From NCBI RefSeq assembly GCF_037201975.1, contig NZ_CP147520.1, positions 5,518,001-5,582,000 on the forward strand: DNA of 64,000 nucleotides, given 5' to 3'. Source of the DNA: Streptomyces sp. TG1A-60 (lineage in GTDB: Bacteria > Actinomycetota > Actinomycetes > Streptomycetales > Streptomycetaceae). Made by a program: the position numbers and the translations under genes. Position 1 is the stretch's first letter. Each line of letters starts with the position of its first letter. Below are positions 1-64,000 of this stretch, piece after piece. A model generated the notes under the pieces. It was not told the DNA's origin. It made no database searches and saw only the letters and a program-made list of their open reading frames with translations.

Positions 1-927
1 CAGCAGCGCCTGCCGCACACCGATGTACCCGGCGCCGACGACGGTCCCCATGACCACGCTCGCGTGGGTGCGGGCCGCCGCCCACGGGTCGGACCGCAGC
101 CGCTCGGCGGCGATCAGCACCGCCGGGCTCCCGGTGCGTGCGGCGAACCATCGGCCGGTCAGCGTCGACACGATGCCCGACAGCAGCACCGCGCCCGCGC
201 CCACCGCGAGCAGCGCGCCGAAGAACACCAGCGGGGTCTGCCTCAGGGAGTTGTCGGGCATGTTCATGCTGGTGCTGGCGACGGCGCCCAGAGCCGCGAT
301 CACCAGCAGCGCCACCGCCCCCAGGAACACCCAGCCGGGCCCCCGCCCCGAGCTCGGCCCCACGCGCCGCACCCAGCCCAGCGGGGAGGTCACCACCCGG
401 CGCAGCGCGAGTACGCTCGCGACCGCGCCAAGCACCGGCACGCCCAACGCCACCAGCGCGATCCCCGCCCAGGCCAGGAGGGAGGGGCTGTGCCACTCGC
501 GCAGCAGGAACAGCACGAACAAGAGGGTGGCGACCGCCGAACCGGCCAGGCAGGACACCCCGGTCTCCAGCGCCGCGATCCTGCGCACCTGCCCCGCCGA
601 CGCCCCGGCCAGCCGCAGCCCGGCGAGCCGCCGGTCGCGGTGCACGGCGCCCACGCGGGTGCACTGGCCCAGGAACCCGAGCACCGGTATCAGCAGGACC
701 ATCAGGGTGAGGATCGCCCCGGCGCGTTCACCCGGGTTGTTCAGCAGTCCGTCGGCGACCGGCACGCTGTACCGGCCCCGCAAGGAGGCCAGCACCGCCG
801 CCGCCATGGCGAAGGCCGTCGCCAGCGCCGCCCCCAGGCCCGTCAGCGTCACCCGCCACCACTCGCGCCGGTCGGAGCCCCCGGTCAGCAGGACGGCCAG
901 CCGGAGGTCGTTCACCAGTGCGTTCAC
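1..927 (-). CDS. FtsX-like ABC transporter permease (C-terminus beyond window)
   Basis: Reading leftward from a GTG at 927, 309 codons stay open to the window edge, so the 3' end is missing. The product begins VNALVNDLRLAVLLTGG and has hydrophobic segments separated by a charged loop (HRDRRLAGLRLAGAS) near residue 90. That loop resembles those of FtsX/MacB permeases of lipoprotein- or peptide-export type ABC systems. The GTG overlaps the stop of the ATPase gene in a GTGA junction (924-927), so the two are probably translationally coupled. It is the last visible gene of a PadR-ATPase-permease operon. The substrate cannot be read from the sequence; antimicrobial peptide or lipid export is typical of the family but is inference. 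Confidence 0.85.
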   Translation of the reverse strand, partial: MNALVNDLRLAVLLTGGSDRREWWRVTLTGLGAALATAFAMAAAVLASLRGRYSVPVADGLLNNPGERAGAILTLMVLLIPVLGFLGQCTRVGAVHRDRRLAGLRLAGASAGQVRRIAALETGVSCLAGSAVATLLFVLFLLREWHSPSLLAWAGIALVALGVPVLGAVASVLALRRVVTSPLGWVRRVGPSSGRGPGWVFLGAVALLVIAALGAVASTSMNMPDNSLRQTPLVFFGALLAVGAGAVLLSGIVSTLTGRWFAARTGSPAVLIAAERLRSDPWAAARTHASVVMGTVVGAGYIGVRQALL

Positions 928-1637
928 CGGGACACCTCCAGGGGGGCGTCGGCCTCGGAGACCACGACACCGTCCTTCAGGGTGACCTCGCGGTCCGCGT
1001 ACGCCGCGGTCTGCGCGTCGTGCGTGATCAGCAGTACCGCCGTACCGGACTCCCGGGCCGAGTGCGTCAGCGCCGTCATCACCTGCTCGCTCGCCAGCGA
1101 GTCCAGCGCCCCGGTCGGTTCGTCCGCGAACACCACCTTCGGCCCCGTCATCAGCGCCCGCGCCAGCGACACCCGCTGCGCCTGGCCACCGCTCATCTCG
1201 CCGGGCCGCTGCTCCTCCTGCCCGCGCACACCGAACCTTTCCAGCCACTCGCCGGCCCGCTCCCGCGCCTCCTTGCGGGAGGTGCCGGCCAGCAGCAGCG
1301 GCAGCGCGACGTTGTCGACGGCCGTCAGCTCGGGGATCAGCTGCCCGAACTGGAAGACGACTCCGAAGTCCGTCCGGCGCAACTCGCTGAGCTCCTTCTC
1401 GGGGAGCTGGTCGAGCCGCTTCCCGGCGTACGCCACCGAGCCCTCGTCCGGCCGGACGATGCCCGCGAGACAGTTCAGCAACGTTGACTTGCCGCTGCCG
1501 CTGGCCCCCGTGACGGCGAGGATCTCGCCCTCGCGCAGCTCCACCGAGGCGCCGCGCAGCGCCCGTGTCCTGCCGTGCTCCTTGACGAGGCCACGGGCCG
1601 CGAGCAGCGGCGCCGGGCCGGGGTTCTTCTCGTTCAT
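924..1637 (-). CDS. ABC transporter ATP-binding protein (LolD/MacB type)
   Basis: A 237-residue ATPase that would power the FtsX-like permease encoded after it. Visible motifs are Walker A GASGSGKST (about residues 44-52), a Q-loop VFQF (about 94-97), signature MSGGQ (148-152), Walker B VVFADEP (168-174) and a switch histidine in LLITHD. The size and the EPTGALDS D-loop region are typical of the MacB/LolD subfamily that works with FtsX-fold permeases. The ATG overlaps the stop of the upstream PadR gene (ATGA at 1634-1637), and its own stop overlaps the permease start. All three genes are therefore expected on one mRNA. Confidence 0.95.
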   Translation of the reverse strand: MNEKNPGPAPLLAARGLVKEHGRTRALRGASVELREGEILAVTGASGSGKSTLLNCLAGIVRPDEGSVAYAGKRLDQLPEKELSELRRTDFGVVFQFGQLIPELTAVDNVALPLLLAGTSRKEARERAGEWLERFGVRGQEEQRPGEMSGGQAQRVSLARALMTGPKVVFADEPTGALDSLASEQVMTALTHSARESGTAVLLITHDAQTAAYADREVTLKDGVVVSEADAPLEVSR

Positions 1638-2167
1638 GCTGCGTCGACCTCCGCGGTCAGGGTGGTCAGCCGGGCCGTGGTGGTGTTCATCCAGCGGAGA
1701 TCGGCGTCGAGGTGGTTGAGGGCGTAGTCCGCCGCGAGCACGGTCGCGAGATCGGCTCCCGGCGTGGTCTTCACGGCCGTCAGCTCCCGCATCCGCGCCA
1801 TGTGCGCGGTGCGCTGCGCCTGTAGATGGGCCGCCGGATCGCCGTCGGCGAGGATCGAGACGACGAGCTTGGCGAAGATCTCGTTCGTCACGAATGGCGC
1901 GGGCGGCGTGATCTCTCCGGCCCATTTGGCCAGTTCGCGCGCCCCCTCGTCCGTCGAGCGGTACATCGTCCGCTCCGGGCCGCTGTCCGCCTCGGTGCCG
2001 TCGACCTCGGCGAGACCGTCGCGGACCAGGCGCTGAAGAGTCGTGTAGACCTGCCCGTAGGCCAGCGGGCGGGCCTGCGGGAAGCGTTCGTCGTGCCGTC
2101 GCTTGAGGTCGTAGCCATGGCTGGGTCCCCCTGCGAGCAGCCCCAACAGGATGTGACGGATGCTCAT
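1634..2167 (-). CDS. PadR family transcriptional regulator
   Basis: A 177-residue protein starting MSIRHILLGLLAGGPSHGYD. This is the standard PadR winged-helix N-terminus, followed by a Virul-fac-type C-terminal helical region used for dimerisation. It is first in an operon with an ABC ATPase and an FtsX permease, a common arrangement in which PadR represses its own exporter until a ligand is bound. The start at 2167 is chosen because it gives the canonical PadR beginning; a longer reading adds an unrelated low-complexity leader. A perfect 12-bp palindrome 19 bp upstream of the start is a plausible operator. Ligand unknown. Confidence 0.93.
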   Translation of the reverse strand: MSIRHILLGLLAGGPSHGYDLKRRHDERFPQARPLAYGQVYTTLQRLVRDGLAEVDGTEADSGPERTMYRSTDEGARELAKWAGEITPPAPFVTNEIFAKLVVSILADGDPAAHLQAQRTAHMARMRELTAVKTTPGADLATVLAADYALNHLDADLRWMNTTTARLTTLTAEVDAA

Positions 2168-2185
2168 GAGAGCCAGTATGCATCG

Positions 2186-2197
2186 AGTACATGTACT
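2186..2197. promoter_or_regulatory. 12-bp palindrome AGTACATGTACT, candidate PadR operator
   Basis: A perfect inverted repeat lies in the intergenic region just upstream of the padR start. PadR proteins generally bind ATGT...ACAT-type dyads near their own promoters, and this site contains ACATGT. The function is inferred from position and symmetry. Confidence 0.45.
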
Positions 2198-2386
2198 GAG
2201 TGAATAGCGTCGGGGGAGATCGTCCGGCCATGCCGATACCGAGGGAAGCGGGGCCCCGGCGCCGGAGTGATCGGAGTGAACCACACCACGATGTCCCCAC
2301 ACCCACGTCTGCGGCGGCGCCCACTGGGTAGGGCTGGAGTACCCCGGACCCGCACATCGAAGCCGTACGACCACAAGGAGACCCCC

Positions 2387-2623
2387 GTGGCCACGCCCAC
2401 CTACCTTCCGACCCTGCCCCGCTCCAAACGCGTCGCGGAGCCCTACGAACTCCGCGAGCCCCACCTCTGTGTCTTCAGCGCCGAGGGCCCCTGCGCCGAC
2501 GTCCCCCTCACCAGCGAGCCCCCGCTTCCGGACGCCGCCCCTCTCACCAGCGAGCCGCCCCTCGCCGACGCGGCCCCCCTCACCAGCGAACCCACATCCA
2601 ACGGCGCCGCATCGGGGGTCTAG
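2387..2623 (+). CDS. small protein with three PLTSEP repeats, family unknown
   Basis: A 78-residue ORF starting GTG at 2387, six bases after AAGGAG (2375-2380). Codons are strongly GC-biased at position 3, so it looks genuinely coding. The N-terminal half (ATPTYLPTLPRSKRVAEPYE) is basic and contains two cysteines near residues 28 and 36. The C-terminal half consists of three 12-residue units: PLTSEPPLPDAA, PLTSEPPLADAA and PLTSEPTSNGAA. There is no signal peptide or membrane segment. Its TAG stop is directly followed by the ATG of malQ (TAGATG), so the two may be cotranscribed. I do not recognise the family. A leader-plus-repeated-core layout recalls multi-core RiPP precursors, but no maturation enzyme is nearby in the window. 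Confidence 0.7.
   Translation: MATPTYLPTLPRSKRVAEPYELREPHLCVFSAEGPCADVPLTSEPPLPDAAPLTSEPPLADAAPLTSEPTSNGAASGV
2504..2611 (+). repeat. three 36-bp in-frame tandem repeats
   Basis: Units at 2504-2539, 2540-2575 and 2576-2611 each encode PLTSEP plus six residues. Units 1 and 2 are closest; unit 3 has diverged after the sixth codon. The differences are largely synonymous in the PLTSEP part, which suggests selection on the peptide. Confidence 0.85.
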
Positions 2624-4936
2624 ATGCCACCGCGCCCGGCCGATTCCGACGATCCGCCGCCACCACCGGCGAACCCCGGCCCCCCGCCACCCCCCGCCCC
2701 GGCCACCTCCGACCCGCCGCGCCCCGCCCCGGCAGACTCCGGCGATGTGTCACCTGACCCGGCCGACCCCGGCAGGCCGCGCCCCGGCTCCGCCGGCTCC
2801 GGCGCGCCGTCGTCGGGCCCGGTCGAGCCGGGGAACCCGCTGTCGGAGGCGTCGCTGGCCCGGCTCGCCGCGCTGCACGGTGTGGCCACCTCCTACAGCC
2901 CCTCCCGGGACCGTACGGTCGCCGTCCCGGTGGGGGCGGTCGTGGCCGCTCTCGCCGCGCTGGGCGTCGACGCGCGCACCCCCGAGGCCGTGCGCGCCGC
3001 CCTCGCGGCGCGCGAGCGGGAGCTGGCCGAACGGTTGTTGCCGCCGACGGTCGTCTACTGGGCCGGCGGCGAGCTCCCCGCCGCGCTGGCCGCCCTGCCG
3101 GACGGCACCCGGCTGCGTATCGAGACGGAGCGGGGCGAACTCCGCTCCACCGTCGAGGAGTTGCCCCCGGGAGCGCACGCCCTGCGGGTCACCGCCCCCG
3201 ACGGCCGCACCGCCGAGGCCCACCTCGTCGTGGCCCCGCCCCGGCTGCCCGCCCCGCCCGGCCGGACGTACGGTCTCCTCGTCCAGCTCTACTCCCTCCT
3301 CTCGCACCGCAGTTGGGGCATGGGCGACCTCGGCGACCTCGCCGAACTCACCGCCTGGGCCGGCCGCGCCCTCGGCGCCGGATTCGTCCAGGTCAACCCG
3401 TTGCACGCGGCCGTCCCCGGCACCCCCACCGACCCCTCCCCGTACCGCCCCTCCTCCCGCCGCTACCCCGACCCCGTCCACCTCCGCGTCGAGGACGTCC
3501 AGGAGTACGCCCGCGCCCTCACCTCCGCCGACCACCGCGACCGCGTCGGCACGCTGCTGGAAGGGGCCGCGCGGCTGCGGGAAGCCGTCCTGGCCAAGGG
3601 CGAGCTGATCGACCGGGACGCGGTGTGGGACCTCAAGCGCGAGGCCCTGGAAGTGGTGCGCACCGTGCCCCTCGGCCCCGGGCGGCGCGCCGCCTACTGG
3701 GACTTCCTCGCCGAGGAGGGCGAGGCACTGGAGGACCACGCCACCTGGTGCGCGCTCGCGGAGGTCTACGGCTCCGACTGGCAGCGCTGGCCGACGGGCC
3801 TGCGCGACCCCCGCTCCGCCGAGACCGCCCGCGCCCGCGGCGAGTTGATGGACCGCGTCGACTTCCACACCCGCCTGGCCTGGCTCACCGACGCCCAGCT
3901 CGGCACCGCGCAACGCTCCGCGCGCGACGCCGGCATGCCCGTCGGACTGGTGCACGACCTCGCGGTCGGCGTCCACCCCGGCGGCGCCGACGCCTGGGCC
4001 CAGCAGGAGTACTTCGCGGCCGGCATGTCCACCGGCGCACCCCCCGACGCCTTCAACTCCCGAGGCCAGGACTGGGGCCTGCCTCCCTGGCGCCCCGACC
4101 GCCTGGCCGAGTCCGGCTACGCCCCCTACCGCCGTCTCCTGCGCGCCCTCCTCCGCCACGCGGGCGCCCTCCGAATCGACCACGTCATGGGCCTCTTCCG
4201 CCTCTGGTGGGTCCCGCGGGGCCAGGCACCGACCGAGGGCACCTACGTCCGCTACGACGCCGACGCCATGCTCGCGATCCTGGTCCTGGAGGCCTCACGG
4301 GCAGGCGCCCTGGTGATCGGCGAGGACCTGGGCACGGTCGAGCCCGGCGTACGCGAGGCCCTCGACGCGCGCGGCGTCCTGGGCACCTCCGTCCTCTGGT
4401 TCGAGCGCGACTGGGAGGGCACGGGCCGCCCCCTCCCGCCCGAGCGGTGGCGCGCGAACTGTCTCGCCACCGCCACCACCCACGACCTCCCGCCCACCGC
4501 CTCCCGGCTGACCTGCGACCATGTCGACCTCCGCCACGGCCTGGGCCTGCTCGCCCGTTCCCTGGACGAGGAACGCGCCGAGGCCGCCGCCGACACGGGC
4601 GAATGGCTGGCCCTCCTGACCCGGCTGGGCCTGCTGAACGGCGCCGGCGGCGGCATCTCCGCCCCTTGCGAGGAAGCCCAGATCCAGGCCCTCCACCGCT
4701 TCCTCCTGCGCACCCCCGCCCGCATGATCGGCCTCTGGCTCCCCGACACCGTCGGAGACCGCCGCCCCCAGAACCTCCCCGGCACCTGGGACCAGTACCC
4801 GAACTGGCGCCTCCCCATCGCCGACGCGACCGGCCGCCCGGTGACCTTGGAGGACCTGGCGGCCTCGCCCCGGCTGCACGCGCTGGCGGATGTGCTGCGG
4901 GGGCGGTCGGGGAATGAGGGGGGCGAAGCCTCTTGA
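2624..4936 (+). CDS. malQ: 4-alpha-glucanotransferase (amylomaltase, GH77)
   Basis: The GH77 enzyme transfers alpha-1,4-glucan segments between maltodextrins in cytosolic maltose/glycogen metabolism. Hallmarks are GFVQVNPLHA near residue 255, the nucleophile region RIDHVMGL near 520, the acid/base region GEDLG near 567 and the HDLPPTASR segment near 625. It is preceded by a FNSRGQDWGLPPW stretch typical of the family. At 770 residues it is longer than usual (about 700). The first roughly 65 residues are almost pure Pro/Asp/Gly/Ser and may be an added low-complexity tail, or the real start may be downstream near the SEASLARLAALHGV segment. The annotated ATG abuts the stop of the small repeat protein, and no independent ribosome site is obvious. 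Confidence 0.9.
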   Translation: MPPRPADSDDPPPPPANPGPPPPPAPATSDPPRPAPADSGDVSPDPADPGRPRPGSAGSGAPSSGPVEPGNPLSEASLARLAALHGVATSYSPSRDRTVAVPVGAVVAALAALGVDARTPEAVRAALAARERELAERLLPPTVVYWAGGELPAALAALPDGTRLRIETERGELRSTVEELPPGAHALRVTAPDGRTAEAHLVVAPPRLPAPPGRTYGLLVQLYSLLSHRSWGMGDLGDLAELTAWAGRALGAGFVQVNPLHAAVPGTPTDPSPYRPSSRRYPDPVHLRVEDVQEYARALTSADHRDRVGTLLEGAARLREAVLAKGELIDRDAVWDLKREALEVVRTVPLGPGRRAAYWDFLAEEGEALEDHATWCALAEVYGSDWQRWPTGLRDPRSAETARARGELMDRVDFHTRLAWLTDAQLGTAQRSARDAGMPVGLVHDLAVGVHPGGADAWAQQEYFAAGMSTGAPPDAFNSRGQDWGLPPWRPDRLAESGYAPYRRLLRALLRHAGALRIDHVMGLFRLWWVPRGQAPTEGTYVRYDADAMLAILVLEASRAGALVIGEDLGTVEPGVREALDARGVLGTSVLWFERDWEGTGRPLPPERWRANCLATATTHDLPPTASRLTCDHVDLRHGLGLLARSLDEERAEAAADTGEWLALLTRLGLLNGAGGGISAPCEEAQIQALHRFLLRTPARMIGLWLPDTVGDRRPQNLPGTWDQYPNWRLPIADATGRPVTLEDLAASPRLHALADVLRGRSGNEGGEAS

Positions 4937-4986
4937 TCAACCCACCGCTGTGCCACCCCGGACGAGTGTCCCTCCCCGGCGTTGGG

Positions 4987-5001
4987 TACTTTGGTCCCGT
5001 G
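4987..5001 (+). promoter_or_regulatory. -10 element TACTTT with start codon at the expected +1 (leaderless)
   Basis: TACTTT at 4987-4992 is followed by six bases and then the GTG at 4999. There is no Shine-Dalgarno sequence before this GTG. The arrangement TANNNT-N6-start recurs in this window and fits leaderless transcription, which is common in Streptomyces. Confidence 0.5.
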
Positions 5002-5250
5002 GACAAGAAGAACACCCTGCGCGTCGGCGCCCTGGCCGCCGGTACGACGCTGATGATGCTGCTCATGTCGTCCCCCGCGCTCGCGCTGACGCGCGACGAC
5101 GGCGACGACCCGGGTCCGGGCCTCAGCGTGATCGAGACGCTGGGGCTCTTCGTCGTGGCACCGATCGCCCTGTTCGCGGTGATCGTCGGCCTGGTGATGG
5201 TCCTGGACAGGTCGACCGACCGCCAGCCGAAGGCCAAGGCGAAGGCCTGA
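4999..5250 (+). CDS. small exported/membrane protein, unknown function
   Basis: An 83-residue product starting VDKKNTLRVGALAAGTTLMM. The N-terminus is a signal-like hydrophobic segment ending near SSPALA (about residue 34). A short acidic stretch follows (RDDGDDPGPG), then a second membrane helix (about 47-71, TLGLFVVAPIALFAVIVGLVMVL) and a lysine-rich tail. It probably sits in the cytoplasmic membrane. It is a single gene ending in a strong hairpin. I cannot assign a function. Confidence 0.75.
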   Translation: MDKKNTLRVGALAAGTTLMMLLMSSPALALTRDDGDDPGPGLSVIETLGLFVVAPIALFAVIVGLVMVLDRSTDRQPKAKAKA

Positions 5251-5333
5251 CGCCCGCGGCTCCACCGCTTCGCACGCCCGCGGCTCCGCACACCTGCGGT
5301 TCCACCGCTTCGCCTTTCGCGTCGCTTCACATC

Positions 5334-5377
5334 CGAGGGCGCCCCCTCCGCACACCAGTGCGGAGGGGGCGCCCTCG
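5334..5377 (+). terminator. strong hairpin terminator after the 83-residue membrane protein
   Basis: A perfect 20-bp stem (5334-5353 with 5358-5377) closes on an ACCA loop. It lies 84 bp after the stop at 5250. Streptomyces terminators often lack a U tail, as here. Confidence 0.8.
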
Positions 5378-5604
5378 ACGTGTTCCATGGCGCGCGGACC
5401 CGCCGGGGCGCGGCCGGCGGCCCTTCCGCGCTCCCCAGGGTTACGGCGTCGAACACGCGCCGTGAGACACCGGCGCGCCGCCGGCCGCAGCCCCACCCCG
5501 TCCGCAGCGCCTGTGACGCCGAGCGCGCCGCCCGGGTCCGGGTCGCCGCATGCTCGGGAGTCGGACACCCACGCCCCCAGCGGCGGCGACCGGTCCCCGA
5601 AGAA
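5378..5604. other. intergenic, no supported gene
   Basis: GC-rich sequence between the terminator and a short leftward ORF. Frames on both strands are open but give arginine/proline-rich translations without motifs or ribosome sites, so I see nothing assignable. Confidence 0.5.
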
Positions 5605-5787
5605 TCACCCCGTCCGCTCGATGCCCGCCTGGCCGGTGGCGCGGAGCATGGGGCGAGCGGCCGTCGTAGGACCGTGCCGCAACGGCCCGACGGACACGTG
5701 GCCCGGGGCGGCGGAGGACGCGGACGGCGTGACGGCCGAGGAGGCAGGGGCCGCGGCGTCGCCGACGGCCGTCTCCCGGAGGCTCAC
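5605..5787 (-). CDS. hypothetical 60-residue ORF coupled to the MarR gene
   Basis: A GTG at 5787 overlaps the MarR stop in a GTGA junction, and the 60 codons are strongly GC at third positions. The product (VSLRETAVGDAAAPASSAV...) is Ala/Ser/Pro-rich with no motif or membrane helix. The tight overlap suggests translation. It could also be the remaining N-terminal tail of a lost downstream gene, such as the transporter often paired with MarR. Low confidence. Confidence 0.3.
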   Translation of the reverse strand: MSLRETAVGDAAAPASSAVTPSASSAAPGHVSVGPLRHGPTTAARPMLRATGQAGIERTG

Positions 5788-6344
5788 GCCCCAGTCCCCA
5801 CCACCAGCGTCCGCAGCAGGTCGGCCAGTTGGCCGGTCTGCTCCTCGTCCAGGTGGGAGAGCGCCTCGGTCTGGACGGCCAGGCCCGCGGCGACGGCCTC
5901 GTCGGTCAGGCGCAGGCCCTCGTCGGTGAGGGTGACCTGGAGGGCACGGCGGTCGTGCGGGTCGGGGGAGCGGCGGAGCAGGTCCGCCCGTTCGAGCTTG
6001 TCGAGGCGGCCGGTCATGCCGCCGGTGGTGAGCATGAGGGTCGCGGAGAGCTGGCGGGGCGAGAGGGTGTACGGCTCGCCGGACCGGCGCAGGGTCGCGA
6101 GCACGTCGAACTCACCGCGCGAGATCCCGAACCGCGCGTACGCCTTCTCCATCCGGTCGCCGAGTGACCGCGAGAGCCGGTACACGCGCCCGAACACCTC
6201 CATCGCGGTGGTGTCGAGGTCGGGCCGCGCGACCGCCCACTGGTCGATGATCGCGTCGACGGGGTCGCGCAGGGGCTGGTCCGGCCGCTCCGGCCGGTCG
6301 GGCTCGGAGCGCTCGGACCGCTGGGGCTGGGGGCTCGCGTTCAT
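5784..6344 (-). CDS. MarR family transcriptional regulator
   Basis: A 186-residue product from the ATG at 6342-6344 (MNASPQPQRSER). The winged-helix core is clear: ISRGEFDVLATLRRSG, then the recognition region LSPRQLSATLMLTTGGMTGRLDKLE and the wing RSPDPHDRRALQVTLTDEG. The longer N-terminus of about 35 residues is charged and Pro-rich. It is divergent from an EamA-type exporter, and a dyad that fits MarR sites overlaps the exporter promoter, so repression of the exporter (and perhaps itself) is the likely role. The start is uncertain: no good ribosome site precedes this ATG, and an upstream ATG at 6428 is in frame. Confidence 0.88.
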   Translation of the reverse strand: MNASPQPQRSERSEPDRPERPDQPLRDPVDAIIDQWAVARPDLDTTAMEVFGRVYRLSRSLGDRMEKAYARFGISRGEFDVLATLRRSGEPYTLSPRQLSATLMLTTGGMTGRLDKLERADLLRRSPDPHDRRALQVTLTDEGLRLTDEAVAAGLAVQTEALSHLDEEQTGQLADLLRTLVVGTGA

Positions 6345-6388
6345 GTGAGGAGTATCCGGCGCGGGTCGGTCGGCCGCAAGAAAGCGGC

Positions 6389-6418
6389 TTGACGGAAAGT
6401 TGCTTACCGCTAAGCTAA
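6389..6418 (+). promoter_or_regulatory. promoter of the EamA gene overlapped by a MarR-type operator
   Basis: TTGACG (6389-6394), a 16-bp spacer and TAAGCT (6411-6416) make a good -35/-10 pair facing the EamA gene. A dyad, TTGCTTA-CCGC-TAAGCTAA (6400-6418), covers the -10 box, exactly where a repressor would block polymerase. TTGCTTA/TAAGCAA-like arms are typical of MarR operators. Confidence 0.65.
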
Positions 6419-6472
6419 TCGCGAGCAAGTCAGTTGAGCAGTCTCCTCAGCCGCCGCGAAGGGCCGCGTCCC

Positions 6473-7486
6473 ATGACCGCGAAGACCTCGGAGTCCTCCG
6501 ACTCCGCGAAGACCTCGAACCGCCTCACCCTCACAGCCGTCACCGCCCTGGCCCCCGTCTCCTGGGGCACCACCTACGCCGTCACCACGGAGTTCCTGCC
6601 GCCCGACCGCCCCCTGTTCACGGGCCTGCTCCGGGCGCTCCCGGCGGGGCTGCTGCTCCTGGCGGTCTCGCGCACACTGCCGCGCGGGGTCTGGTGGGGG
6701 AAGGCCGCGGTGCTGGGCGCGCTGAACATCGGCGCCTTCTTCCCGCTCCTCTTCCTCTCCGCGTACCGTATGCCGGGCGGCATGGCCGCGGTGGTCGGTT
6801 CGGTGGGCCCGCTGTTCGTGGCCGGTCTGGCGACCCTGCTCCTCGGCGAGCGGCCGACCGTACGCACGCTCCTCACCGGCATCGCCGCGGCCCTCGGCGT
6901 CAGCCTTGTCGTCCTGAAGGCGGCCGGCGCCCTCGACCCGGTGGGCCTGCTCGCGGCCCTCGCCTCCACCGCCTCCATGTCCACCGGCACGGTCCTCACC
7001 AAGCGCTGGGGCCGCCCCGAGGGCGTGGGCCCCCTCGCCTTCACCGGCTGGCAGTTGACGGCCGGCGGCCTCCTGATCGCGCCCGTCGCCCTGCTCGTCG
7101 AGGGCGCACCCCCCGCCCTGGACGGCCGGGCCGTGGGCGGCTACCTGTACCTGGCCCTCGCCAACACCGCCGTCTCCTACTGCCTCTGGTTCCGAGGCAT
7201 CGGCCGCCTCCCCACCACCCAGGTGACCTTCCTCGGCCCGCTCTCCCCCCTGACCGCCGCCGTGCTGGGCTGGGCCGCCCTGGGCCAGTCCCTCACCCCT
7301 CTGCAACTCCTGGGCATGACCATCGCCTTCACCGCGACGATCCTGGGCCAGCTCCAGCCCCGCGCACGGTCCACGCCGACGCCCCCGAGGCCCCCGGGCA
7401 AGCCACCCGCCGGGTCCGCCCCGCGCCGACCCGCCGACGCTCGGGACCACCAGGCTGCCGAACTCTCCGGCTGGCGGCTCACGTAA
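6473..7486 (+). CDS. EamA/DMT family transporter
   Basis: A 337-residue integral membrane protein with about ten hydrophobic segments in two EamA halves (roughly 15-145 and 160-290). Family features include SWGTTYAVTTEFLP in the first helix and PLSPLTAAVLGWAALGQSLT near the end of the second half. The tail (about 300-337) is Pro-rich and hydrophilic. It is a probable small-molecule or drug exporter of the inner membrane; the substrate is unknown. A start at 6434 is also in frame, but 6473 (MTAKTSES) gives a more usual N-terminus. It is transcribed divergently from marR under a promoter that carries a MarR-like operator. Confidence 0.9.
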   Translation: MTAKTSESSDSAKTSNRLTLTAVTALAPVSWGTTYAVTTEFLPPDRPLFTGLLRALPAGLLLLAVSRTLPRGVWWGKAAVLGALNIGAFFPLLFLSAYRMPGGMAAVVGSVGPLFVAGLATLLLGERPTVRTLLTGIAAALGVSLVVLKAAGALDPVGLLAALASTASMSTGTVLTKRWGRPEGVGPLAFTGWQLTAGGLLIAPVALLVEGAPPALDGRAVGGYLYLALANTAVSYCLWFRGIGRLPTTQVTFLGPLSPLTAAVLGWAALGQSLTPLQLLGMTIAFTATILGQLQPRARSTPTPPRPPGKPPAGSAPRRPADARDHQAAELSGWRLT

Positions 7487-7523
7487 GGGGGCGCCCGGTG
7501 ACCACACCGGGCGCCCCCTTACG
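7482..7523. terminator. bidirectional hairpin between EamA and pepN
   Basis: A 19-bp perfect stem (7482-7500 with 7505-7523) with loop ACCA. It overlaps the EamA stop codon and lies 15 bp beyond the end of the converging pepN gene, so it can serve both. Confidence 0.8.
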
Positions 7524-7538
7524 CGTACGACGGGCCGC

Positions 7539-10144
7539 CTACTCCGTGGCCGCCGCCGCGTCCGCGGCCTGTGCCCTCAGTGCCCGCTCGACGCCCGCGC
7601 GGGACTCGGAGACCAGGCGGCGCAGGGCCGCGTTGGGCTGGGCGGAAGCCAGCCAGGTGTCCGTCTTGTGCAGGGTGTCGGTCGAGACCTGGATGGTCGG
7701 GTAGAGGCCGATGGCGACCTGCTGGGCGATCTCGTGGGAGCGGGAGTCCCAGATGGTCTTGACGACCTCGAAGTACTTGTCGGTGTAGGGGGCGAGGAGG
7801 TCGCGCTGGTCGGTCTGGACGAAACCGGCGATGACGGCTTCCTGGAGCGCGTTGGGGAGCTTGTCGGACTCGATGACCTGGGACCAGGCCTCCGCCTTGG
7901 CCTCCGGGGTCGGGCGGGACGCTCGGGCGGTGGCGGCGTGGCGTTCGCCGGCCGCCGTCCTGTCGCGCTCGTACTCGGCGGCGATCTCCGCCTCGTCGTA
8001 GCGGCCCACCGCCGCGAGCCGCTGGACGAAGGACCAGCGCAGCTCGGTGTCGACGGCCAGCCCCTCGATCGTCTGCGTGCCCTCCAACAGAGCCTCCAGG
8101 AGGTCCAGTTGCTCGGGAGTGCGGGCGGTCGCGGCGAAGGCGCGGGCCCAGGCGAGCTGGTGGTCGGAGGCGGCCGACGCGGCGCGCAGGTGCGCGAGCG
8201 TGGCGTCCGTCCAGCGGGTCAGCAGCGCCTCGCGGGCCGTCGGGTCGGCGTACAGCTCGACCGCCAGCTTCACCTGGCGGTGCAGGGACTGCACGACGCC
8301 GATGTCCGACTCCTTGCCGATGCCGGAGAGGACCAGGGACAGGTAGTCACGGGCCGCCAGTTCGGCGTCGCGTGTCATGTCCCAGGCCGAGGCCCAGCAC
8401 AGCGCGCGTGGGAGGGAGGACTCGAAGTCGCCGAGGTGCTCGGTGACGAAGGCGAGCGACTGCTCGTCCAGGCGGACCTTCGCGTACGACAGGTCGTCGT
8501 CGTTGAGGAGGACGACCGCCGGGCGGCGCCTGCCCACCAGCTCGGGTACGGCGGTCAGTTCACCGTCCACGTCCAGCTCGATCCTCCCCCGGCCTTCGGC
8601 CGGGGGACCCCCACGTCACGGACCAGCTTGCCGCTCGCGTCGTCCAGCTCGTACAGGCCGACCGCGATGCGGTGCGGGCGGAGCGTCGGCTCGCCCTTCG
8701 CGCCCGCGGGCAGCGCCGGGGCTTCCTGGCGGATCGCGAAGGAGGTGATGACGCCGTGCTCGTCCGTCTCGATCTCGGGGCGCAGAATGTTGATGCCTGC
8801 CGTCTCCAGCCACGCCTTCGACCAGGCCTTCAGATCACGGCCGGAGGTCTCCTCCAGAGCGCCCAGCAGGTCGGACAGGCGCGTGTTGCCGTACGCGTGC
8901 GCCTTGAAGTACGCCTGCACGCCCCGGAAGAACTCGTCCATGCCGACGTACGCGACGAGCTGCTTGAGCACGGACGCGCCCTTGGCGTACGTGATGCCGT
9001 CGAAGTTGACGAGCACGTCGTCCAGGTCGCGGATCTCCGCCATGATCGGGTGCGTGGACGGCAGCTGGTCCTGCCGGTACGCCCAGGTCTTCATGGAGTT
9101 GGCGAACGTGGTCCACGAGTGCGGCCAGCGCGAGCCGGGGGCGTCCGCCTGGCAGGCGATCGACGTGTACGTGGCGAACGACTCGTTCAGCCACAGGTCG
9201 TTCCACCACTCCATCGTCACGAGGTCGCCGAACCACATGTGGGCCAGCTCGTGCAGGATGGTCTCGGCGCGGACCTCGTACGCGGCGTCCGTCACCTTCG
9301 AGCGGAAGACGTACTGGTCGCGGATGGTCACCGCGCCCGCGTTCTCCATCGCGCCCGCGTTGAACTCCGGCACGAACAGCTGGTCGTACTTCTTGAACGG
9401 GTACGCGTAGTCGAACTTCTCCTGGAACCACTCGAAACCCTGCCGGGTGACCTCGAAGATGGCGTCGGAGTCCAGGTACTCGGCCAGCGACGGTCGGCAG
9501 TAGATGCCGAGGGGCACCGACTGGCCGTCCTTCTCGTACACGCTGTGCACGGAGTGGTACGGGCCGACGATCAGGGCCGTGATGTACGTGGAGATACGGG
9601 GCGTCGGCTCGAAGACCCAGACGTCGTCCTTGGGCTCGGGCGTCGGCGAGTTGGAGACGACGGTCCAGCCGGGCGGGGCCTTCACGGTGAACTGGAAGGT
9701 GGCCTTCAGGTCCGGCTGCTCGAAGCTCGCGAAGACACGGCGGGCGTCCGGCACCTCGAACTGGGTGTACAGGTACGCCTGGTCGTCGACCGGGTCGACG
9801 AACCGGTGCAGGCCCTCACCGGTGTTGGTGTACGCGGCGTCGGCCACGACCCGCAGGATGTTGCGGCCCTCCAGCAGGCCGGGAAGCGCGATCCGGGAGT
9901 CCTTGAAGACCTCCGCCGGGTCCAGCGCGTCGCCGTTGAGGGTCACCTCGTGGACGGTCGGGGCCACCAGGTCGATGAAGGACGCCGTGCCGCCACGGGT
10001 CACGTCGAAGCGCACCGTGGTCACGGACCGGTAGGTGCCGCCCTCCTGCGCGCCGGAGAGGTCGAGATCGATCTCGTACGAGTCAACGCTGAGCAGCTCC
10101 GCCCGCTGCTGAGCCTCTTCGCGGGTCAGGTTTGTGCCAGGCAC
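7539..10144 (-). pseudogene. pepN: aminopeptidase N (M1 metallopeptidase), frame-broken by a 32-bp palindrome
   Basis: The gene starts GTG at 10144, with GAGGAG nine bases upstream. The first reading frame runs to 8555 (529 residues) and holds the whole catalytic part: GAMENAG near residue 265, HELAHMWFGD near 298 and the downstream glutamate in NESFATY. It then runs into a palindromic insert (8583-8614) and stops. The rest of the enzyme, the ERAP1-C-like helical domain, continues in another frame from 8570 to 7539 (343 residues, begins VDGELTAVPEL). A similar full-length gene lies at 22321-24918. The insert sits in the linker between the domains. The upstream ORF stop (8555-8557) overlaps a GTG at 8570, so two separate polypeptides might still be made. 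Either a true gene break or an assembly fault. Confidence 0.85.
8583..8614 (-). repeat. 32-bp palindromic insert in pepN
   Basis: On the minus strand the insert reads GTGGGGGTCCCCC, then CCCCCGGCC-GAA-GGCCGGGGG, then AGG. It contains a 9-bp stem with a 3-base loop and, next to it, a self-complementary GGGGGTCCCCC; the two share their C run. Its 32 bp change the reading frame. Similar short GGGGGTCCCCC...GGGGGAG units are, as I recall, scattered through Streptomyces genomes. It brings a GGGGGAGG that could act as a ribosome site for the downstream frame. Confidence 0.75.
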
Positions 10145-10420
10145 GCTGTCATCTCCTCGGTATGTGTGGGTTGCGTCATCCTTCCATGGCCGTGGTGCCG
10201 GTGACCTCCCACGTCTCCCGCCTCTCCCGTGTGTGGCCGCTTCAGGTCCTCCCGCATGCCGCGGAACCTGGCCCGCGGACGGACTTTTGGGCACAGTGCG
10301 AGCGGATTGGGGCGCTTGACCTTTCGCGATTCGGCCATCGAATCGGCGTCGTGCCACCGCACGCGCTCAGGGAGACCGACCGGGCACTGCGGCGGCAACC
10401 GGCTCTCTGCACACGCCGAA
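10145..10420. other. intergenic region upstream of pepN
   Basis: It should hold the leftward pepN promoter and 5' leader. The ribosome site GAGGAG is at its left edge. No convincing -35/-10 pair or ORF stands out. Confidence 0.4.
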
Positions 10421-10451
10421 GGGGCGCCCACCGGCATCCGGTGGGCGCCCC
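10421..10451 (-). terminator. asd terminator hairpin
   Basis: A perfect 14-bp stem (10421-10434 with 10438-10451) and a CAT loop, 20 bp after the asd stop codon. Confidence 0.8.
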
Positions 10452-10470
10452 GCCACTGTGTCCTGCCCGG

Positions 10471-11874
<1,404 letters not shown>

Positions 11875-12495
11875 GTGGCTGTGCTGCGCAGAAGGGCGGG
11901 CCGCGTCCAGGAGGTGGACGATCCGCCGCACGCGGGCGTCGGCCCCTGGACCAAGGGCGGCGACTCACCGGCGGTGACCGGGAACGCGGGGGACGCGGCG
12001 GACACGGGCGCCGACCCGCTGGACGCGGCCCAGGAGCGGCGGGTGCGGGCGGTGCTCGCGCTCGGCGGTGTGCCGCAGTCGGACCTGCCGGACGGGGTGC
12101 AGCAGGTACGGCTGCGGCTGCTGGAGCGGGCCGCGAGCGGGCGGGAGGCACCGCGCGACGTGTCCGCGTGGGTGGCGGTCGTCGCCTCCAACCTGGCGAT
12201 GGACTGGCACCGCGCCAAGCGCCGCCAGGAGCGCCTCGGCGAGCGCCTGGCCTCACTGCGCCCGCCGGCGCACTCCTCCGGCGAGGACTCCAGCGTGCTC
12301 TCGCTCGCCGTCGCCCGAGGCCTGGACGAGCTGCCCGACGCCCTGCGCCAGGTCCTCGTCCTGCGCTTCTACGCCGACCTGCCGGTACGAGGGATCGCCG
12401 ACGAGCTCGGCATTCCCGAGGGCACGGTCAAGAGCAGGCTCCACTCGGCGGTCCGCGCCCTGCGTACCCGCCTGCACGAGGACGAGGTGGTGTGA
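11875..12495 (+). CDS. ECF-like RNA polymerase sigma factor
   Basis: A 206-residue protein from the GTG at 11875, preceded by GGGAGGGGAGG. A hydrophilic leader of about 45 residues is followed by a sigma-70 region 2-like segment (LPDGVQQVRLRLLERA through NLAMDWHRAKRRQ, about 70-125). Region 4 follows (about 145-200), with LPDALRQVLVLRFYADLPVRGIADELG and the helix-turn-helix GIPEGTVKSRLHSA. Region 3 is missing, as in the ECF group. The next gene starts one base after the stop and encodes a single-pass membrane protein, a typical sigma/anti-sigma arrangement. Confidence 0.88.
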   Translation: MAVLRRRAGRVQEVDDPPHAGVGPWTKGGDSPAVTGNAGDAADTGADPLDAAQERRVRAVLALGGVPQSDLPDGVQQVRLRLLERAASGREAPRDVSAWVAVVASNLAMDWHRAKRRQERLGERLASLRPPAHSSGEDSSVLSLAVARGLDELPDALRQVLVLRFYADLPVRGIADELGIPEGTVKSRLHSAVRALRTRLHEDEVV

Positions 12496-12496
12496 C

Positions 12497-13438
12497 ATGA
12501 CCGCCCGGGACGACAACCGACACGACGCGGAGCACGGCGACACGGCGCAGGGGCGCCCTGAGCGCGGGAAGCTCGCGGGCGCCGCGTACGACGACCTCGT
12601 GTTCGACGGTCCCGCGTACGCCGGCATGGACGCGTTGATGGCCGCGCTCGTCGATGAACCGTTGCCCGAAGAGGCCTCGGGGGACGCCGAGTTCGTGAGG
12701 GCGCTGGACGCGGCGGCAGCCGATGTCGCTCTGTTGAGGCAGCAGTTGGGGCTGATCGGGGAGGCGCTGGTGGCGGAAGGGGCCGGGAGCGCGCCGGGGC
12801 GACTCGTGGCCGCGGGGGAGGGGGACGCGGCCGGGGCCGAGACGGACCCCGGGGCGGTGCGCGGGCCCGCGGCGGCCGCCCTCCCGCCGGTGAGGCCCCT
12901 GCCGACGTGGCGGACCCGCACCCGCCGCGCCCGGAACGTCGCCTTCGGCACCCTCGCCGCCGCGGTGGCCGCCTCCGTCGTCCTCGGCGCGGGCTGGGTC
13001 GTCGTACAGGCCGGCGGCGGCGGGGCGAGCACGGCCTCCGACTCGGGGGCAGGCTCCGACGAGGCCGCGAGCAGGGAGGACAGCAGTGCGGGGGGCGGCT
13101 CGGACGCCTCGCTCAGTGGGGAGGGGTATGTCGCCTGCGCCCGCCTCATCGTGGAGGGCACCGTCGTCGAGGTCGAACCGGTAGCCGGCGTCCGGCAGGA
13201 CCGGATCACGGTCGAGGTGGACCGCTACCTCAAGCCCGACAAGGGCGCCGACGAGATCGCCTTCCCCATGGACCACGACGTCGACCCCCGGCTGAAGACG
13301 GGCGACCGCGTCCTCGTCGGCATCCCGAAGGGCAGCGCCCAGCCGGACATCTGGACCACGAAGGAGGCGGACATCGCCCGCGACCGGGCCTGGATCGAGC
13401 AGGCGCTGCCGGGCTCGCAGGGGCTGTCCTGCGAGTGA
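12497..13438 (+). CDS. single-pass membrane protein, probable partner (anti-sigma-like) of the upstream sigma factor
   Basis: 313 residues. The cytoplasmic part (1-140) is acidic and helical. A basic stop (TWRTRTRRARN) precedes a membrane helix (about 148-170, LAAAVAASVVLGAGWVVVQ). A Gly/Ser-rich linker then leads to an extracellular domain (about 210-313) with two cysteines (VACARL and the C-terminal SCE). The outer domain begins VEGTVVEVEPVAGVRQDRITVEVDR, like a small beta-barrel. No ZAS zinc motif is visible, so the anti-sigma role rests on gene order (one base between the genes) and topology only. Confidence 0.75.
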   Translation: MTARDDNRHDAEHGDTAQGRPERGKLAGAAYDDLVFDGPAYAGMDALMAALVDEPLPEEASGDAEFVRALDAAAADVALLRQQLGLIGEALVAEGAGSAPGRLVAAGEGDAAGAETDPGAVRGPAAAALPPVRPLPTWRTRTRRARNVAFGTLAAAVAASVVLGAGWVVVQAGGGGASTASDSGAGSDEAASREDSSAGGGSDASLSGEGYVACARLIVEGTVVEVEPVAGVRQDRITVEVDRYLKPDKGADEIAFPMDHDVDPRLKTGDRVLVGIPKGSAQPDIWTTKEADIARDRAWIEQALPGSQGLSCE

Positions 13439-13454
13439 CCCGCCGAACGCCGAA

Positions 13455-13484
13455 GGGGCGGGTGTCCTCCCGGACACCCGCCCC
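13455..13484. terminator. bidirectional hairpin between the sigma operon and the S8 protease
   Basis: A 13-bp perfect stem (13455-13467 with 13472-13484) with loop TCCC, between two converging genes ending at 13438 and 13509. Confidence 0.8.
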
Positions 13485-13508
13485 TCACGTCCTACCGGTA
13501 CCGGGGTG

Positions 13509-16500
13509 TTACGGCGTGACCTTCTCGATCCGCACGCTGCCGGTGCCCGCGGCGGTACCGCGCGCGTTCACCAGCTGGACCTGGCCGAAGAACTCCCGGC
13601 CGGCCGGCGCCTCGGCAGCCGCGACGACCTCACCGGAGACGGTCGTCGTGGCACCCGTGCCGAGCTTGACGGCGGTGCCCGCGACCTTCACCTCGCCGAG
13701 GGCGGAGGAGAAGAACACGTCGCGGTAGTCGTACGCGGTCGACCCGGCCGGAACCGAGTAGCCGACGACCTCGACGGTGTACTCACCGGCGGTCGGCGAC
13801 GGGATGGAGACGGACTCCTCGGAGTCGCCGTCCGCGGAGTTGGCGACCTCGTTGCCGTCCGCGTCGTAGACGTACAGGTCGAGGTCGGCGGCGGGGTCCG
13901 CCGTGTTGCCGATGGCGACGTCCAGGGACCCGGCGCCCGCGGGCACCTCGACCGTGGAGGTCTGGGTGTCACCGGTCGCGATGGTCGGCCGGTCGGTGTT
14001 GGCCGAGCCCAGCGGACCGCCCACCAGCTTGCCGTCGACGGCGGCGAGCGTGTTGTTCACCTTCCAGGAGACGGCGGTCGGGTTGCCGACCTTCGCCTCG
14101 GGCACGGTGACGACCTCGGGGTCGAAGTTCGCGCCGTACACGGCGAAGTTCAGCTTGAAGGTGTTGTGGAGTACCGGCGACGTCCGGCGCGACTCGACCT
14201 CGAACTCCCAGACGCCGGGCTGCGGGTCGGCGTACGAGCGCACGTCCGGCTTGCAGCCGTTGCCGTCGAGGTGGTTGCTGTAGCAGGTCAGGGAGCTGGT
14301 GCTCTCGACCGCGACGCCGTACGGGTGGTTGGCGATGAAGCGGGTCTGGCTCTTGTCCTTCAGCCCGCTGATCGCCACCTCAAGGGTCTTCGCGCCCTCG
14401 GGGACGGTGACGAAGTACGACTTGGTGGCGTTGCGCTGGACCTTGCCGGACGCCGAGTGGGTGTACTTCAGCGGCGCGGAGACGACCACGGTGTTGAGGA
14501 TCTGCTTGTCGATGCCCGGGGTCTTCCAGTCGTCGACCTCAAGGATCGCGCTGCTGATGCCGGAGTTCTCCGGCTTGGCGGCGACCTTCACGGTGACCGG
14601 CTTGTTCAGCGGCAGGGAGACCACCCGGCTGCCGACGATCCGGAACGTGTTGTCCCGGTTGTTCTTCAGGCGCAGCTTGTGGCGGATCGCCCGGTCGTCG
14701 CCGGACGTACGGGTGATGGTCACGTCGTACGTCTTCTTCTGGCCGGCCTTGAGGCCGCCCTCACGGTCGTAGATGCCGGTGCCGAAGCCCGGGGTCTTGA
14801 GCGCGGAGTCGAGCGCCGTGTCGACCGGGGCCTTGACCGCGTAGTCGTGCGCCGTCGCGCCCGCCCTGATCGACTTCCACGCGTCGACGATGTCGATCAG
14901 GCCCGCGCCCTCGGCGTACGCCTGCACACCGCTGATGTGGTCCGCGGTCGAGGTCAGCGCGGTGCGCAGCTTCACGGGCGTCAGGTCGATGCCCTTCTGC
15001 TTCGCGGCACTGAGCAGCAGCGCGGAGGCGCCGGCCGCCTGCGGGGAGGCCATCGAGGTGCCGTTGAGCATCTGGTAGCCGGCCGGGAGCGTGTAGCCCG
15101 CCTCGGGGACCGCGACGCCCGGCAGCCAGGTCTGCGCGGTGTTGATCGCGGCACCGGGCGCGACCAGCGTCGGCGTGAAGCCGCCGTCCTCACGCGGGCC
15201 GCGCGAGGAGAAGTTGAACAGCTGGTTCTTCTTGATGACCTGCGAGCCGTAGTTGGCCGCCCAGGTCGCCTTCGAGACGGACGCGCCGACCGAGATCACC
15301 TTGTCGGCGAGGCCGGGGTCACCGATCGTGTTGGCGCCGGGGCCGGAGTTGCCGGCCGAGATGACCAGCTGGACGCCGTACTCGTCGATGAGGCGCGTGT
15401 AGAGCTCGGCGCGCGCGTTGTTGCCGTCGTTCAGCGCGGGCAGGCCGCCGATGGACATGTTGACGATGTCGACGCCACGGGTGGCGACAAGGTCGATCAT
15501 GCCCTCGGTGAGCGCGACGTTGGTGCAGCCGGCGGCGAAGAGGCAGGCACGGGAGGAGACGATCTTCGCGCCGGGGGCGGCGCCGTCCATCCTGCCCCCG
15601 AAAAGGCCGTTCGCGGCGGTGATGCCGGCGACGTGGGTGCCGTGCTCGCTGGAGATGATGCCGATGTTGACGAAGTCGGACTTCTTGCCGACCCAGTCGC
15701 CGCCCAGCGGGTCCATCGGGACGTCCTTGCGGTACTCCACGACGAACGGCTGACGCTCGGCGACCTCGGTCGCCGGGTCGTCGGTGCCGAAGTAGCCGAT
15801 CTGGTAGCCGTCCTTGTACGGCTTCATCGGCTTGTCGTCGGTGAAGTCGAAGTTCTGGTTCACGTCGACGGTGACCGTGCCGGCCGCCGCGTCGTAGAGC
15901 ACGCCCCACGCGTCGGTGGTGTCGCCGTCGCGGTTCACGTCGCCCGCGGCGTCACCGCCCGCGGTGATGGACTCGCGGAAGGTGTTGACCGAGTACGAGC
16001 CCGAGGGCGCGGTCCAGGTCCGGCCGCCGAAGGTGAAGGTCGGCCCGGAGACCGAGGTCAGCATCGGGCGCCAGGTGCCGTCGCCGTCGGCGATCGGGTC
16101 GGTCGCCGTCACCCAGTCGACGATCTTGCGCTCGCCGGTGGTGGTCTTCTGCAGCGCGGGGTGGGCGAGGTCGACACCGGTGTCCAGGACGCCGATGGTG
16201 ACGCCCCGGCCGTCCGCCTTCCGGTTCTGCTTCACGAAGTCCACGGCGCCCGTCTCGAAGGACGGGTTGTACGGGTTCTTCGCGGGGGTCTTCTTGCTCG
16301 GCGCCGGGTACGACTTCGTCGCGGTGCCCCGCGCCTTGGCGCCCTTCTCGGTCTTCGCGACCGGTGACGGGTCGTCGAGGACGATGTCCTGGCGCAGGTC
16401 GATGCCGTGCACCGAGGAGAGCTTCGCGGCGGCCGAGATGGCCGAGTCGGCGCTCTTGGTGGGAACCGTGGCGCGGACGTAACCGAGCTTGTCGTCGGCA

Positions 16501-16823
16501 CGGCCCACGGAGCCGCCCTTGACCGCGTCCAGCTGCTCGGCGACCTGTTCGGTCTTGCCGGGCGCGGTGGCGATCATCACGGTGACGTTCTTGGCGCCGT
16601 CGGCCTTGGCCTCGGCGAGCAGATCGGCGTCGGCCGAACCGAGCTTGTCGTGCGCGGACTTGACGCCTCCGTCGCCGGGGACGGAGGTGGACGGGGCGTC
16701 CGCGGAGAAGGCCATGGGTATCGGCCCGGCCGCGGAGAGTGCGGCGACCAGTCCTGCGGCCACGGCTATGCGCGCCACGCGTCTCGCACCCGGCCGGGGG
16801 CCGGGCTGGGGGGTGAGGGTCAT
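13509..16823 (-). CDS. secreted subtilisin-like (S8) serine protease, large
   Basis: About 1104 residues with a Sec signal peptide (basic GARRVARI, hydrophobic core, cut near AFSADA). An I9-like propeptide region (YVRATVPTKSADSAISA) and the catalytic domain follow. The triad is Asp in VLDTGVD (about 214), His in EHGTHVAG (about 398) and Ser in NGTSMASP (about 593), with the oxyanion Asn in SAGNSGPG (about 490). A PA-like insert and two or more C-terminal beta-rich domains follow, the last with DLDLYVYDADGNEV (PPC-like). It should degrade extracellular protein. I prefer the second ATG (16823), because AAGGGA lies five bases upstream; the ATG at 16829 has no spacing. Confidence 0.93.
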   Translation of the reverse strand: MTLTPQPGPRPGARRVARIAVAAGLVAALSAAGPIPMAFSADAPSTSVPGDGGVKSAHDKLGSADADLLAEAKADGAKNVTVMIATAPGKTEQVAEQLDAVKGGSVGRADDKLGYVRATVPTKSADSAISAAAKLSSVHGIDLRQDIVLDDPSPVAKTEKGAKARGTATKSYPAPSKKTPAKNPYNPSFETGAVDFVKQNRKADGRGVTIGVLDTGVDLAHPALQKTTTGERKIVDWVTATDPIADGDGTWRPMLTSVSGPTFTFGGRTWTAPSGSYSVNTFRESITAGGDAAGDVNRDGDTTDAWGVLYDAAAGTVTVDVNQNFDFTDDKPMKPYKDGYQIGYFGTDDPATEVAERQPFVVEYRKDVPMDPLGGDWVGKKSDFVNIGIISSEHGTHVAGITAANGLFGGRMDGAAPGAKIVSSRACLFAAGCTNVALTEGMIDLVATRGVDIVNMSIGGLPALNDGNNARAELYTRLIDEYGVQLVISAGNSGPGANTIGDPGLADKVISVGASVSKATWAANYGSQVIKKNQLFNFSSRGPREDGGFTPTLVAPGAAINTAQTWLPGVAVPEAGYTLPAGYQMLNGTSMASPQAAGASALLLSAAKQKGIDLTPVKLRTALTSTADHISGVQAYAEGAGLIDIVDAWKSIRAGATAHDYAVKAPVDTALDSALKTPGFGTGIYDREGGLKAGQKKTYDVTITRTSGDDRAIRHKLRLKNNRDNTFRIVGSRVVSLPLNKPVTVKVAAKPENSGISSAILEVDDWKTPGIDKQILNTVVVSAPLKYTHSASGKVQRNATKSYFVTVPEGAKTLEVAISGLKDKSQTRFIANHPYGVAVESTSSLTCYSNHLDGNGCKPDVRSYADPQPGVWEFEVESRRTSPVLHNTFKLNFAVYGANFDPEVVTVPEAKVGNPTAVSWKVNNTLAAVDGKLVGGPLGSANTDRPTIATGDTQTSTVEVPAGAGSLDVAIGNTADPAADLDLYVYDADGNEVANSADGDSEESVSIPSPTAGEYTVEVVGYSVPAGSTAYDYRDVFFSSALGEVKVAGTAVKLGTGATTTVSGEVVAAAEAPAGREFFGQVQLVNARGTAAGTGSVRIEKVTP

Positions 16824-17101
16824 CGACATCCCTTGTAGGTAAGGAATTCAGGTGAGAACGAGCTTTGATGATCCGAGCGGCGGGTTCGGATCGGTCCGGT
16901 CCGTTATGCGGTCCCGGACGGTCGCTCAGCCTTACTGAAGTGACACATGTTTGGGGAGTGTTGACCGAGGCGGGATTGCGTCATGGCGTAAACCCGCCAG
17001 AATCAGTGCGGGGCAATGGTCGCTGATGGTGGGACATTTCGTGGAGTTGGTCTCAGGCGTAGCCGCGCGCGTTCCCGTGAGCTCGCCGGTCACCTGCCCG
17101 G
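16824..17101. other. divergent intergenic region, S8 protease / Nudix
   Basis: It contains the leftward promoter and leader of the protease and upstream DNA of the Nudix gene. TTGCGT near 16976 with CAGAAT 16 bp later is a possible rightward promoter. Nothing else is visible. Confidence 0.35.
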
Positions 17102-17116
17102 TAACGTCTGGGTATG
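17102..17116 (+). promoter_or_regulatory. -10 element TAACGT, leaderless Nudix mRNA
   Basis: TAACGT (17102-17107), six bases, then the ATG at 17114. No Shine-Dalgarno sequence is present, so transcription probably starts at the ATG. Confidence 0.5.
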
Positions 17117-17575
17117 CGCGAGGAGTTGAGGGTGGCGGCCTACGCCGTGTGCGTCCGGGACGGACGGTTGCTGCTGGCCCGCTGGGTCTCCCGGGACGGG
17201 ATGAGGAAGTGGACCCTGCCCGGCGGCGGCATGGACCACGGCGAGGACCCCTGCGACACGGTCGTCCGCGAGGCCGCCGAGGAGACCGGCTACGACGTCG
17301 AGCCCACCGCCCTCCTCGGCATCGACTCCGTCCGGCGCGGCTACCCCCGCCGCCTCGGCACCCACGCCGACTTCCACGGCCTGCGCATCGTCTACGAAGC
17401 CCGCGTCACCGGCGGCGAACTCCGCCACGAACAGCACGGCTCCACCGACATGGCCGCCTGGCACCCCCTGGAGGAGGTCCCGGCCCTTGAGCGGGTGGGC
17501 CTGGTCGACGCGGGCCTGAGGCTGCGGAGGGAACGCCCGCCGAACGGCCACCTGAGACCGCCGGTCAGCTGCTGA
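17114..17575 (+). CDS. Nudix hydrolase
   Basis: A 153-residue protein with a complete Nudix box: Gly38, Glu44, Arg52-Glu53, Glu56-Glu57 and Gly59 in the segment GGGMDHGEDPCDTVVREAAE. The enzyme would hydrolyse a nucleoside diphosphate linked to another moiety, using divalent metal bound by the box glutamates. The substrate is not predictable. WTLPGGG before the box is typical of MutT-like/ADP-ribose-type members. It is a single gene, apparently leaderless. Confidence 0.9.
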   Translation: MREELRVAAYAVCVRDGRLLLARWVSRDGMRKWTLPGGGMDHGEDPCDTVVREAAEETGYDVEPTALLGIDSVRRGYPRRLGTHADFHGLRIVYEARVTGGELRHEQHGSTDMAAWHPLEEVPALERVGLVDAGLRLRRERPPNGHLRPPVSC

Positions 17576-17912
17576 GGCTTTCCGGGGCGCGGGAGCCGCG
17601 CGGCAGGCCACGACGCGCCCCCGGCCACGAAACCGTCGAAGCCCCCACGGCGAATGGACGCTGTGCCCCGCCAGATGAACAAGGAGTGACCGCCTGCGCT
17701 CATTCCCGCTCACATTCGGGAACCCCCGGTGAACGCGCGCCGCACTCGAAGATCCACGTACGGCGATCGGCGCCACCCGTTGCGGCCTCGTTAACGTCCA
17801 GGTCACCCCTGCTGCCAAGCATCAAGTACGAGCGGGAAGCACCGTCGGCCGAAACCCGGTCCAAGGCCCCCGCGACCACTACCGACGCGTTCGCACTCGG
17901 GGAGACCGCGCC
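17576..17912. other. intergenic region upstream of the Tat phosphoesterase
   Basis: 337 bp without a credible ORF. It holds the promoter for the phosphoesterase and a PHO-box-like pair of units at 17790-17811. The remaining sequence shows no strong hairpin. Confidence 0.4.
17790..17811 (+). promoter_or_regulatory. PHO-box-like direct repeat
   Basis: Two 11-bp units, GTTAACGTCCA and GGTCACCCCTG, resemble the Streptomyces PhoP half-sites (GTTCACC-type). They lie about 100 bp before a gene for a secreted phosphoesterase-like enzyme. The first unit is imperfect, so this is only suggestive. Confidence 0.3.
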
Positions 17913-19667
17913 ATGTCGCGCATACGCTCAGTCGCTGCAGCCGCCACCCATCCCGACCGCAGGGCCTTCCTCGCCGCCGCCGGCGCGGTCGGCCTCGCCG
18001 CGGGGGCCGGATTCGCCCTGCGGCCGGAGACCGCCGCCCACGCCGCCGCCGAGGTCCCCCTGTCGAACCTCTCGAACAGACAGGCCCCGGCCGCGCCGCT
18101 CGCGCCGTACACACGCGGCACGACGCTCGCCTCGGCCGCCGCCCCGCGCGGCACCTCCGGCTACCGCCGCCTCGGCGACGGCCCCGCCTGGCGGCGGGTC
18201 GTCCGCGGCGACCTGGCGGCCCCCAGGTCCGGCCGCGAGAACCGCCGTACGGCGCTGGCTTCGTTCGTCCAGTTCACCGACCTGCACGTGGTGGACGTGC
18301 AGCACCCGCTGCGCTACGAGTACCTGCGCGCCCGGACCGCAAGCGCCTGGCGCCCGCAGGAGGCCCTTTCGGTGGCGGGTGCGGTCTCGCTCGTCGAGCG
18401 GGTGAACGCGCTGCGCGGAGCCCCCGTCACCGGCTCGCCGCTGCACTTCGTGATGACGACCGGCGACAACACCGACAACAACTCAAAGACGGAGCTGGAC
18501 TGGTTCCTGAAGGTGATGAGCGGCGGCCGGGTCACCCCCAACTCCGGTGACCCGCGCCGCTACGAGGGCGTCCAGAACAGCGGCCTCAAGCTCTACTGGC
18601 AGCCGGACGACGCCCTCCGCGACGCCGACAAGCAGCTCGGCTTCCCCCACCTCGACGGCTTCCTCGCCGCCGCGATCCGCGAGGTCAACAGCCCGGGCCT
18701 GAACGTCCCCTGGTACTCCACCGTCGGCAACCACGACTCCCTGCCCGGTGGTTGCTACGCCCCCGGCGACTCCTTCTTCGCCGAATTCGCGGTCGGCGGC
18801 AGGAAGCTGATGACCCTCGACGAGCAGGCCGGCAAGGCCCTCTGGGACAACGTCAAGAGCGGCGGCGACCCCCGGGGCGCCGACTGGAAGGCCGTGCTCA
18901 AGGCCCAGGCGAAGCACATGCGTCCGGTCACCCCGGACGAGAACCGCGCCCCCTTCACCCCGCTGGAGTACCTGAAGGCACACCTCGACCCGGCCCACAC
19001 GGGCCCCGGCCCGGTCGGCCACGGCTACTCACGGGCCAACGTCGACGCCGGCACCCAGTACTACGCCTTCCGCATCGCCGACGACGTCATCGGCATCAGC
19101 CTCGACTCCACCGATCCCGGCGGCCACTACGAGGGCTCGCTCGGGACGGCCCAGCTCAAGTGGCTGGAGCGCACGCTGAAGGAGAGCGCCGGAAACGGCT
19201 CGTACGCGATCGTCTTCAGCCATCACACCAGCAAGTCGATGCGGAACCTCCGCAAGGACCCCTCCCGCCCCGGCGAGGCGCGCCACGGCGGCGACGAGGT
19301 GCTGTCCCTGCTCGGCCGTCACCGCAACGTGCTGGCCTGGGTGAACGGCCACAGCCACCGCAACCGCGTCACCCCGCACCCGTCCCCGGGCGGCGGCTCC
19401 TTCTGGGAGATCTCGACGGCCTCCCACATCGACTTCCCCCAACTGGCGCGCGTCATCGAGCTGGTGGACAACAAGGACGGCACGCTCTCCCTGTTCACCA
19501 CGTTGATCGAGTCGGCCGCCCCGCACGCCACGGACTTCGCGGACCTCTCGCAGACCGGCCTCGCGGCCCTCTACCGGGAGCTCTCCTACAACGCCCCGGG
19601 CCGCCGCGACACCCTCAACGGCACCTCGGAGGACCGCAACACGGAGCTGGTGCTCAGGAAGGGCTGA
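17913..19667 (+). CDS. Tat-exported metallophosphoesterase (TIGR03767-like)
   Basis: 584 residues. The N-terminus has a twin-arginine signal (HPDRRAFLAAAGAVGLAAG) with a cleavage region near AHAAAE. Calcineurin-type metal motifs occur in order: FTDLHVVD (D and H), GDNTDNN, GNHD (near 275), FSHHTS (near 435) and NGHSHRN (near 475). It should act outside the cell or in the wall as a phosphomonoesterase or diesterase. The ribosome site GGGGAGA precedes the ATG. A PHO-box-like sequence upstream would fit phosphate control. The specific substrate is unknown. Confidence 0.88.
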   Translation: MSRIRSVAAAATHPDRRAFLAAAGAVGLAAGAGFALRPETAAHAAAEVPLSNLSNRQAPAAPLAPYTRGTTLASAAAPRGTSGYRRLGDGPAWRRVVRGDLAAPRSGRENRRTALASFVQFTDLHVVDVQHPLRYEYLRARTASAWRPQEALSVAGAVSLVERVNALRGAPVTGSPLHFVMTTGDNTDNNSKTELDWFLKVMSGGRVTPNSGDPRRYEGVQNSGLKLYWQPDDALRDADKQLGFPHLDGFLAAAIREVNSPGLNVPWYSTVGNHDSLPGGCYAPGDSFFAEFAVGGRKLMTLDEQAGKALWDNVKSGGDPRGADWKAVLKAQAKHMRPVTPDENRAPFTPLEYLKAHLDPAHTGPGPVGHGYSRANVDAGTQYYAFRIADDVIGISLDSTDPGGHYEGSLGTAQLKWLERTLKESAGNGSYAIVFSHHTSKSMRNLRKDPSRPGEARHGGDEVLSLLGRHRNVLAWVNGHSHRNRVTPHPSPGGGSFWEISTASHIDFPQLARVIELVDNKDGTLSLFTTLIESAAPHATDFADLSQTGLAALYRELSYNAPGRRDTLNGTSEDRNTELVLRKG

Positions 19668-19778
19668 AAGCCGCTCAACCGGCATTCCCTGCTCAACCTT
19701 GCCCCACGCCACAGCGGTCCCTCCCCCGACCGATACTTCTCGGAACCGCCGAGAGGGCCGGACGACAGGGGGAACACC

Positions 19779-20960
19779 ATGTCAGTACGTACGGGTCTGG
19801 TGGCGGCCACAGCGCTGGTGGCGGCGGTGGCGACGGTCGCCCCGGCGGTGGCGTCACCGGCCCGAGCCGACCACGGCGCGACCCGGAAGGCCATGGAGGC
19901 GGCGGTGAGGGACGGCGTCCCCGGAGTGGCCCTGCAGGCCAAGGACAGGCACGGAGTCTGGAAGGCCACCTCCGGCGTCGGCGACCTCAGGACGGGCAAG
20001 CCGCGATCGGCCCACGACCGCTACCGCGTCGGCAGCGTCACCAAGAGCTTCGTCGCGACCGTCCTGCTCCAACTGGAGGCGGAGGGGCGGCTGTCGCTGG
20101 ACGACCAGGTGGACACCTGGCTGCCGGGCCTGGTGCGCGGCAACGGCCACGACGGCCGTGAAGTGACGCTCCGTCAACTCCTCAACCACACCAGCGGCAT
20201 CAACGACTACACGTCCGACGAGACCTTCGCCCGCACGTACTTCCTGAAGGACGGCTTCTTCGAGCACCGCCACGACACGGCGGCCCCGCGCGACCTGGTG
20301 GCGATCGCCATGAAGCACAAGCCGGACTTCGCTCCCGGCACCGACTGGAACTACTCGAACACCAACTACGTCCTGGCCGGCCTGGTGATCGAGAAGGTCA
20401 CGGGCCACGCGTACGGGGAGGAGATCCGCGACCGCGTCATCGAACCCCTCGGCCTGCGCGCCACCCTCGTCCCCGGCATCTACCCGAAGGTCCCGAAGCC
20501 CAGCAGTCGTGCCTACGGCAAGCTGGCCGAGACGAACACGGGACCGACGTACGACGTCACCGAGCTGAACCCGTCCCTGGCCTACGCGGCGGGCGAGATG
20601 ATCTCCGACTCGGGCGACCTCAACCGTTTCTACACGGCGCTGCTCAAGGGCAGGCTCCTGCCGCCGAAGCAGCTCGCCGAGATGAAGACCACGATCAAGC
20701 TCGACGAGTACCCCCACGCCGGCTACGGCCTGGGCCTCATCGGGCGCGAGCTCAGCTGCGGGATCACCGTCTGGGGCCACGGCGGCGGCATCCACGGCTC
20801 CATTTCGGAAGCCGTCACCACGGCCGACGGCCGCCACGCCCTGGCGTTCAACTTCAACGGCGACTGGGCGGGTGACGGCGAGGCGATCCTGGAGGCGGAG
20901 TTCTGCGGGAAGTGGCCCGCCGGACGAAACGCGCCCGTGGGCGGAGCCCTCGGTACATGA
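19779..20960 (+). CDS. secreted serine hydrolase, beta-lactamase / D-Ala-D-Ala carboxypeptidase (S12) family
   Basis: 393 residues with a Sec signal (VAATALVAAVATVAPAVASPARA). The active-site Ser-x-x-Lys is in VGSVTKSFVA (about 85-90), Tyr-x-Asn in WNYSNTNY (about 188-195) and the third motif is HGGG in VWGHGGGIHG (about 330). These are the marks of class C beta-lactamase-fold peptidases. It may be a DD-peptidase on peptidoglycan, or an esterase. AGGGGG precedes the ATG. It lies 111 bp after the phosphoesterase gene. Confidence 0.9.
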   Translation: MSVRTGLVAATALVAAVATVAPAVASPARADHGATRKAMEAAVRDGVPGVALQAKDRHGVWKATSGVGDLRTGKPRSAHDRYRVGSVTKSFVATVLLQLEAEGRLSLDDQVDTWLPGLVRGNGHDGREVTLRQLLNHTSGINDYTSDETFARTYFLKDGFFEHRHDTAAPRDLVAIAMKHKPDFAPGTDWNYSNTNYVLAGLVIEKVTGHAYGEEIRDRVIEPLGLRATLVPGIYPKVPKPSSRAYGKLAETNTGPTYDVTELNPSLAYAAGEMISDSGDLNRFYTALLKGRLLPPKQLAEMKTTIKLDEYPHAGYGLGLIGRELSCGITVWGHGGGIHGSISEAVTTADGRHALAFNFNGDWAGDGEAILEAEFCGKWPAGRNAPVGGALGT

Positions 20961-20992
20961 GGGAGGCCGCCGAGCGGGCGGCGGCCTCCCTC
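20959..20992. terminator. bidirectional hairpin after the S12 hydrolase
   Basis: A 13-bp perfect stem (20959-20971 with 20980-20992) that begins inside the TGA stop. It also faces the end of the converging gene at 21022. Confidence 0.75.
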
Positions 20993-21021
20993 TCCCCTCC
21001 TGCCGGATCCGGGTTACCCGG

Positions 21022-22079
21022 TCACCGGGGAAGCACCACGACGTACGCGGCCGGATCACGGTCGCACGACGCCATCAGGGCGGTTCGGACGACGGCCGCC
21101 TGCTGCTCCGGACAGTCGCGGAGCTTCCTGGGAGTGATGTGGACGACGGTGATGCCGAGCCGCTCCAGCAGCTCGCGCTTGCGGGCGTACTCGGACCACA
21201 GGGCGTCGTCCTCCTGGCGTGGGGCGCGGGTGTCCAGTTCGACCGCGACGGCCTGCTCCGGCCAGTACGCGTCCAGCCCGCCGAGGTGAGGGCCGCCGGG
21301 CAGTCGGAGGTCGACGTTCCACACCGGGTCGGGAAGAGCGTACTCGCGGACCAGCCGGTACAGGTGGTCCTCCGCGATCGCCCGCCCCTCCGCGAGCAAC
21401 GACTCCACGGCGTCGACGACATGCGGTCGGCTCAGCAGCCGCGCCCTCTTCAACTCCCCTACCACGGCCGCGGGTTCGGTGTGACCGCCGCGCACCGCCT
21501 CCGTCAGCAGCCGGCGTACGGCGCCCGCGTCCGGGAGTTCCGCGACCGCGTCGGCCAGCGCGCGCGGCACGGGGGCGACGGGCAGACCCGTCACATACGA
21601 CGGGGTCGGCATGTCGGCTGTACGGACGATCCGCACGCATCCCGCGTTCCGCAGCCGACGCATCCGCGGCACCAGGACGTCGACCGCGTCGGAGGAGGGA
21701 AGCGGGGGGCGGACGTGAACCCGTGGAGCGTCAGGGCGGCCGGTCCGGTGATCACCGCGTCCGGGTAGCGGGGCGCCTGGCGGGGCTCGTCCGGGTTCGG
21801 CTGCGCAGGGACTCCGGCGGCCCCGGCGGACGTCTCACGGAACGGTGAGCGGGCCGCGTACGACAGCACCGCGTGCAGCCGCTCCTCGGACGTGGCCGGC
21901 CCGGGGTGCAGCAGGAAGACGCCCGGAAGAATCTGCTGCCAGGGCCCGTCGGGCCGGCACCGCTCGTTCGTCTCGGCGGCGGTGACGCCCTGCGCGCGCA
22001 ACTGCGCGGCGGTCAGGACCCGGCGCGTGACGTCCGAGAGGTGGAGCGGGCGAGGGGAGAGCGGGGTGTTGTGGGTCAT
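21022..22079 (-). pseudogene. AbiEi/DUF559-like protein, frameshifted
   Basis: The N-terminal part from the ATG at 22079 (MTHNTPLSPRPLHLSDVTRR) has an AbiEi-like helix-turn-helix and the segment AVITGPAALTLHGF. It then loses frame. The C-terminal part continues in another frame as VDVLVPRMRRLRNAGCVRI... to VVVLPR at 21022. It carries a PD-(D/E)xK nuclease-like pattern (GGLDAYWPEQAVAVELDTR, then ERLGITVVHITPRKL). The two frames join smoothly if one G is restored in the G6 run at 21704-21709 (+ strand). Such proteins are common single genes in actinobacteria and resemble abortive-infection antitoxins or nucleases; function unproven. Real mutation or homopolymer error. Confidence 0.75.
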
Positions 22080-22149
22080 GCCCCGGAGGTTCCCGCTCCG
22101 GGGCCGCCCATGAACCGCTGTTACACGCTTGTCGACAAATCCGGACAAG

Positions 22150-22188
22150 AACGCACTAAAGTACGTGCGTTCGACTGTCGATAGTCGC
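22150..22188. promoter_or_regulatory. two adjacent inverted repeats upstream of the AbiEi-like gene
   Basis: AACGCAC-N8-GTGCGTT (22150-22171) and, directly after it, CGACT-N6-AGTCG. They lie in an unusually AT-rich stretch 70-110 bp before the start at 22079. Their symmetry suggests binding sites for a dimeric regulator, possibly the gene's own helix-turn-helix product. Confidence 0.4.
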
Positions 22189-22320
22189 TGGTCCGGACGA
22201 GGACCGGAAAAGGTTACGGCTCCGCATACCCGAATCCCGTAACCCCGAACCCGGTCGCCCCCGCCCGTCCGGCCGCGGGCAGCCGTGCCGACGTGCAACA
22301 ACGCGGGAGTGCCACGGCAG

Positions 22321-24918
22321 TTACCCCGCAGCCTCCGCCGCCGCGTCACATGCCTGTCCGCGCAGCACCCGGGCCAGGTCGTCCCGGGCCTCCAGCACCA
22401 GCCTCCGCAGGGCCGGCGCCGCCCCCGCGTGCGCGGCCAGCCACTCGTCCGTCGCGTCCAGGGTCGCCCGGGAGTCCTGGAAGGAGGGGAAGAGCCCCCG
22501 GACCACGTCCATCCCGATCTGGATGGACCGCTCGGCCCACACCCGCTCGATCACCTCGAAGTACCTGGAGGCGTAGGGGGCGGTCAACTCCCGCTGCGAG
22601 GGCCGCGAGAAGCCCGTGATCGTCGCCTCGACCAGCGCGTTCGACAGGGTGTCCGACTCCACGACCGACGTCCAGGCCTGCGCCTTGACCGCGGCGGACG
22701 GCCGGGCCGCCAGGCACCGCACCTGGTGCCGCTTGCCGGAAGCCGTGTCGTCGCGGGCCAGCTCGGCCGCCAGGACGGCCTCGTCGGCGACGCCGTGCGT
22801 GGCCAGCGGCTCCAGGAAGGCCCAGCGCAGCTCCTGGTCGACCGCCAGCCCGTCGACCTTCTCTGTTCCGGCCAACAGCCCTTGCAACACCGCCAGATCG
22901 GCCTCGCCCGACGCCACCGAGGCGAAGAAACGGGCCCAGGTCAGCTGGTGCTGACTGCCCGGCTCGGCCGCCCGCAGCTCCCGCAGGGCGCCCTCCGCCA
23001 GCAGCCGGCCACCGGTCTCCCGCCACGCCGGAGCCGCGTAGTGCGTGAGCGCCGAGTCGGCCCACGCGTGCAGCATCTGGAGCACCCCGATGTCGGACTC
23101 CCGCCCGGCGAACCGCAGCACGAGGTCGACGAAGTCCCGCGCCGGCAGCAGCGCGTCCCGGGTCAGGTTCCACAGCGCCGACCAGCACAGCGCCCGCGCC
23201 AGCGGGTCGGAGACGTCCCCGAGCCCGGCCCGCAGCGTGTCCAGTGACGCCGCGTCGAAACGGATCTTGCAGTACGTCAGGTCGTCGTCGTTGACCAGCA
23301 CCAGCTCCGGCGCCTCGGCCCCGGCCAGCTCGGCCACGACCGTACGCGGCCCGTCGACATCCACCTCGGCCCGCGCATACCGCTCCAACCGGCCCGCGCC
23401 GTTCTTGTCGCCGCTCGCGCGCCGGTACAGGCCGATCGCCACCCGGTGGGGCCGCAGCTCGGGGTGCGACTCGGCGGCCTCCTGCACCACGGCCAGCTCG
23501 TCGATCCGGCTGTCCCTGTCCAACAGGACCTGTGGAGTCAGGGAGTTCACCCCCGCCGTCTGGAGCCACGCACGCGACCAGGACGCAATGTCCCGCCCGC
23601 TGGTCTCCTCAAGGACCGACAGCAGATCGCCGAGACGTGTGTTGCCGTACGCGTTCCGCTTGAAGTAGCGCCGGGCGCCCTCCAGGAAGGCCTCACGCCC
23701 CACGTACGCGACCAGCTGCTTCAGTACGGACGCGCCCTTGGCGTAGGTGATGCCGTCGAAGTTGAGCTTCGCGTCCTCCAGGTCGCGGATGTCGGCCGTG
23801 ACGGGATGGGTGGAGGGCAGCTGGTCGGCCCGGTAGGCCCATGACTTGCGGTTGTTGGCGAAGGTGATCCAGCCGTTGGTGAAGCGCGTCGCCTCCACCA
23901 TGGAGAAGGAGCCCATGAAGTCGGCGAACGACTCCTTCAGCCACAGGTCGTCCCACCACACCATGGTCACGAGGTCGCCGAACCACATGTGCGCCATCTC
24001 GTGCAGGATGACGTTCGCCCGCCGCTCGTACGACGCCTGGGTGACCTTGCCGCGGAAGATGAACTCCTCACGGAAGGTGACGAGCCCGGGGTTCTCCATC
24101 GCGCCGAGGTTGTACTCGGGCACGAAGGCCTGGTCGTACTTCCCGAACGGGTACGGGTAGTCGAAGTGGTCGTGGAAGAAGTCCAGACCCTGCTTGGTGA
24201 TCTGGAACACGTCGTCGGAGTCGAAGTGCGGTGCGAGGCCCTTGCGGCACATCGCGCCGAGCGGGATCTCCAGCCGCGTACCGTCCTCGAAGACGCGCTC
24301 GTAGGAGTCCGTCACGTAGTGGTACGGGCCCGCGGCGATCGCCGTGATGTACGTCGAGATCGGCTTGGTCTCCGCGAACCGCCACACCCCGTCCGTCCGC
24401 TCGCCGACCCCGTTGCTCCACACGGCCCACCCCTCCGGCGCGCGCACCTCGAAGCGGAAGGGGGCCTTGAGGTCCGGCTGCTCGAAGTTCGCGAACACGC
24501 GGCGCGAGTCGGCCGGCTCGTACTGGGTGTAGAGGTAGACCTCCCCGTCCTCGGGGTCGACGAAGCGGTGCATGCCCTCGCCGGTGCGGGAGTAGGCACA
24601 CCGTGCGTCCACCACCAGCTCGTTGTCGGCGGCCAGGTCGTCGAGGACGATCCGGGCGCCGTCGAAGACCTCGCTCGGGTCGAGGTCCCGGCCGTTGAGG
24701 GAGACGGCCGTCACGCTCGGCGCGATCAGGTCGGCGAAGCTGCCGGCGCCGGGGTCGGCGCAGCGGAAGCGGACGGTTGTCACCGACCGGAAGGTGCGCG
24801 GCTCGTCACCGGACGCGCCGACGGCGGACCGCAGGTCGAGAAAGACCTCGTAACCGTCGACCAACAGCAGCGCGGCCCGCTCCCGGGCCTCGTCACGGGA
24901 CAGGTTCTCACCGGGCAC
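22321..24918 (-). CDS. aminopeptidase N, M1 family (second copy, intact)
   Basis: 865 residues from the GTG at 24918 (VPGENLSRDEARERAALL), with GAGGGAG about eight bases upstream. It holds the exopeptidase motif GAMENPG, the zinc site HEMAHMWFGDL with the third ligand in WLKESFAD, and the C-terminal ERAP1-C-like helical domain with LVNDDDLTYCKIRFD at its start. It removes N-terminal residues from peptides in the cytosol. It is clearly paralogous to the broken gene at 7539-10144, sharing the same start pattern and both domains, so it may cover for that loss. Confidence 0.95.
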   Translation of the reverse strand: MPGENLSRDEARERAALLLVDGYEVFLDLRSAVGASGDEPRTFRSVTTVRFRCADPGAGSFADLIAPSVTAVSLNGRDLDPSEVFDGARIVLDDLAADNELVVDARCAYSRTGEGMHRFVDPEDGEVYLYTQYEPADSRRVFANFEQPDLKAPFRFEVRAPEGWAVWSNGVGERTDGVWRFAETKPISTYITAIAAGPYHYVTDSYERVFEDGTRLEIPLGAMCRKGLAPHFDSDDVFQITKQGLDFFHDHFDYPYPFGKYDQAFVPEYNLGAMENPGLVTFREEFIFRGKVTQASYERRANVILHEMAHMWFGDLVTMVWWDDLWLKESFADFMGSFSMVEATRFTNGWITFANNRKSWAYRADQLPSTHPVTADIRDLEDAKLNFDGITYAKGASVLKQLVAYVGREAFLEGARRYFKRNAYGNTRLGDLLSVLEETSGRDIASWSRAWLQTAGVNSLTPQVLLDRDSRIDELAVVQEAAESHPELRPHRVAIGLYRRASGDKNGAGRLERYARAEVDVDGPRTVVAELAGAEAPELVLVNDDDLTYCKIRFDAASLDTLRAGLGDVSDPLARALCWSALWNLTRDALLPARDFVDLVLRFAGRESDIGVLQMLHAWADSALTHYAAPAWRETGGRLLAEGALRELRAAEPGSQHQLTWARFFASVASGEADLAVLQGLLAGTEKVDGLAVDQELRWAFLEPLATHGVADEAVLAAELARDDTASGKRHQVRCLAARPSAAVKAQAWTSVVESDTLSNALVEATITGFSRPSQRELTAPYASRYFEVIERVWAERSIQIGMDVVRGLFPSFQDSRATLDATDEWLAAHAGAAPALRRLVLEARDDLARVLRGQACDAAAEAAG

Positions 24919-25057
24919 GGGCGGCACTCCCTCAGGGTGGTGTTCAGTATGCGGACGGAGCCGATCCTGCCATGCGCGCCCGACGGCGGGCAGTCGGGAA
25001 TGACACGCCCGGCCGTCGGTGTTGCCAGCTGAAACGGCTGAACCTCCAAGGAGAACC

Positions 25058-25708
25058 ATGTCCGAGCAGACGTCCGGCAAGACCCCCGTCGACTTCTGGT
25101 TCGACCCCCTGTGCCCCTGGGCGTGGATGACCTCGCGGTGGGTCCTGGAAGTGGAGAAGGTCCGGGACATCGAAGTCCGCTGGCACCTGATGAGCCTCGC
25201 GGTGCTGAACGAGGACAAGCTCGACGAACTTCCCGAGGAGTACCGCGAGCTGTTGGAGGCCAAGGCCTGGGGTCCGGTGCGGGTCGTCATCGCCGCGCGG
25301 CAGGAGCACGGCGCCGGGGTGCTCGGCGACCTCTACACCGCCATGGGCACGCGGGTGCACAACCGGGGCGAGGGCATAGAGAAGGACGTCGTCGCCGCCT
25401 CGCTGAAGGACGTCGGCCTGCCCGACTCCCTCATGGACCACTGGGACTACACCCCGTACGAGGCCGAGCTGCGCGCGTCCCACAAGGAGGGCATCGACAA
25501 GGTCGGCCAGGACGTCGGCACCCCGGTCATCGCCGTCCCCGGCGCCGACGGTGAGCAGATCGCCTTCTTCGGCCCCGTCGTCACCCCCGCCCCCCGGGGC
25601 GAGGAGGCCGGCCGGCTCTGGGACGGCACCCTCCTGGTCGCCTCCGTCCCCGGCTTCTACGAGATCAAGCGCACCCGCACCAAGGGCCCGGACTTCAGCA
25701 ACCTGTGA
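25058..25708 (+). CDS. DsbA-family thioredoxin-fold protein (Rv2466c-like)
   Basis: 216 residues with no signal peptide, so cytoplasmic. The N-terminus VDFWFDPLCPWAWMTSRW matches the family of mycothiol-dependent nitroreductase Rv2466c. That enzyme has CPWC; here the second cysteine is alanine (CPWA), making this a single-cysteine member. A cis-proline loop (VGTPVIAVPG) is present. It probably acts in mycothiol-linked redox chemistry, but with one cysteine it cannot form the internal disulfide. AAGGAG precedes the ATG at 25058. It converges with the next gene. Confidence 0.85.
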   Translation: MSEQTSGKTPVDFWFDPLCPWAWMTSRWVLEVEKVRDIEVRWHLMSLAVLNEDKLDELPEEYRELLEAKAWGPVRVVIAARQEHGAGVLGDLYTAMGTRVHNRGEGIEKDVVAASLKDVGLPDSLMDHWDYTPYEAELRASHKEGIDKVGQDVGTPVIAVPGADGEQIAFFGPVVTPAPRGEEAGRLWDGTLLVASVPGFYEIKRTRTKGPDFSNL

Positions 25709-25717
25709 TCGGCCGGG

Positions 25718-25933
25718 TCACCTGAAGGACTCGGGGAGGGTCAGCCCCTTGCTCTGGTTGCCGTACGGCTGGACCCACAGGCAGCGCCCCTTCTCGCCGC
25801 GGTTGCCGCAACGCCACCAGCCGGCCGGGTCCATCCCCAGGGACTTGAGGTACTGCCGCACCTCCTTGTCGGCCTCATGGAACGCGAGGGGCTTGCGTCC
25901 TCCGCAAGGGGGGCAGTACTTGTAACTCGGCAT
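25718..25933 (-). CDS. small zinc-ribbon-like protein, unknown function
   Basis: 71 residues beginning MPSYKYCPPCGGRKPLAFH. A CPPC pair near the N-terminus and a later WWRCGNRGEKGRC pair could bind one zinc. The rest is basic with tryptophans (PAGWWRCG, CLWVQPYG), which suggests nucleic-acid or protein binding. GGGAGGTCGC before the ATG is a good ribosome site, and codon use is typical. Only nine bases separate its end from the converging dsbA-like gene. Family not recognised. Confidence 0.75.
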   Translation of the reverse strand: MPSYKYCPPCGGRKPLAFHEADKEVRQYLKSLGMDPAGWWRCGNRGEKGRCLWVQPYGNQSKGLTLPESFR

Positions 25934-26058
25934 GCGACCTCCCGGTCCGGTCGGCCGGATCGGGAATCCGGCCGGAAAACGGGAGCATAGGGCGAAATGG
26001 CAGGAAATCGTCTGACCGGAACGCGTCCCGCCGCGGCGTTTTCCGGCGATCGGAAGAC

Positions 26059-26095
26059 GGGGACCCCCGCGAGTCACGCCCTCGCGGGGGTCCCC
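26059..26095 (-). terminator. sodF terminator hairpin
   Basis: A perfect 15-bp stem (26059-26073 with 26081-26095), loop of 7, followed on the minus strand by CGTCTTCC. It lies about 65 bp after the sodF stop and would end the sodF mRNA and any 3'-UTR-derived RNA. Confidence 0.8.
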
Positions 26096-26155
26096 CTTCT
26101 TCTGCCTGCCCGGTGAAGGTTGAGAAGACGATCACGAGCAGGGCATCCCGGTCAC
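26059..26155 (-). ncRNA. sodF 3' UTR, candidate s-SodF small RNA
   Basis: In S. coelicolor a stable RNA of about 90 nt, s-SodF, is processed from the sodF 3' UTR and pairs near the ribosome site of sodN mRNA. Here the distance from stop to terminator gives about the same length. On the minus strand the unpaired part contains CGTCTTCTCAACCTTCACC, whose complement (GGTGAAGGTTGAGAAGACG) resembles a ribosome-site region. Assignment is by position and known biology; sodN itself is not in the window. Confidence 0.5.
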
Positions 26156-26159
26156 TGCC

Positions 26160-26801
26160 TCAGGGGGCGAGCAGCAAGACATCCGCGCGGGACTTGGCGG
26201 CCTCGTGACGCCGGGCCACGTCCTGCCAGTTGACGACGGCCCACATGGCGTCGATGAAGTCGACCTTCTGGTTCTTGTACTGGAGGTAGAAGGCGTGCTC
26301 CCAGGCGTCGAACACGAGGATCGGCGTCGAGCCCTGGCCGACGTTGCCCTGGTGGTCGTAGACCTGCTCGACGATCAGCCGCCCGCTCAGCGGCTCGTAC
26401 GCCAGTACGCCCCAGCCGGAGCCCTGGGTGGTGGCCGAGGCCTTGGTCAGCTGGGCCTTGAAGTTCGCGAAGGAGCCGAAGGACTCGGCGATGGCGTCCG
26501 CGAGTTCGCCCACGCCGTCCTTCTCCAGCGGCTCACCGCCGCCCTCTCCCGTCATGTTCTGCCAGTAGATGGAGTGCAGGATGTGGCCGGAGAGATGGAA
26601 GGCCAGATTCTTCTCCAGGCCGTTGATCGCGCCCCAGGTCTCCTTGTCCCGCGCCTCGGCGAGCTGCTCCAGTGTGTCGTTGGCTCCCTTGACGTACGCC
26701 GCGTGGTGCTTGTCGTGGTGCAGTTCGATGATCTCGGGGCTGATCACGGGGGCGAGTGCCGCGTAGTCGTACGGCAGTTCAGGGAGCGTGTAGACGGGCA
26801 T
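26160..26801 (-). CDS. sodF: iron (Fe/Mn-type) superoxide dismutase
   Basis: 213 residues that convert superoxide to oxygen and hydrogen peroxide in the cytosol. Metal ligands are visible: His in [10 protein letters not shown] (about 28), His in [11 protein letters not shown] (about 76-82), and Asp and His in [15 protein letters not shown] (about 163-167). GAGGGGG precedes the ATG at 26801, which is preferred over the upstream ATG at 26855. A perfect Nur box lies 21 bp before the start. In S. coelicolor Nur with nickel represses sodF while the nickel enzyme SodN is used, so the same switch is expected here. Confidence 0.95.
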
Positions 26802-26821
26802 GGGGTCCCCCTCGACTCTTA

Positions 26822-26838
26822 TTGCAACATGCTTGCAA
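26822..26838. promoter_or_regulatory. Nur box TTGCAA-N5-TTGCAA
   Basis: The sequence TTGCAA-CATGC-TTGCAA is an exact match to the published Nur binding motif of S. coelicolor (tTGCaa-N5-ttGCAA). Its position just upstream of sodF is where the Fur-family nickel sensor Nur represses transcription. Confidence 0.85.
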
Positions 26839-26887
26839 ATGCACGCTAACAGCAAAACGCTGTGTGGGTGTGCCCAGGTGCGCCGAA

Positions 26888-26931
26888 GGGTCCTCGCGCG
26901 GACCGATCGTCCGTCCTCCGTGCGAGGGCCC
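26888..26931 (-). terminator. imperfect hairpin after the permease remnant
   Basis: 15-base arms (26888-26902 with 26917-26931) pair with two G-U pairs. The hairpin lies after the end of the leftward remnant at 26958 and before the sodF promoter. Confidence 0.5.
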
Positions 26932-26957
26932 TGAATCCGCGTGTGCCCGCGGGCGCG

Positions 26958-27491
26958 TCAGCGGTCGGCGCGCGCCCTCTGCCGGGCGTGTCCGACGGCC
27001 GCCGGGTTCGTGCCGAGGAAGACCGGCATGAAGAGGGCGACCCACGCCCACTCCGGCGTGCCCGGGAGCCGGCCTGTCGCGATCTTCGCGGCGCCGATGG
27101 CTTCCAAACCCACCGCCGTGCAGAGCGGCACCCAGAACGACCGGCCGGCCGCGAAGCCCGCCCACGGCCCGATCGCGCGTTCGGCGTGCGCCGAGAACGA
27201 GCCGGACGAGTGGCACGCGGCGGACATCTCGCCGAGCATCCGCATCACCAGCATGACGAGGAGCCCGGAGAGGGCGTACGCGACGACGATCGACGGACCG
27301 GCGACGGCGATGTCCGCCCCGGATCCGACGAAGAGGCCCGCGCCGATGACCCCGCCGAGGGCGATCATCGAGAGGTGGCGCCGCTTGAGGCCGTGGGAGA
27401 GGGAGGCGTCCGGCTCTTGTGGAGCCTTGACCGGGGTGCTGGGCGTGGGCGTGGTTCGTCCAATGGGGGCGAGACGGGCAAAAACGCCCAC
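26958..27491 (-). pseudogene. truncated APC-family amino acid permease
   Basis: 177 codons. Residues 30-155 match the first four membrane helices of AnsP/GabP-type amino acid permeases: LKRRHLSMIALGGVIGAGLF, then SGLLVMLVMRMLGEMSAA and FSAHAERAIGPWAGFAAG. Full-length relatives have about 480 residues and twelve helices. Here the homology ends after GTNPAAVGHARQRARADR. Unusual replacements in conserved helices (AGRSFWVPL, ACHSSGS) also suggest decay. Probably a dead remnant. Confidence 0.8.
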
Positions 27492-27827
27492 AGTCTGGGT
27501 GGCCCCTCCGTTCGCACGAAGAAGCCGTCCGTTATCCGGACGCGTCCGGTGCCAGCCGTGTCCGCACGGCTACGGAGCCGGCTTCGAAGGCCCTGCCGCC
27601 GGATTGGAGAGACCCTACAGACGCCACCCTGGCGCCCGCGCGTGACAGAGGCCACCTCACCTCAGTGGCCGGCGTCACGCCTTACCCGGTGTAACCCGCA
27701 TCCTTTGTGTGAAGGCAACCAAGCCGTCGTTCCCGCCTTTGTCGAGCGCTGACGGTGCCCGGCGCGCGGAGGCTGGGATAGCGTCGCCGTGTTTCCGCCG
27801 TCTTCACCCGCCGGAGTGAGCCCGAAC
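27492..27827. other. intergenic region between permease remnant and bioY
   Basis: 336 bp with no supported gene. It should carry the bioY promoter. GGAG at 27812-27815 may be the bioY ribosome site. I could not identify a biotin regulator site. Confidence 0.4.
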
Positions 27828-28403
27828 ATGAGCACCGCCGCCCCGTCAGTCCGCCCCGGCGAGGTCCTCGCCGACCGCCTGCCCGCCTTCCGCGTCCGCG
27901 ACATCGCGCTCGTGGCCGGCGGTGCCGCGCTCACCGGGCTCGCCGCCCAGATCGCCGTGCCCGTGCCGGGCTCCCCGGTCCCGGTCACCGGCCAGACCTT
28001 CGCCGCCCTGCTCGTCGGCACCACCCTCGGCGCGGGCCGCGGTGTCGCCGCGCTCGCCCTGTACGCGCTGGCCGGCCTTCTCGGCGTGCCGTGGTTCGCG
28101 AACGGCACCTCCGGCGTCGGCGTCTCCTTCGGCTACATCCTCGGCATGATCCTGGCCGTCGCCGCCGTGGGTGCCCTGGCCCGCCGCGGCGCCGACCGCT
28201 CCACGCTGCGTATGGCGGGCACGATGCTCGTCGGCGAGGTGATCATCTACGCCGTCGGCGTCCCCTACCTCGCCGCCACCGCCGACATCACCCTCTCCTC
28301 CGCCGTCGCGGCGGGCCTCGTCCCCTTCCTGATAGGTGACGCGATCAAGGTCGTGCTGGCCATGGGCCTGCTGCCGACAGCGTGGAAGCTGCTCGAGAAG
28401 TGA
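27828..28403 (+). CDS. bioY: biotin transporter BioY (ECF S-component)
   Basis: 191 residues with about six membrane helices. The BioY core is seen in AQIAVPVPGSPVPVTGQTFA (about 45-65), then GRGVAALALYALAGLLGVPWF and GTSGVGVSFGYILGM, and the C-terminal GDAIKVVLAMGLLPTAW. BioY binds and imports biotin, alone or with the EcfA/EcfT energy module, which is not in the window. The ATG at 27828 is chosen; an in-frame GTG 12 bases earlier is possible. It is alone, before rpiB. Confidence 0.93.
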   Translation: MSTAAPSVRPGEVLADRLPAFRVRDIALVAGGAALTGLAAQIAVPVPGSPVPVTGQTFAALLVGTTLGAGRGVAALALYALAGLLGVPWFANGTSGVGVSFGYILGMILAVAAVGALARRGADRSTLRMAGTMLVGEVIIYAVGVPYLAATADITLSSAVAAGLVPFLIGDAIKVVLAMGLLPTAWKLLEK

Positions 28404-28542
28404 CACCGGAGTCCGGCCTCGCCCAGCGGCGACGCCGTGACTCCTTTGGAAAGGGGCCCTGCGGGTTTCGTGGTGCGGCCCACGGCTCGGAGGGTCGGCA
28501 CCCCGTAGCGCCGCACCGAATCCCGCGTGTCACACTCGGATC

Positions 28543-29028
<486 letters not shown>

Positions 29029-29078
29029 GGTTCTCGCCCGGGAGCTGGGGAGAGCGGACTCGTCGGCGCGGGTAGCCC

Positions 29079-29183
29079 GTGGTCGCTCGCGCAGTTCCCC
29101 GCGCCACTGCAAGACGAAAAACAGGGGCGAATCCCCGTCTTCAGGTGCGCGGGGAACTACGCGACCAGCCCCCACCCACCCGC
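29079..29183. repeat. Streptomyces intergenic repeat with long inverted arms
   Basis: Arms around GCGCAGTTCCCCGCGC (29089-29104) and GCGCGGGGAACTACGCGACC (29147-29166) pair over a loop containing an inner GGGGcgaatCCCC-type stem. CAGCCCCCACCCACCCGCA follows. This family (GCGCGGGGAACTGCGCGACCAGC...) is, from memory, abundant between genes in Streptomyces. Degenerate copies lie at about 32806 and 44624. Confidence 0.75.
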
Positions 29184-29237
29184 ACCCGAAACGCACCCCC
29201 GACACCCCCACCCCCTGCCGAACCGCCGGAGGCAACC

Positions 29238-30056
29238 GTGCCGGAAGGGCACACCATCCACCGCCTCGCCGAGGACTACCTCGCCCACTTCGGCGGCCGG
29301 AGAGCCCACGTCGCGAGCCCCCAGGGCAAGTTCACCGACGCGGCGGCCCTCCTCACGGACAGCCCCCTCACCACCGCCGAGGCCCACGGCAAGCACCTCT
29401 TCCTGCATTTCGGGGACGCCGACGCCGAGGAATGGGTCCACATCCATCTGGGGCTCTTCGGCAAGGTCGACTTCGGTCCGGCACCCGCACCCCCGCCCAC
29501 GGACACCGTCCGCCTGCGGCTGCGCAACGACACGTCGTACGTGGACCTCCGGGGGCCGACGACCTGCGCCCTGATCACGGACGCCGAGAAGCGGGCCGTG
29601 CACGCCCGCCTCGGCCCGGACCCGCTCCGCCCCGACGCCGACCCCGCGCGGGCGTACGCCCGTGTCTCCCGCAGCCGTACGACGATCGCCGCGCTCCTGA
29701 TGGACCAGAAGGTCATCGCGGGCATCGGCAACGTCTACCGCGCGGAGATCCTCTTCCGGCAGGGCATCGACCCGTACCGCGTGGGCAAGGACATCAACTC
29801 CCGTGAATGGGAGGCGATGTGGGCCGACCTGGTGATGCTCATGCGCGAGGGCGTGCGCAACAACCGCATCGACACCGTCCGCCCGGAGCACACCCCGCAG
29901 GCCATGGGCCGCCCGCCCCGCGTCGACGACCACGGCGGCGAGGTGTACGTGTACCGCAGGGCCCGACTCCCCTGCCACCTCTGTGGCGGGGAGATCCGCA
30001 CCGCCGATCTCGCCGCCCGCAACCTCTTCTGGTGCCCGGCCTGCCAACAGAGCTGA
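29238..30056 (+). CDS. Fpg/Nei family DNA glycosylase-AP lyase
   Basis: 272 residues for base-excision repair of oxidised bases. After the start codon it reads PEGHTIHRLAED; the N-terminal proline is the Schiff-base nucleophile and Glu the next catalytic residue. PEGHT rather than PELPE puts it in the Nei (endonuclease VIII) branch. The H2TH region includes LLMDQKVIAGIGNVYRAE (about 155-172). A C-terminal zinc finger has CHLCGG and CPACQQS. The GTG at 29238 follows GGAGGC, and the proline after the initiator fixes the start. Confidence 0.92.
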   Translation: MPEGHTIHRLAEDYLAHFGGRRAHVASPQGKFTDAAALLTDSPLTTAEAHGKHLFLHFGDADAEEWVHIHLGLFGKVDFGPAPAPPPTDTVRLRLRNDTSYVDLRGPTTCALITDAEKRAVHARLGPDPLRPDADPARAYARVSRSRTTIAALLMDQKVIAGIGNVYRAEILFRQGIDPYRVGKDINSREWEAMWADLVMLMREGVRNNRIDTVRPEHTPQAMGRPPRVDDHGGEVYVYRRARLPCHLCGGEIRTADLAARNLFWCPACQQS

Positions 30057-30146
30057 CACCGGCCTGGGAGGAGCCCCCCGACTCGCCGCACCGGGCGCGG
30101 ACCCGAGGACGCCTCCCGGCGACGAGGGGAAGGCCGGACAGGTTCC

Positions 30147-31397
30147 TCAGAACCCGTGCGGCAGCCAGGGGGCCGGTCCCGACGCGAAGAACCCCATGGA
30201 CGCCTCGGCCAGCGCTCCCTGCCGCAGCTCCCGCACCCGCCCGGCCTCCGCCAGGGACGCGAGACTCACACCGCCCAAATAGGCCGCCCCCAACTCCCGT
30301 ACGGAGAGGGAGAGGTCGGCGGGGTCGGCCGTCCGTTCGCAGATCGCGCCCTTCGGGTCGCCGGTGAGCCGCCAACGCCCCTCGTTCCAGGGGCAGAAGA
30401 CGTCCTCCACCTCGAACACCACATCCACCGGCGCCTGATATGTCCGCGCCCGGAGGGCGGCGCCGACGTCCACCAGCCGTAGATGCAGGTCGTCGCTCAC
30501 CCGTGGCGCGCACCGACGGAGGTCCGACACCAGGTGCAGCACCGGCTCGTCCACCGGCAGCCGATGGGCGACCAGCTTCGAGGTCAGGTCGATGTCGAAG
30601 AGGAACCGCCACAACGCGGCGCGCGCCGCGGGGTCCACGCCCTCCAACGAGCTCAGCTGGACGATCCCGTCGGCCCCGCTCGGCCCCCAGTCCGCCTTGA
30701 TCCGGAACCGCGCGTACCCGATCACACCGGAGCCGCCCCCCTCGCCGCCGGCCCGCTCGGCCACCACGCACTGCAAGGGCGACGCCCCGTCCCGGTGCTG
30801 GTCCGTGTCGAGCAGTTCCACCCGCTCCCAGCCGGGCCGCCGCGCCAGCATCCCCGCCCGCTCCGGCACCCGGCGGGCGTACACCGCCTCGCACGCGTCG
30901 AGGACTTCGGCGGGGTCCGCGTACCGCAGCCGTACGTCGTCAGTGCCGGGCGGCACGGACAGCCGTACGCGGGCGGTGTCGATCTCGACGGCGAGCCGGT
31001 GCGTGGCGAGGCCGTACCCGAACCGGCCGTAGATGACCGGCTCGGACGCGGTCAGCACGGCCAGCGACTCGCCCCAGGAGCGAATGTCGTCCAACTGCCG
31101 CCGCATCATGGACGTCAGAACGCCCCGCCGCCGGTGCGTGGCCGCGACGCCGACCATCGTGACGCCCGCCGCCGTGACCTCGGCGCCGCCGGGAACCGTG
31201 AGACGGAAGTCGAACGCCCCGGCCGTGCCCACGCATTGGTCGCCGTCCCAGGCGCCGATGGAGCGGTCGTACTCCGTGAGCGTCCGCCACACCTCGCGTT
31301 CCTCGGCCGGTTCGGGAACCCCGCCGAAGGCGCGGACGAGGTTGTCGTACCAGACGTTCCAGTCTTCCCTGCGCAGTGCCCGCAGCTCAGTCGTCAT
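30147..31397 (-). CDS. Eis-like GNAT N-acetyltransferase
   Basis: 416 residues. The first GNAT domain has AGVTMVGVAATHRRRGVLTSM with the acetyl-CoA loop RRRGVL (about 88-93). The adjacent YGRFGYGLAT contains the tyrosine expected as general acid (about 125). A second GNAT fold and an SCP2-like C-terminal domain follow. The protein ends PWLPHGF, and in Eis enzymes the C-terminal Phe carboxylate is a catalytic base. Eis proteins acetylate aminoglycosides and protein lysines at several positions; the target here is unknown. Confidence 0.9.
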   Translation of the reverse strand: MTTELRALRREDWNVWYDNLVRAFGGVPEPAEEREVWRTLTEYDRSIGAWDGDQCVGTAGAFDFRLTVPGGAEVTAAGVTMVGVAATHRRRGVLTSMMRRQLDDIRSWGESLAVLTASEPVIYGRFGYGLATHRLAVEIDTARVRLSVPPGTDDVRLRYADPAEVLDACEAVYARRVPERAGMLARRPGWERVELLDTDQHRDGASPLQCVVAERAGGEGGGSGVIGYARFRIKADWGPSGADGIVQLSSLEGVDPAARAALWRFLFDIDLTSKLVAHRLPVDEPVLHLVSDLRRCAPRVSDDLHLRLVDVGAALRARTYQAPVDVVFEVEDVFCPWNEGRWRLTGDPKGAICERTADPADLSLSVRELGAAYLGGVSLASLAEAGRVRELRQGALAEASMGFFASGPAPWLPHGF

Positions 31398-31603
31398 ACG
31401 CCATGCCTAGCAGGGCGATTCGTTACGAGCGAGTGAATTACCTCCGCGCGTCGCCGGTCGACGTGGGATCCTTTTTCGGTGCCGCACGGAGGGCGCACGG
31501 GGGCCGAAAAGCGCGTTCCCGTGTGAGATCTGTGTGAGATTCGTCGTGAACCGGCCCTCGGAAGGGGGACAAGTGGGACCTCCTGTGCACAGGGGCTGGT
31601 CCG

Positions 31604-31678
31604 ATGGATAAGGTCCCGAATCAATGGCAGCAGGACGAGAGCGGCGCGCGGCGGCCGATACGTTCCCGGCCCGGATGA
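31604..31678 (+). CDS. possible 24-codon upstream ORF coupled to the phosphatase
   Basis: An ATG at 31604, nine bases after AGGGG, reads MDKVPNQWQQ and ends in a TGA (31676-31678). That TGA overlaps an in-frame ATG (31675) of the next gene in an ATGA junction. If the phosphatase truly starts there (MKKLFHRARTG), this short frame could deliver ribosomes to it. It overlaps the longer possible N-terminus of the phosphatase, so only one model is fully right. Confidence 0.3.
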   Translation: MDKVPNQWQQDESGARRPIRSRPG

Positions 31679-32796
31679 AGAAGCTGTTTCACCGGGCCCG
31701 CACCGGCGTGCGCAAATCCGCCGTCGACTACTTCCGCGGAGACGGCTCCGACTGGATCGCCCTGGCCGGTCTGCTCCTGATGATCCCGGTGATCACCTGC
31801 CTCACGATGGTCGACGAGGTGTGGTTCTCACCCGCCGCCCTCGTCCTCCCCATCGTCGCGGGTGGCCTCCTGCTGCGCCCCGCCAGTCTGCTCGGCCTGT
31901 ACGCGGTCGCCGCGACCGCGCTGATCGTGGAGTCCGTGCAGCTCGGGCCCTACACCGAGGGACCGGCCCGGGTGACGCCGGGCACCGTGCTCGTGGTCGC
32001 CGCCTGCGGTTTCTTCGGCCTCCTCATCGCCCAGTTCCGCAGCCGCGTCGGCGTGCCCTGGCGGCGCGGCGGCACCATGCTCTTCGACCTGCGGGAACGT
32101 ATCCGGGTCCAGAGCAAGCTGCCGCAGCTGCCCGCCGGTTGGCACCGCGAGATGGCCCTGCGCCCGGCGGGCGGCCAGTCCTTCTCCGGCGACTTCGTCG
32201 TCGCCGCCCGTACGAACGGCGGTCGCACCCTCGAAGTCGTCCTCACCGACGTCTCCGGCAAGGGCATGGACGCGGGCTCCCGCGCCCTGCTCCTGTCCGG
32301 GGCCTTCGGCGGTCTGCTGGGATCGCTCCCACCACACGCGTTCCTCCCGGCGGCCAACGGCTATCTGCTGCGCCAGGACTGGGACGAGGGCTTCGCGACC
32401 TCCATCCACCTCGTCCTCGACCTCGACTCCGGCGACTACGAGCTCTTCTCCGCCGGCCACCCCCCGGGCCTCCAGCTCAGCGCGGGCACCGGCCGCTGGG
32501 AGGAGAAGTCCGCCGAGGGCCCCCTCCTGGGCGTGTACGACGGCGCCCAGTTCGACCCGGTCAAGGGCTCCCTGCGCCCCGGGGACGTCCTGATGCTCTT
32601 CACCGACGGCCTCGTCGAGACCTCCGAGCGGGACATCGTCGAGGGCATCGACCGCCTCACCGGCGAGGCCGACCGTTATGTCGCCGGCGGCTTCCACGGC
32701 GCCGCCTGGCATCTCATCGAGGCCGTCGCCAAGGACGTCAACGACGACCGTGCCCTCCTGCTCATATGCCGCGAGGGCTCCACGGCGGCCAGGTGA
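31624..32796 (+). CDS. membrane-anchored PP2C-type (SpoIIE/RsbU) serine phosphatase
   Basis: 390 residues. A basic cytoplasmic start is followed by about four membrane helices (45-140) and a SpoIIE phosphatase domain (about 165-385). Metal-binding motifs are FSGDFVVAA (Asp), LTDVSGKGMDAG and LFTDGLVETSERD near the C-terminus. Such phosphatases usually act on phosphorylated anti-anti-sigma factors in partner-switching stress pathways. No sigma/anti-sigma partner is next to it. The ATG at 31624 is the longest likely start, and the ATG at 31675 (MKKLFHR) is an equally good one. Confidence 0.9.
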   Translation: MAAGRERRAAADTFPARMKKLFHRARTGVRKSAVDYFRGDGSDWIALAGLLLMIPVITCLTMVDEVWFSPAALVLPIVAGGLLLRPASLLGLYAVAATALIVESVQLGPYTEGPARVTPGTVLVVAACGFFGLLIAQFRSRVGVPWRRGGTMLFDLRERIRVQSKLPQLPAGWHREMALRPAGGQSFSGDFVVAARTNGGRTLEVVLTDVSGKGMDAGSRALLLSGAFGGLLGSLPPHAFLPAANGYLLRQDWDEGFATSIHLVLDLDSGDYELFSAGHPPGLQLSAGTGRWEEKSAEGPLLGVYDGAQFDPVKGSLRPGDVLMLFTDGLVETSERDIVEGIDRLTGEADRYVAGGFHGAAWHLIEAVAKDVNDDRALLLICREGSTAAR

Positions 32797-32805
32797 CCGC
32801 ATGGG

Positions 32806-32862
32806 CGCCCCGAAAGGGGCGGGGGGGACCGCACAGTAAATCACGACCAACCCGCACTCGCC
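32806..32862. repeat. degenerate copy of the intergenic repeat
   Basis: CGCCCC-GAAA-GGGGCG followed by a G-run, GGACCGCACAG and ACGACCAACCCGCA. It resembles the left part and tail of the element at 29079, with several changes. Confidence 0.5.
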
Positions 32863-32900
32863 GGCCAGCCCCGTCCTCCCGAGCTCAGGCGGTCCATCCG

Positions 32901-33374
32901 ATGCCCCGAACTTCCCTCTCCCTCCCCGAAGTAGAGGCCCTCGCCCGTGCCGCGCACGCCGCCCAGACCGACAAGGCGGGTCGTCCCTACGCCGAGCACC
33001 TCCAGGCGGTGTCGTACCGAGTGAAGGCGCGCGGCGGCGACGAGGAGCAGATCGCGGCAGCCTGGCTGCACGACGCCGTCGAGGATGACGCCCTCACCGA
33101 GGAGTGGCTGGCCGAGGCCCCGCTGACCGCCCGTACGAAGGCCATCGTGCTGGCCCTCACCAAACGGCCGGGCGAGCCTCCGGAGGAGTACGCCGCCCGT
33201 GTCCTCGCCACCCCGGGCGCCCTCCTCGTCAAGCGGGCGGACCTCGCGCACAACGCTGACCCGGCCCGGCTGGCCGCCTTGGACGAGCCCACCCGCACCC
33301 GGCTGACCCACAAGTACGCCCACATGCGAAACCTCCTCGGCCTGCCGGACGAACCGGCGGCCGAGGAGGCGTAG
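32901..33374 (+). CDS. small HD-domain phosphohydrolase (MESH1/SpoT-hydrolase-like)
   Basis: 157 residues. The metal-binding set is visible as His33 (YAEHLQAV), His57-Asp58 (AAWLHDAVED) and Asp114 (VKRADLAHN), with Glu61-Asp62 in the position used by (p)ppGpp hydrolases. Length and layout match stand-alone hydrolase domains of the RelA/SpoT group such as MESH1. Breakdown of an alarmone or a related nucleotide is therefore likely but not certain. No ACT, TGS or synthetase domain is present. The ribosome site is poor. Confidence 0.82.
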   Translation: MPRTSLSLPEVEALARAAHAAQTDKAGRPYAEHLQAVSYRVKARGGDEEQIAAAWLHDAVEDDALTEEWLAEAPLTARTKAIVLALTKRPGEPPEEYAARVLATPGALLVKRADLAHNADPARLAALDEPTRTRLTHKYAHMRNLLGLPDEPAAEEA

Positions 33375-33408
33375 CGCAGCCGCGCCCGAACGAGGGCCGA
33401 AGGCGGGC

Positions 33409-34641
33409 CTACGCCTTGGTCCCGACCTTCCCGCGCTCCCGCGCCAGTTCCGCGGCGTCCCGCTTGAACGCCCACTCCATCTTCGGTTCCATGGCGAACC
33501 GGAACATCCGCTGCACCGGCGGGGTGCACAGCAGGGTGATGACGGCCATCGCGACGAAGGTGACGAAGAGCTCACCGAGCGGCTGGTACACCCAGGCGTT
33601 CGCGTCGTACCAGCCCCAGAAGCGCGAGCCCTGCACGACGAACCCGTGCAGCAGGTAGCCGTACAGCGTGCCGGCGCCCAGGACGGTGAACCACATCTTC
33701 CGCCGGGGCACCCAGGCGAAGAAGCACGCGGTGAGCGCCATCGAGCAGCCGAAGAGCGCGAAGGTCATGACGATGCCGGCCCACCACGGCGCACCCAGCT
33801 CCTGTGCGCTGTCGCGGTGGTAGAACCACGCGGAGTTCATGTGCGGGCCCACCCAGTACGCCAGCGCCAGCGCGCTCGCCGCCACCGGGACGGACAGGAT
33901 CCGCACCTCCCGGCGCCGCATGAGCTGGAAGTGTGTGGGCTTCATGAAGAGGCCCACGACGAAGAACGGCAGGAACTGCAGGACGCGTTGCAGGTCCAGG
34001 TCGTCGCCGATGTCGGGGGAGACGGAGGCGAGCGCGGCGATGCCGAGCGCCACCGGGATCGGCCAGCGCACCACCTTCCACAGCGGGGTCGTCAGCCGCC
34101 ACACGAACAGCGCGATCAGGAACCAGGTGAGGTACCAGGGGTCGAGCAGGCTGATCGAGTGCGTGGGGTCGTCGTCGCCGTACCGCTTGAAGAGGGAGTA
34201 CGCGACCTCGAAGAGGACGTACGGCACGGCTATGCCGGTGACCAGCCGCCGGAGCCGGTCGGGGCGCATGTCGAAACTGCGCGAGAAATAGCCGGAGATG
34301 ATGATGAACGCCGGCATGTGGAACGTGTACACGACCATGTAGAGCGCCTCGGCGGCGCGGCTGTGGTCGGTCAGCGGCTCCCACGCGTGGCCCATCGCGA
34401 CGAGCACGATGGCGAGGTACTTGGCGTTGTCGAAGAACGCGTCTCGTTGTTTGGCCGGTCTGGCCTCCGGGGAGGCGTCACTCGGCGCGGGGTGGGGGAC
34501 GAGGACTTCAGCGAGCGTGGACTCGTCACTCCGTCCGCCGACGACTGTGCCGGGGGGAGGGGCGTCCTGGGCTGGCCGTGCGGTCGCAGCGAGTTCGTCA
34601 CAGACCCTCCCGCCGGAAACTCCGGGGGGCGGTCCGAGCAC
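33409..34641 (-). CDS. acyltransferase 3 family membrane protein
   Basis: A polytopic protein with about ten membrane helices from FFDNAKYLAIVLVAMGHAW onward. The Acyl_transf_3 pattern is clear: HAWEPL, TFHMPAFIIISGYF, LDPWYLTWFLIALFVWRL and TLYGYLLHGFVV. It would O-acylate a surface sugar, polymer or lipid. The N-terminus is uncertain. In this frame the usable starts are a GTG at 34641 or an ATG at 34830. A GTG at 34601 with a strong GGGAGG site lies in another frame, and that frame joins the main one if a base is restored in the G6 run at 34552-34557. Confidence 0.82.
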   Translation of the reverse strand: MLGPPPGVSGGRVCDELAATARPAQDAPPPGTVVGGRSDESTLAEVLVPHPAPSDASPEARPAKQRDAFFDNAKYLAIVLVAMGHAWEPLTDHSRAAEALYMVVYTFHMPAFIIISGYFSRSFDMRPDRLRRLVTGIAVPYVLFEVAYSLFKRYGDDDPTHSISLLDPWYLTWFLIALFVWRLTTPLWKVVRWPIPVALGIAALASVSPDIGDDLDLQRVLQFLPFFVVGLFMKPTHFQLMRRREVRILSVPVAASALALAYWVGPHMNSAWFYHRDSAQELGAPWWAGIVMTFALFGCSMALTACFFAWVPRRKMWFTVLGAGTLYGYLLHGFVVQGSRFWGWYDANAWVYQPLGELFVTFVAMAVITLLCTPPVQRMFRFAMEPKMEWAFKRDAAELARERGKVGTKA

Positions 34642-34830
34642 TCGCTGCGCACGAGGGGGACGAGGCAGCGGTGAACATCTGAGGCACCCTAGCGCTGTCT
34701 GAACGATTTCGTAAAACCACCGACGTGCATCCCGTATTGAGGAGTACGTGTCACCTTCGTGTACCCCGGATTCGGTGAAGTCTTCATCGGGCAGAGCGTC
34801 ACCGTCCGCGCACCGCACGGCGGATGACAT

Positions 34831-35193
34831 CGTGACCTTCTGTCCATATTAATCCGGACTAAATGGTGCATTACGTGCGCGGGCGACTCCGGTCGAATGC
34901 CTGGTTCGTCACCGTCCCTGTTGTCGCGCTCGATGTGTCTGTGGCAACAATTCGAATTACCTGCGAACGAGATGTGTGTGCACGGAAACGATCACGGTGA
35001 ATTCACTCCCCGCGTCGGCTTGTTGGCGGAGGATGCGTGGGGGGCGTACGTGGGGGTTCCGCGTACGCGTGGCCGACGTTGCCTCAGCAGCCGCATACGA
35101 AGGCCTGGTTGGTGGCACGATGGTTCTGGCGGGGTGCGCGTGGGGTCGGCGCCCCGGGCCGGGAGTGCGGACCGACCGAGGGTGTGATCTGTT
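34831..35193. other. divergent intergenic region, unusually AT-rich at its left end
   Basis: 363 bp between the acyltransferase and the next small gene. The left part (34845-34880) is AT-rich and may hold leftward promoter elements. I find no gene or strong hairpin. Confidence 0.4.
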
Positions 35194-35388
35194 GTGGCCA
35201 TTTCGCTGTCAGTGGTGCTCTTGTTGGGCATCATCCTTGTGGTCCTGATGCGAGGAGGGACGATCAAGGCCGGTCCGGCCGTCGTCGCCATCCTCTTCGG
35301 CTTCTTCCTCGCCTCCACCGGCATGGCCGACGACATCCAACGCTTCCTGAGCTCGATAGCGGACACGATCAACTCGATCCAGTTCTAG
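35194..35388 (+). CDS. small conserved-type membrane protein, unknown function
   Basis: 64 residues from the GTG at 35194. Two hydrophobic helices (about 2-20, AISLSVVLLLGIILVVLMR; about 27-45, GPAVVAILFGFFLASTG) are joined by a short basic hairpin (GGTIKAG). An amphipathic tail, MADDIQRFLSSIADTINSIQF, follows. No enzyme motif is visible. It ends before a shared hairpin with the converging tRNA-Gly gene. Confidence 0.72.
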   Translation: MAISLSVVLLLGIILVVLMRGGTIKAGPAVVAILFGFFLASTGMADDIQRFLSSIADTINSIQF

Positions 35389-35489
35389 GGCTCTTTCGAG
35401 AGGCCTCGGCGACCGGGCGGATGCGTAGCGTGCGCATGCCACGCCACGCCGTGCCATGCCGCGTGCGCGGCGGAACAGGGCAGGAAAGA

Positions 35490-35532
35490 CCTCCGGCCCG
35501 GTCCGAGGAATCCCTCGAAGCCGGGCCGGAGG
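35490..35532. terminator. hairpin between the small membrane gene and tRNA-Gly
   Basis: 12-bp perfect outer arms (35490-35501 with 35521-35532) enclose a smaller CGAGG/CCTCG stem. It lies 5 bp beyond the tRNA 3' end and can terminate both transcripts. Confidence 0.75.
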
Positions 35533-35536
35533 CCGT

Positions 35537-35610
35537 TGGAGCGGGCGACGGGAATCGAACCCGCGTAGCTAGTTTGGAAGACTAGTGCTCTACCATTGAG
35601 CTACGCCCGC
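35537..35610 (-). tRNA. tRNA-Gly (anticodon UCC)
   Basis: The minus strand folds as a cloverleaf: acceptor GCGGGCG/CGCCCGC, D arm AGCTCAATGGTAGAGC, anticodon stem CTAGT/ACTAG with loop CTTCCAA, and T arm CGGGTTCGAATCCCG. The anticodon TCC reads GGA. The discriminator is T and CCA is encoded (35537-35539). Confidence 0.95.
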
Positions 35611-35809
35611 ACAGCTCGCGCCGCAGGTCGGGTGACCGCGGCACAGAAGGCATCGTAGCGGGTCGGGCGCCCCCGCCGCACACCCCTTCCGGACCGCGCC
35701 CCGCGCCCGCCGTCGCACGTGCCCGCGCGCTCGGTGACTCGCGCCCGCGCGCTGCGGTAAAGCGGTAACCGCACGGCCTGCGGGCATGTACCCTACGTGT
35801 CGCACCAGA

Positions 35810-35886
35810 CGGGGTGTGGCGCAGCTTGGTAGCGCGTCCGCTTTGGGAGCGGAAGGCCGTGGGTTCAAATCCCGCCACCCCGACCA
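35810..35886 (+). tRNA. tRNA-Pro (anticodon UGG)
   Basis: Cloverleaf with acceptor CGGGGTG/CACCCCG, D arm GCGCAGCTTGGTAGCGC, anticodon stem TCCGC/GCGGA with loop TTTGGGA, and T arm TGGGTTCAAATCCC. The anticodon TGG reads CCA. CCA is encoded at 35884-35886. Confidence 0.95.
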
Positions 35887-35926
35887 CCGTGCCGGACGGC
35901 GCGCCCGCCACCGGCAAGATCGCCTT

Positions 35927-35955
35927 TTGGGGCGTGTACCGCCTGCGGTTACTAT
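35927..35955 (+). promoter_or_regulatory. probable tig promoter
   Basis: TTGGGG (35927-35932), a 17-bp spacer and TACTAT (35950-35955). This would start transcription near 35962, giving tig a leader of about 120 nt. Confidence 0.5.
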
Positions 35956-36083
35956 GCAAGCTGCGCGCCCGTGTGTCTGCACTCTCACGTCTCTCAAGGG
36001 CCGCGAATCCGCTGGAGCCCTGTCGTACCCGGCAGGGGCCCTCCGCAGAACCCAAAGAAGTCAGCCCCCAAGGAGACCGAACC

Positions 36084-37475
36084 GTGAAGAGCGCCGTGGA
36101 GACCCTGAACCCGACCCGGGTTCGGCTCAGCATCGAGGTGCCCTTCGAGGAGCTCAAGGACAGCCTCGACGCGGCGTACAAGAAGATCAACCAGCAGGTC
36201 ACGGTGAAGGGCTTCCGCAAGGGCAAGATCCCGGCCCGCATCATCGACCAGCGGTTCGGCCGCGGTGCGGTCCTGGAGGAGGCGGTCAACGACGCGCTTC
36301 CGAAGTTCTACACCGACGCGGTCAACGAGGCCGAGCTCAACGTCCTGGGCCAGCCCGAGGTCGACATCACCGAGCTGAAGGACGGCGAGACGCTGAACTT
36401 CACCGCCGAGGTCGACGTCCGCCCGGCCATCGAGATCCCGGACTACTCCGGCATCGAGGTCGAGGTCGACGCCGTCGAGGTCACCGAGGAGGACGTCGAC
36501 GAGGCGGTCGAGCAGCTCCGCGAGCGCTTCGCCTCGACCTCCCCGGTCGAGCGCGCCGCCGAGGACGGCGACGTCGTCACGATCGACCTGGAGGCCAAGG
36601 TCGACGGCGAGGTCCTGGAGGACGGCGTCGCCGAGGGCGTCTCCTACACCATCGGCTCCGGCGAGCTGCTGGACGGCATCGACGACGCCGTGAAGGGCCT
36701 GGAGGCCGGGGCCGAGACCACGTTCACCTCCGAGCTCAAGGGCGGCTCGGCGGCCGGCAAGGAGGCCGAGGTCACCGTCAAGGTCAGCCAGGTCGCCGCC
36801 CGTGAACTCCCGGCCCTGGACGACGACTTCGCTCAGCTCGCCTCCGAGTTCGACACTCTTGAGGAGATGCGAGGCGACAGCCGCAAGCGCCTGGAGAACA
36901 TGAAGCAGTACGACCAGGCCACGCAGGCCCAGGAGCGTGTCCTGGAGAAGCTGCTGGAGATCGTCGAGGTGCCCGTTCCCGAGAAGCTCCTCGAGGACGA
37001 GATCAACACCCGCAAGCACAACCTGGAGCACCACCAGCTCGGCCAGATGGGTCTCGACCTGGAGAAGTACCTGGAGATCCAGGGCAAGACGGTCGAGGAG
37101 TTCGACGCCGAGACCAGGGAAGCGGCCGTCAAGGGGATCAAGACCCAGTTCGTCCTCGACGAGCTGGTCTCGAAGGGGAAGCTGAACGTCAACCAGGAGG
37201 AGCTCACCGAGCACCTCATGCGGCGCGCGGCCTCCTCGGGCATGTCCCCGGACCAGTTCGCCCAGGCCGTCGTCCAGAACAACCAGGTCCAGCTCCTCGT
37301 CGGTGAGGTGGCCCGCGGCAAGGCCCTCGCCCTCGTCGTCGAGTCCTCCACCGTCAAGGACACCAACGGCGAGATCGTCGACCTGGACGACGAGGACGAG
37401 GACGAGACCACGGAGAGCTCCACCGAGGAGACCCCGGCTGCGGCCGAGGCCGAGGAGAAGGCCCCCGAGGCCTGA
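36084..37475 (+). CDS. tig: trigger factor, ribosome-bound chaperone
   Basis: 463 residues. The N-terminal ribosome-binding domain carries the signature [10 protein letters not shown] (about 43-52). A PPIase (FKBP-like) domain follows (about 150-245, [20 protein letters not shown] and the [15 protein letters not shown] segment). The helical substrate-cradling C-domain ends in a very acidic tail ([14 protein letters not shown]). Trigger factor meets nascent chains at the ribosome exit. The GTG at 36084 follows AAGGAG. Its position before clpP1-clpP2-clpX matches the common tig-clpP-clpX order. Confidence 0.97.
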
Positions 37476-37496
37476 TCGCTCCGCTCGTGACGCCGT

Positions 37497-37537
37497 GACG
37501 GGCCCCCGGGACACTTCTGGTGTCCCGGGGGCCCGTC
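37497..37537 (+). terminator. tig terminator
   Basis: An 18-bp perfect stem (37497-37514 with 37520-37537) and TTCTG loop, 21 bp after the tig stop. It separates tig from clpP1. Confidence 0.85.
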
Positions 37538-37603
37538 CGCTTCCCCGCGCTCCTTTCGGGGCGGGGGCACCCGGTGCTCCCGGCCCCACCGGCGGAGCAC
37601 ATG

Positions 37604-37617
37604 CGCTGACAGCGAAC
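37604..37617 (-). promoter_or_regulatory. ClgR binding site upstream of clpP1
   Basis: On the minus strand GTTCGC-TGTCA-GCG exactly fits the published ClgR motif GTTCGC-N5-GCG of Streptomyces. It lies about 150 bp before clpP1. ClgR activates clpP1P2 and is itself degraded by the ClpP1P2 system. Confidence 0.75.
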
Positions 37618-37765
37618 AGTTCCCTTTGCGGGATTCACCGGCCGGGCCACCGCGTTAGGGTCCATGAATACGAGGGCAGGGGAGTCGGCGAACGGCTGGA
37701 CGCCCAGTCCTCCGCAGGGAAACGTGAGACGGCCCGGCGCCGTCGTAAGACGAGCAGGTGGATAC

Positions 37766-38392
37766 GTGACGAATCTGATGCCCTCCGCCGCCGGTGAGCC
37801 TTCCATCGGCGGTGGCCTCGGCGACCATGTCTACAACCGGCTGCTCAACGAGCGGATCATCTTCCTCGGCCAGCCGGTCGACGATGACATCGCCAACAAG
37901 ATCACCGCACAGCTGCTGCTCCTTGCCGCCGACCCGGACAAGGACATTTACCTCTACATCAACAGCCCGGGCGGTTCGATCACGGCCGGTATGGCGATCT
38001 ACGACACCATGCAGTACATCAAGAACGACGTGGTGACCATCGCCATGGGCCTCGCCGCCTCGATGGGACAGTTCCTGCTCAGCGCGGGCACCCCGGGCAA
38101 GCGCTTCGCGCTGCCGAACGCCGAGATCCTGATCCACCAGCCCTCCGCGGGCCTGGCCGGCTCCGCCTCGGACATCAAGATCCACGCCGAGCGGCTGCTG
38201 CACACCAAGAAGCGCATGGCCGAGCTCACGTCCCAGCACACGGGCCAGTCGATCGAGCAGATCACCCGTGACTCGGACCGGGACCGCTGGTTCGACGCCT
38301 TCGAGGCCAAGGACTACGGCCTCATCGACGACGTCATCGCCACCGCGGCGGGCATGCCGGGCGGCGGCGGCACCGGGGCCGGGCAGGCGTGA
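37766..38392 (+). CDS. clpP1: ATP-dependent Clp protease proteolytic subunit 1
   Basis: 208 residues from the GTG at 37766 ([12 protein letters not shown]), with AGGTGG upstream. ClpP fold with [11 protein letters not shown], nucleophile Ser99 in GLAASMGQF, His124 in ILIHQPSAG and Asp near 173. In Streptomyces ClpP1 forms a mixed barrel with ClpP2 and is fed by ClpX or ClpC. A ClgR site precedes it. A short leader peptide is expected to be removed on maturation. It is cotranscribed with clpP2, 79 bp downstream. Confidence 0.96.
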
Positions 38393-38471
38393 CGGCACCC
38401 GCCGGCACGCACACCCCCGTAACGCCCCCAGCCGACCGCCTCAGCCCCTCTCAGGCTCCCAGGAGACACAA

Positions 38472-39152
38472 GTGAACGACTTCCCCGGCAGCGGCCTCCA
38501 CGACAGCGGACGCTCCCAGTACTCGGGCCCCACGGCCGAGTCCCGTTACGTCATCCCCCGCTTCGTCGAGCGCACCTCGCAGGGCATCCGCGAGTACGAC
38601 CCGTACGCGAAGCTCTTCGAGGAGCGGGTGATCTTCCTCGGCGTGCAGATCGACGACGCCTCGGCCAACGACGTCATGGCGCAGCTGCTGTGCCTGGAGT
38701 CGATGGACCCCGACCGGGACATCTCGGTCTACATCAACAGCCCCGGCGGCTCCTTCACGGCGCTCACGGCCATCTACGACACGATGCAGTTCGTGAAGCC
38801 GGACATCCAGACGGTCTGCATGGGCCAGGCGGCCTCCGCCGCCGCGATCCTGCTGGCCGCCGGTACGCCGGGCAAGCGCATGGCCCTGCCGAACGCCCGG
38901 GTGCTGATCCACCAGCCGTACAGCGAGACGGGCCGCGGCCAGGTCTCCGACCTGGAGATCGCCGCGAACGAGATCCTCCGGATGCGTGCGCAGCTGGAGG
39001 AGATGCTGGCCAAGCACTCGACCACGCCGATCGAGAAGATCCGCGAGGACATCGAGCGCGACAAGATCCTCACGGCCGAGGACGCGCTGTCGTACGGCCT
39101 GATCGACCAGATCATCTCCACGCGGAAGATGAACAACGAGAGCGTCCGCTGA
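38472..39152 (+). CDS. clpP2: ATP-dependent Clp protease proteolytic subunit 2
   Basis: 226 residues from the GTG at 38472 after AGGAG. Catalytic Ser122 ([11 protein letters not shown]) and His147 (VLIHQPYSE) are present, with Asp near 198. The N-terminal extension of about 30 residues before [10 protein letters not shown] is longer than in ClpP1, as usual for the second subunit. It is the partner of ClpP1 in one protease and lies between clpP1 and clpX. Confidence 0.96.
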
Positions 39153-39178
39153 CGCGGGAAAGGCTGTATTGTCTGCCG

Positions 39179-39268
39179 CCCCTTGGCATGGTGGCACCGT
39201 TCGACCCAGTGCACGACAAGGTGCACGTCAAAGCGAACCGTGCCAAGGGGGCCCCGAACGAGGGGCCC
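39179..39268 (+). promoter_or_regulatory. folded leader upstream of clpX
   Basis: CCCCTTGGCATGGT (39179-39192) pairs with ACCGTGCCAAGGGG (39237-39250) with one mismatch, enclosing a GTGCAC-GACAAG-GTGCAC hairpin. Directly after it GGGCCCC-GAACGA-GGGGCCC can form a second stem that competes for the same AAGGGG strand. TATTGT at 39167-39172 could be the -10 box of a clpX promoter starting just before this structure. Confidence 0.5.
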
Positions 39269-39355
39269 GGCAAGGTACCGTCGACATAAGGCAGCACCAG
39301 GAGTCGCTGGACTTGTAAGCGTCCAGTCGTCTCCCAGGCGAAGGGGAAGCACACC

Positions 39356-40642
39356 GTGGCACGCATCGGTGACGGCGGCGATCTGCTCAAGTGCTCGTTC
39401 TGTGGCAAGAGCCAGAAGCAGGTCAAGAAGCTCATCGCAGGGCCCGGTGTGTACATCTGCGACGAGTGCATCGACCTCTGCAACGAGATCATCGAGGAAG
39501 AGCTGGCGGAGACCAGTGAGGTCCGCTGGGAGGAGCTTCCCAAGCCCCGCGAGATCTACGAGTTCCTCGAGGGCTATGTGGTGGGCCAGGAAGCGGCCAA
39601 GAAGGCCCTCTCCGTCGCGGTGTACAACCACTACAAGCGGGTCCAGGCCGGCGAGAACGGCGGCGGTCAAAGCCGCGAGGACGCCATCGAGTTGGCGAAG
39701 TCCAACATCCTGCTGTTGGGCCCCACCGGCTCCGGCAAGACCCTCCTCGCCCAGACCCTCGCCCGCATGCTGAACGTCCCGTTCGCCATCGCCGACGCGA
39801 CGGCGCTGACGGAGGCGGGGTACGTCGGCGAGGACGTCGAGAACATCCTCCTGAAACTGATCCAGGCGGCGGACTACGACGTCAAGAAGGCCGAAACAGG
39901 CATCATCTACATCGACGAGATCGACAAGGTCGCGCGGAAGAGTGAAAACCCCTCCATCACGCGGGACGTGTCGGGCGAGGGCGTCCAGCAGGCCCTGCTG
40001 AAGATCCTGGAGGGCACCACGGCCTCGGTCCCGCCCCAGGGCGGACGCAAGCACCCCCACCAGGAGTTCATCCAGATCGACACGACGAACGTCCTGTTCA
40101 TCGTGGGTGGCGCCTTCTCGGGCCTGGAGAAGATCATCGAGTCCCGCGCGGGCGCGAAGGGCATCGGCTTCGGCGCCACGATCCGCTCCAAGCGAGAGCT
40201 GGAGTCCAAGGACCAGTTCGAGGACATCATGCCCGAGGACCTGGTCAAGTTCGGCATGATCCCGGAGTTCATCGGCCGCCTCCCGGTCATCACCTCGGTC
40301 CACAACCTGGACCGCGAGGCGCTGCTCCAGATCCTCATCGAGCCTCGCAACGCCCTGGTGAAGCAGTACCAGCGCCTCTTCGAACTCGACGGCGTCGAGC
40401 TGGACTTCGAGCGCGAGGCGTTGGAAGCCATCGCCGACCAGGCCATCCTCCGCCAGACCGGCGCGCGCGGCCTGCGCGCCATCATGGAGGAAGTCCTCAT
40501 GTCCGTGATGTACGAGGTCCCGTCCCGCAAGGACGTCGCCCGAGTCGTCATCACCGCGGACGTCGTCCACTCCAACGTGAACCCGACGCTCATTCCGCGC
40601 GACGCGCGCGGCCGGGGGCCGGGGGAGCAGAAGACGGCGTAA
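39356..40642 (+). CDS. clpX: ClpX, ATPase subunit of ClpXP
   Basis: 428 residues. The N-terminal zinc domain has four cysteines (C13, C16, C35, C38) for adaptor and substrate binding. An AAA+ module follows with Walker A GPTGSGKT (about 123-130), Walker B IIYIDEID (about 182-189), the pore loop GYVGEDVE and sensor-2 ARGLRAI near the end. It unfolds SsrA-tagged and other substrates and feeds ClpP1P2. GTG start at 39356. It has its own long leader of about 200 bp after clpP2, and a terminator follows. Confidence 0.97.
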
Positions 40643-40694
40643 CGCCGGCTCGGTCGACCCACTTGAGGGGTCTGACGAGGGCGGTGGACAACAC

Positions 40695-40729
40695 CGAGGG
40701 CGCCCAGCGTGTTCCGCTGGGCGTCCTCG
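40695..40729. terminator. bidirectional hairpin after clpX
   Basis: 15-base arms (40695-40709 with 40715-40729), loop TGTTC, one mismatch. It lies between the converging clpX and the membrane gene ending at 40750. Confidence 0.8.
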
Positions 40730-40749
40730 CATCGTCGGGGTACGCGAGG

Positions 40750-41700
40750 TCAGGCCTTGACGCGCACCTCTTCACGGAACTTCGCCGTGGTGTCCGCGGC
40801 GGCAGCCTGGTCCGTCGCCTTCTCCGCGATGACGTCGGCGAAGTCCATCGGCATCACGACGCCCAGCGTGCTGTAGTCGCCCCACACGCAGAAGGACAGG
40901 TTCATCACGCTCGGCCCGTCGCCCGTGCTGCCGTCGGTGGGCTCCATCTTGGCGTCCTGGCACTTGAGGACGGCACCCTCGGCGGAGTCGTACGACTTGG
41001 GGTCACCGACCATGGTGACCTTCACGTCGTCGTCCCCCTTCCCGGACTGCGACTGCATGTGATCCAGCATGGCGTCGACGACCGTCTCCGGGTCCTCGAT
41101 CTCGCCGTGGACGCCGCTGAAGTGAAGCTGCTTCTGCGACAGCGGGTTGTTCTCGTTGCCGGACGCGTACGTGGCGCTGACATCCTGGGGGTCGGTCACT
41201 CCCCACTTCTCGGCGTCCTTCACGTCACTGTCGGACAAGGCACCGCCGCTGCTGTTGTCCTTCTTGTACTCGCTGAGCACAGTCTCCGGCGTAGTCAGCC
41301 TGTGCGCGCCGTCGTCCGCGATGTCCGCTCCACCACCCCCGCCGATGACGAGGTAAGCGCCCACGGCGATCGCCGCCACGACGGCCACCGCGCCGAGGAC
41401 GATGCCGACCTTCTTGCCGCCGCCACCGCCGGAGACGGGGGGCTGGGGCACGGTCGGGTAGGGCTGCTGGCCGTACGGGGCCTGCTGCTGGCCGTAGGGC
41501 GGCGTCTGGGACGGGACGCCCTGGGGGGCCTGCTGGGGGTACCCGTAGCCGGGCTGCGGCGGCGTCTGCTGCGGGTAGCCGTAGCCGTAGCCGGGCTGGG
41601 GGGCGGCCTGCGGCGGCTGCTGGCCGTAGGGGCCCGGCTGACCGTACGGCCCGGGCTGCTGGGGCTGCCCGCCGTACGGGCCCGGCTGGTTGTGACTCAT
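40750..41700 (-). CDS. Pro/Gln/Gly/Tyr-rich single-pass membrane protein
   Basis: 316 residues. The cytoplasmic N-terminus (1-92) is low-complexity with repeated GPYG, GYGYPQQ and PYGQQ units. A basic GGGKK precedes one membrane helix (about 96-120, VGIVLGAVAVVAAIAVGAYLVI). The outer domain (about 125-316) has two cysteines in LKCQDAK and LSFCVWGDY and ends in a conserved-looking TAKFREEVRVKA. GGAGGG nine bases before 41700 fixes the start. This plan is frequent in Streptomyces; the function is unknown. Confidence 0.85.
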   Translation of the reverse strand: MSHNQPGPYGGQPQQPGPYGQPGPYGQQPPQAAPQPGYGYGYPQQTPPQPGYGYPQQAPQGVPSQTPPYGQQQAPYGQQPYPTVPQPPVSGGGGGKKVGIVLGAVAVVAAIAVGAYLVIGGGGGADIADDGAHRLTTPETVLSEYKKDNSSGGALSDSDVKDAEKWGVTDPQDVSATYASGNENNPLSQKQLHFSGVHGEIEDPETVVDAMLDHMQSQSGKGDDDVKVTMVGDPKSYDSAEGAVLKCQDAKMEPTDGSTGDGPSVMNLSFCVWGDYSTLGVVMPMDFADVIAEKATDQAAAADTTAKFREEVRVKA

Positions 41701-41823
41701 TTCTGGGTTTCCCTCCAGATACTTATGTGGTTCCGACATACTCGCTCAACCGCGAGGCACTGGAAGCGCCGGGGGCACACCGTTACCGAAGAATCGAGTT
41801 TCGGGACCACCCCGTGACACCCC

Positions 41824-41835
41824 TAAACTGAGCGG

Positions 41836-41838
<3 letters not shown>
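41824..41838 (+). promoter_or_regulatory. -10 element TAAACT, leaderless valS mRNA
   Basis: TAAACT (41824-41829), six bases, then the valS GTG at 41836. No Shine-Dalgarno sequence is visible. Confidence 0.5.
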
Positions 41839-44487
<2,649 letters not shown>

Positions 44488-44512
44488 CTCTCCGGCTCAC
44501 GTACGGAGGGTG

Positions 44513-44547
44513 GAAGGCCCCGGTGCTTTTCAGGCGCCGGGGCCTTC
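44513..44547 (+). terminator. valS terminator
   Basis: 11-bp perfect arms (44513-44523 with 44537-44547) continue inward with a further 3-5 pairs to a loop containing TTTT. The hairpin lies 26 bp after the valS stop. Confidence 0.8.
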
Positions 44548-44623
44548 TGGCTCGGCGGGGGTGCGTTTCGCTCACCGGTGCTCGCCGGGTGCCGCCGCGC
44601 CCACCCGTGCCACGGGCGGCACG

Positions 44624-44714
44624 ACAGCTCGTGGCTGAGCATGGCGGGTCGGGCCCCGCAAGGCGTGCGGGGAACCGCGCGATCAGCCACGTACCACCCG
44701 CAGTCGCCGTACAT
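44624..44714. repeat. degenerate copy of the intergenic repeat
   Basis: GCGGGGAACCGCGCGATCAGCCAC followed by CACCCGCAGTCGCC resembles the right arm and tail of the element at 29079. The left arm has decayed. It lies between valS and folC. Confidence 0.55.
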
Positions 44715-44756
44715 CGCGCACCCCGAGCCACTGGGCGCCCGGCCGTCAGCCCTCCG

Positions 44757-44772
44757 TAGACTGAACCCCGTG
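44757..44772 (+). promoter_or_regulatory. -10 element TAGACT, leaderless folC mRNA
   Basis: TAGACT (44757-44762), seven bases, then the folC GTG at 44770. No ribosome site is present, so folC likely has its own leaderless promoter apart from valS. Confidence 0.5.
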
Positions 44773-46275
44773 AGCGAACGCAGTGAGCAGCCAGAGCCGA
44801 TCGACCCCTTCGAGGAGATCATCGCCGCCGAAACGGACCGTGACCCGGACCTCGCGGTGATCGAGGCCGGCAGCCGCACCCTGCGTGCCCAGGGCGGCGC
44901 GCCGCAGGCCGACGTACCGACACGGCCCGCCGACCCGGCCGTCGACAAGGCGCTGCGCGAGGTCGAGAGGGAACTGGCGACCCGCTGGGGCGAGACCAAG
45001 CTGGAGCCCTCGGTCAAGCGGATCGCCGCGCTGATGGACGTCCTGGGCGAGCCGCAGCGGTCGTACCCCTCCATCCACATCACCGGTACCAACGGCAAGA
45101 CCTCCACCGCACGCATGATCGAGGCCCTGCTCGGCGCCTTCGAGCTGCGCACCGGCCGGTACACCTCCCCGCATGTGCAGTCGATCACCGAGCGGATCAG
45201 CCTCGACGGCGCGCCGGTCTCGGCCGAGCGGTTCATCGAGACGTACGACGACATCAAGCCGTACATCGAGATGGTGGACGGCTCGCAGGAGTACCGGCTC
45301 TCCTTCTTCGAGGTGCTGACCGGCATGGCGTACGCCGCCTTCGCGGACGCGCCCGTGGACGTGGCCGTCGTCGAGGTCGGCATGGGCGGCACCTGGGACG
45401 CCACCAACGTCATCGACGGGGACGTCGCCGTCGTCACCCCCATCGACCTCGACCACACCGACCGGCTCGGGGAGACGCCCGCCGAGATCGCCGCGGAGAA
45501 GGCCGGGATCGTCAAGCAGGACGCGACCGTGATCCTGGCGCAGCAGCCGGTGGACGCGGCGCAGGTCATGCTGAAGAAGGCCGTGGAGGTCGACGCTACG
45601 GTGGCCCGGGAGGGCCTGGAGTTCGGGGTCGTCTCGCGGCAGGTCGCCGTCGGCGGGCAGATGCTCACCCTGCGCGGCCTCGGCGGCGAGTACCCCGAGG
45701 TCTATCTGCCGCTGCACGGCCCGTACCAGGCGCACAACGCGGCGGTCGCCCTCGCGGCGGTCGAGGCGTTCTTCGGCGTCGGCTCGCAGCGCCCGGAGCC
45801 GCTGGACGTGGACACGGTCCGCAGGGCCTTCGCGGCGGTGTCGTCGCCGGGGCGGCTCGAAGTCGTACGGCGGTCCCCGACGGTCGTCCTGGACGCCGCG
45901 CACAATCCGGCGGGCGCGCGGGCCACGGCGGAGGCCGTCGGTGAGGCGTTCGACTTCAGTCGGCTGATCGGCGTGGTCGGGGCCAGCGGCGACAAGAACG
46001 TCCGGGGGCTGCTGGAGGCCTTCGAGCCGATCTTCGCCGAGGTCGTGATCACACAGAACTCCAGCCATCGGGCCATGGACGCCGACGAGCTGGCAGCGCT
46101 CGCGGTCGAGGTGTTCGGCGAGGAGCGGGTGCAGGTCGAGCCGCGGCTGCCCGACGCGCTGGAGGCGGCGATCACGCTCGCCGAGGAGGAGGGGGAGTTC
46201 GCCGGCGGCGGCGTCCTCGTCACCGGTTCCGTCATCACCGTCGGCGAAGCCCGGCTTCTGCTGGGGAAGGGCTGA
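44770..46275 (+). CDS. folC: folylpolyglutamate synthase / dihydrofolate synthase
   Basis: 501 residues that add glutamate to (dihydro)folate. The Mur-ligase-type ATP site is in YPSIHITGTNGKTSTARM (about 98-115). FolC-specific segments are GRYTSPHVQSITERI, VEVGMGGTWDATNVI, GPYQAHNAAVALAA and VVLDAAHNPAGARA. The first 75 residues are an acidic extension not needed for catalysis. The start rests on the leaderless -10 at fixed distance. The next gene begins 10 bp after the stop. Confidence 0.95.
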   Translation: MSERSEQPEPIDPFEEIIAAETDRDPDLAVIEAGSRTLRAQGGAPQADVPTRPADPAVDKALREVERELATRWGETKLEPSVKRIAALMDVLGEPQRSYPSIHITGTNGKTSTARMIEALLGAFELRTGRYTSPHVQSITERISLDGAPVSAERFIETYDDIKPYIEMVDGSQEYRLSFFEVLTGMAYAAFADAPVDVAVVEVGMGGTWDATNVIDGDVAVVTPIDLDHTDRLGETPAEIAAEKAGIVKQDATVILAQQPVDAAQVMLKKAVEVDATVAREGLEFGVVSRQVAVGGQMLTLRGLGGEYPEVYLPLHGPYQAHNAAVALAAVEAFFGVGSQRPEPLDVDTVRRAFAAVSSPGRLEVVRRSPTVVLDAAHNPAGARATAEAVGEAFDFSRLIGVVGASGDKNVRGLLEAFEPIFAEVVITQNSSHRAMDADELAALAVEVFGEERVQVEPRLPDALEAAITLAEEEGEFAGGGVLVTGSVITVGEARLLLGKG

Positions 46276-46285
46276 GTCTCACCAC

Positions 46286-46645
46286 ATGCGTACTCTCTGT
46301 GCTTCGACGCTGATCGGCGAGTTCTTCGTCATCGGCTTCGCCGGACTGGTCGCCATGAAGGACCCGGATCTGGCCATGTCGACGGTCTGGACGGTCAGCG
46401 GCATCGCCATGTTCCTGTGCGTCGTGCTGTGCGGGCTCGTCACCCGGCCCGGCGGGATCCAGCTCGGCTGGGCCCTCCAGGTCGCGCTGATCCTCTCCGG
46501 GTTCTTCGTCCCGACCATGTTCTTCCTGGGCGCTGTCTTCGCCGTCCTGTGGTGGGCCTCGGTGCACTTCGGGCGGAAGGTCGACGAGGCGAAGGCCCGG
46601 TTCGCTGCGCCGGCCTCCACCGGGGCCGGCGCCGGGGCCTCCTGA
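46286..46645 (+). CDS. DUF4233 membrane protein
   Basis: 119 residues with four membrane helices: an N-terminal RTLCASTLIGEFFVIGFAGLV, a middle pair (IAMFLCVVLCGLVT, then GWALQVALILSGFFVPTMFF) and LGAVFAVLWWASVHFG. It matches the DUF4233 family, which is regularly encoded next to folC in actinobacteria, as here (10-bp gap). Role unknown; the constant link suggests a membrane function tied to folate or to the ndk region. Confidence 0.85.
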   Translation: MRTLCASTLIGEFFVIGFAGLVAMKDPDLAMSTVWTVSGIAMFLCVVLCGLVTRPGGIQLGWALQVALILSGFFVPTMFFLGAVFAVLWWASVHFGRKVDEAKARFAAPASTGAGAGAS

Positions 46646-46721
46646 CGCTGCCTGACACGGCGTCGGGCTCGCCCTGTAGCCTCTGACCTCCGCACCCTTG
46701 TGAAATGAAGGAGTCACCACC

Positions 46722-47135
46722 GTGAGCCAGCGCACCCTCGTCCTGCTCAAGCCCGACGCCGTACGGCGCGGCCTGACCGGCGAGATCATCAGCCGTATCG
46801 AGCGGAAGGCCGGCTGGCAGATCACCGCGCTGGAGCTGCGCACACTGGACCAGGAGACGCTGGAGCAGCACTACGGCGAGCACAAGGGCAAGCCGTTCTA
46901 CGAGCCGCTGGTCGCGTTCATGGCCTCCGGGCCGGTCGTGGCCCTGATCGTCGAGGGCGAGCGCGTCATCGAGGGTGTGCGGGCGCTGGCCGGTCCGACC
47001 GATCCGATCGCCGCCGCGCCGGGGTCGATCCGTGGTGACTACGGCGTGATCGTGCGGGAGAACCTGATCCACGCGTCGGACTCCGAGGAGTCGGCCGAGC
47101 GCGAGGTGAAGATCTTCTTCCCCGGCCGGGCGTAG
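46722..47135 (+). CDS. ndk: nucleoside diphosphate kinase
   Basis: 137 residues that balance NTP and dNTP pools using ATP through a phosphohistidine. The active His117 is in RENLIHASDS, with KPDAV (10-14) and the Kpn-loop region upstream. Length and fold match the family. AAGGAG lies upstream of the GTG at 46722. It is followed by a hairpin. Confidence 0.97.
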   Translation: MSQRTLVLLKPDAVRRGLTGEIISRIERKAGWQITALELRTLDQETLEQHYGEHKGKPFYEPLVAFMASGPVVALIVEGERVIEGVRALAGPTDPIAAAPGSIRGDYGVIVRENLIHASDSEESAEREVKIFFPGRA

Positions 47136-47148
47136 CACCGTCCTCGAC

Positions 47149-47180
47149 GGCGGGGGCCGGTGATCTCTCTCGCCCCCGCC
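47149..47180 (+). terminator. ndk terminator
   Basis: 9-bp arms (47149-47157 with 47172-47180) and a T-containing tail (GCCTTTACC), 14 bp after the ndk stop. Confidence 0.65.
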
Positions 47181-47495
47181 GCCTTTACCCTTCTGGAACA
47201 CCCGGCCGCCACCCACACGGCCCACCCCCGCCTGACCAGCCACCCTCGCAGAAAACGCGGCCGTACAACGGCATATGCGTGGCGATCGGGGGAACGTGCA
47301 CCCCCGATGGACCGTCTCCACAGGCGAGGCGGCGCATCGCATGCCCACAATGGCGAAGACCCTCGCGCAGTGTTCGTGCGGGCGAGACTACGATGTAAGC
47401 CTTCACGTCACAGCACCCACTTCGCCGACCCGAAAAAGCCTGAAACGCCCTCAAAAGCCCTCAGTGCTCCGCTTGGGAAGGCCAGACGAATCCTG
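47181..47495. other. intergenic region upstream of mreB
   Basis: About 315 bp, no gene. It should hold the mreB promoters. TACGAT near 47389 is one candidate -10 box without a clear -35. Confidence 0.4.
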
Positions 47496-48527
47496 ATGGG
47501 GAACTCAATGTCGTTCATCGGCCGTGACATGGCTGTCGACCTCGGGACCGCCAACACGCTGGTGTACGTCAGGGGTCGCGGGATCGTACTGAACGAGCCG
47601 TCCGTCGTCGCGATCAACACCAACACCGGTGGCATCCTCGCGGTCGGCGTGGAGGCGAAGAAGATGATCGGGCGGACGCCGGGCAACATCGTTGCCGTAC
47701 GTCCGCTGAAGGACGGCGTCATCGCCGACTTCGAGATCACCGAGCGGATGCTCCGCTACTTCATCCTGAAGATCCACAAGCGGCGGTATCTCGCCCGTCC
47801 TCGGGTCGTCGTCTGTGTGCCCTCCGGCATCACCGGTGTCGAGCGGCGTGCCGTCATCGAGGCGTCCTCCCAGGCCGGGGCCCGTCAGGTGCACATCATC
47901 GAGGAGCCCATGGCCGCGGCCATCGGCTCCGGTCTGCCGGTCCACGAGGCCACGGGCAACATGGTGGTGGACATCGGCGGCGGCACCACGGAGGTCGCGG
48001 TCATCTCCCTCGGCGGCATCGTCACCGCCCAGTCCATCCGCGTCGCGGGCGACGAGTTGGACAACGCGATCATCCAGCACATCAAGAAGGAGTACAGCCT
48101 CCTCCTCGGTGAGCGGACGGCCGAACAGATCAAGATCACGATCGGTTCGGCGTACGACCTCGACGCTGACGAGCACACCGAAATCCGCGGCCGGGACCTG
48201 GTGTCCGGCCTGCCCAAGACCGTCGTCATCTCCGCCGCCGAAGTACGGAAGGCGATCGAGGAACCCGTCAACGCCATCGTCGACGCCGTCAAGACGACCC
48301 TCGACAAGTGCCCGCCGGAACTCTCCGGGGACATCATGGACCGAGGCATCGTCCTCACCGGCGGCGGTGCCCTGCTGCGCGGACTCGACGAGCGGCTGCG
48401 CCGCGAGACCGGAATGCCGATCCACATCGCCGAGGACCCGCTGGACAGCGTGGCGCTCGGGTCCGGCAAATGCGTCGAGGAGTTCGAGGCGTTGCAGCAG
48501 GTGCTCGACGCCCAGCCGCGCAGATGA
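47496..48527 (+). CDS. mreB: rod-shape determining protein MreB (actin-like)
   Basis: 343 residues. Actin-fold ATP motifs are [13 protein letters not shown] (phosphate 1), [18 protein letters not shown] (phosphate 2, about 160-177) and [13 protein letters not shown] (adenosine, about 288-300). In Streptomyces MreB acts in aerial hyphae and spore-wall synthesis rather than in tip growth. The ATG at 47496 gives the usual [18 protein letters not shown] start; an ATG 12 bases later, after GGGG, may be used instead. First gene of the mre cluster. Confidence 0.96.
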
Positions 48528-48675
48528 CGTAACACTTCGATTCCGCCGTACGGGACGTTCTCTTCTCGTGCGGCGGATCGTTGGTATAGAGGCATAAGCT
48601 CCCGCAAAGCGCCCTGTCGTTCCCGTCTTGGGATTCCCACGGGCACCCGAATTCCCCTATTCCTGTTGAATTCCT

Positions 48676-49653
48676 ATGAGGAAGGCACGGCCGCCGCACG
48701 TGAGGGACACACGAGAGAGCCGGCTGCTCCTGGTGCTGCTGGTCGCCGTCGCGTTCGCGCTGATCACGGTGGACATCCGCGGCGGGGAGGACTCACCGGT
48801 CGACAGTGCCCGACGTGGCGCGGCCACCGTCTTCGGCCCCATCGAGGACGGGGTGTCGACCGCCGTCGACCCGATCGGCAACGCCATAAGCGCGGTCCGC
48901 GACTCCGGCTCCCGCCACGACCGACTCGCCGCGCTGGAGAAGGAGAACGCCGAACTGAAGGCGTCCCTCGGCAGCGACGACCGCAACCGCAGCAGAGTCC
49001 GGCAACTCGACAAGATGCTGAAGACCGCCGCGAACGGGCAGTACGGCATCAAGGGCGCCGAGGTCATCGCCGTAGGAGCGGCCCAGGGCTTCTCCTGGAC
49101 CGTCACCATCGACATCGGCACCGACGACGGCATCACCCGCGACATGACCGTCCTCAACGGCGACGGGCTCGTCGGCCGCGTCACCACCGTCGGACCGAAC
49201 ACCGCGACCGTGCTCCTCGCCAACGACCCCGACTTCACCGTCGGCACCCGTATGGAGGACACCGACGAACTGGGCTTCGCCTCCGGCCAGGGCGACCGCC
49301 CGCTGCGCGTCGAACTCCTCAACGGCAAGGCCAAGGTGAAGGCGGGCGACCGCCTCGTCACCTTCGGTTCGCAGGCCGACAGGCCGTTCGTACCCGGCGT
49401 CCCCGTCGGCGTCGTTTCCCGCGTCGACCCCTCCGGCGGCGACCTCACCCGCACCATCCACGTCAAACCGTTCGTGGCCTTCACCCGGCTCGACATCGTC
49501 GGCGTCGTCGTCCAGCCGCCCCGCAAGGACCCGCGCGACACCGTGTTGCCGGACAAGCCGAAGGCCGCCCCCACGCCGACCGTGACGGTCACGGTCACAC
49601 CCGGCGCGGACGAACCCGGCGATGGTGCCGACGGCCAGCCGCAAGAGCAGTAG
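48676..49653 (+). CDS. mreC: rod-shape determining protein MreC
   Basis: 325 residues. A cytoplasmic basic start leads to one membrane helix (about 16-34, SRLLLVLLVAVAFALITVD). A coiled coil follows (about 80-115, RLAALEKENAELKASLG), then two beta domains including GFSWTVTIDIGTDDGITRDM, GDGLVGRVTTVGPNTATVLL and a Pro/Thr tail. MreC links MreB to the wall synthases outside the membrane. There is no clear ribosome site before the ATG at 48676; an in-frame GTG at 48699 is an alternative. Confidence 0.93.
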   Translation: MRKARPPHVRDTRESRLLLVLLVAVAFALITVDIRGGEDSPVDSARRGAATVFGPIEDGVSTAVDPIGNAISAVRDSGSRHDRLAALEKENAELKASLGSDDRNRSRVRQLDKMLKTAANGQYGIKGAEVIAVGAAQGFSWTVTIDIGTDDGITRDMTVLNGDGLVGRVTTVGPNTATVLLANDPDFTVGTRMEDTDELGFASGQGDRPLRVELLNGKAKVKAGDRLVTFGSQADRPFVPGVPVGVVSRVDPSGGDLTRTIHVKPFVAFTRLDIVGVVVQPPRKDPRDTVLPDKPKAAPTPTVTVTVTPGADEPGDGADGQPQEQ

Positions 49654-49681
49654 GACGTAGGACAGTAGGAGCTGAACCCTC

Positions 49682-50353
49682 ATGCGTTTCAACCGGATGC
49701 TGCTCTCCACGACCCTGGTGATCGTCGCCCTGGTGATCCAGGTGAGCGTCCTCGCCAGACTCCACCTCCCGGGCGCCGTACCCGACCTGGTGCTCCTCAC
49801 CGTCCTCGGCCTCGCCCTGGTCTACGGCCATGTCGGCGGAGCCCTGATCGGCTTCGGCGCCGGGCTGCTGTCCGACTTCGCGCCACCCGCCGACCACGCC
49901 GCCGGACGGTACGCCCTCGTCCTCTGCGTCATCGGCTACCTCGCGGGTCTCGCCAAGCCCGAGACAGGCCGGCTCAAGTCGGCGACCGGGCCGATGGCCG
50001 TGGTCGTCGTCGCCGCGCTCGGCTCGACGCTCCTCTACGCCGGTGTCGGCGCCCTCGTCGGCGACGACGCCGCCCGCCATGTCGGCCTGGGCAGCCTGCT
50101 GTTCACCGCCGCGCTCTACGACCTGCTGCTCGCGCCGTTCGTCGTCCCCGGCATCATGGCGCTCGCCCGGCGCGCCGACAACGACCCGCTCGCCGAGACC
50201 GGCAGCGCCGCCAAGGCGTCCGACGTCTCCTCCGGCTGGCTCTCCTCCGGCACCGGCCTGCGCATCGGCAACCAGCGCGGCGGCCTCCGCATCAAGGCCG
50301 CGCGATCACGCATGGCCAGGGCGGGACGCATCAAGGGGGTCAAGCGGCTGTGA
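49682..50353 (+). CDS. mreD: rod-shape determining protein MreD
   Basis: 223 residues with about five membrane helices in the first 165 residues (start MRFNRMLLSTTLVIVALVI, then DLVLLTVLGLALVYGHVGGA). A cytoplasmic basic tail (about 180-223, RIGNQRGGLRIKAARSRMAR) is present and longer than in Gram-negative MreD. It is the integral membrane part of the MreBCD wall-synthesis complex. It sits 28 bp after mreC and 11 bp before a small ORF. Confidence 0.93.
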   Translation: MRFNRMLLSTTLVIVALVIQVSVLARLHLPGAVPDLVLLTVLGLALVYGHVGGALIGFGAGLLSDFAPPADHAAGRYALVLCVIGYLAGLAKPETGRLKSATGPMAVVVVAALGSTLLYAGVGALVGDDAARHVGLGSLLFTAALYDLLLAPFVVPGIMALARRADNDPLAETGSAAKASDVSSGWLSSGTGLRIGNQRGGLRIKAARSRMARAGRIKGVKRL

Positions 50354-50364
50354 GGGGACGTCAC

Positions 50365-50484
50365 ATGGCACCCGGGACGGATGCGGGAACCGATCACGGC
50401 CGAGCGGTGTACTCCATGTACCGGCACCACGCGCACCACCCGTACGCGCACCACCCGTACGCGCACCACCCGTACGCGCACTGA
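50365..50484 (+). CDS. 39-residue histidine-rich small ORF inside the mre cluster
   Basis: An ATG at 50365, nine bases after GAGGGG, opens a frame that exactly fills the space between mreD (stop at 50353) and pbp2 (GTG at 50497). The product starts MAPGTDAGTDHGRAVYSMYR, then has HHAHHPYAHHPYAHHPYAH: ten histidines and regular HHPYA units. A second in-frame ATG is at 50416. A GAGAGGGGGAGA sequence around its stop serves pbp2. The peptide could bind nickel, zinc or copper, or the ORF may only maintain ribosome flow. No family recognised and expression unproven. Confidence 0.5.
   Translation: MAPGTDAGTDHGRAVYSMYRHHAHHPYAHHPYAHHPYAH
50431..50481 (+). repeat. 15-bp tandem repeat, 3.4 copies
   Basis: GCGCACCACCCGTAC occurs at 50431, 50446 and 50461 without a single mismatch, followed by a partial GCGCAC. 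Identical copies suggest recent slippage expansion, and the length varies in whole codons. Confidence 0.9.
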
Positions 50485-50496
50485 GAGGGGGAGACA

Positions 50497-52902
50497 GTGA
50501 CCAACATCCCAGAGACCGGGCGGACCCCACGGGTCCGGATCCGGCTCGTCATCATCCAGATCCTCGTCTTCTCCCTCCTCGGCACCCTCGGCGGTCGCCT
50601 CTGGTACCTCCAGATCCGCGAGGGCGACGCCTACGCCAAGGAGGCCTCCGGCAACCACGTCCAGCAGGTCGTGCAGCCCGCCATGCGGGGCTCGATCCTG
50701 GACGCGCGCGGTGTGCCGATCGCCGACAACGAGACACGGCTGGTCGTCTCCGCCTCCCGCACCGACCTGCTGAAGATGGACGATGACGGCAAGGCGGTCC
50801 TCGCCAAGCTCGCCGACGTCCTGGACATGAAGCCCAAGGAGGTCATGGACAAGGTCCGCCTCTGCGACTCCGAGACCCCACAACCCTGTTGGAACGGCTC
50901 GCCGTACCAGCCGATCCCCATCACCGACGAGGCCACCGTCAAGCAGGCCCTGCAAATCCGCGAGCGCTCCGAGGACTTCCCCGGCATCACCGCCGAACCC
51001 CAGGCCGTACGCCGCTACGCCAGCCCCGGCGGCGCCGACACCGCCCAGGTCCTCGGCTATCTCTCGCCGGTCACCGACGAGGAGGTCACCAAGGCACAGG
51101 ACACCGACTCGCCGTACCTGCGCTCCGACCAGGTCGGCCGGTCCGGCCTTGAGCGCCAGTACGACAAGGAGCTGCGCGGCAAGGCCGGCGTCACCCGCTA
51201 CGAGGTCGACAACCTCGGTCGCGTCATCGGCGAGGCCGAGGCCGACCCCGCCAAGCCCGGCGCCAACCTCGTCACCAGCATCGACGCCCGCGTGCAGCGC
51301 ATCGCCGAGTACGAACTCAACGAGGCGATGAAGGAAGCCCGCAAGCAGATGGACCGCAACACGGGGACGAACTACAAGGCCGACTCCGGCGCCGTCGTCG
51401 TGATGGAGGCCAAGACCGGCCGCGTCGTCGCCATGGCGTCCAACCCGGACTACGACCCGAACGCCTGGGTGGGCGGAATCTCCGCCAAGGACTACGCGAG
51501 GCTCACCGGAAAGAAGTCCAACTACCCGCTGCTGAACCGCGCGATCCAGGGCCAGTCGGCCCCCGGCTCCATCTTCAAGGTCATCCCGACCGCGGCCGCG
51601 ATCAACGCCGGCTACTCCTTCAACGGCCCGTACGAATGTTCCAGTTCGTACTCGATCGGCGGCCAGGTCTTCAAGAACTTCGAGTCCAAGGGCTACGGCG
51701 CGATCAGCCTCGGCAAGGCGCTGGAAGTGTCCTGCGACACCGTCTTCTACCGTCTGTCCCACCAGGAGTGGAAGCGGGACGGCGGCATCAAGCCGAAGAA
51801 GGGCGCCAACGACTGGTTCTACAGGACCGCCCACCAGTTCGGCCTCGGCGCCGAGACCGGCATCGACCTGCCGAACGAGGTCACCGGCCGCATCCCGGAC
51901 CGCCAGTGGAAGCAGGAGTACTGGGAGGCCAACAAGGACGCCTGGTGCAAGTACGGCAAGAAGGGCGGCTCGTACGCCGAGCAGATCGCATACGAGAACT
52001 GCCTCGAAGGCAACCGCATGCGCGCCGGTGACTCCGTCAACTACTCCATCGGCCAGGGCGACACCCTCGTCACCCCCATCCAGATGGCCACCATCTACGC
52101 GGCCATCTCCAACGGCGGCACCCTCTACGACCCGACGGTCGGCAAGGCGGTCATCAGCGCCGACGGCAAGAACGTGCAGGAGATCGCACCCAAGTCGCAC
52201 GGCAGGCTGCCGATGACGAAGCAGGCGCGCGACAAGATAGACGAAGCTCTTGAGGGAGTCGCGACCCGTGGCACGGCCGCCTGGCGCTTCCAGGGCTGGC
52301 CGCAGGACGAGATCCCGATGCACGCCAAGACGGGTACGGCCGAGGTCTACGGCAAGCAGACGACCTCCTGGTTCGCCACGTACACCAAGGACTACTCGAT
52401 CGTCATGACGATCTCCCAGGGTGGTACGGGCTCCGGCGCCTCGGCCCCCGCCGTGCGCAAGCTCTACAACGCGCTGTACGGCGTCTCCGAGGACGGCGAG
52501 ATCGACAAGAGGAAGGCGCTGCTGGCCACGCCGCAGAAGGGCCTGCCGAAGATCGAGTCCGACGGCTCGATCGACGCCCCGAAGCTGGAGGCGTACCCGC
52601 CGAAGAAGACCGAGGAGGAGAAGGCCGCGGAGGACGGCACCCAGGCCGTCGCCGCGGGACCGGCCGGCCGACCGGTCTCCTTCGAGCAGGACGAGGGCGC
52701 CGTGGTCACCGCACCCGGCACCGGGACCCGGGTCACCGGGCCGGCCCCGGGAGGCCTCGTCACCGGACCCGGCGCCGGGTCCGCGGTCGCCGACGACCTG
52801 GTGGCGACCGCCGGTCCGCGCGGCGGCAGCGGCAACCGGGCCGCCCGGCGGCGTACGGACCGTGGCCGTGGCCGAGGGAAGAAGCGGAGGACATCCGTAT
52901 GA
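50497..52902 (+). CDS. mrdA: penicillin-binding protein 2 (class B transpeptidase)
   Basis: 801 residues. After a short cytoplasmic part there is one membrane helix (about 17-40). A PBP dimerisation domain follows (VVQPAMRGSILDARGVPIADN). The transpeptidase domain has the active serine at about 358 in SAPGSIFKV, SxN in DSVNYSIGQG and KTG in HAKTGTAEVYG. It crosslinks peptidoglycan together with the RodA polymerase. A C-terminal tail of about 120 residues has VTGP/VTAPG units and ends strongly basic (GRGRGKKRRTSV), unusual for PBP2. GTG at 50497; its stop overlaps rodA in ATGA. Confidence 0.96.
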   Translation: MTNIPETGRTPRVRIRLVIIQILVFSLLGTLGGRLWYLQIREGDAYAKEASGNHVQQVVQPAMRGSILDARGVPIADNETRLVVSASRTDLLKMDDDGKAVLAKLADVLDMKPKEVMDKVRLCDSETPQPCWNGSPYQPIPITDEATVKQALQIRERSEDFPGITAEPQAVRRYASPGGADTAQVLGYLSPVTDEEVTKAQDTDSPYLRSDQVGRSGLERQYDKELRGKAGVTRYEVDNLGRVIGEAEADPAKPGANLVTSIDARVQRIAEYELNEAMKEARKQMDRNTGTNYKADSGAVVVMEAKTGRVVAMASNPDYDPNAWVGGISAKDYARLTGKKSNYPLLNRAIQGQSAPGSIFKVIPTAAAINAGYSFNGPYECSSSYSIGGQVFKNFESKGYGAISLGKALEVSCDTVFYRLSHQEWKRDGGIKPKKGANDWFYRTAHQFGLGAETGIDLPNEVTGRIPDRQWKQEYWEANKDAWCKYGKKGGSYAEQIAYENCLEGNRMRAGDSVNYSIGQGDTLVTPIQMATIYAAISNGGTLYDPTVGKAVISADGKNVQEIAPKSHGRLPMTKQARDKIDEALEGVATRGTAAWRFQGWPQDEIPMHAKTGTAEVYGKQTTSWFATYTKDYSIVMTISQGGTGSGASAPAVRKLYNALYGVSEDGEIDKRKALLATPQKGLPKIESDGSIDAPKLEAYPPKKTEEEKAAEDGTQAVAAGPAGRPVSFEQDEGAVVTAPGTGTRVTGPAPGGLVTGPGAGSAVADDLVATAGPRGGSGNRAARRRTDRGRGRGKKRRTSV

Positions 52903-54095
52903 CCGGCAACAGCTTCTCCGTCTCCGGGTACGGACCCGAACGCTCCGGCTGGGCCCGGCTGTTCGCCCGCGACTCGCTCGCCCGCCGGCTCGACTGGCCG
53001 ATACTGTTCTCGGCCATCGCGCTCTCCCTGATCGGCGCGTCCCTCGTCTACTCGGCGACCCGCAACCGCACCGAACTCAACCAGGGCGACCCGTACTACT
53101 TCCTGCTCCGGCACCTGCTCAACACCGGCATCGGCTTCGCCCTGATGGTCGGTACCGTCTGGCTCGGCCACCGCACCCTGCGCACGGCCGTACCGATCCT
53201 GTACGGCATCTCGGTGCTGCTGATCCTGCTGGTACTCACCCCGCTCGGCGCGACCATCAACGGCGCGCACGCGTGGATCGTCCTCGGCGGCGGCTTCTCG
53301 CTCCAGCCCTCGGAGTTCGTGAAGATCACGATTATCCTGGGCATGGCGATGCTGCTGGCGGCCCGGGTGGACGCGGGCGACAAACCACACCCCGACCACC
53401 GCACGGTCGTCCAGGCCCTCGGTCTCGCCACCGTCCCGATACTGATCGTCCTGCTCATGCCCGACCTCGGCTCGGTCATGGTCATGGTGGTCATCGTGCT
53501 GGGCGTGCTGCTCACCTCCGGCGCGTCCAACCGGTGGATCTTCGGCCTCATCGGCACGGGCGCGATCGGCGCGATCGCCGTCTGGCAGCTCGGAGTGCTC
53601 GACGAGTACCAGATCAACCGCTTCGCGGCCTTCGCCAACCCCGAGCTCGACCCGGCCGGCGTCGGGTACAACACCAACCAGGCCCGGATCGCCATCGGCT
53701 CCGGCGGACTGCTCGGCACCGGGCTGTTCAAGGGCTCGCAGACCACCGGGCAGTTCGTGCCCGAGCAGCAGACCGACTTCGTCTTCACGGTGGCGGGGGA
53801 GGAGCTGGGGTTCGTGGGCGCCGGGCTGATCATCCTGCTGCTCGGTGTCGTCCTGTGGCGCGCCTGCCGCATCGCCCGCGAGACCACCGAGCTGTACGGC
53901 ACGATCGTCGCCGGCGGCATCATCGCCTGGTTCACCTTCCAGTCCTTCGAGAACATCGGCATGACCCTCGGGATCATGCCGGTGGCGGGCCTCCCCTTGC
54001 CGTTCGTGTCCTACGGCGGCTCGTCGATGTTCGCGGTGTGGGTGGCGGTCGGGTTGCTGCAGTCCATTCGGGTGGAGCGCCCCATGTCGGCGTAG
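52899..54095 (+). CDS. rodA: RodA/FtsW/SpoVE-type glycan polymerase (SEDS)
   Basis: 398 residues, ten membrane helices. SEDS marks include TINGAHAWIVLGGGFSLQPSEF with the catalytic-site region, LLMPDLGSVMVMVV, the loop QTDFVFTVAGEELGFVG and PLPFVSYGGSSM near the end. It polymerises lipid II with PBP2, and the two genes overlap by four bases. In Streptomyces the equivalent gene (sfr) lies at the end of the mre cluster and serves sporulation wall growth. Confidence 0.95.
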   Translation: MTGNSFSVSGYGPERSGWARLFARDSLARRLDWPILFSAIALSLIGASLVYSATRNRTELNQGDPYYFLLRHLLNTGIGFALMVGTVWLGHRTLRTAVPILYGISVLLILLVLTPLGATINGAHAWIVLGGGFSLQPSEFVKITIILGMAMLLAARVDAGDKPHPDHRTVVQALGLATVPILIVLLMPDLGSVMVMVVIVLGVLLTSGASNRWIFGLIGTGAIGAIAVWQLGVLDEYQINRFAAFANPELDPAGVGYNTNQARIAIGSGGLLGTGLFKGSQTTGQFVPEQQTDFVFTVAGEELGFVGAGLIILLLGVVLWRACRIARETTELYGTIVAGGIIAWFTFQSFENIGMTLGIMPVAGLPLPFVSYGGSSMFAVWVAVGLLQSIRVERPMSA

Positions 54096-54149
54096 GGCTC
54101 CGCGGCCTTCGGAGGGTGCGGTGGTCTGCCGCTGTGCCGAAAGTGCGAC

Positions 54150-54164
54150 TAGATTCAATTCATG
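54150..54164 (+). promoter_or_regulatory. -10 element TAGATT, leaderless CYTH-CHAD mRNA
   Basis: TAGATT (54150-54155), six bases, then the ATG at 54162. No ribosome site is visible. Confidence 0.55.
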
Positions 54165-55700
54165 GCGGATACCAAGCGTGAGATCGAGCGGAAGTACGAG
54201 TCCGGTGAGAGCGGGCTGCCGGATCTCACCGGTGTGGCCGGGGTCGCGACCGTGCTGGGCAAGGGCGTGGCGGAGCTGGACGCCGTCTACTACGACACTC
54301 TGGACGAACGCCTCGCCGCCGCGTCGATCACACTGCGGCGCCGTACCGGAGGCAAGGACGCGGGCTGGCATCTGAAGTTCCCCGTTTCCCCGGGCGTCCG
54401 GGACGAGATCCGGGCGCCGCTGTCCGACACGCTGCCCGACTCTCTCGCGGGGCTCGTCCGTTCCCGGGTCCGGGAGGCCGAGCTGATACCGCTGGTCCGC
54501 CTCCTCTCCACCCGTGACGTCAGCGAGCTGCTCGACGCGGACGGCACTTTTCTCGCCGAGCTCAGCGTGGACGCCGTGGTCGCCGAACGGCTGACCGACG
54601 GCGGTCGGACCGCCCAGTGGTCCGAGATCGAGGTGGAACTCGCCGACGACGGCGACCCGGCCTTCCTGGAGAAGATCGACAAGAAGCTGCGCAAGGCCGG
54701 CGTACGGCCGTCGCAGTCGCCGTCGAAGCTGGCCCGAGCCCTGCAGGAGACGGCCCCCAAGAAGAGCGGGAAGAAGGACAAGCAGCGGGGCAAGGGCGAG
54801 GGCGGGGGAGAGGTGCCGGGGAAGCCCGTCACCCCGGGCGAGCATGTCCTCGCCTACGTCCGTGTCCAGCGCGACGCGATCGTGGCACTCGATCCCGCCG
54901 TGCGCCGTGACGTCTTCGACTCCGTGCACGGCATGCGGGTCGCCACACGCCGACTGCGCAGCACCTTCAAGTCGTTCCGGAAGGTCCTGGACCGGGCGGT
55001 CACGGACCCGATCGGCGTGGAGCTGAAGTGGCTGGCGGGGGAGCTGGGCGTCGACCGTGACCAGGAGGTCCTGACGGAACGTCTCACCGAGGCACTGGAC
55101 GACCTCCCCGAAAGCCTGGTGACCGGACCGGTCCGTACGCGGTTGCGCACCTGGTCGCAGAAGGACGGCGGTACCGGCCCCCGGCCCGAGCTGATCGACG
55201 CACTCGACGGGCAGCGGTATCTGGAGCTGCTGGAGTCGCTGGACGCCGTGCTCACGGACCCGCCCCTGCTCAAGGCCGCCGGGGGCGACCCCGAGAAGGT
55301 GATCACCAAGGCGGTCAAGAAGGACTTCGCCAAGGTGGCGACCCTGGTCGAGGAGGCCCTGGCGCAGCCGTCCGGCGCCGACCGGGACCTCGCCATGCAC
55401 GAGGCCCGCAAGAAGGCCAAGCGCACCCGGTACGCGGCCGAGGCGGGGCGCCCCCTCCTCGGCAAGCCCGCCAAGGAGGTCGTACGCGGCATGAAGTCCC
55501 TGCAGCGCCTCCTCGGCGACCACCAGGACAGCGTGATGGCCCGCGAGTTCCTGCGCCACATCGCCTTCCAGGCCCACGAGGCGGGGGAGAGCGCCTTCAC
55601 GTACGGGCTGTTGTACGGCAGGGAGGAACGGCGGGCGGAGCTGGCGGAAGGGGCGCTGCCGGAGACGTGGGCGACGATCAGTGACGACCTGCCCTTCTGA
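54162..55700 (+). CDS. CYTH and CHAD domain protein
   Basis: 512 residues. The CYTH domain (about 5-200) opens with REIERKYE, the ExExK metal/triphosphate signature, and continues with LDAVYYDTLDERLAAASITLRRRTGG. The CHAD domain (about 220-505) is helical and rich in conserved basic residues: DSVHGMRVATRRLRSTFKSF, then HEARKKAKRTRYAAE and KSLQRLLGDHQDSVMA. CHAD domains bind polyphosphate, and CYTH domains hydrolyse triphosphates, so a role on inorganic polyphosphate is likely. A lysine-rich linker joins the two (KKSGKKDKQRGKGEG). Confidence 0.92.
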   Translation: MADTKREIERKYESGESGLPDLTGVAGVATVLGKGVAELDAVYYDTLDERLAAASITLRRRTGGKDAGWHLKFPVSPGVRDEIRAPLSDTLPDSLAGLVRSRVREAELIPLVRLLSTRDVSELLDADGTFLAELSVDAVVAERLTDGGRTAQWSEIEVELADDGDPAFLEKIDKKLRKAGVRPSQSPSKLARALQETAPKKSGKKDKQRGKGEGGGEVPGKPVTPGEHVLAYVRVQRDAIVALDPAVRRDVFDSVHGMRVATRRLRSTFKSFRKVLDRAVTDPIGVELKWLAGELGVDRDQEVLTERLTEALDDLPESLVTGPVRTRLRTWSQKDGGTGPRPELIDALDGQRYLELLESLDAVLTDPPLLKAAGGDPEKVITKAVKKDFAKVATLVEEALAQPSGADRDLAMHEARKKAKRTRYAAEAGRPLLGKPAKEVVRGMKSLQRLLGDHQDSVMAREFLRHIAFQAHEAGESAFTYGLLYGREERRAELAEGALPETWATISDDLPF

Positions 55701-55843
55701 CGGCCGCTGCCCGGCCGGCGCACGGTGGCCGGGCAGCGGAGGGCCGGCCTACCGCGGGCTGCCACGACTTGCGTGCGAAGGGTCCCTCCGGGGGCGTTAG
55801 GCTAGATGGTCACCCCTGCCAGCTCACGAAGGTAACCCCCGCG

Positions 55844-57769
55844 ATGTCTGTCGAGTCGGTCTTCCCACAGCTCGAAGCCTTGCTCCCGCACGTGCAGAAG
55901 CCGATCCAGTACGTGGGTGGCGAGCTCAACTCCACGGTCAAGCCCTGGGAGTCCTGCGACGTCCGCTGGGCGCTCATGTACCCGGACGCCTACGAGGTCG
56001 GGCTGCCCAACCAGGGCGTCATGATTCTTTACGAGGTGCTCAACGAACGCCGAGGCGTCCTCGCCGAGCGCACCTACAGCGTGTGGCCGGATCTGGAAGC
56101 GCTGATGCGTGAGCACCGCGTTCCTCAGTTCACGGTCGACAGCCACCGCCCGGTGAAGGCCTTCGACGTGTTCGGCCTGTCCTTCTCCACGGAGCTGGGC
56201 TACACCAACATGCTGACCGCCCTGGACCTGGCGGGCATCCCCCTGGAGTCCGAGGACCGCACGGTCGACGACCCGATCGTGCTGGCCGGCGGCCACGCCG
56301 CCTTCAACCCCGAGCCGATCGCCGACTTCATCGACGCGGCGATCATCGGCGACGGCGAGCAGGCCGTGCTCGACATGACCGAGATCATCCGCGCCTGGAA
56401 GGCCGAGGGCCGTCCCGGCGGGCGCGAGGAGGTCCTCTTCCGCCTCGCGAGGACGGGCTCGGTCTACATCCCCGCGTTCTACGACGTCGAGTACCTCCCC
56501 GACGGCCGTATCGCCCGCGTGGTCCCCAACAGGTCGGGGGTCCCGTGGCGGGTGTCGAAGCACACGGTCATGGACCTCGACGAGTGGCCGTACCCCAAGC
56601 AGCCGCTGGTCCCGCTCGCCGAGACGGTCCATGAGCGCATGTCGGTGGAGATCTTCCGCGGTTGCACCCGCGGCTGCCGCTTCTGCCAGGCGGGCATGAT
56701 CACCCGACCGGTCCGCGAGCGCTCGATCACCGGCATCGGCGACATGGTGGAGAAGGGCCTCAAGGCGACGGGCTTCGAGGAGGTAGGCCTGCTGTCGCTG
56801 TCGAGCGCCGACCACAGCGAGATCGGCGACATCGCGAAGGGCCTCGCCGACCGCTACGAGGAGGACAAGGTCGGCCTGTCCCTCCCCTCGACCCGCGTGG
56901 ACGCCTTCAACGTCGACCTCGCCAACGAGCTGACGCGCAACGGCCGGCGCTCGGGTCTGACCTTCGCGCCCGAGGGCGGCTCCGAGCGCATGCGCAAGGT
57001 CATCAACAAGATGGTCTCGGAGGAGGACCTGATCCGGACGGTCTCCACCGCGTACGGCAACGGCTGGCGCCAGGTGAAGCTGTACTTCATGTGCGGCCTG
57101 CCGACCGAGACCGACGAGGACGTCCTCCAGATCGCCGACATGGCGACCCGAGTCATCCAGAAGGGCCGCGAGGTCTCCGGCTCGAACGACATCCGCTGCA
57201 CGGTGTCGATCGGCGGGTTCGTCCCCAAGCCGCACACCCCCTTCCAGTGGGCCCCGCAACTCTCCGCCGAGGAGACGGACGTCCGTCTGGAGAAGCTCCG
57301 CGACAAGATCCGCGGTGACAAGAAGTACGGCCGCTCCATCGGCTTCCGCTACCACGACGGCAAGCCGGGCATCGTCGAGGGCCTGCTGTCGCGCGGCGAC
57401 CGCCGCATCGGCGCAGTGATCCGCGCGGTCTACGAGGACGGCGGCCGTTTCGACGGCTGGCGCGAGCACTTCTCCTACGACCGCTGGATGCAGTGCGCGG
57501 ACAAGGCGCTCGCGGACTTCGGCGTCGACGTCGACTGGTACACGACGCGCGAGCGCACGTACGAGGAGGTCCTGCCCTGGGACCACCTGGACTCCGGCCT
57601 CGACAAGGACTGGCTCTGGGAGGACTGGCAGGACGCGCTCGACGAGACCGAGGTCGAGGACTGCCGCTGGACGCCGTGCTTCGACTGCGGTGTGTGTCCC
57701 CAGTTGGCCACGGCCATCCAGATCGGCCCCACGGGGAAGAAGCTGCTGCCGCTGTCGGTCGTCAAGTAG
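55844..57769 (+). CDS. TIGR03960-type radical SAM protein with B12-binding-like N-domain
   Basis: 641 residues. The N-terminal part (about 1-240) resembles a cobalamin-binding domain, including AFDVFGLSFSTELGYTNML. The radical SAM cluster site is CTRGCRFCQAG (cysteines about 275, 279, 282), with FAPEGGSERMRKVINK later. A C-terminal cysteine cluster (CFDCGVCPQ, about 617-625) may bind another cluster or metal. The target is unknown. In many bacteria it is fused to, or precedes, the DUF2344 gene and RNase E/G, exactly as here. AAGG lies upstream of the ATG at 55844. Confidence 0.92.
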   Translation: MSVESVFPQLEALLPHVQKPIQYVGGELNSTVKPWESCDVRWALMYPDAYEVGLPNQGVMILYEVLNERRGVLAERTYSVWPDLEALMREHRVPQFTVDSHRPVKAFDVFGLSFSTELGYTNMLTALDLAGIPLESEDRTVDDPIVLAGGHAAFNPEPIADFIDAAIIGDGEQAVLDMTEIIRAWKAEGRPGGREEVLFRLARTGSVYIPAFYDVEYLPDGRIARVVPNRSGVPWRVSKHTVMDLDEWPYPKQPLVPLAETVHERMSVEIFRGCTRGCRFCQAGMITRPVRERSITGIGDMVEKGLKATGFEEVGLLSLSSADHSEIGDIAKGLADRYEEDKVGLSLPSTRVDAFNVDLANELTRNGRRSGLTFAPEGGSERMRKVINKMVSEEDLIRTVSTAYGNGWRQVKLYFMCGLPTETDEDVLQIADMATRVIQKGREVSGSNDIRCTVSIGGFVPKPHTPFQWAPQLSAEETDVRLEKLRDKIRGDKKYGRSIGFRYHDGKPGIVEGLLSRGDRRIGAVIRAVYEDGGRFDGWREHFSYDRWMQCADKALADFGVDVDWYTTRERTYEEVLPWDHLDSGLDKDWLWEDWQDALDETEVEDCRWTPCFDCGVCPQLATAIQIGPTGKKLLPLSVVK

Positions 57770-57778
57770 CCGGACGGG

Positions 57779-58186
57779 GTGAGGGCCCGACGTGGACGAG
57801 GAAGGCGTGGACAAGGAGGCGGGCGGGCTCCTCGCGCCTTCGGACGGGTTGTCCGGCCCGTAGGTCCGAGGCTCTTCCTGGCGAACGTCTTCCGATGGAT
57901 CGTCGTCGAGCCGACCCGCTGGGTGTACCGGACCGTCCTCACCCCCGCCGGTCACTTCGTACGGGACGCGGTGTGGAAGCCGGCCGCGGCGGTCGCGCGC
58001 GGGGTGGCCCTCACCACGCGGCAGGCCCTCGCCACCGCCCGCGAATCCGTCCGCCAGGCCCGCGCCGGTGTGCGCCGGGCACTCTTCGGCAAGCCGGAAG
58101 AGCCGCGGCCGGTCACCCGGAGGGAACCGAGGGCCCTCGACACACGTACTCTTGGTAGGAGTACGACCGCTCTCACGAAGGACTGA
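57779..58186 (+). CDS. small helical protein of unknown function, N-terminus possibly frameshifted
   Basis: In this frame 135 residues. From about residue 30 it reads RLFLANVFRWIVVEPTRWVY and continues as amphipathic helices rich in Arg/Ala to TTALTKD. The first 25 residues (MRARRGRGRRGQGG) look like out-of-frame translation. A GTG at 57792 with GAGGG before it gives VDEEGVDKEAGGLLAPSDGL in another frame, which ends near 57853. Adding one C to the CCC at about 57847 would join it to the main frame as SGPVGPRLF. No recognised family; it may associate with the membrane surface. Confidence 0.6.
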   Translation: MRARRGRGRRGQGGGRAPRAFGRVVRPVGPRLFLANVFRWIVVEPTRWVYRTVLTPAGHFVRDAVWKPAAAVARGVALTTRQALATARESVRQARAGVRRALFGKPEEPRPVTRREPRALDTRTLGRSTTALTKD

Positions 58187-58234
58187 ACGACACTGGGCAA
58201 GCGACAGCCCGAAGGCCCGCCGCCCGCACCCGCG

Positions 58235-59077
58235 GTGCAGCGCATCCGACTGCGCTACACCAAGCGCGGCCGCCTCCGGTTCACCAGCCACCGTGACTTC
58301 CAGCGCGCCTTCGAGCGTGCGTTGCGCCGAGCCGAGGTGCCGATGGCGTACTCGGCGGGGTTCACGCCGCATCCGAAGGTGTCGTACGCCAATGCCGCAC
58401 CCACCGGCACGGGCAGTGAGGCGGAGTATCTGGAGATCGCGCTCACCGACGCGCGCGATCCGGAGAAGCTCAGGATCCTGCTCGACGAGTCGCTGCCCAC
58501 GGGCCTCGACATCGTCGACGCGGTGGAGGCCCGGACCTCCGGGCTCGCCGACCGGCTGACGGCCTCCGTGTGGGAGCTGCGCCTGGACGGCGTGGACCCG
58601 GCGGACGCCGGGCGGGCGGTCGAGGTCTTCAAGGCAGCCGACCTCGTCGAGGTTCAGCGCCGGACCAAGAACGGCGTACGGACCTTCGACGCCCGCACCG
58701 CCGTCGTCGACCTCGACAGCCTCGACGGTTCTGGGACGCACGGTCCGCAGCCCGCCGCGGGCGTCGGCTCCACCGGAGCGGCTGACGCCGCGGCCCTTGC
58801 TGGGCCGACGGACCAGCCCTGTGCGATACTGCGGCTGGTTGTTCGGCACGTGACGCCTGCCGTACGACCCGACGACGTCCTGTCCGGTCTCCGCGCCGTG
58901 GCCGACCTGGCGCCGCCGGTCCCCGCAGCGGTGACCAGGCTGGCGCAGGGGCTGTTCGATGAAGAGACCGGCACGGTGACCGACCCGCTCGCGCCCGACC
59001 GCGAGGCAGCGCCGGCCCCCTCAACGGCCGAACCCGCTGCCGCCGCGAAGGCGTCGGCGCCGGAAGGCCCCGCGTAA
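58235..59077 (+). CDS. DUF2344 / TIGR03936 protein, partner of the radical SAM protein
   Basis: 280 residues from the GTG at 58235. The family core is LRYTKRGRLRFTSHRDFQRA, then PMAYSAGFTPHPKVSYANA and EYLEIAL. In other phyla this domain is fused to the C-terminus of the TIGR03960 radical SAM protein. Here it is separate, one small gene away. A better ribosome site, GAAGGA (58178-58183), is followed after nine bases by an in-frame CTG at 58193 that would add the 14 residues LGKRQPEGPPPAPA. The C-terminus (about 215-280) is Ala/Pro-rich. Role unknown. Confidence 0.88.
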   Translation: MQRIRLRYTKRGRLRFTSHRDFQRAFERALRRAEVPMAYSAGFTPHPKVSYANAAPTGTGSEAEYLEIALTDARDPEKLRILLDESLPTGLDIVDAVEARTSGLADRLTASVWELRLDGVDPADAGRAVEVFKAADLVEVQRRTKNGVRTFDARTAVVDLDSLDGSGTHGPQPAAGVGSTGAADAAALAGPTDQPCAILRLVVRHVTPAVRPDDVLSGLRAVADLAPPVPAAVTRLAQGLFDEETGTVTDPLAPDREAAPAPSTAEPAAAAKASAPEGPA

Positions 59078-59322
59078 GGACGGACGTCGTAGCGCCGCCC
59101 TCGTATCCGGGAGCCACCTGGGTCGGGCAGCGCACCGACCACAAGACTTTCGCCAGGCCGTAGGCAACACGGCGTACGGAACCGGCGAGACAGGACACAG
59201 AGAGTTCCCGTGCGGCGCCCGCGCCCCGGACGGCGGCAGTCGCGCACAACGCGAGCCGCGGACGTCACCGGCCACGCCGGACCGGGTGCGGCGCCCGGGA
59301 GCCTGACGGGAGAAACGCCCGC

Positions 59323-62300
59323 ATGCCCGAATCGATCGAACCCGCAGAGTCCGCTCAGGGCTCAGAACAGAACACACCGAGCGACACGCTGCCGCCGCGC
59401 CGTCGCCGCCGTGCGGCGTCCCGCCCGGCGGGACCGCCGTCCGCCGTGTCCGAAGCGACCGCGGAGACCACCGCGCCGGCCGTACCGGCCGCCGAGCCCG
59501 AAGACCTCGAGGCCGCTGAGGCGGACGAGAGCGCCGTGACCGGTGAGACCGCGCAGGTCGCCGAAGCCGACGCGATCGCAGAGGCCGAGGGAGATGACGA
59601 GGCCGACGAGGCCGGGACCGTCGCAGCCGAGGAGCCCGCGCCCGTCGCTCGTACGCGCCGTCGTGCGACGCGCCGGGCGTCCGCGCCCGCCGGTTCGCCC
59701 AAGGAGGCCGAGGCCGCCGAGACGGTGGTGCCCGCTGCCGCCGTTGAGAGTGCAGCCGGGACCGAGAGCTCCGCCGCTGACACGCCTGCCGTGGTCGAGG
59801 AGGCCGCGCCGGCCGGTCGTACGCGGCGTCGTGCGACGCGCCGGGCCTCGGCCCCCGCCGGTGTGCCTGAGACGGTCGAGGCTGCCGAGAGTGCGGCGAC
59901 CGCCGAGAGCGCCGCGCCGACTGAGCCGGACGTGGCCGCCGAGCCCGAGGCCGTCGTGGCGGCGCCCGCCGCCGAGGAGCCTGCGCCCGCCGCTCGTACG
60001 CGCCGTCGTGCGACGCGCCGGGCGTCCGCGCCCGCCGGTGAGCCCAAGGCCGCTGAGGCCGCCGAGGTCATGGAGGCTCCGGCGGAGGCCGTGGAGACCG
60101 TGCCCGTCGCGGCTCAGGAAGCCACGCCGGTGGAGGAGGCGGCCGAGGAGGCCGCGCCGCGTCGTACGCGCCGTCGTGCCACCCGTCGGGTGGCCGCGCC
60201 CGTCGGGGTCCCCGAGGGCGAGGCCGCCGAGGCCGAGACCGTTCAGGCACCCGTTGCCGACGCCGCCGAGACCGCGTCCGTCAAGCCTGCCGAGGCGACC
60301 GCTGTCGCCGAGAGCGAGCCGGCCGAGGCCGCGCAGGCGCCCGCCGCCGAGGCCGAGGCCGCCGGCCCGCGTCGCACGCGCCGTCGGGCCGCGCGCAAGG
60401 CCGCCGTCGGTTTCTCCGCGCCTGCCGCGCCGGTCGCGGAGGAGGCCCCGGCCCGGCCCGCGCGGCCCGCTGTGGCCGTGTTCCAGGCGCCGGTGTTCGC
60501 CGAGCCGATGTTCCAGACCCCGGAGCGGGCCGCCGCGCAGGCCGTCGCCGAGGCGGAGACCGAGACCGTGGAGGTCGAGGAGGGCGCCCGGACCACCGAC
60601 TTCGGCGGCGCCTCGGAGGAGGAGAGCACCGGCGGGTCGCGCCGTCGGCGCCGCCGTCGGGGCGAGTCCGTCGAGCCCGAGCAGCCCGTGGCCGCCGCAG
60701 TGGAGGCCGACGAGCCGGAGGAGCCGGAGGAGCCCGAAGAGGCCTCCGAAGACACTGGCGAGGGTGACGAGTTCGGCGACGAGGAGTCCACGGGGTCGCG
60801 CCGTCGCCGTCGTCGGGGTGGCCGTCGCCGTCGCCGGGGCGAGTCGGCCGAGGACGCCGCCGAGGGCGACGAGTCCGCCGCCGAGCAGGACGCCGAGGAC
60901 GCCGCCGAGCAGGCGGACGAGGACGCCGAGGACGAGGGCGACGAGCGCGAGGAGTCCGGTTCCAGCAGCAGCCGTCGGCGCCGTCGCCGTCGTCGTCGCG
61001 CCGGTGACTCGGGCCCCGAGGCCGAGCCGGCGTCCGACGACCCCGAGCGCACGGTCGTCAAGGTCCGTGAGCCGCGCGAGCGGCGCGCCAAGGACACCGA
61101 GCCGTCCGACGAGGTGCAGTCCATCAAGGGCTCGACGCGTCTGGAGGCCAAGAAGCAGCGCCGCCGGGAAGGCCGTGAGCAAGGGCGCCGTCGCGTCCCG
61201 ATCATCACCGAGGCCGAGTTCCTCGCACGCCGCGAGGCCGTCGAGCGCGTCATGGTCGTCCGCCAGAGCGGCGAGCGCACCCAGATCGGCGTCCTTGAGG
61301 ACAACGTGCTCGTCGAGCACTACGTCAACAAGGAGCAGTCGACCTCCTACGTCGGCAACGTCTACCTCGGCAAGGTGCAGAACGTGCTGCCGTCGATGGA
61401 GGCCGCCTTCATCGACATCGGCAAGGGGCGCAACGCGGTCCTGTACGCCGGTGAGGTCAACTTCGAGGCGCTGGGGATGGCCAACGGCCCCCGGCGTATC
61501 GAGTCCGCCCTGAAGTCGGGCCAGTCCGTCCTCGTCCAGGTCACCAAGGACCCGATCGGGCACAAGGGCGCGCGTCTGACCAGCCAGGTCTCGCTGCCCG
61601 GCCGCTATCTGGTCTACGTCCCCGAGGGGTCGATGACCGGCATCAGCCGCAAGCTGCCCGACACCGAGCGGGCCCGGCTGAAGACCATCCTCAAGAAGAT
61701 CGTCCCCGAGGACGCCGGCGTCATCGTCCGCACCGCCGCCGAGGGCGCGAGCGAGGACGAGCTGCGCCGTGACGTCGAGCGGCTGCAGGCGCAGTGGGAG
61801 GACATCGGGAAGAAGGCCAAGAACGGCGGCAGCTCAAACGCACCGTCGCTGCTCTACGGCGAGCCGGACATGACCGTCCGCGTCGTCCGCGACATCTTCA
61901 ACGAGGACTTCTCCAAGGTGATCGTCAGCGGCGACGAGGCGTGGGAGACCATCCACGGATACGTCTCCCATGTCGCGCCCGACCTGGCCGACCGGCTGCA
62001 GAAGTGGACCTCCGAGGTCGACGTCTTCGCGACGTACCGCATCGACGAGCAGCTGATGAAGGCACTGGACCGCAAGGTGTGGCTGCCCAGCGGTGGTTCG
62101 CTGGTGATCGACAAGACCGAGGCCATGATCGTGGTCGACGTCAACACCGGCAAGTTCACCGGCCAGGGCGGCAACCTGGAGGAGACGGTCACCAGGAACA
62201 ACCTGGAGGCGGCCGAGGAGATCGTGCGTCAGCTGCGGCTGCGCGACCTCGGCGGCATCGTCGTCATCGACTTCATCGACATGGTGCTGGAGTCCAACCG

Positions 62301-63438
62301 GGACCTGGTGCTGCGGCGCCTGCTGGAGTGCCTGGGACGCGACCGTACGAAGCACCAGGTCGCCGAGGTCACCTCGCTGGGCCTGGTCCAGATGACCCGT
62401 AAGCGGGTCGGGCAGGGGCTGCTGGAGTCCTTCTCCGAGACCTGTGTCCACTGCAACGGGCGCGGCGTGATCGTGCACATGGACCAGCCGACGACCGCCG
62501 GCGGTGGCGGCAAGCGCCGAAAGCGCGGTCGGGGCGGCGCCGAGCACGACCACGAGCACGTGTCCGCTCCCGAGGCCGTGGAGCCGGCGGAGTTGGCCGA
62601 GGCCGAGGTGGCCGCCGAGGTCGCCGAGCCCGTGGCGCTCCCCGCCCCCGAGTTCGAGCCGGACGAGGAGCTGTACAGCAGCGTCGCCGAGGCGGAGGCG
62701 GCGGTCACGCGTGGTCGTTCGCGCCGTCGGGTGACCCGGCGTGCGTCCGCGCCCTCCGGTGCGCCGAAGGGGCGGGAGACCGCGGTCACCACCGTGTCCG
62801 AGGACCGTGCCCCGAAGTCGCGGGAGGCCGCTGAGGCGGAGCCCGTCGCCATGGAGGACCCGGTCGTCGAGACGCCGCCCGCCGCGCACGTCGAGGAGGC
62901 CGCGCCCAAGGGCCGTACGCGTCGTCGGGCGACCCGGAAGGTGTCCGCCCCGGCGGGCGCGCCGGCCGTGGACGACGCCGTGGTGACGGTGGCCGAGCCG
63001 GTCGCGGAGCCCGTGGCCGAGCCGGTCGCGGAGCCCGTGGCGGAGCAGGCCGAATCGGCGGTCGCCGAGAGCGCTGCGCCGGCTCGCCCGAGGCGGCGTG
63101 CCGTGCGCAAGGCGACGGCGCCCACCGCGTCGGAGGGGGCCGCCGTCGTGGTCGTTCCGTCGGCTCCCGCGCCGGACGCGGCCGGGGCTCCGGCCCAGGC
63201 CGAGGAGTCCGCCGCGGTCTCGGAGGAGACCGAGGCGCCCGCCAAGAAGGCGGCGCGGAAGACGGCCAAGAAGGCGACGGCGAAGAAGGCCGCCACGAAG
63301 AAGACGGCGGCCAAGAAGACGGTCGCGAAGAAGGCCACGGCCAAGAAGGCCGCGACGAAGAAGTCGGCCGCGAAGAAGAGCACGGTCGCCGCCGAGCAGA
63401 CGTCGGCCACGGTCACGGCCTCGGCCGACGAGAGCTGA
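59323..63438 (+). CDS. rne: ribonuclease E/G (RNase ES type) with repeated Arg-rich boxes
   Basis: 1371 residues. The central catalytic part (about 630-1060) has an S1 domain (VYLGKVQNVLPSMEAAFIDIG), the RNase H-like/DNase I-like region with the metal site MIVVDVNTGKFTG (about 934) and VVIDFIDM, and the Zn-link CVHCNGRG (about 1042). About 620 N-terminal and 310 C-terminal residues are disordered, acidic and Ala/Glu-rich. They are crossed by eight boxes like RTRRRATRRASAPAG (five before and three after the core). It ends in KKAATKK-type lysine repeats. It processes rRNA and degrades mRNA. The arms probably bind RNA and PNPase. Confidence 0.95.
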   Translation: MPESIEPAESAQGSEQNTPSDTLPPRRRRRAASRPAGPPSAVSEATAETTAPAVPAAEPEDLEAAEADESAVTGETAQVAEADAIAEAEGDDEADEAGTVAAEEPAPVARTRRRATRRASAPAGSPKEAEAAETVVPAAAVESAAGTESSAADTPAVVEEAAPAGRTRRRATRRASAPAGVPETVEAAESAATAESAAPTEPDVAAEPEAVVAAPAAEEPAPAARTRRRATRRASAPAGEPKAAEAAEVMEAPAEAVETVPVAAQEATPVEEAAEEAAPRRTRRRATRRVAAPVGVPEGEAAEAETVQAPVADAAETASVKPAEATAVAESEPAEAAQAPAAEAEAAGPRRTRRRAARKAAVGFSAPAAPVAEEAPARPARPAVAVFQAPVFAEPMFQTPERAAAQAVAEAETETVEVEEGARTTDFGGASEEESTGGSRRRRRRRGESVEPEQPVAAAVEADEPEEPEEPEEASEDTGEGDEFGDEESTGSRRRRRRGGRRRRRGESAEDAAEGDESAAEQDAEDAAEQADEDAEDEGDEREESGSSSSRRRRRRRRRAGDSGPEAEPASDDPERTVVKVREPRERRAKDTEPSDEVQSIKGSTRLEAKKQRRREGREQGRRRVPIITEAEFLARREAVERVMVVRQSGERTQIGVLEDNVLVEHYVNKEQSTSYVGNVYLGKVQNVLPSMEAAFIDIGKGRNAVLYAGEVNFEALGMANGPRRIESALKSGQSVLVQVTKDPIGHKGARLTSQVSLPGRYLVYVPEGSMTGISRKLPDTERARLKTILKKIVPEDAGVIVRTAAEGASEDELRRDVERLQAQWEDIGKKAKNGGSSNAPSLLYGEPDMTVRVVRDIFNEDFSKVIVSGDEAWETIHGYVSHVAPDLADRLQKWTSEVDVFATYRIDEQLMKALDRKVWLPSGGSLVIDKTEAMIVVDVNTGKFTGQGGNLEETVTRNNLEAAEEIVRQLRLRDLGGIVVIDFIDMVLESNRDLVLRRLLECLGRDRTKHQVAEVTSLGLVQMTRKRVGQGLLESFSETCVHCNGRGVIVHMDQPTTAGGGGKRRKRGRGGAEHDHEHVSAPEAVEPAELAEAEVAAEVAEPVALPAPEFEPDEELYSSVAEAEAAVTRGRSRRRVTRRASAPSGAPKGRETAVTTVSEDRAPKSREAAEAEPVAMEDPVVETPPAAHVEEAAPKGRTRRRATRKVSAPAGAPAVDDAVVTVAEPVAEPVAEPVAEPVAEQAESAVAESAAPARPRRRAVRKATAPTASEGAAVVVVPSAPAPDAAGAPAQAEESAAVSEETEAPAKKAARKTAKKATAKKAATKKTAAKKTVAKKATAKKAATKKSAAKKSTVAAEQTSATVTASADES

Positions 63439-63471
63439 GCCCACGGGGCGGGCGCGTGGCCCGCTCCGACT

Positions 63472-63512
63472 GATGCCCCTGCCGGGCGGTTTGACAGCTG
63501 GGCAGGGGCATC
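63472..63512 (+). terminator. rne terminator
   Basis: 12-bp perfect arms (63472-63483 with 63501-63512) and a 17-nt loop, 34 bp after the stop. Confidence 0.75.
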
Positions 63513-63553
63513 GGCGTGCTCAGGGGGAGCGACCACCCGGCCCGGCCGGAAGC

Positions 63554-63837
63554 TGATCGCGCCGTACACCATCCACACCGAGTGCCTCCGGTCGACGGCC
63601 GGTACGACGGGGTGTGCGACAAGGTCGGTTTCACCGGCTCGGGCGACTACACCGGTCCCGCGCCGCGCGAGAACGACGAGGCGATCGTCAAAGGTCGACG
63701 ACGACGCCGTGCACGACACGTACGGGACCCACTTCGACAAGGTGATCGCCGTCGCCCACCCGGGCAAGGCGGACACCACGGACCCGTGCACGGGCGTGAG
63801 GCCGCGCCCCGCGGACGGCGAGAGACCGACGGTGTGA
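63554..63837 (+). pseudogene. remnant of an unidentified gene
   Basis: Coding-like stretches occur in different frames: APYTIHTECLR at the left, GRYDGVCDKVGFTGSGDYTG in the middle, and VDDDAVHDTYGTHFDKVIAV with AHPGKADTTDPCTG at the right, ending in TGA at 63837. The last two join if one A is removed at about 63690. The fragments share high third-position GC. The parent family is not recognised; a short secreted or phage-like protein is possible. Confidence 0.4.
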
Positions 63838-63866
63838 CGGGGAGAAGGCCGAGGGAGGGACTCGGT

Positions 63867-63896
63867 TTGACCCCTTCGGGCATGGCCCCGTAACCT
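63867..63896 (+). promoter_or_regulatory. promoter pointing out of the window, probably for rplU
   Basis: TTGACC (63867-63872), an 18-bp spacer and TAACCT (63891-63896). In Streptomyces the ribosomal protein L21 gene lies just after rne, so this is likely the rplU-rpmA-obg promoter with a leader running past 64000. Confidence 0.6.
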
Positions 63897-64000
63897 TGAC
63901 CGTCGGCGTGTCCGTAGGTGGAGACGCGTCACATCCCCGTAAACCTCATCCTTCCGGGCGCCGGGCGCCGCGGGAGAGGCCGTTCGCGTGTCGGACGGCT

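Follow-up and report, generated by a model that had tools for sequence, protein, structure and literature searches.

A probable sequence-indifferent translational bridge between mreD and pbp2 in Streptomyces

Known short reading frames and the mreD-pbp2 junction

The mini-ORFs of the mycobacterial interspersed repetitive units (MIRUs) are said to have been reported by Supply in 1997. Like the reading frame presented here, such an element places a short ORF between the genes of an operon, is coupled to the next gene by a -4 nt overlap and leaves expression unbroken by the insert. However, MIRUs are mobile interspersed repeats, whereas the unannotated frame found in our window (the whole stretch of 64,000 nucleotides from Streptomyces sp. 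TG1A-60 that was analysed), which will be called the bridge, is single-copy in its own genome, and the bridges of different species are not one sequence. The 4-nt overlap is found at mreD (GTGA) and also at pbp2 (NTGA) in 73 of 191 loci with a long gap; in the window, the downstream end abuts pbp2 instead. The MIRUs occur in several genomic copies; the 143-nt gap of the window, the only one searched in this way, matched nothing but itself in its genome, and an interspersed repeat was rejected on this ground. According to a 2025 review, there are short ORFs that solely deliver ribosomes, and MIRUs are mobile repeats whose ORF couples to the gene at the site of insertion (PMC12548453).

A second related system is termination-reinitiation at 4-nt overlaps (Huber 2019, 2023; PMC6728339, PMC10666635). 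The NTGA of this system is shared with the mreD/bridge junction and, in many loci, with the bridge/pbp2 junction. In the systems described in these papers, the two genes touch, whereas here a mini-ORF lies across 40-318 nt. The 4-nt overlap is stated there to be the commonest arrangement in prokaryotes, and in E. coli reporters a 38-nt gap cut reinitiation by 80-90% in two gene pairs and abolished it in a third (PMC10666635). Since a 38-nt gap impairs reinitiation in reporters, a gap of 40-318 nt should break the coupling.

Reinitiation has also been proposed from leader genes, with a peak of spacing at 10-11 bp in Actinobacteria including Streptomyces (Korolev 2016; PMC4833913). Leader genes and the short ORFs of bicistronic designs resemble the bridge in that a short ORF, thought to supply ribosomes, lies a few nucleotides before a gene. 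Leader genes precede a gene only, whereas the bridge is tied at both ends, also to the preceding gene. Its spacing is near the leader-gene peak and mostly longer: 12 nt separate stop and pbp2 start in the window, and 12-19 nt in 81 of the 191 long-gap loci (first-ORF stop at -20 to -13). In Salmonella, the short ORF mgtQ of the mgtC-mgtB gap promotes downstream translation (PMC8092293). It shares with the bridge its position between operon genes, but it acts via particular acidic codons and alternative stem-loops, whereas the sequence of the bridge appears to be free. Searches of open-access literature, assessed by title and abstract, turned up no report on an ORF or junction between mreD and pbp2, nor on sequence-indifferent bridges kept through frame changes.

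In the window, the locus is organized as follows (window positions):

49682-50353, forward strand: mreD (Pfam MreD, 25.1 bits against a cut-off of 24)
50333-50340, forward strand: putative Shine-Dalgarno of the bridge ORF, AAGGGGGT, in the mreD tail (codons AAG GGG GTC), proposed from glycine-codon bias and pairing energy
50350-50353, forward strand: GTGA, bridge start overlapping the mreD stop
50350-50484, forward strand: bridge ORF, 44 codons and TGA, enclosing a 39-codon ORF at 50365-50484
50386-50424, forward strand: stretch common to 11 loci of the window's own clade; it has GGAAC but lacks the CGTT that follows after 18 bp in many other relatives
50429-50481, forward strand: perfect 15-bp tandem repeat (TRF), 3.5 copies encoding HHPYA units, probably a recent in-frame expansion
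50482-50499, forward strand: bridge stop TGA (50482-50484), pbp2 Shine-Dalgarno GAGGGGGAG (50485-50493) and pbp2 start GTG (50497-50499)
50497-52902, forward strand: pbp2 (Pfam Transpeptidase and PBP_dimer; from the ORF list)

The mreD tail reads AAG GGG GTC AAG CGG CTG TGA, and the bridge frame opens on a GTG (50350-50352) whose TG forms the first letters of the mreD stop TGA (50351-50353). The earlier note on this DNA had described a 39-codon ORF with GAGGGG upstream that exactly fills the gap. This ORF, which begins with ATG, is present, but its frame opens earlier, at GTG 50350; it spans most of the gap but ends 12 nt short of the pbp2 GTG, its TGA running into the pbp2 Shine-Dalgarno. Among relatives the overlapping start is general; the internal ATG with its GAGGGG is not. 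Further downstream, the pbp2 stop and the rodA start overlap by ATGA at 52899, and the aligned rodA start likewise lies in NTGA in 60 of 74 named loci. A Pfam search of the bridge peptide gave no match.

The two ends of the bridge across the genus

Junctions were collected from 150 genomes of the genus, 149 of them with a mreD match (none in G008, only a fragment in G001), and from named Streptomyces contigs. The first set of 227 loci was reduced to 204 with both genes and with pbp2 aligned from residue 1, 197 of them distinct. Among the 22 loci that failed, 13 had a diverged mreD and were read separately: 7 had a gap, with the first ORF ending at +3 in all 7, and 6 were gapless. The others dropped were three pbp2 copies without recognisable mreD (L078, L083, L085), L087 (contig starting within mreD; gapless by eye), L105 (no pbp2 N-terminus), L108 and L109 (Butyricimonas), and L220 and L225 (truncated). 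L179, with pbp2 aligned from residue 5, was also left out; by eye, its ORF VTEGAPAA ends on the pbp2 ATG. The second set consisted of 69 loci, once 8 repeated junctions, 3 pbp2 paralogues without mreD and 9 loci of other families had been removed from 89 later ones.

Pooling yielded 266 distinct Streptomyces junctions: 191 with a long gap (at least 40 nt, spanning 40-318 nt), 49 with a short gap (13-37 nt) and 26 gapless, in which the pbp2 start itself overlaps the mreD stop. All these counts concern related, hence not independent, loci. The pbp2-like genes without recognisable mreD upstream (L306, L307 and L308, also L078, L083 and L085) are apparently second copies outside the mre operon; L306-L308 have 72-75% identity over the pbp2 N-terminus.

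At the upstream end, the mreD stop is a TGA overlapping a start codon in 266 of 266 junctions (261 GTGA, 4 TTGA and 1 ATGA). In the mreD tail, AAGGGGGT is able to pair with the anti-Shine-Dalgarno. Of the 191 long-gap loci, 182 have GGG as the glycine codon of this tail and the other 9 have GGA. Over mreD, GGC makes up 73% of the glycine codons and GGG 11%, and at none of 20 other conserved mreD glycine sites (86 loci) was GGG the majority codon. Pairing energies, computed against the anti-Shine-Dalgarno sequence, averaged -10.5 for 27 distinct long-gap tails versus -6.0 for synonymous draws; the 19 gapless tails gave -10.6 versus -5.9. Short-gap tails, which have the pbp2 Shine-Dalgarno nearby, gave -5.9 versus -4.4 (21 tails), and GGG was present in only 6 of the 49 short-gap loci. 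On the tree (FastTree, 403 pbp2 columns, 265 loci), this contrast between long and short gaps provided 5 independent pairs (p 0.25), too few independent events for the comparison to be retained. Five further diverged long-gap loci had GGG three times, GGA once and GGC once (L205). The fixed last mreD codon, CTG, was discarded as weak evidence, because 3 of 28 other conserved leucine sites are as fixed.

At the downstream end, a relay was scored as strict when one to three mini-ORFs followed each other from stop to start, by overlap or by Shine-Dalgarno spacing, the last one ending between -20 and +7 of the pbp2 start. Such a relay was intact in 190 of 191 long gaps versus 136.2 ± 5.0 (maximum 151) in 200 dinucleotide shuffles of the pooled long gaps with both ends kept, and was made of one ORF in 163 loci, two in 26 and three in 1. 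Together with the NTGA at mreD, this is the arrangement that coupling by stop/start overlap would predict. The sole exception, L240, has a two-ORF arrangement whose Shine-Dalgarno lies, by eye, just outside the spacing rule. In the first set, the relay was intact in 148 of 148 long gaps (106 ± 4.8 in 300 shuffles) and in 47 of 47 low-similarity representatives (33.6 ± 2.7, maximum 40).

In the 191 long gaps, 82 first ORFs had their stop at +3 or +7 relative to the pbp2 start (the 73 with NTGA there being those at +3), 81 had it at -20 to -13, and 28 further upstream. No first ORF stopped between -48 and -21, where the null gave 11.9, and none ran on into pbp2 (null 14.3). Among the early stops, 27 of 28 overlap a new mini-ORF or lead into it by a Shine-Dalgarno, and this second (once a third) ORF reaches pbp2; the chance expectation is 9.6%. 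The length of the short gaps was 1 mod 3 in 48 of 49, which makes the stop of the mini-ORF overlap the start of pbp2; in the exception, L271, a TAG lies ahead of the Shine-Dalgarno.

A single open frame says little, because DNA of this GC content has few stops. The pbp2 start was also reached in about 70% of shuffled gaps (103.5 of 148), other gap frames are often open too (129, 120 and 92 of 148), and a lone 44-codon frame is unremarkable. Frame openness was therefore rejected as evidence by itself; the significance of the bridge ORF lies in what other species show.

Four predictions for the second set (n = 69) were fixed beforehand and held, with two small exceptions. An overlapping start was found in 69 of 69 loci, a strict relay in 42 of 43 long gaps (exception L240), a length of 1 mod 3 in 19 of 20 short gaps (exception L271), and GGG or GGA at the long-gap glycine codon in 43 of 43.

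Nine loci from other families of the order were read by eye; L312 had no mreD match and the arrangement of L314 was not clear. The gap of L309, 13 nt long, is arranged in the same way, from GTG to ATGA, and in L310, L311, L316 and L317 a TAG is directly followed by ATG. In L313 and L315, TAG or TAA is separated from the next ATG by about 32 and 57 nt, with no overlapping start and no relay. Among all the loci, long gaps with a bridge were seen only in Streptomyces.

Free sequence, length and frame between the ends

Substitutions in the bridge frame were distributed equally over the three codon positions (.163/.160/.160; 128 close pairs, with no locus in more than two of them), compared with.019/.011/.122 in pbp2 and.121/.104/.196 in the mreD tail. 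Indel runs in the bridge numbered 192, 128 and 125 for lengths of 1, 2 and 0 mod 3, respectively. Parsimony on the FastTree tree required a minimum of 55 switches in the frame relation to pbp2 and a minimum of 27 in gap class. For instance, L048 and L050 have gaps that are one base apart in length, and L050 is mostly in another frame; it does not have the TGA used by L048 and ends on the pbp2 GTGA. The length of the first ORF ranged from 9 to 98 aa in the 191 long gaps. In the earlier note, repeat changes in relatives by other than multiples of three were held to count against the proposed small ORF; indels of this type are present, but the resulting frame is still open to pbp2.

Tandem arrays were present in 41 of the 191 long gaps, with a period of 0 mod 3 in 26, 1 mod 3 in 4 and 2 mod 3 in 11. 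L197 (period 56) and L199 (period 53) have large arrays that are not multiples of three, the unit having the length of a mini-ORF linked to the next via ATGA. About three tandem copies were also seen in L286 (gap of 289 nt) and L212 (gap of 318 nt); in L212 the period of 78, repeated three times, is divisible by three and the frame is open through the copies.

A second mini-ORF of the type GTGACC..CACCCGTC (VT.xHPSPTTT..), with its own Shine-Dalgarno or a GTGA link, was observed just before pbp2 in L012, L025, L063, L066, L075, L077, L082, L084, L090, L112, L113, L146 and others. At the pbp2 ATG, most of these loci carry ATGGGCTGCGCCCATG or a closely similar sequence, which forms an inverted repeat around the start codon. 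The gapless loci L007, L086, L101, L123, L128, L165 and L173 have long-gap loci among their nearest tree neighbours; recombination between GTGACC-like ends could remove a gap exactly.

Proposed mechanism, alternatives and meaning

From the comparison of sequences, the reading frame is probably a sequence-indifferent translational bridge tying pbp2 to mreD, with a probability of roughly 0.78. The comparison shows selection on the start, the ribosome-binding site and the stop of the bridge; the movement of ribosomes over it is what we infer. Ribosomes finishing mreD would restart at the overlapping GTG, aided by the Shine-Dalgarno in the mreD tail, would translate the mini-ORF, and would then terminate at the Shine-Dalgarno/start site of pbp2 and restart there. 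In this way translation of pbp2 would remain coupled to that of mreD even though the gap exceeds what direct reinitiation can span, and the bridge peptide would be a by-product. The gap would drift and grow by slippage, with only relay-preserving changes persisting, and the histidine repeats of the window would be one recent expansion of this kind, in five-codon units. The suggestion of the earlier note that the ORF is a translational coupler for pbp2 is thus favoured by the cross-species comparison (relay, start overlap and Shine-Dalgarno).

Against the bridge, pbp2 has a good Shine-Dalgarno of its own, from which an independent start could occur. The GGC at the glycine codon of L205 and the gaps without relay of L313 and L315 are also counted against it. 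Accessibility of the pbp2 start was not used as evidence, since the differences were too slight: in 60 loci the unpaired probability was 0.417 at the start, 0.387 over the bridge and 0.350 over the head of pbp2.

A C-rich untranslated stretch could invite Rho. Translation of the bridge might then serve mainly to have ribosomes follow RNA polymerase closely, which would prevent Rho-dependent termination in the gap, rather than to deliver them to pbp2. As for the bridge, its 3' half has a G-C skew of -0.258 (146 loci). However, the first 150 nt of pbp2 are as C-rich as the bridge. Mere coverage would also allow a stop 21-48 nt before pbp2, where 0 of 191 loci have one (null 11.9), and in 48 of 49 short gaps, whose length should be of no concern to Rho, the stop is nevertheless on the pbp2 start. 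As the main function this is unlikely; exclusion of Rho may be an additional reason for the bridge.

The gap could also exist for a DNA element, such as an internal pbp2 promoter, with the open frame being incidental. Of the 191 long gaps, 70 (L040, L048, L049 and L050 among them) contain the motif GGAAC-N18-CGTT with a spacer of exactly 18; when spacers of 10-26 were scanned, one case each appeared at 17 and 25, and letter shuffles averaged 0.02. It is read in three frames (62, 5 and 3 cases), which fits a promoter-like DNA element, not a peptide. RNAalifold found no consensus pairs in 58 distinct GGAAC-CGTT segments (single segments averaged -9.1 kcal/mol), and an Rfam search of 50100-50800 gave no match; a shared RNA family or hairpin was accordingly rejected. 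The motif resembles ECF-sigma promoters, but published sigma-E promoter models have 16- or 17-bp spacers (PMC6767563). It is a candidate reason why gaps arose. The motif is missing from 121 of the 191 long gaps, including that of the window (GGAAC without the second half), and an incidental frame would leave the overlapping start, the Shine-Dalgarno in mreD and the relay unexplained. Such an element may account for the origin of the gap, not for its bridging, and as a full explanation it is unlikely.

The earlier note had also envisaged a metal-binding or regulatory peptide, and a functional small protein of the wall machinery would agree with the overlapping start and ribosome-binding site of the ORF and with a window peptide that is 25% histidine (11 of 44). 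The HHPYA repeats are encoded, as that note had it, by perfect 15-bp units (3.5 copies without mismatch, 50429-50481; TRF 100% matches, score 106), which is not due to chance, and the single HHPY of the close relatives L002 and L031 supports the recent length change that it proposed. But purifying selection on the peptide is not seen: the rates at the three codon positions are equal, and within the window clade (8 distinct sequences) the variable columns number 4, 4 and 5 by codon position, with no clear third-position excess. The frame changed many times, the length varies from 9 to 98 aa, and at least 20% histidine occurs in 1 of 191 first ORFs, the window's own, whereas 25 of 191 have no histidine. 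There is no Pfam match, and among public predicted proteins of relatives sharing short exact words a single match was obtained, of 29 aa, with the same sequence as the L031 ORF when this is begun at the internal ATG. A functional peptide is very improbable on these grounds. The 29-aa prediction, an unnamed protein of Streptomyces adelaidensis (P0001), is part of one bridge already called as a gene.

Finally, an N-terminal extension of PBP2 by TGA readthrough, suggested by the 49 codons that keep bridge and pbp2 in one frame from 50350 to 50497 in the window, is hardly credible, as the bridge has switched frame relative to pbp2 55 times or more and 0 first ORFs run on into pbp2.

If the translational bridge is the right reading, the path of the ribosome would have been kept by evolution, and the peptide not, throughout the genus and despite 55 or more changes of frame (parsimony). 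An exotic-looking small ORF such as that with the histidine repeats may then be a spacer that needs to be translated, and searches for conserved small proteins will miss such bridges. One can then test whether, and by what means, selection preserves coupling at spacings where it disappears in reporters. As the mreD and pbp2 products are parts of the wall-synthesis complex, a balanced output of the two is plausible. More tentatively, and with less confidence than in the bridge itself, we propose that Streptomyces keeps a genus-wide 'ribosome relay': a class of genes selected for nothing but an uninterrupted series of codons between two genes, with sequence, length and frame all free to vary. 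Such genes would let the operon absorb inserts between mreD and pbp2, for example the ECF-type promoter GGAAC-N18-CGTT, without losing its translational tie. Other operons may hold many more of these genes, unannotated for want of a conserved peptide.
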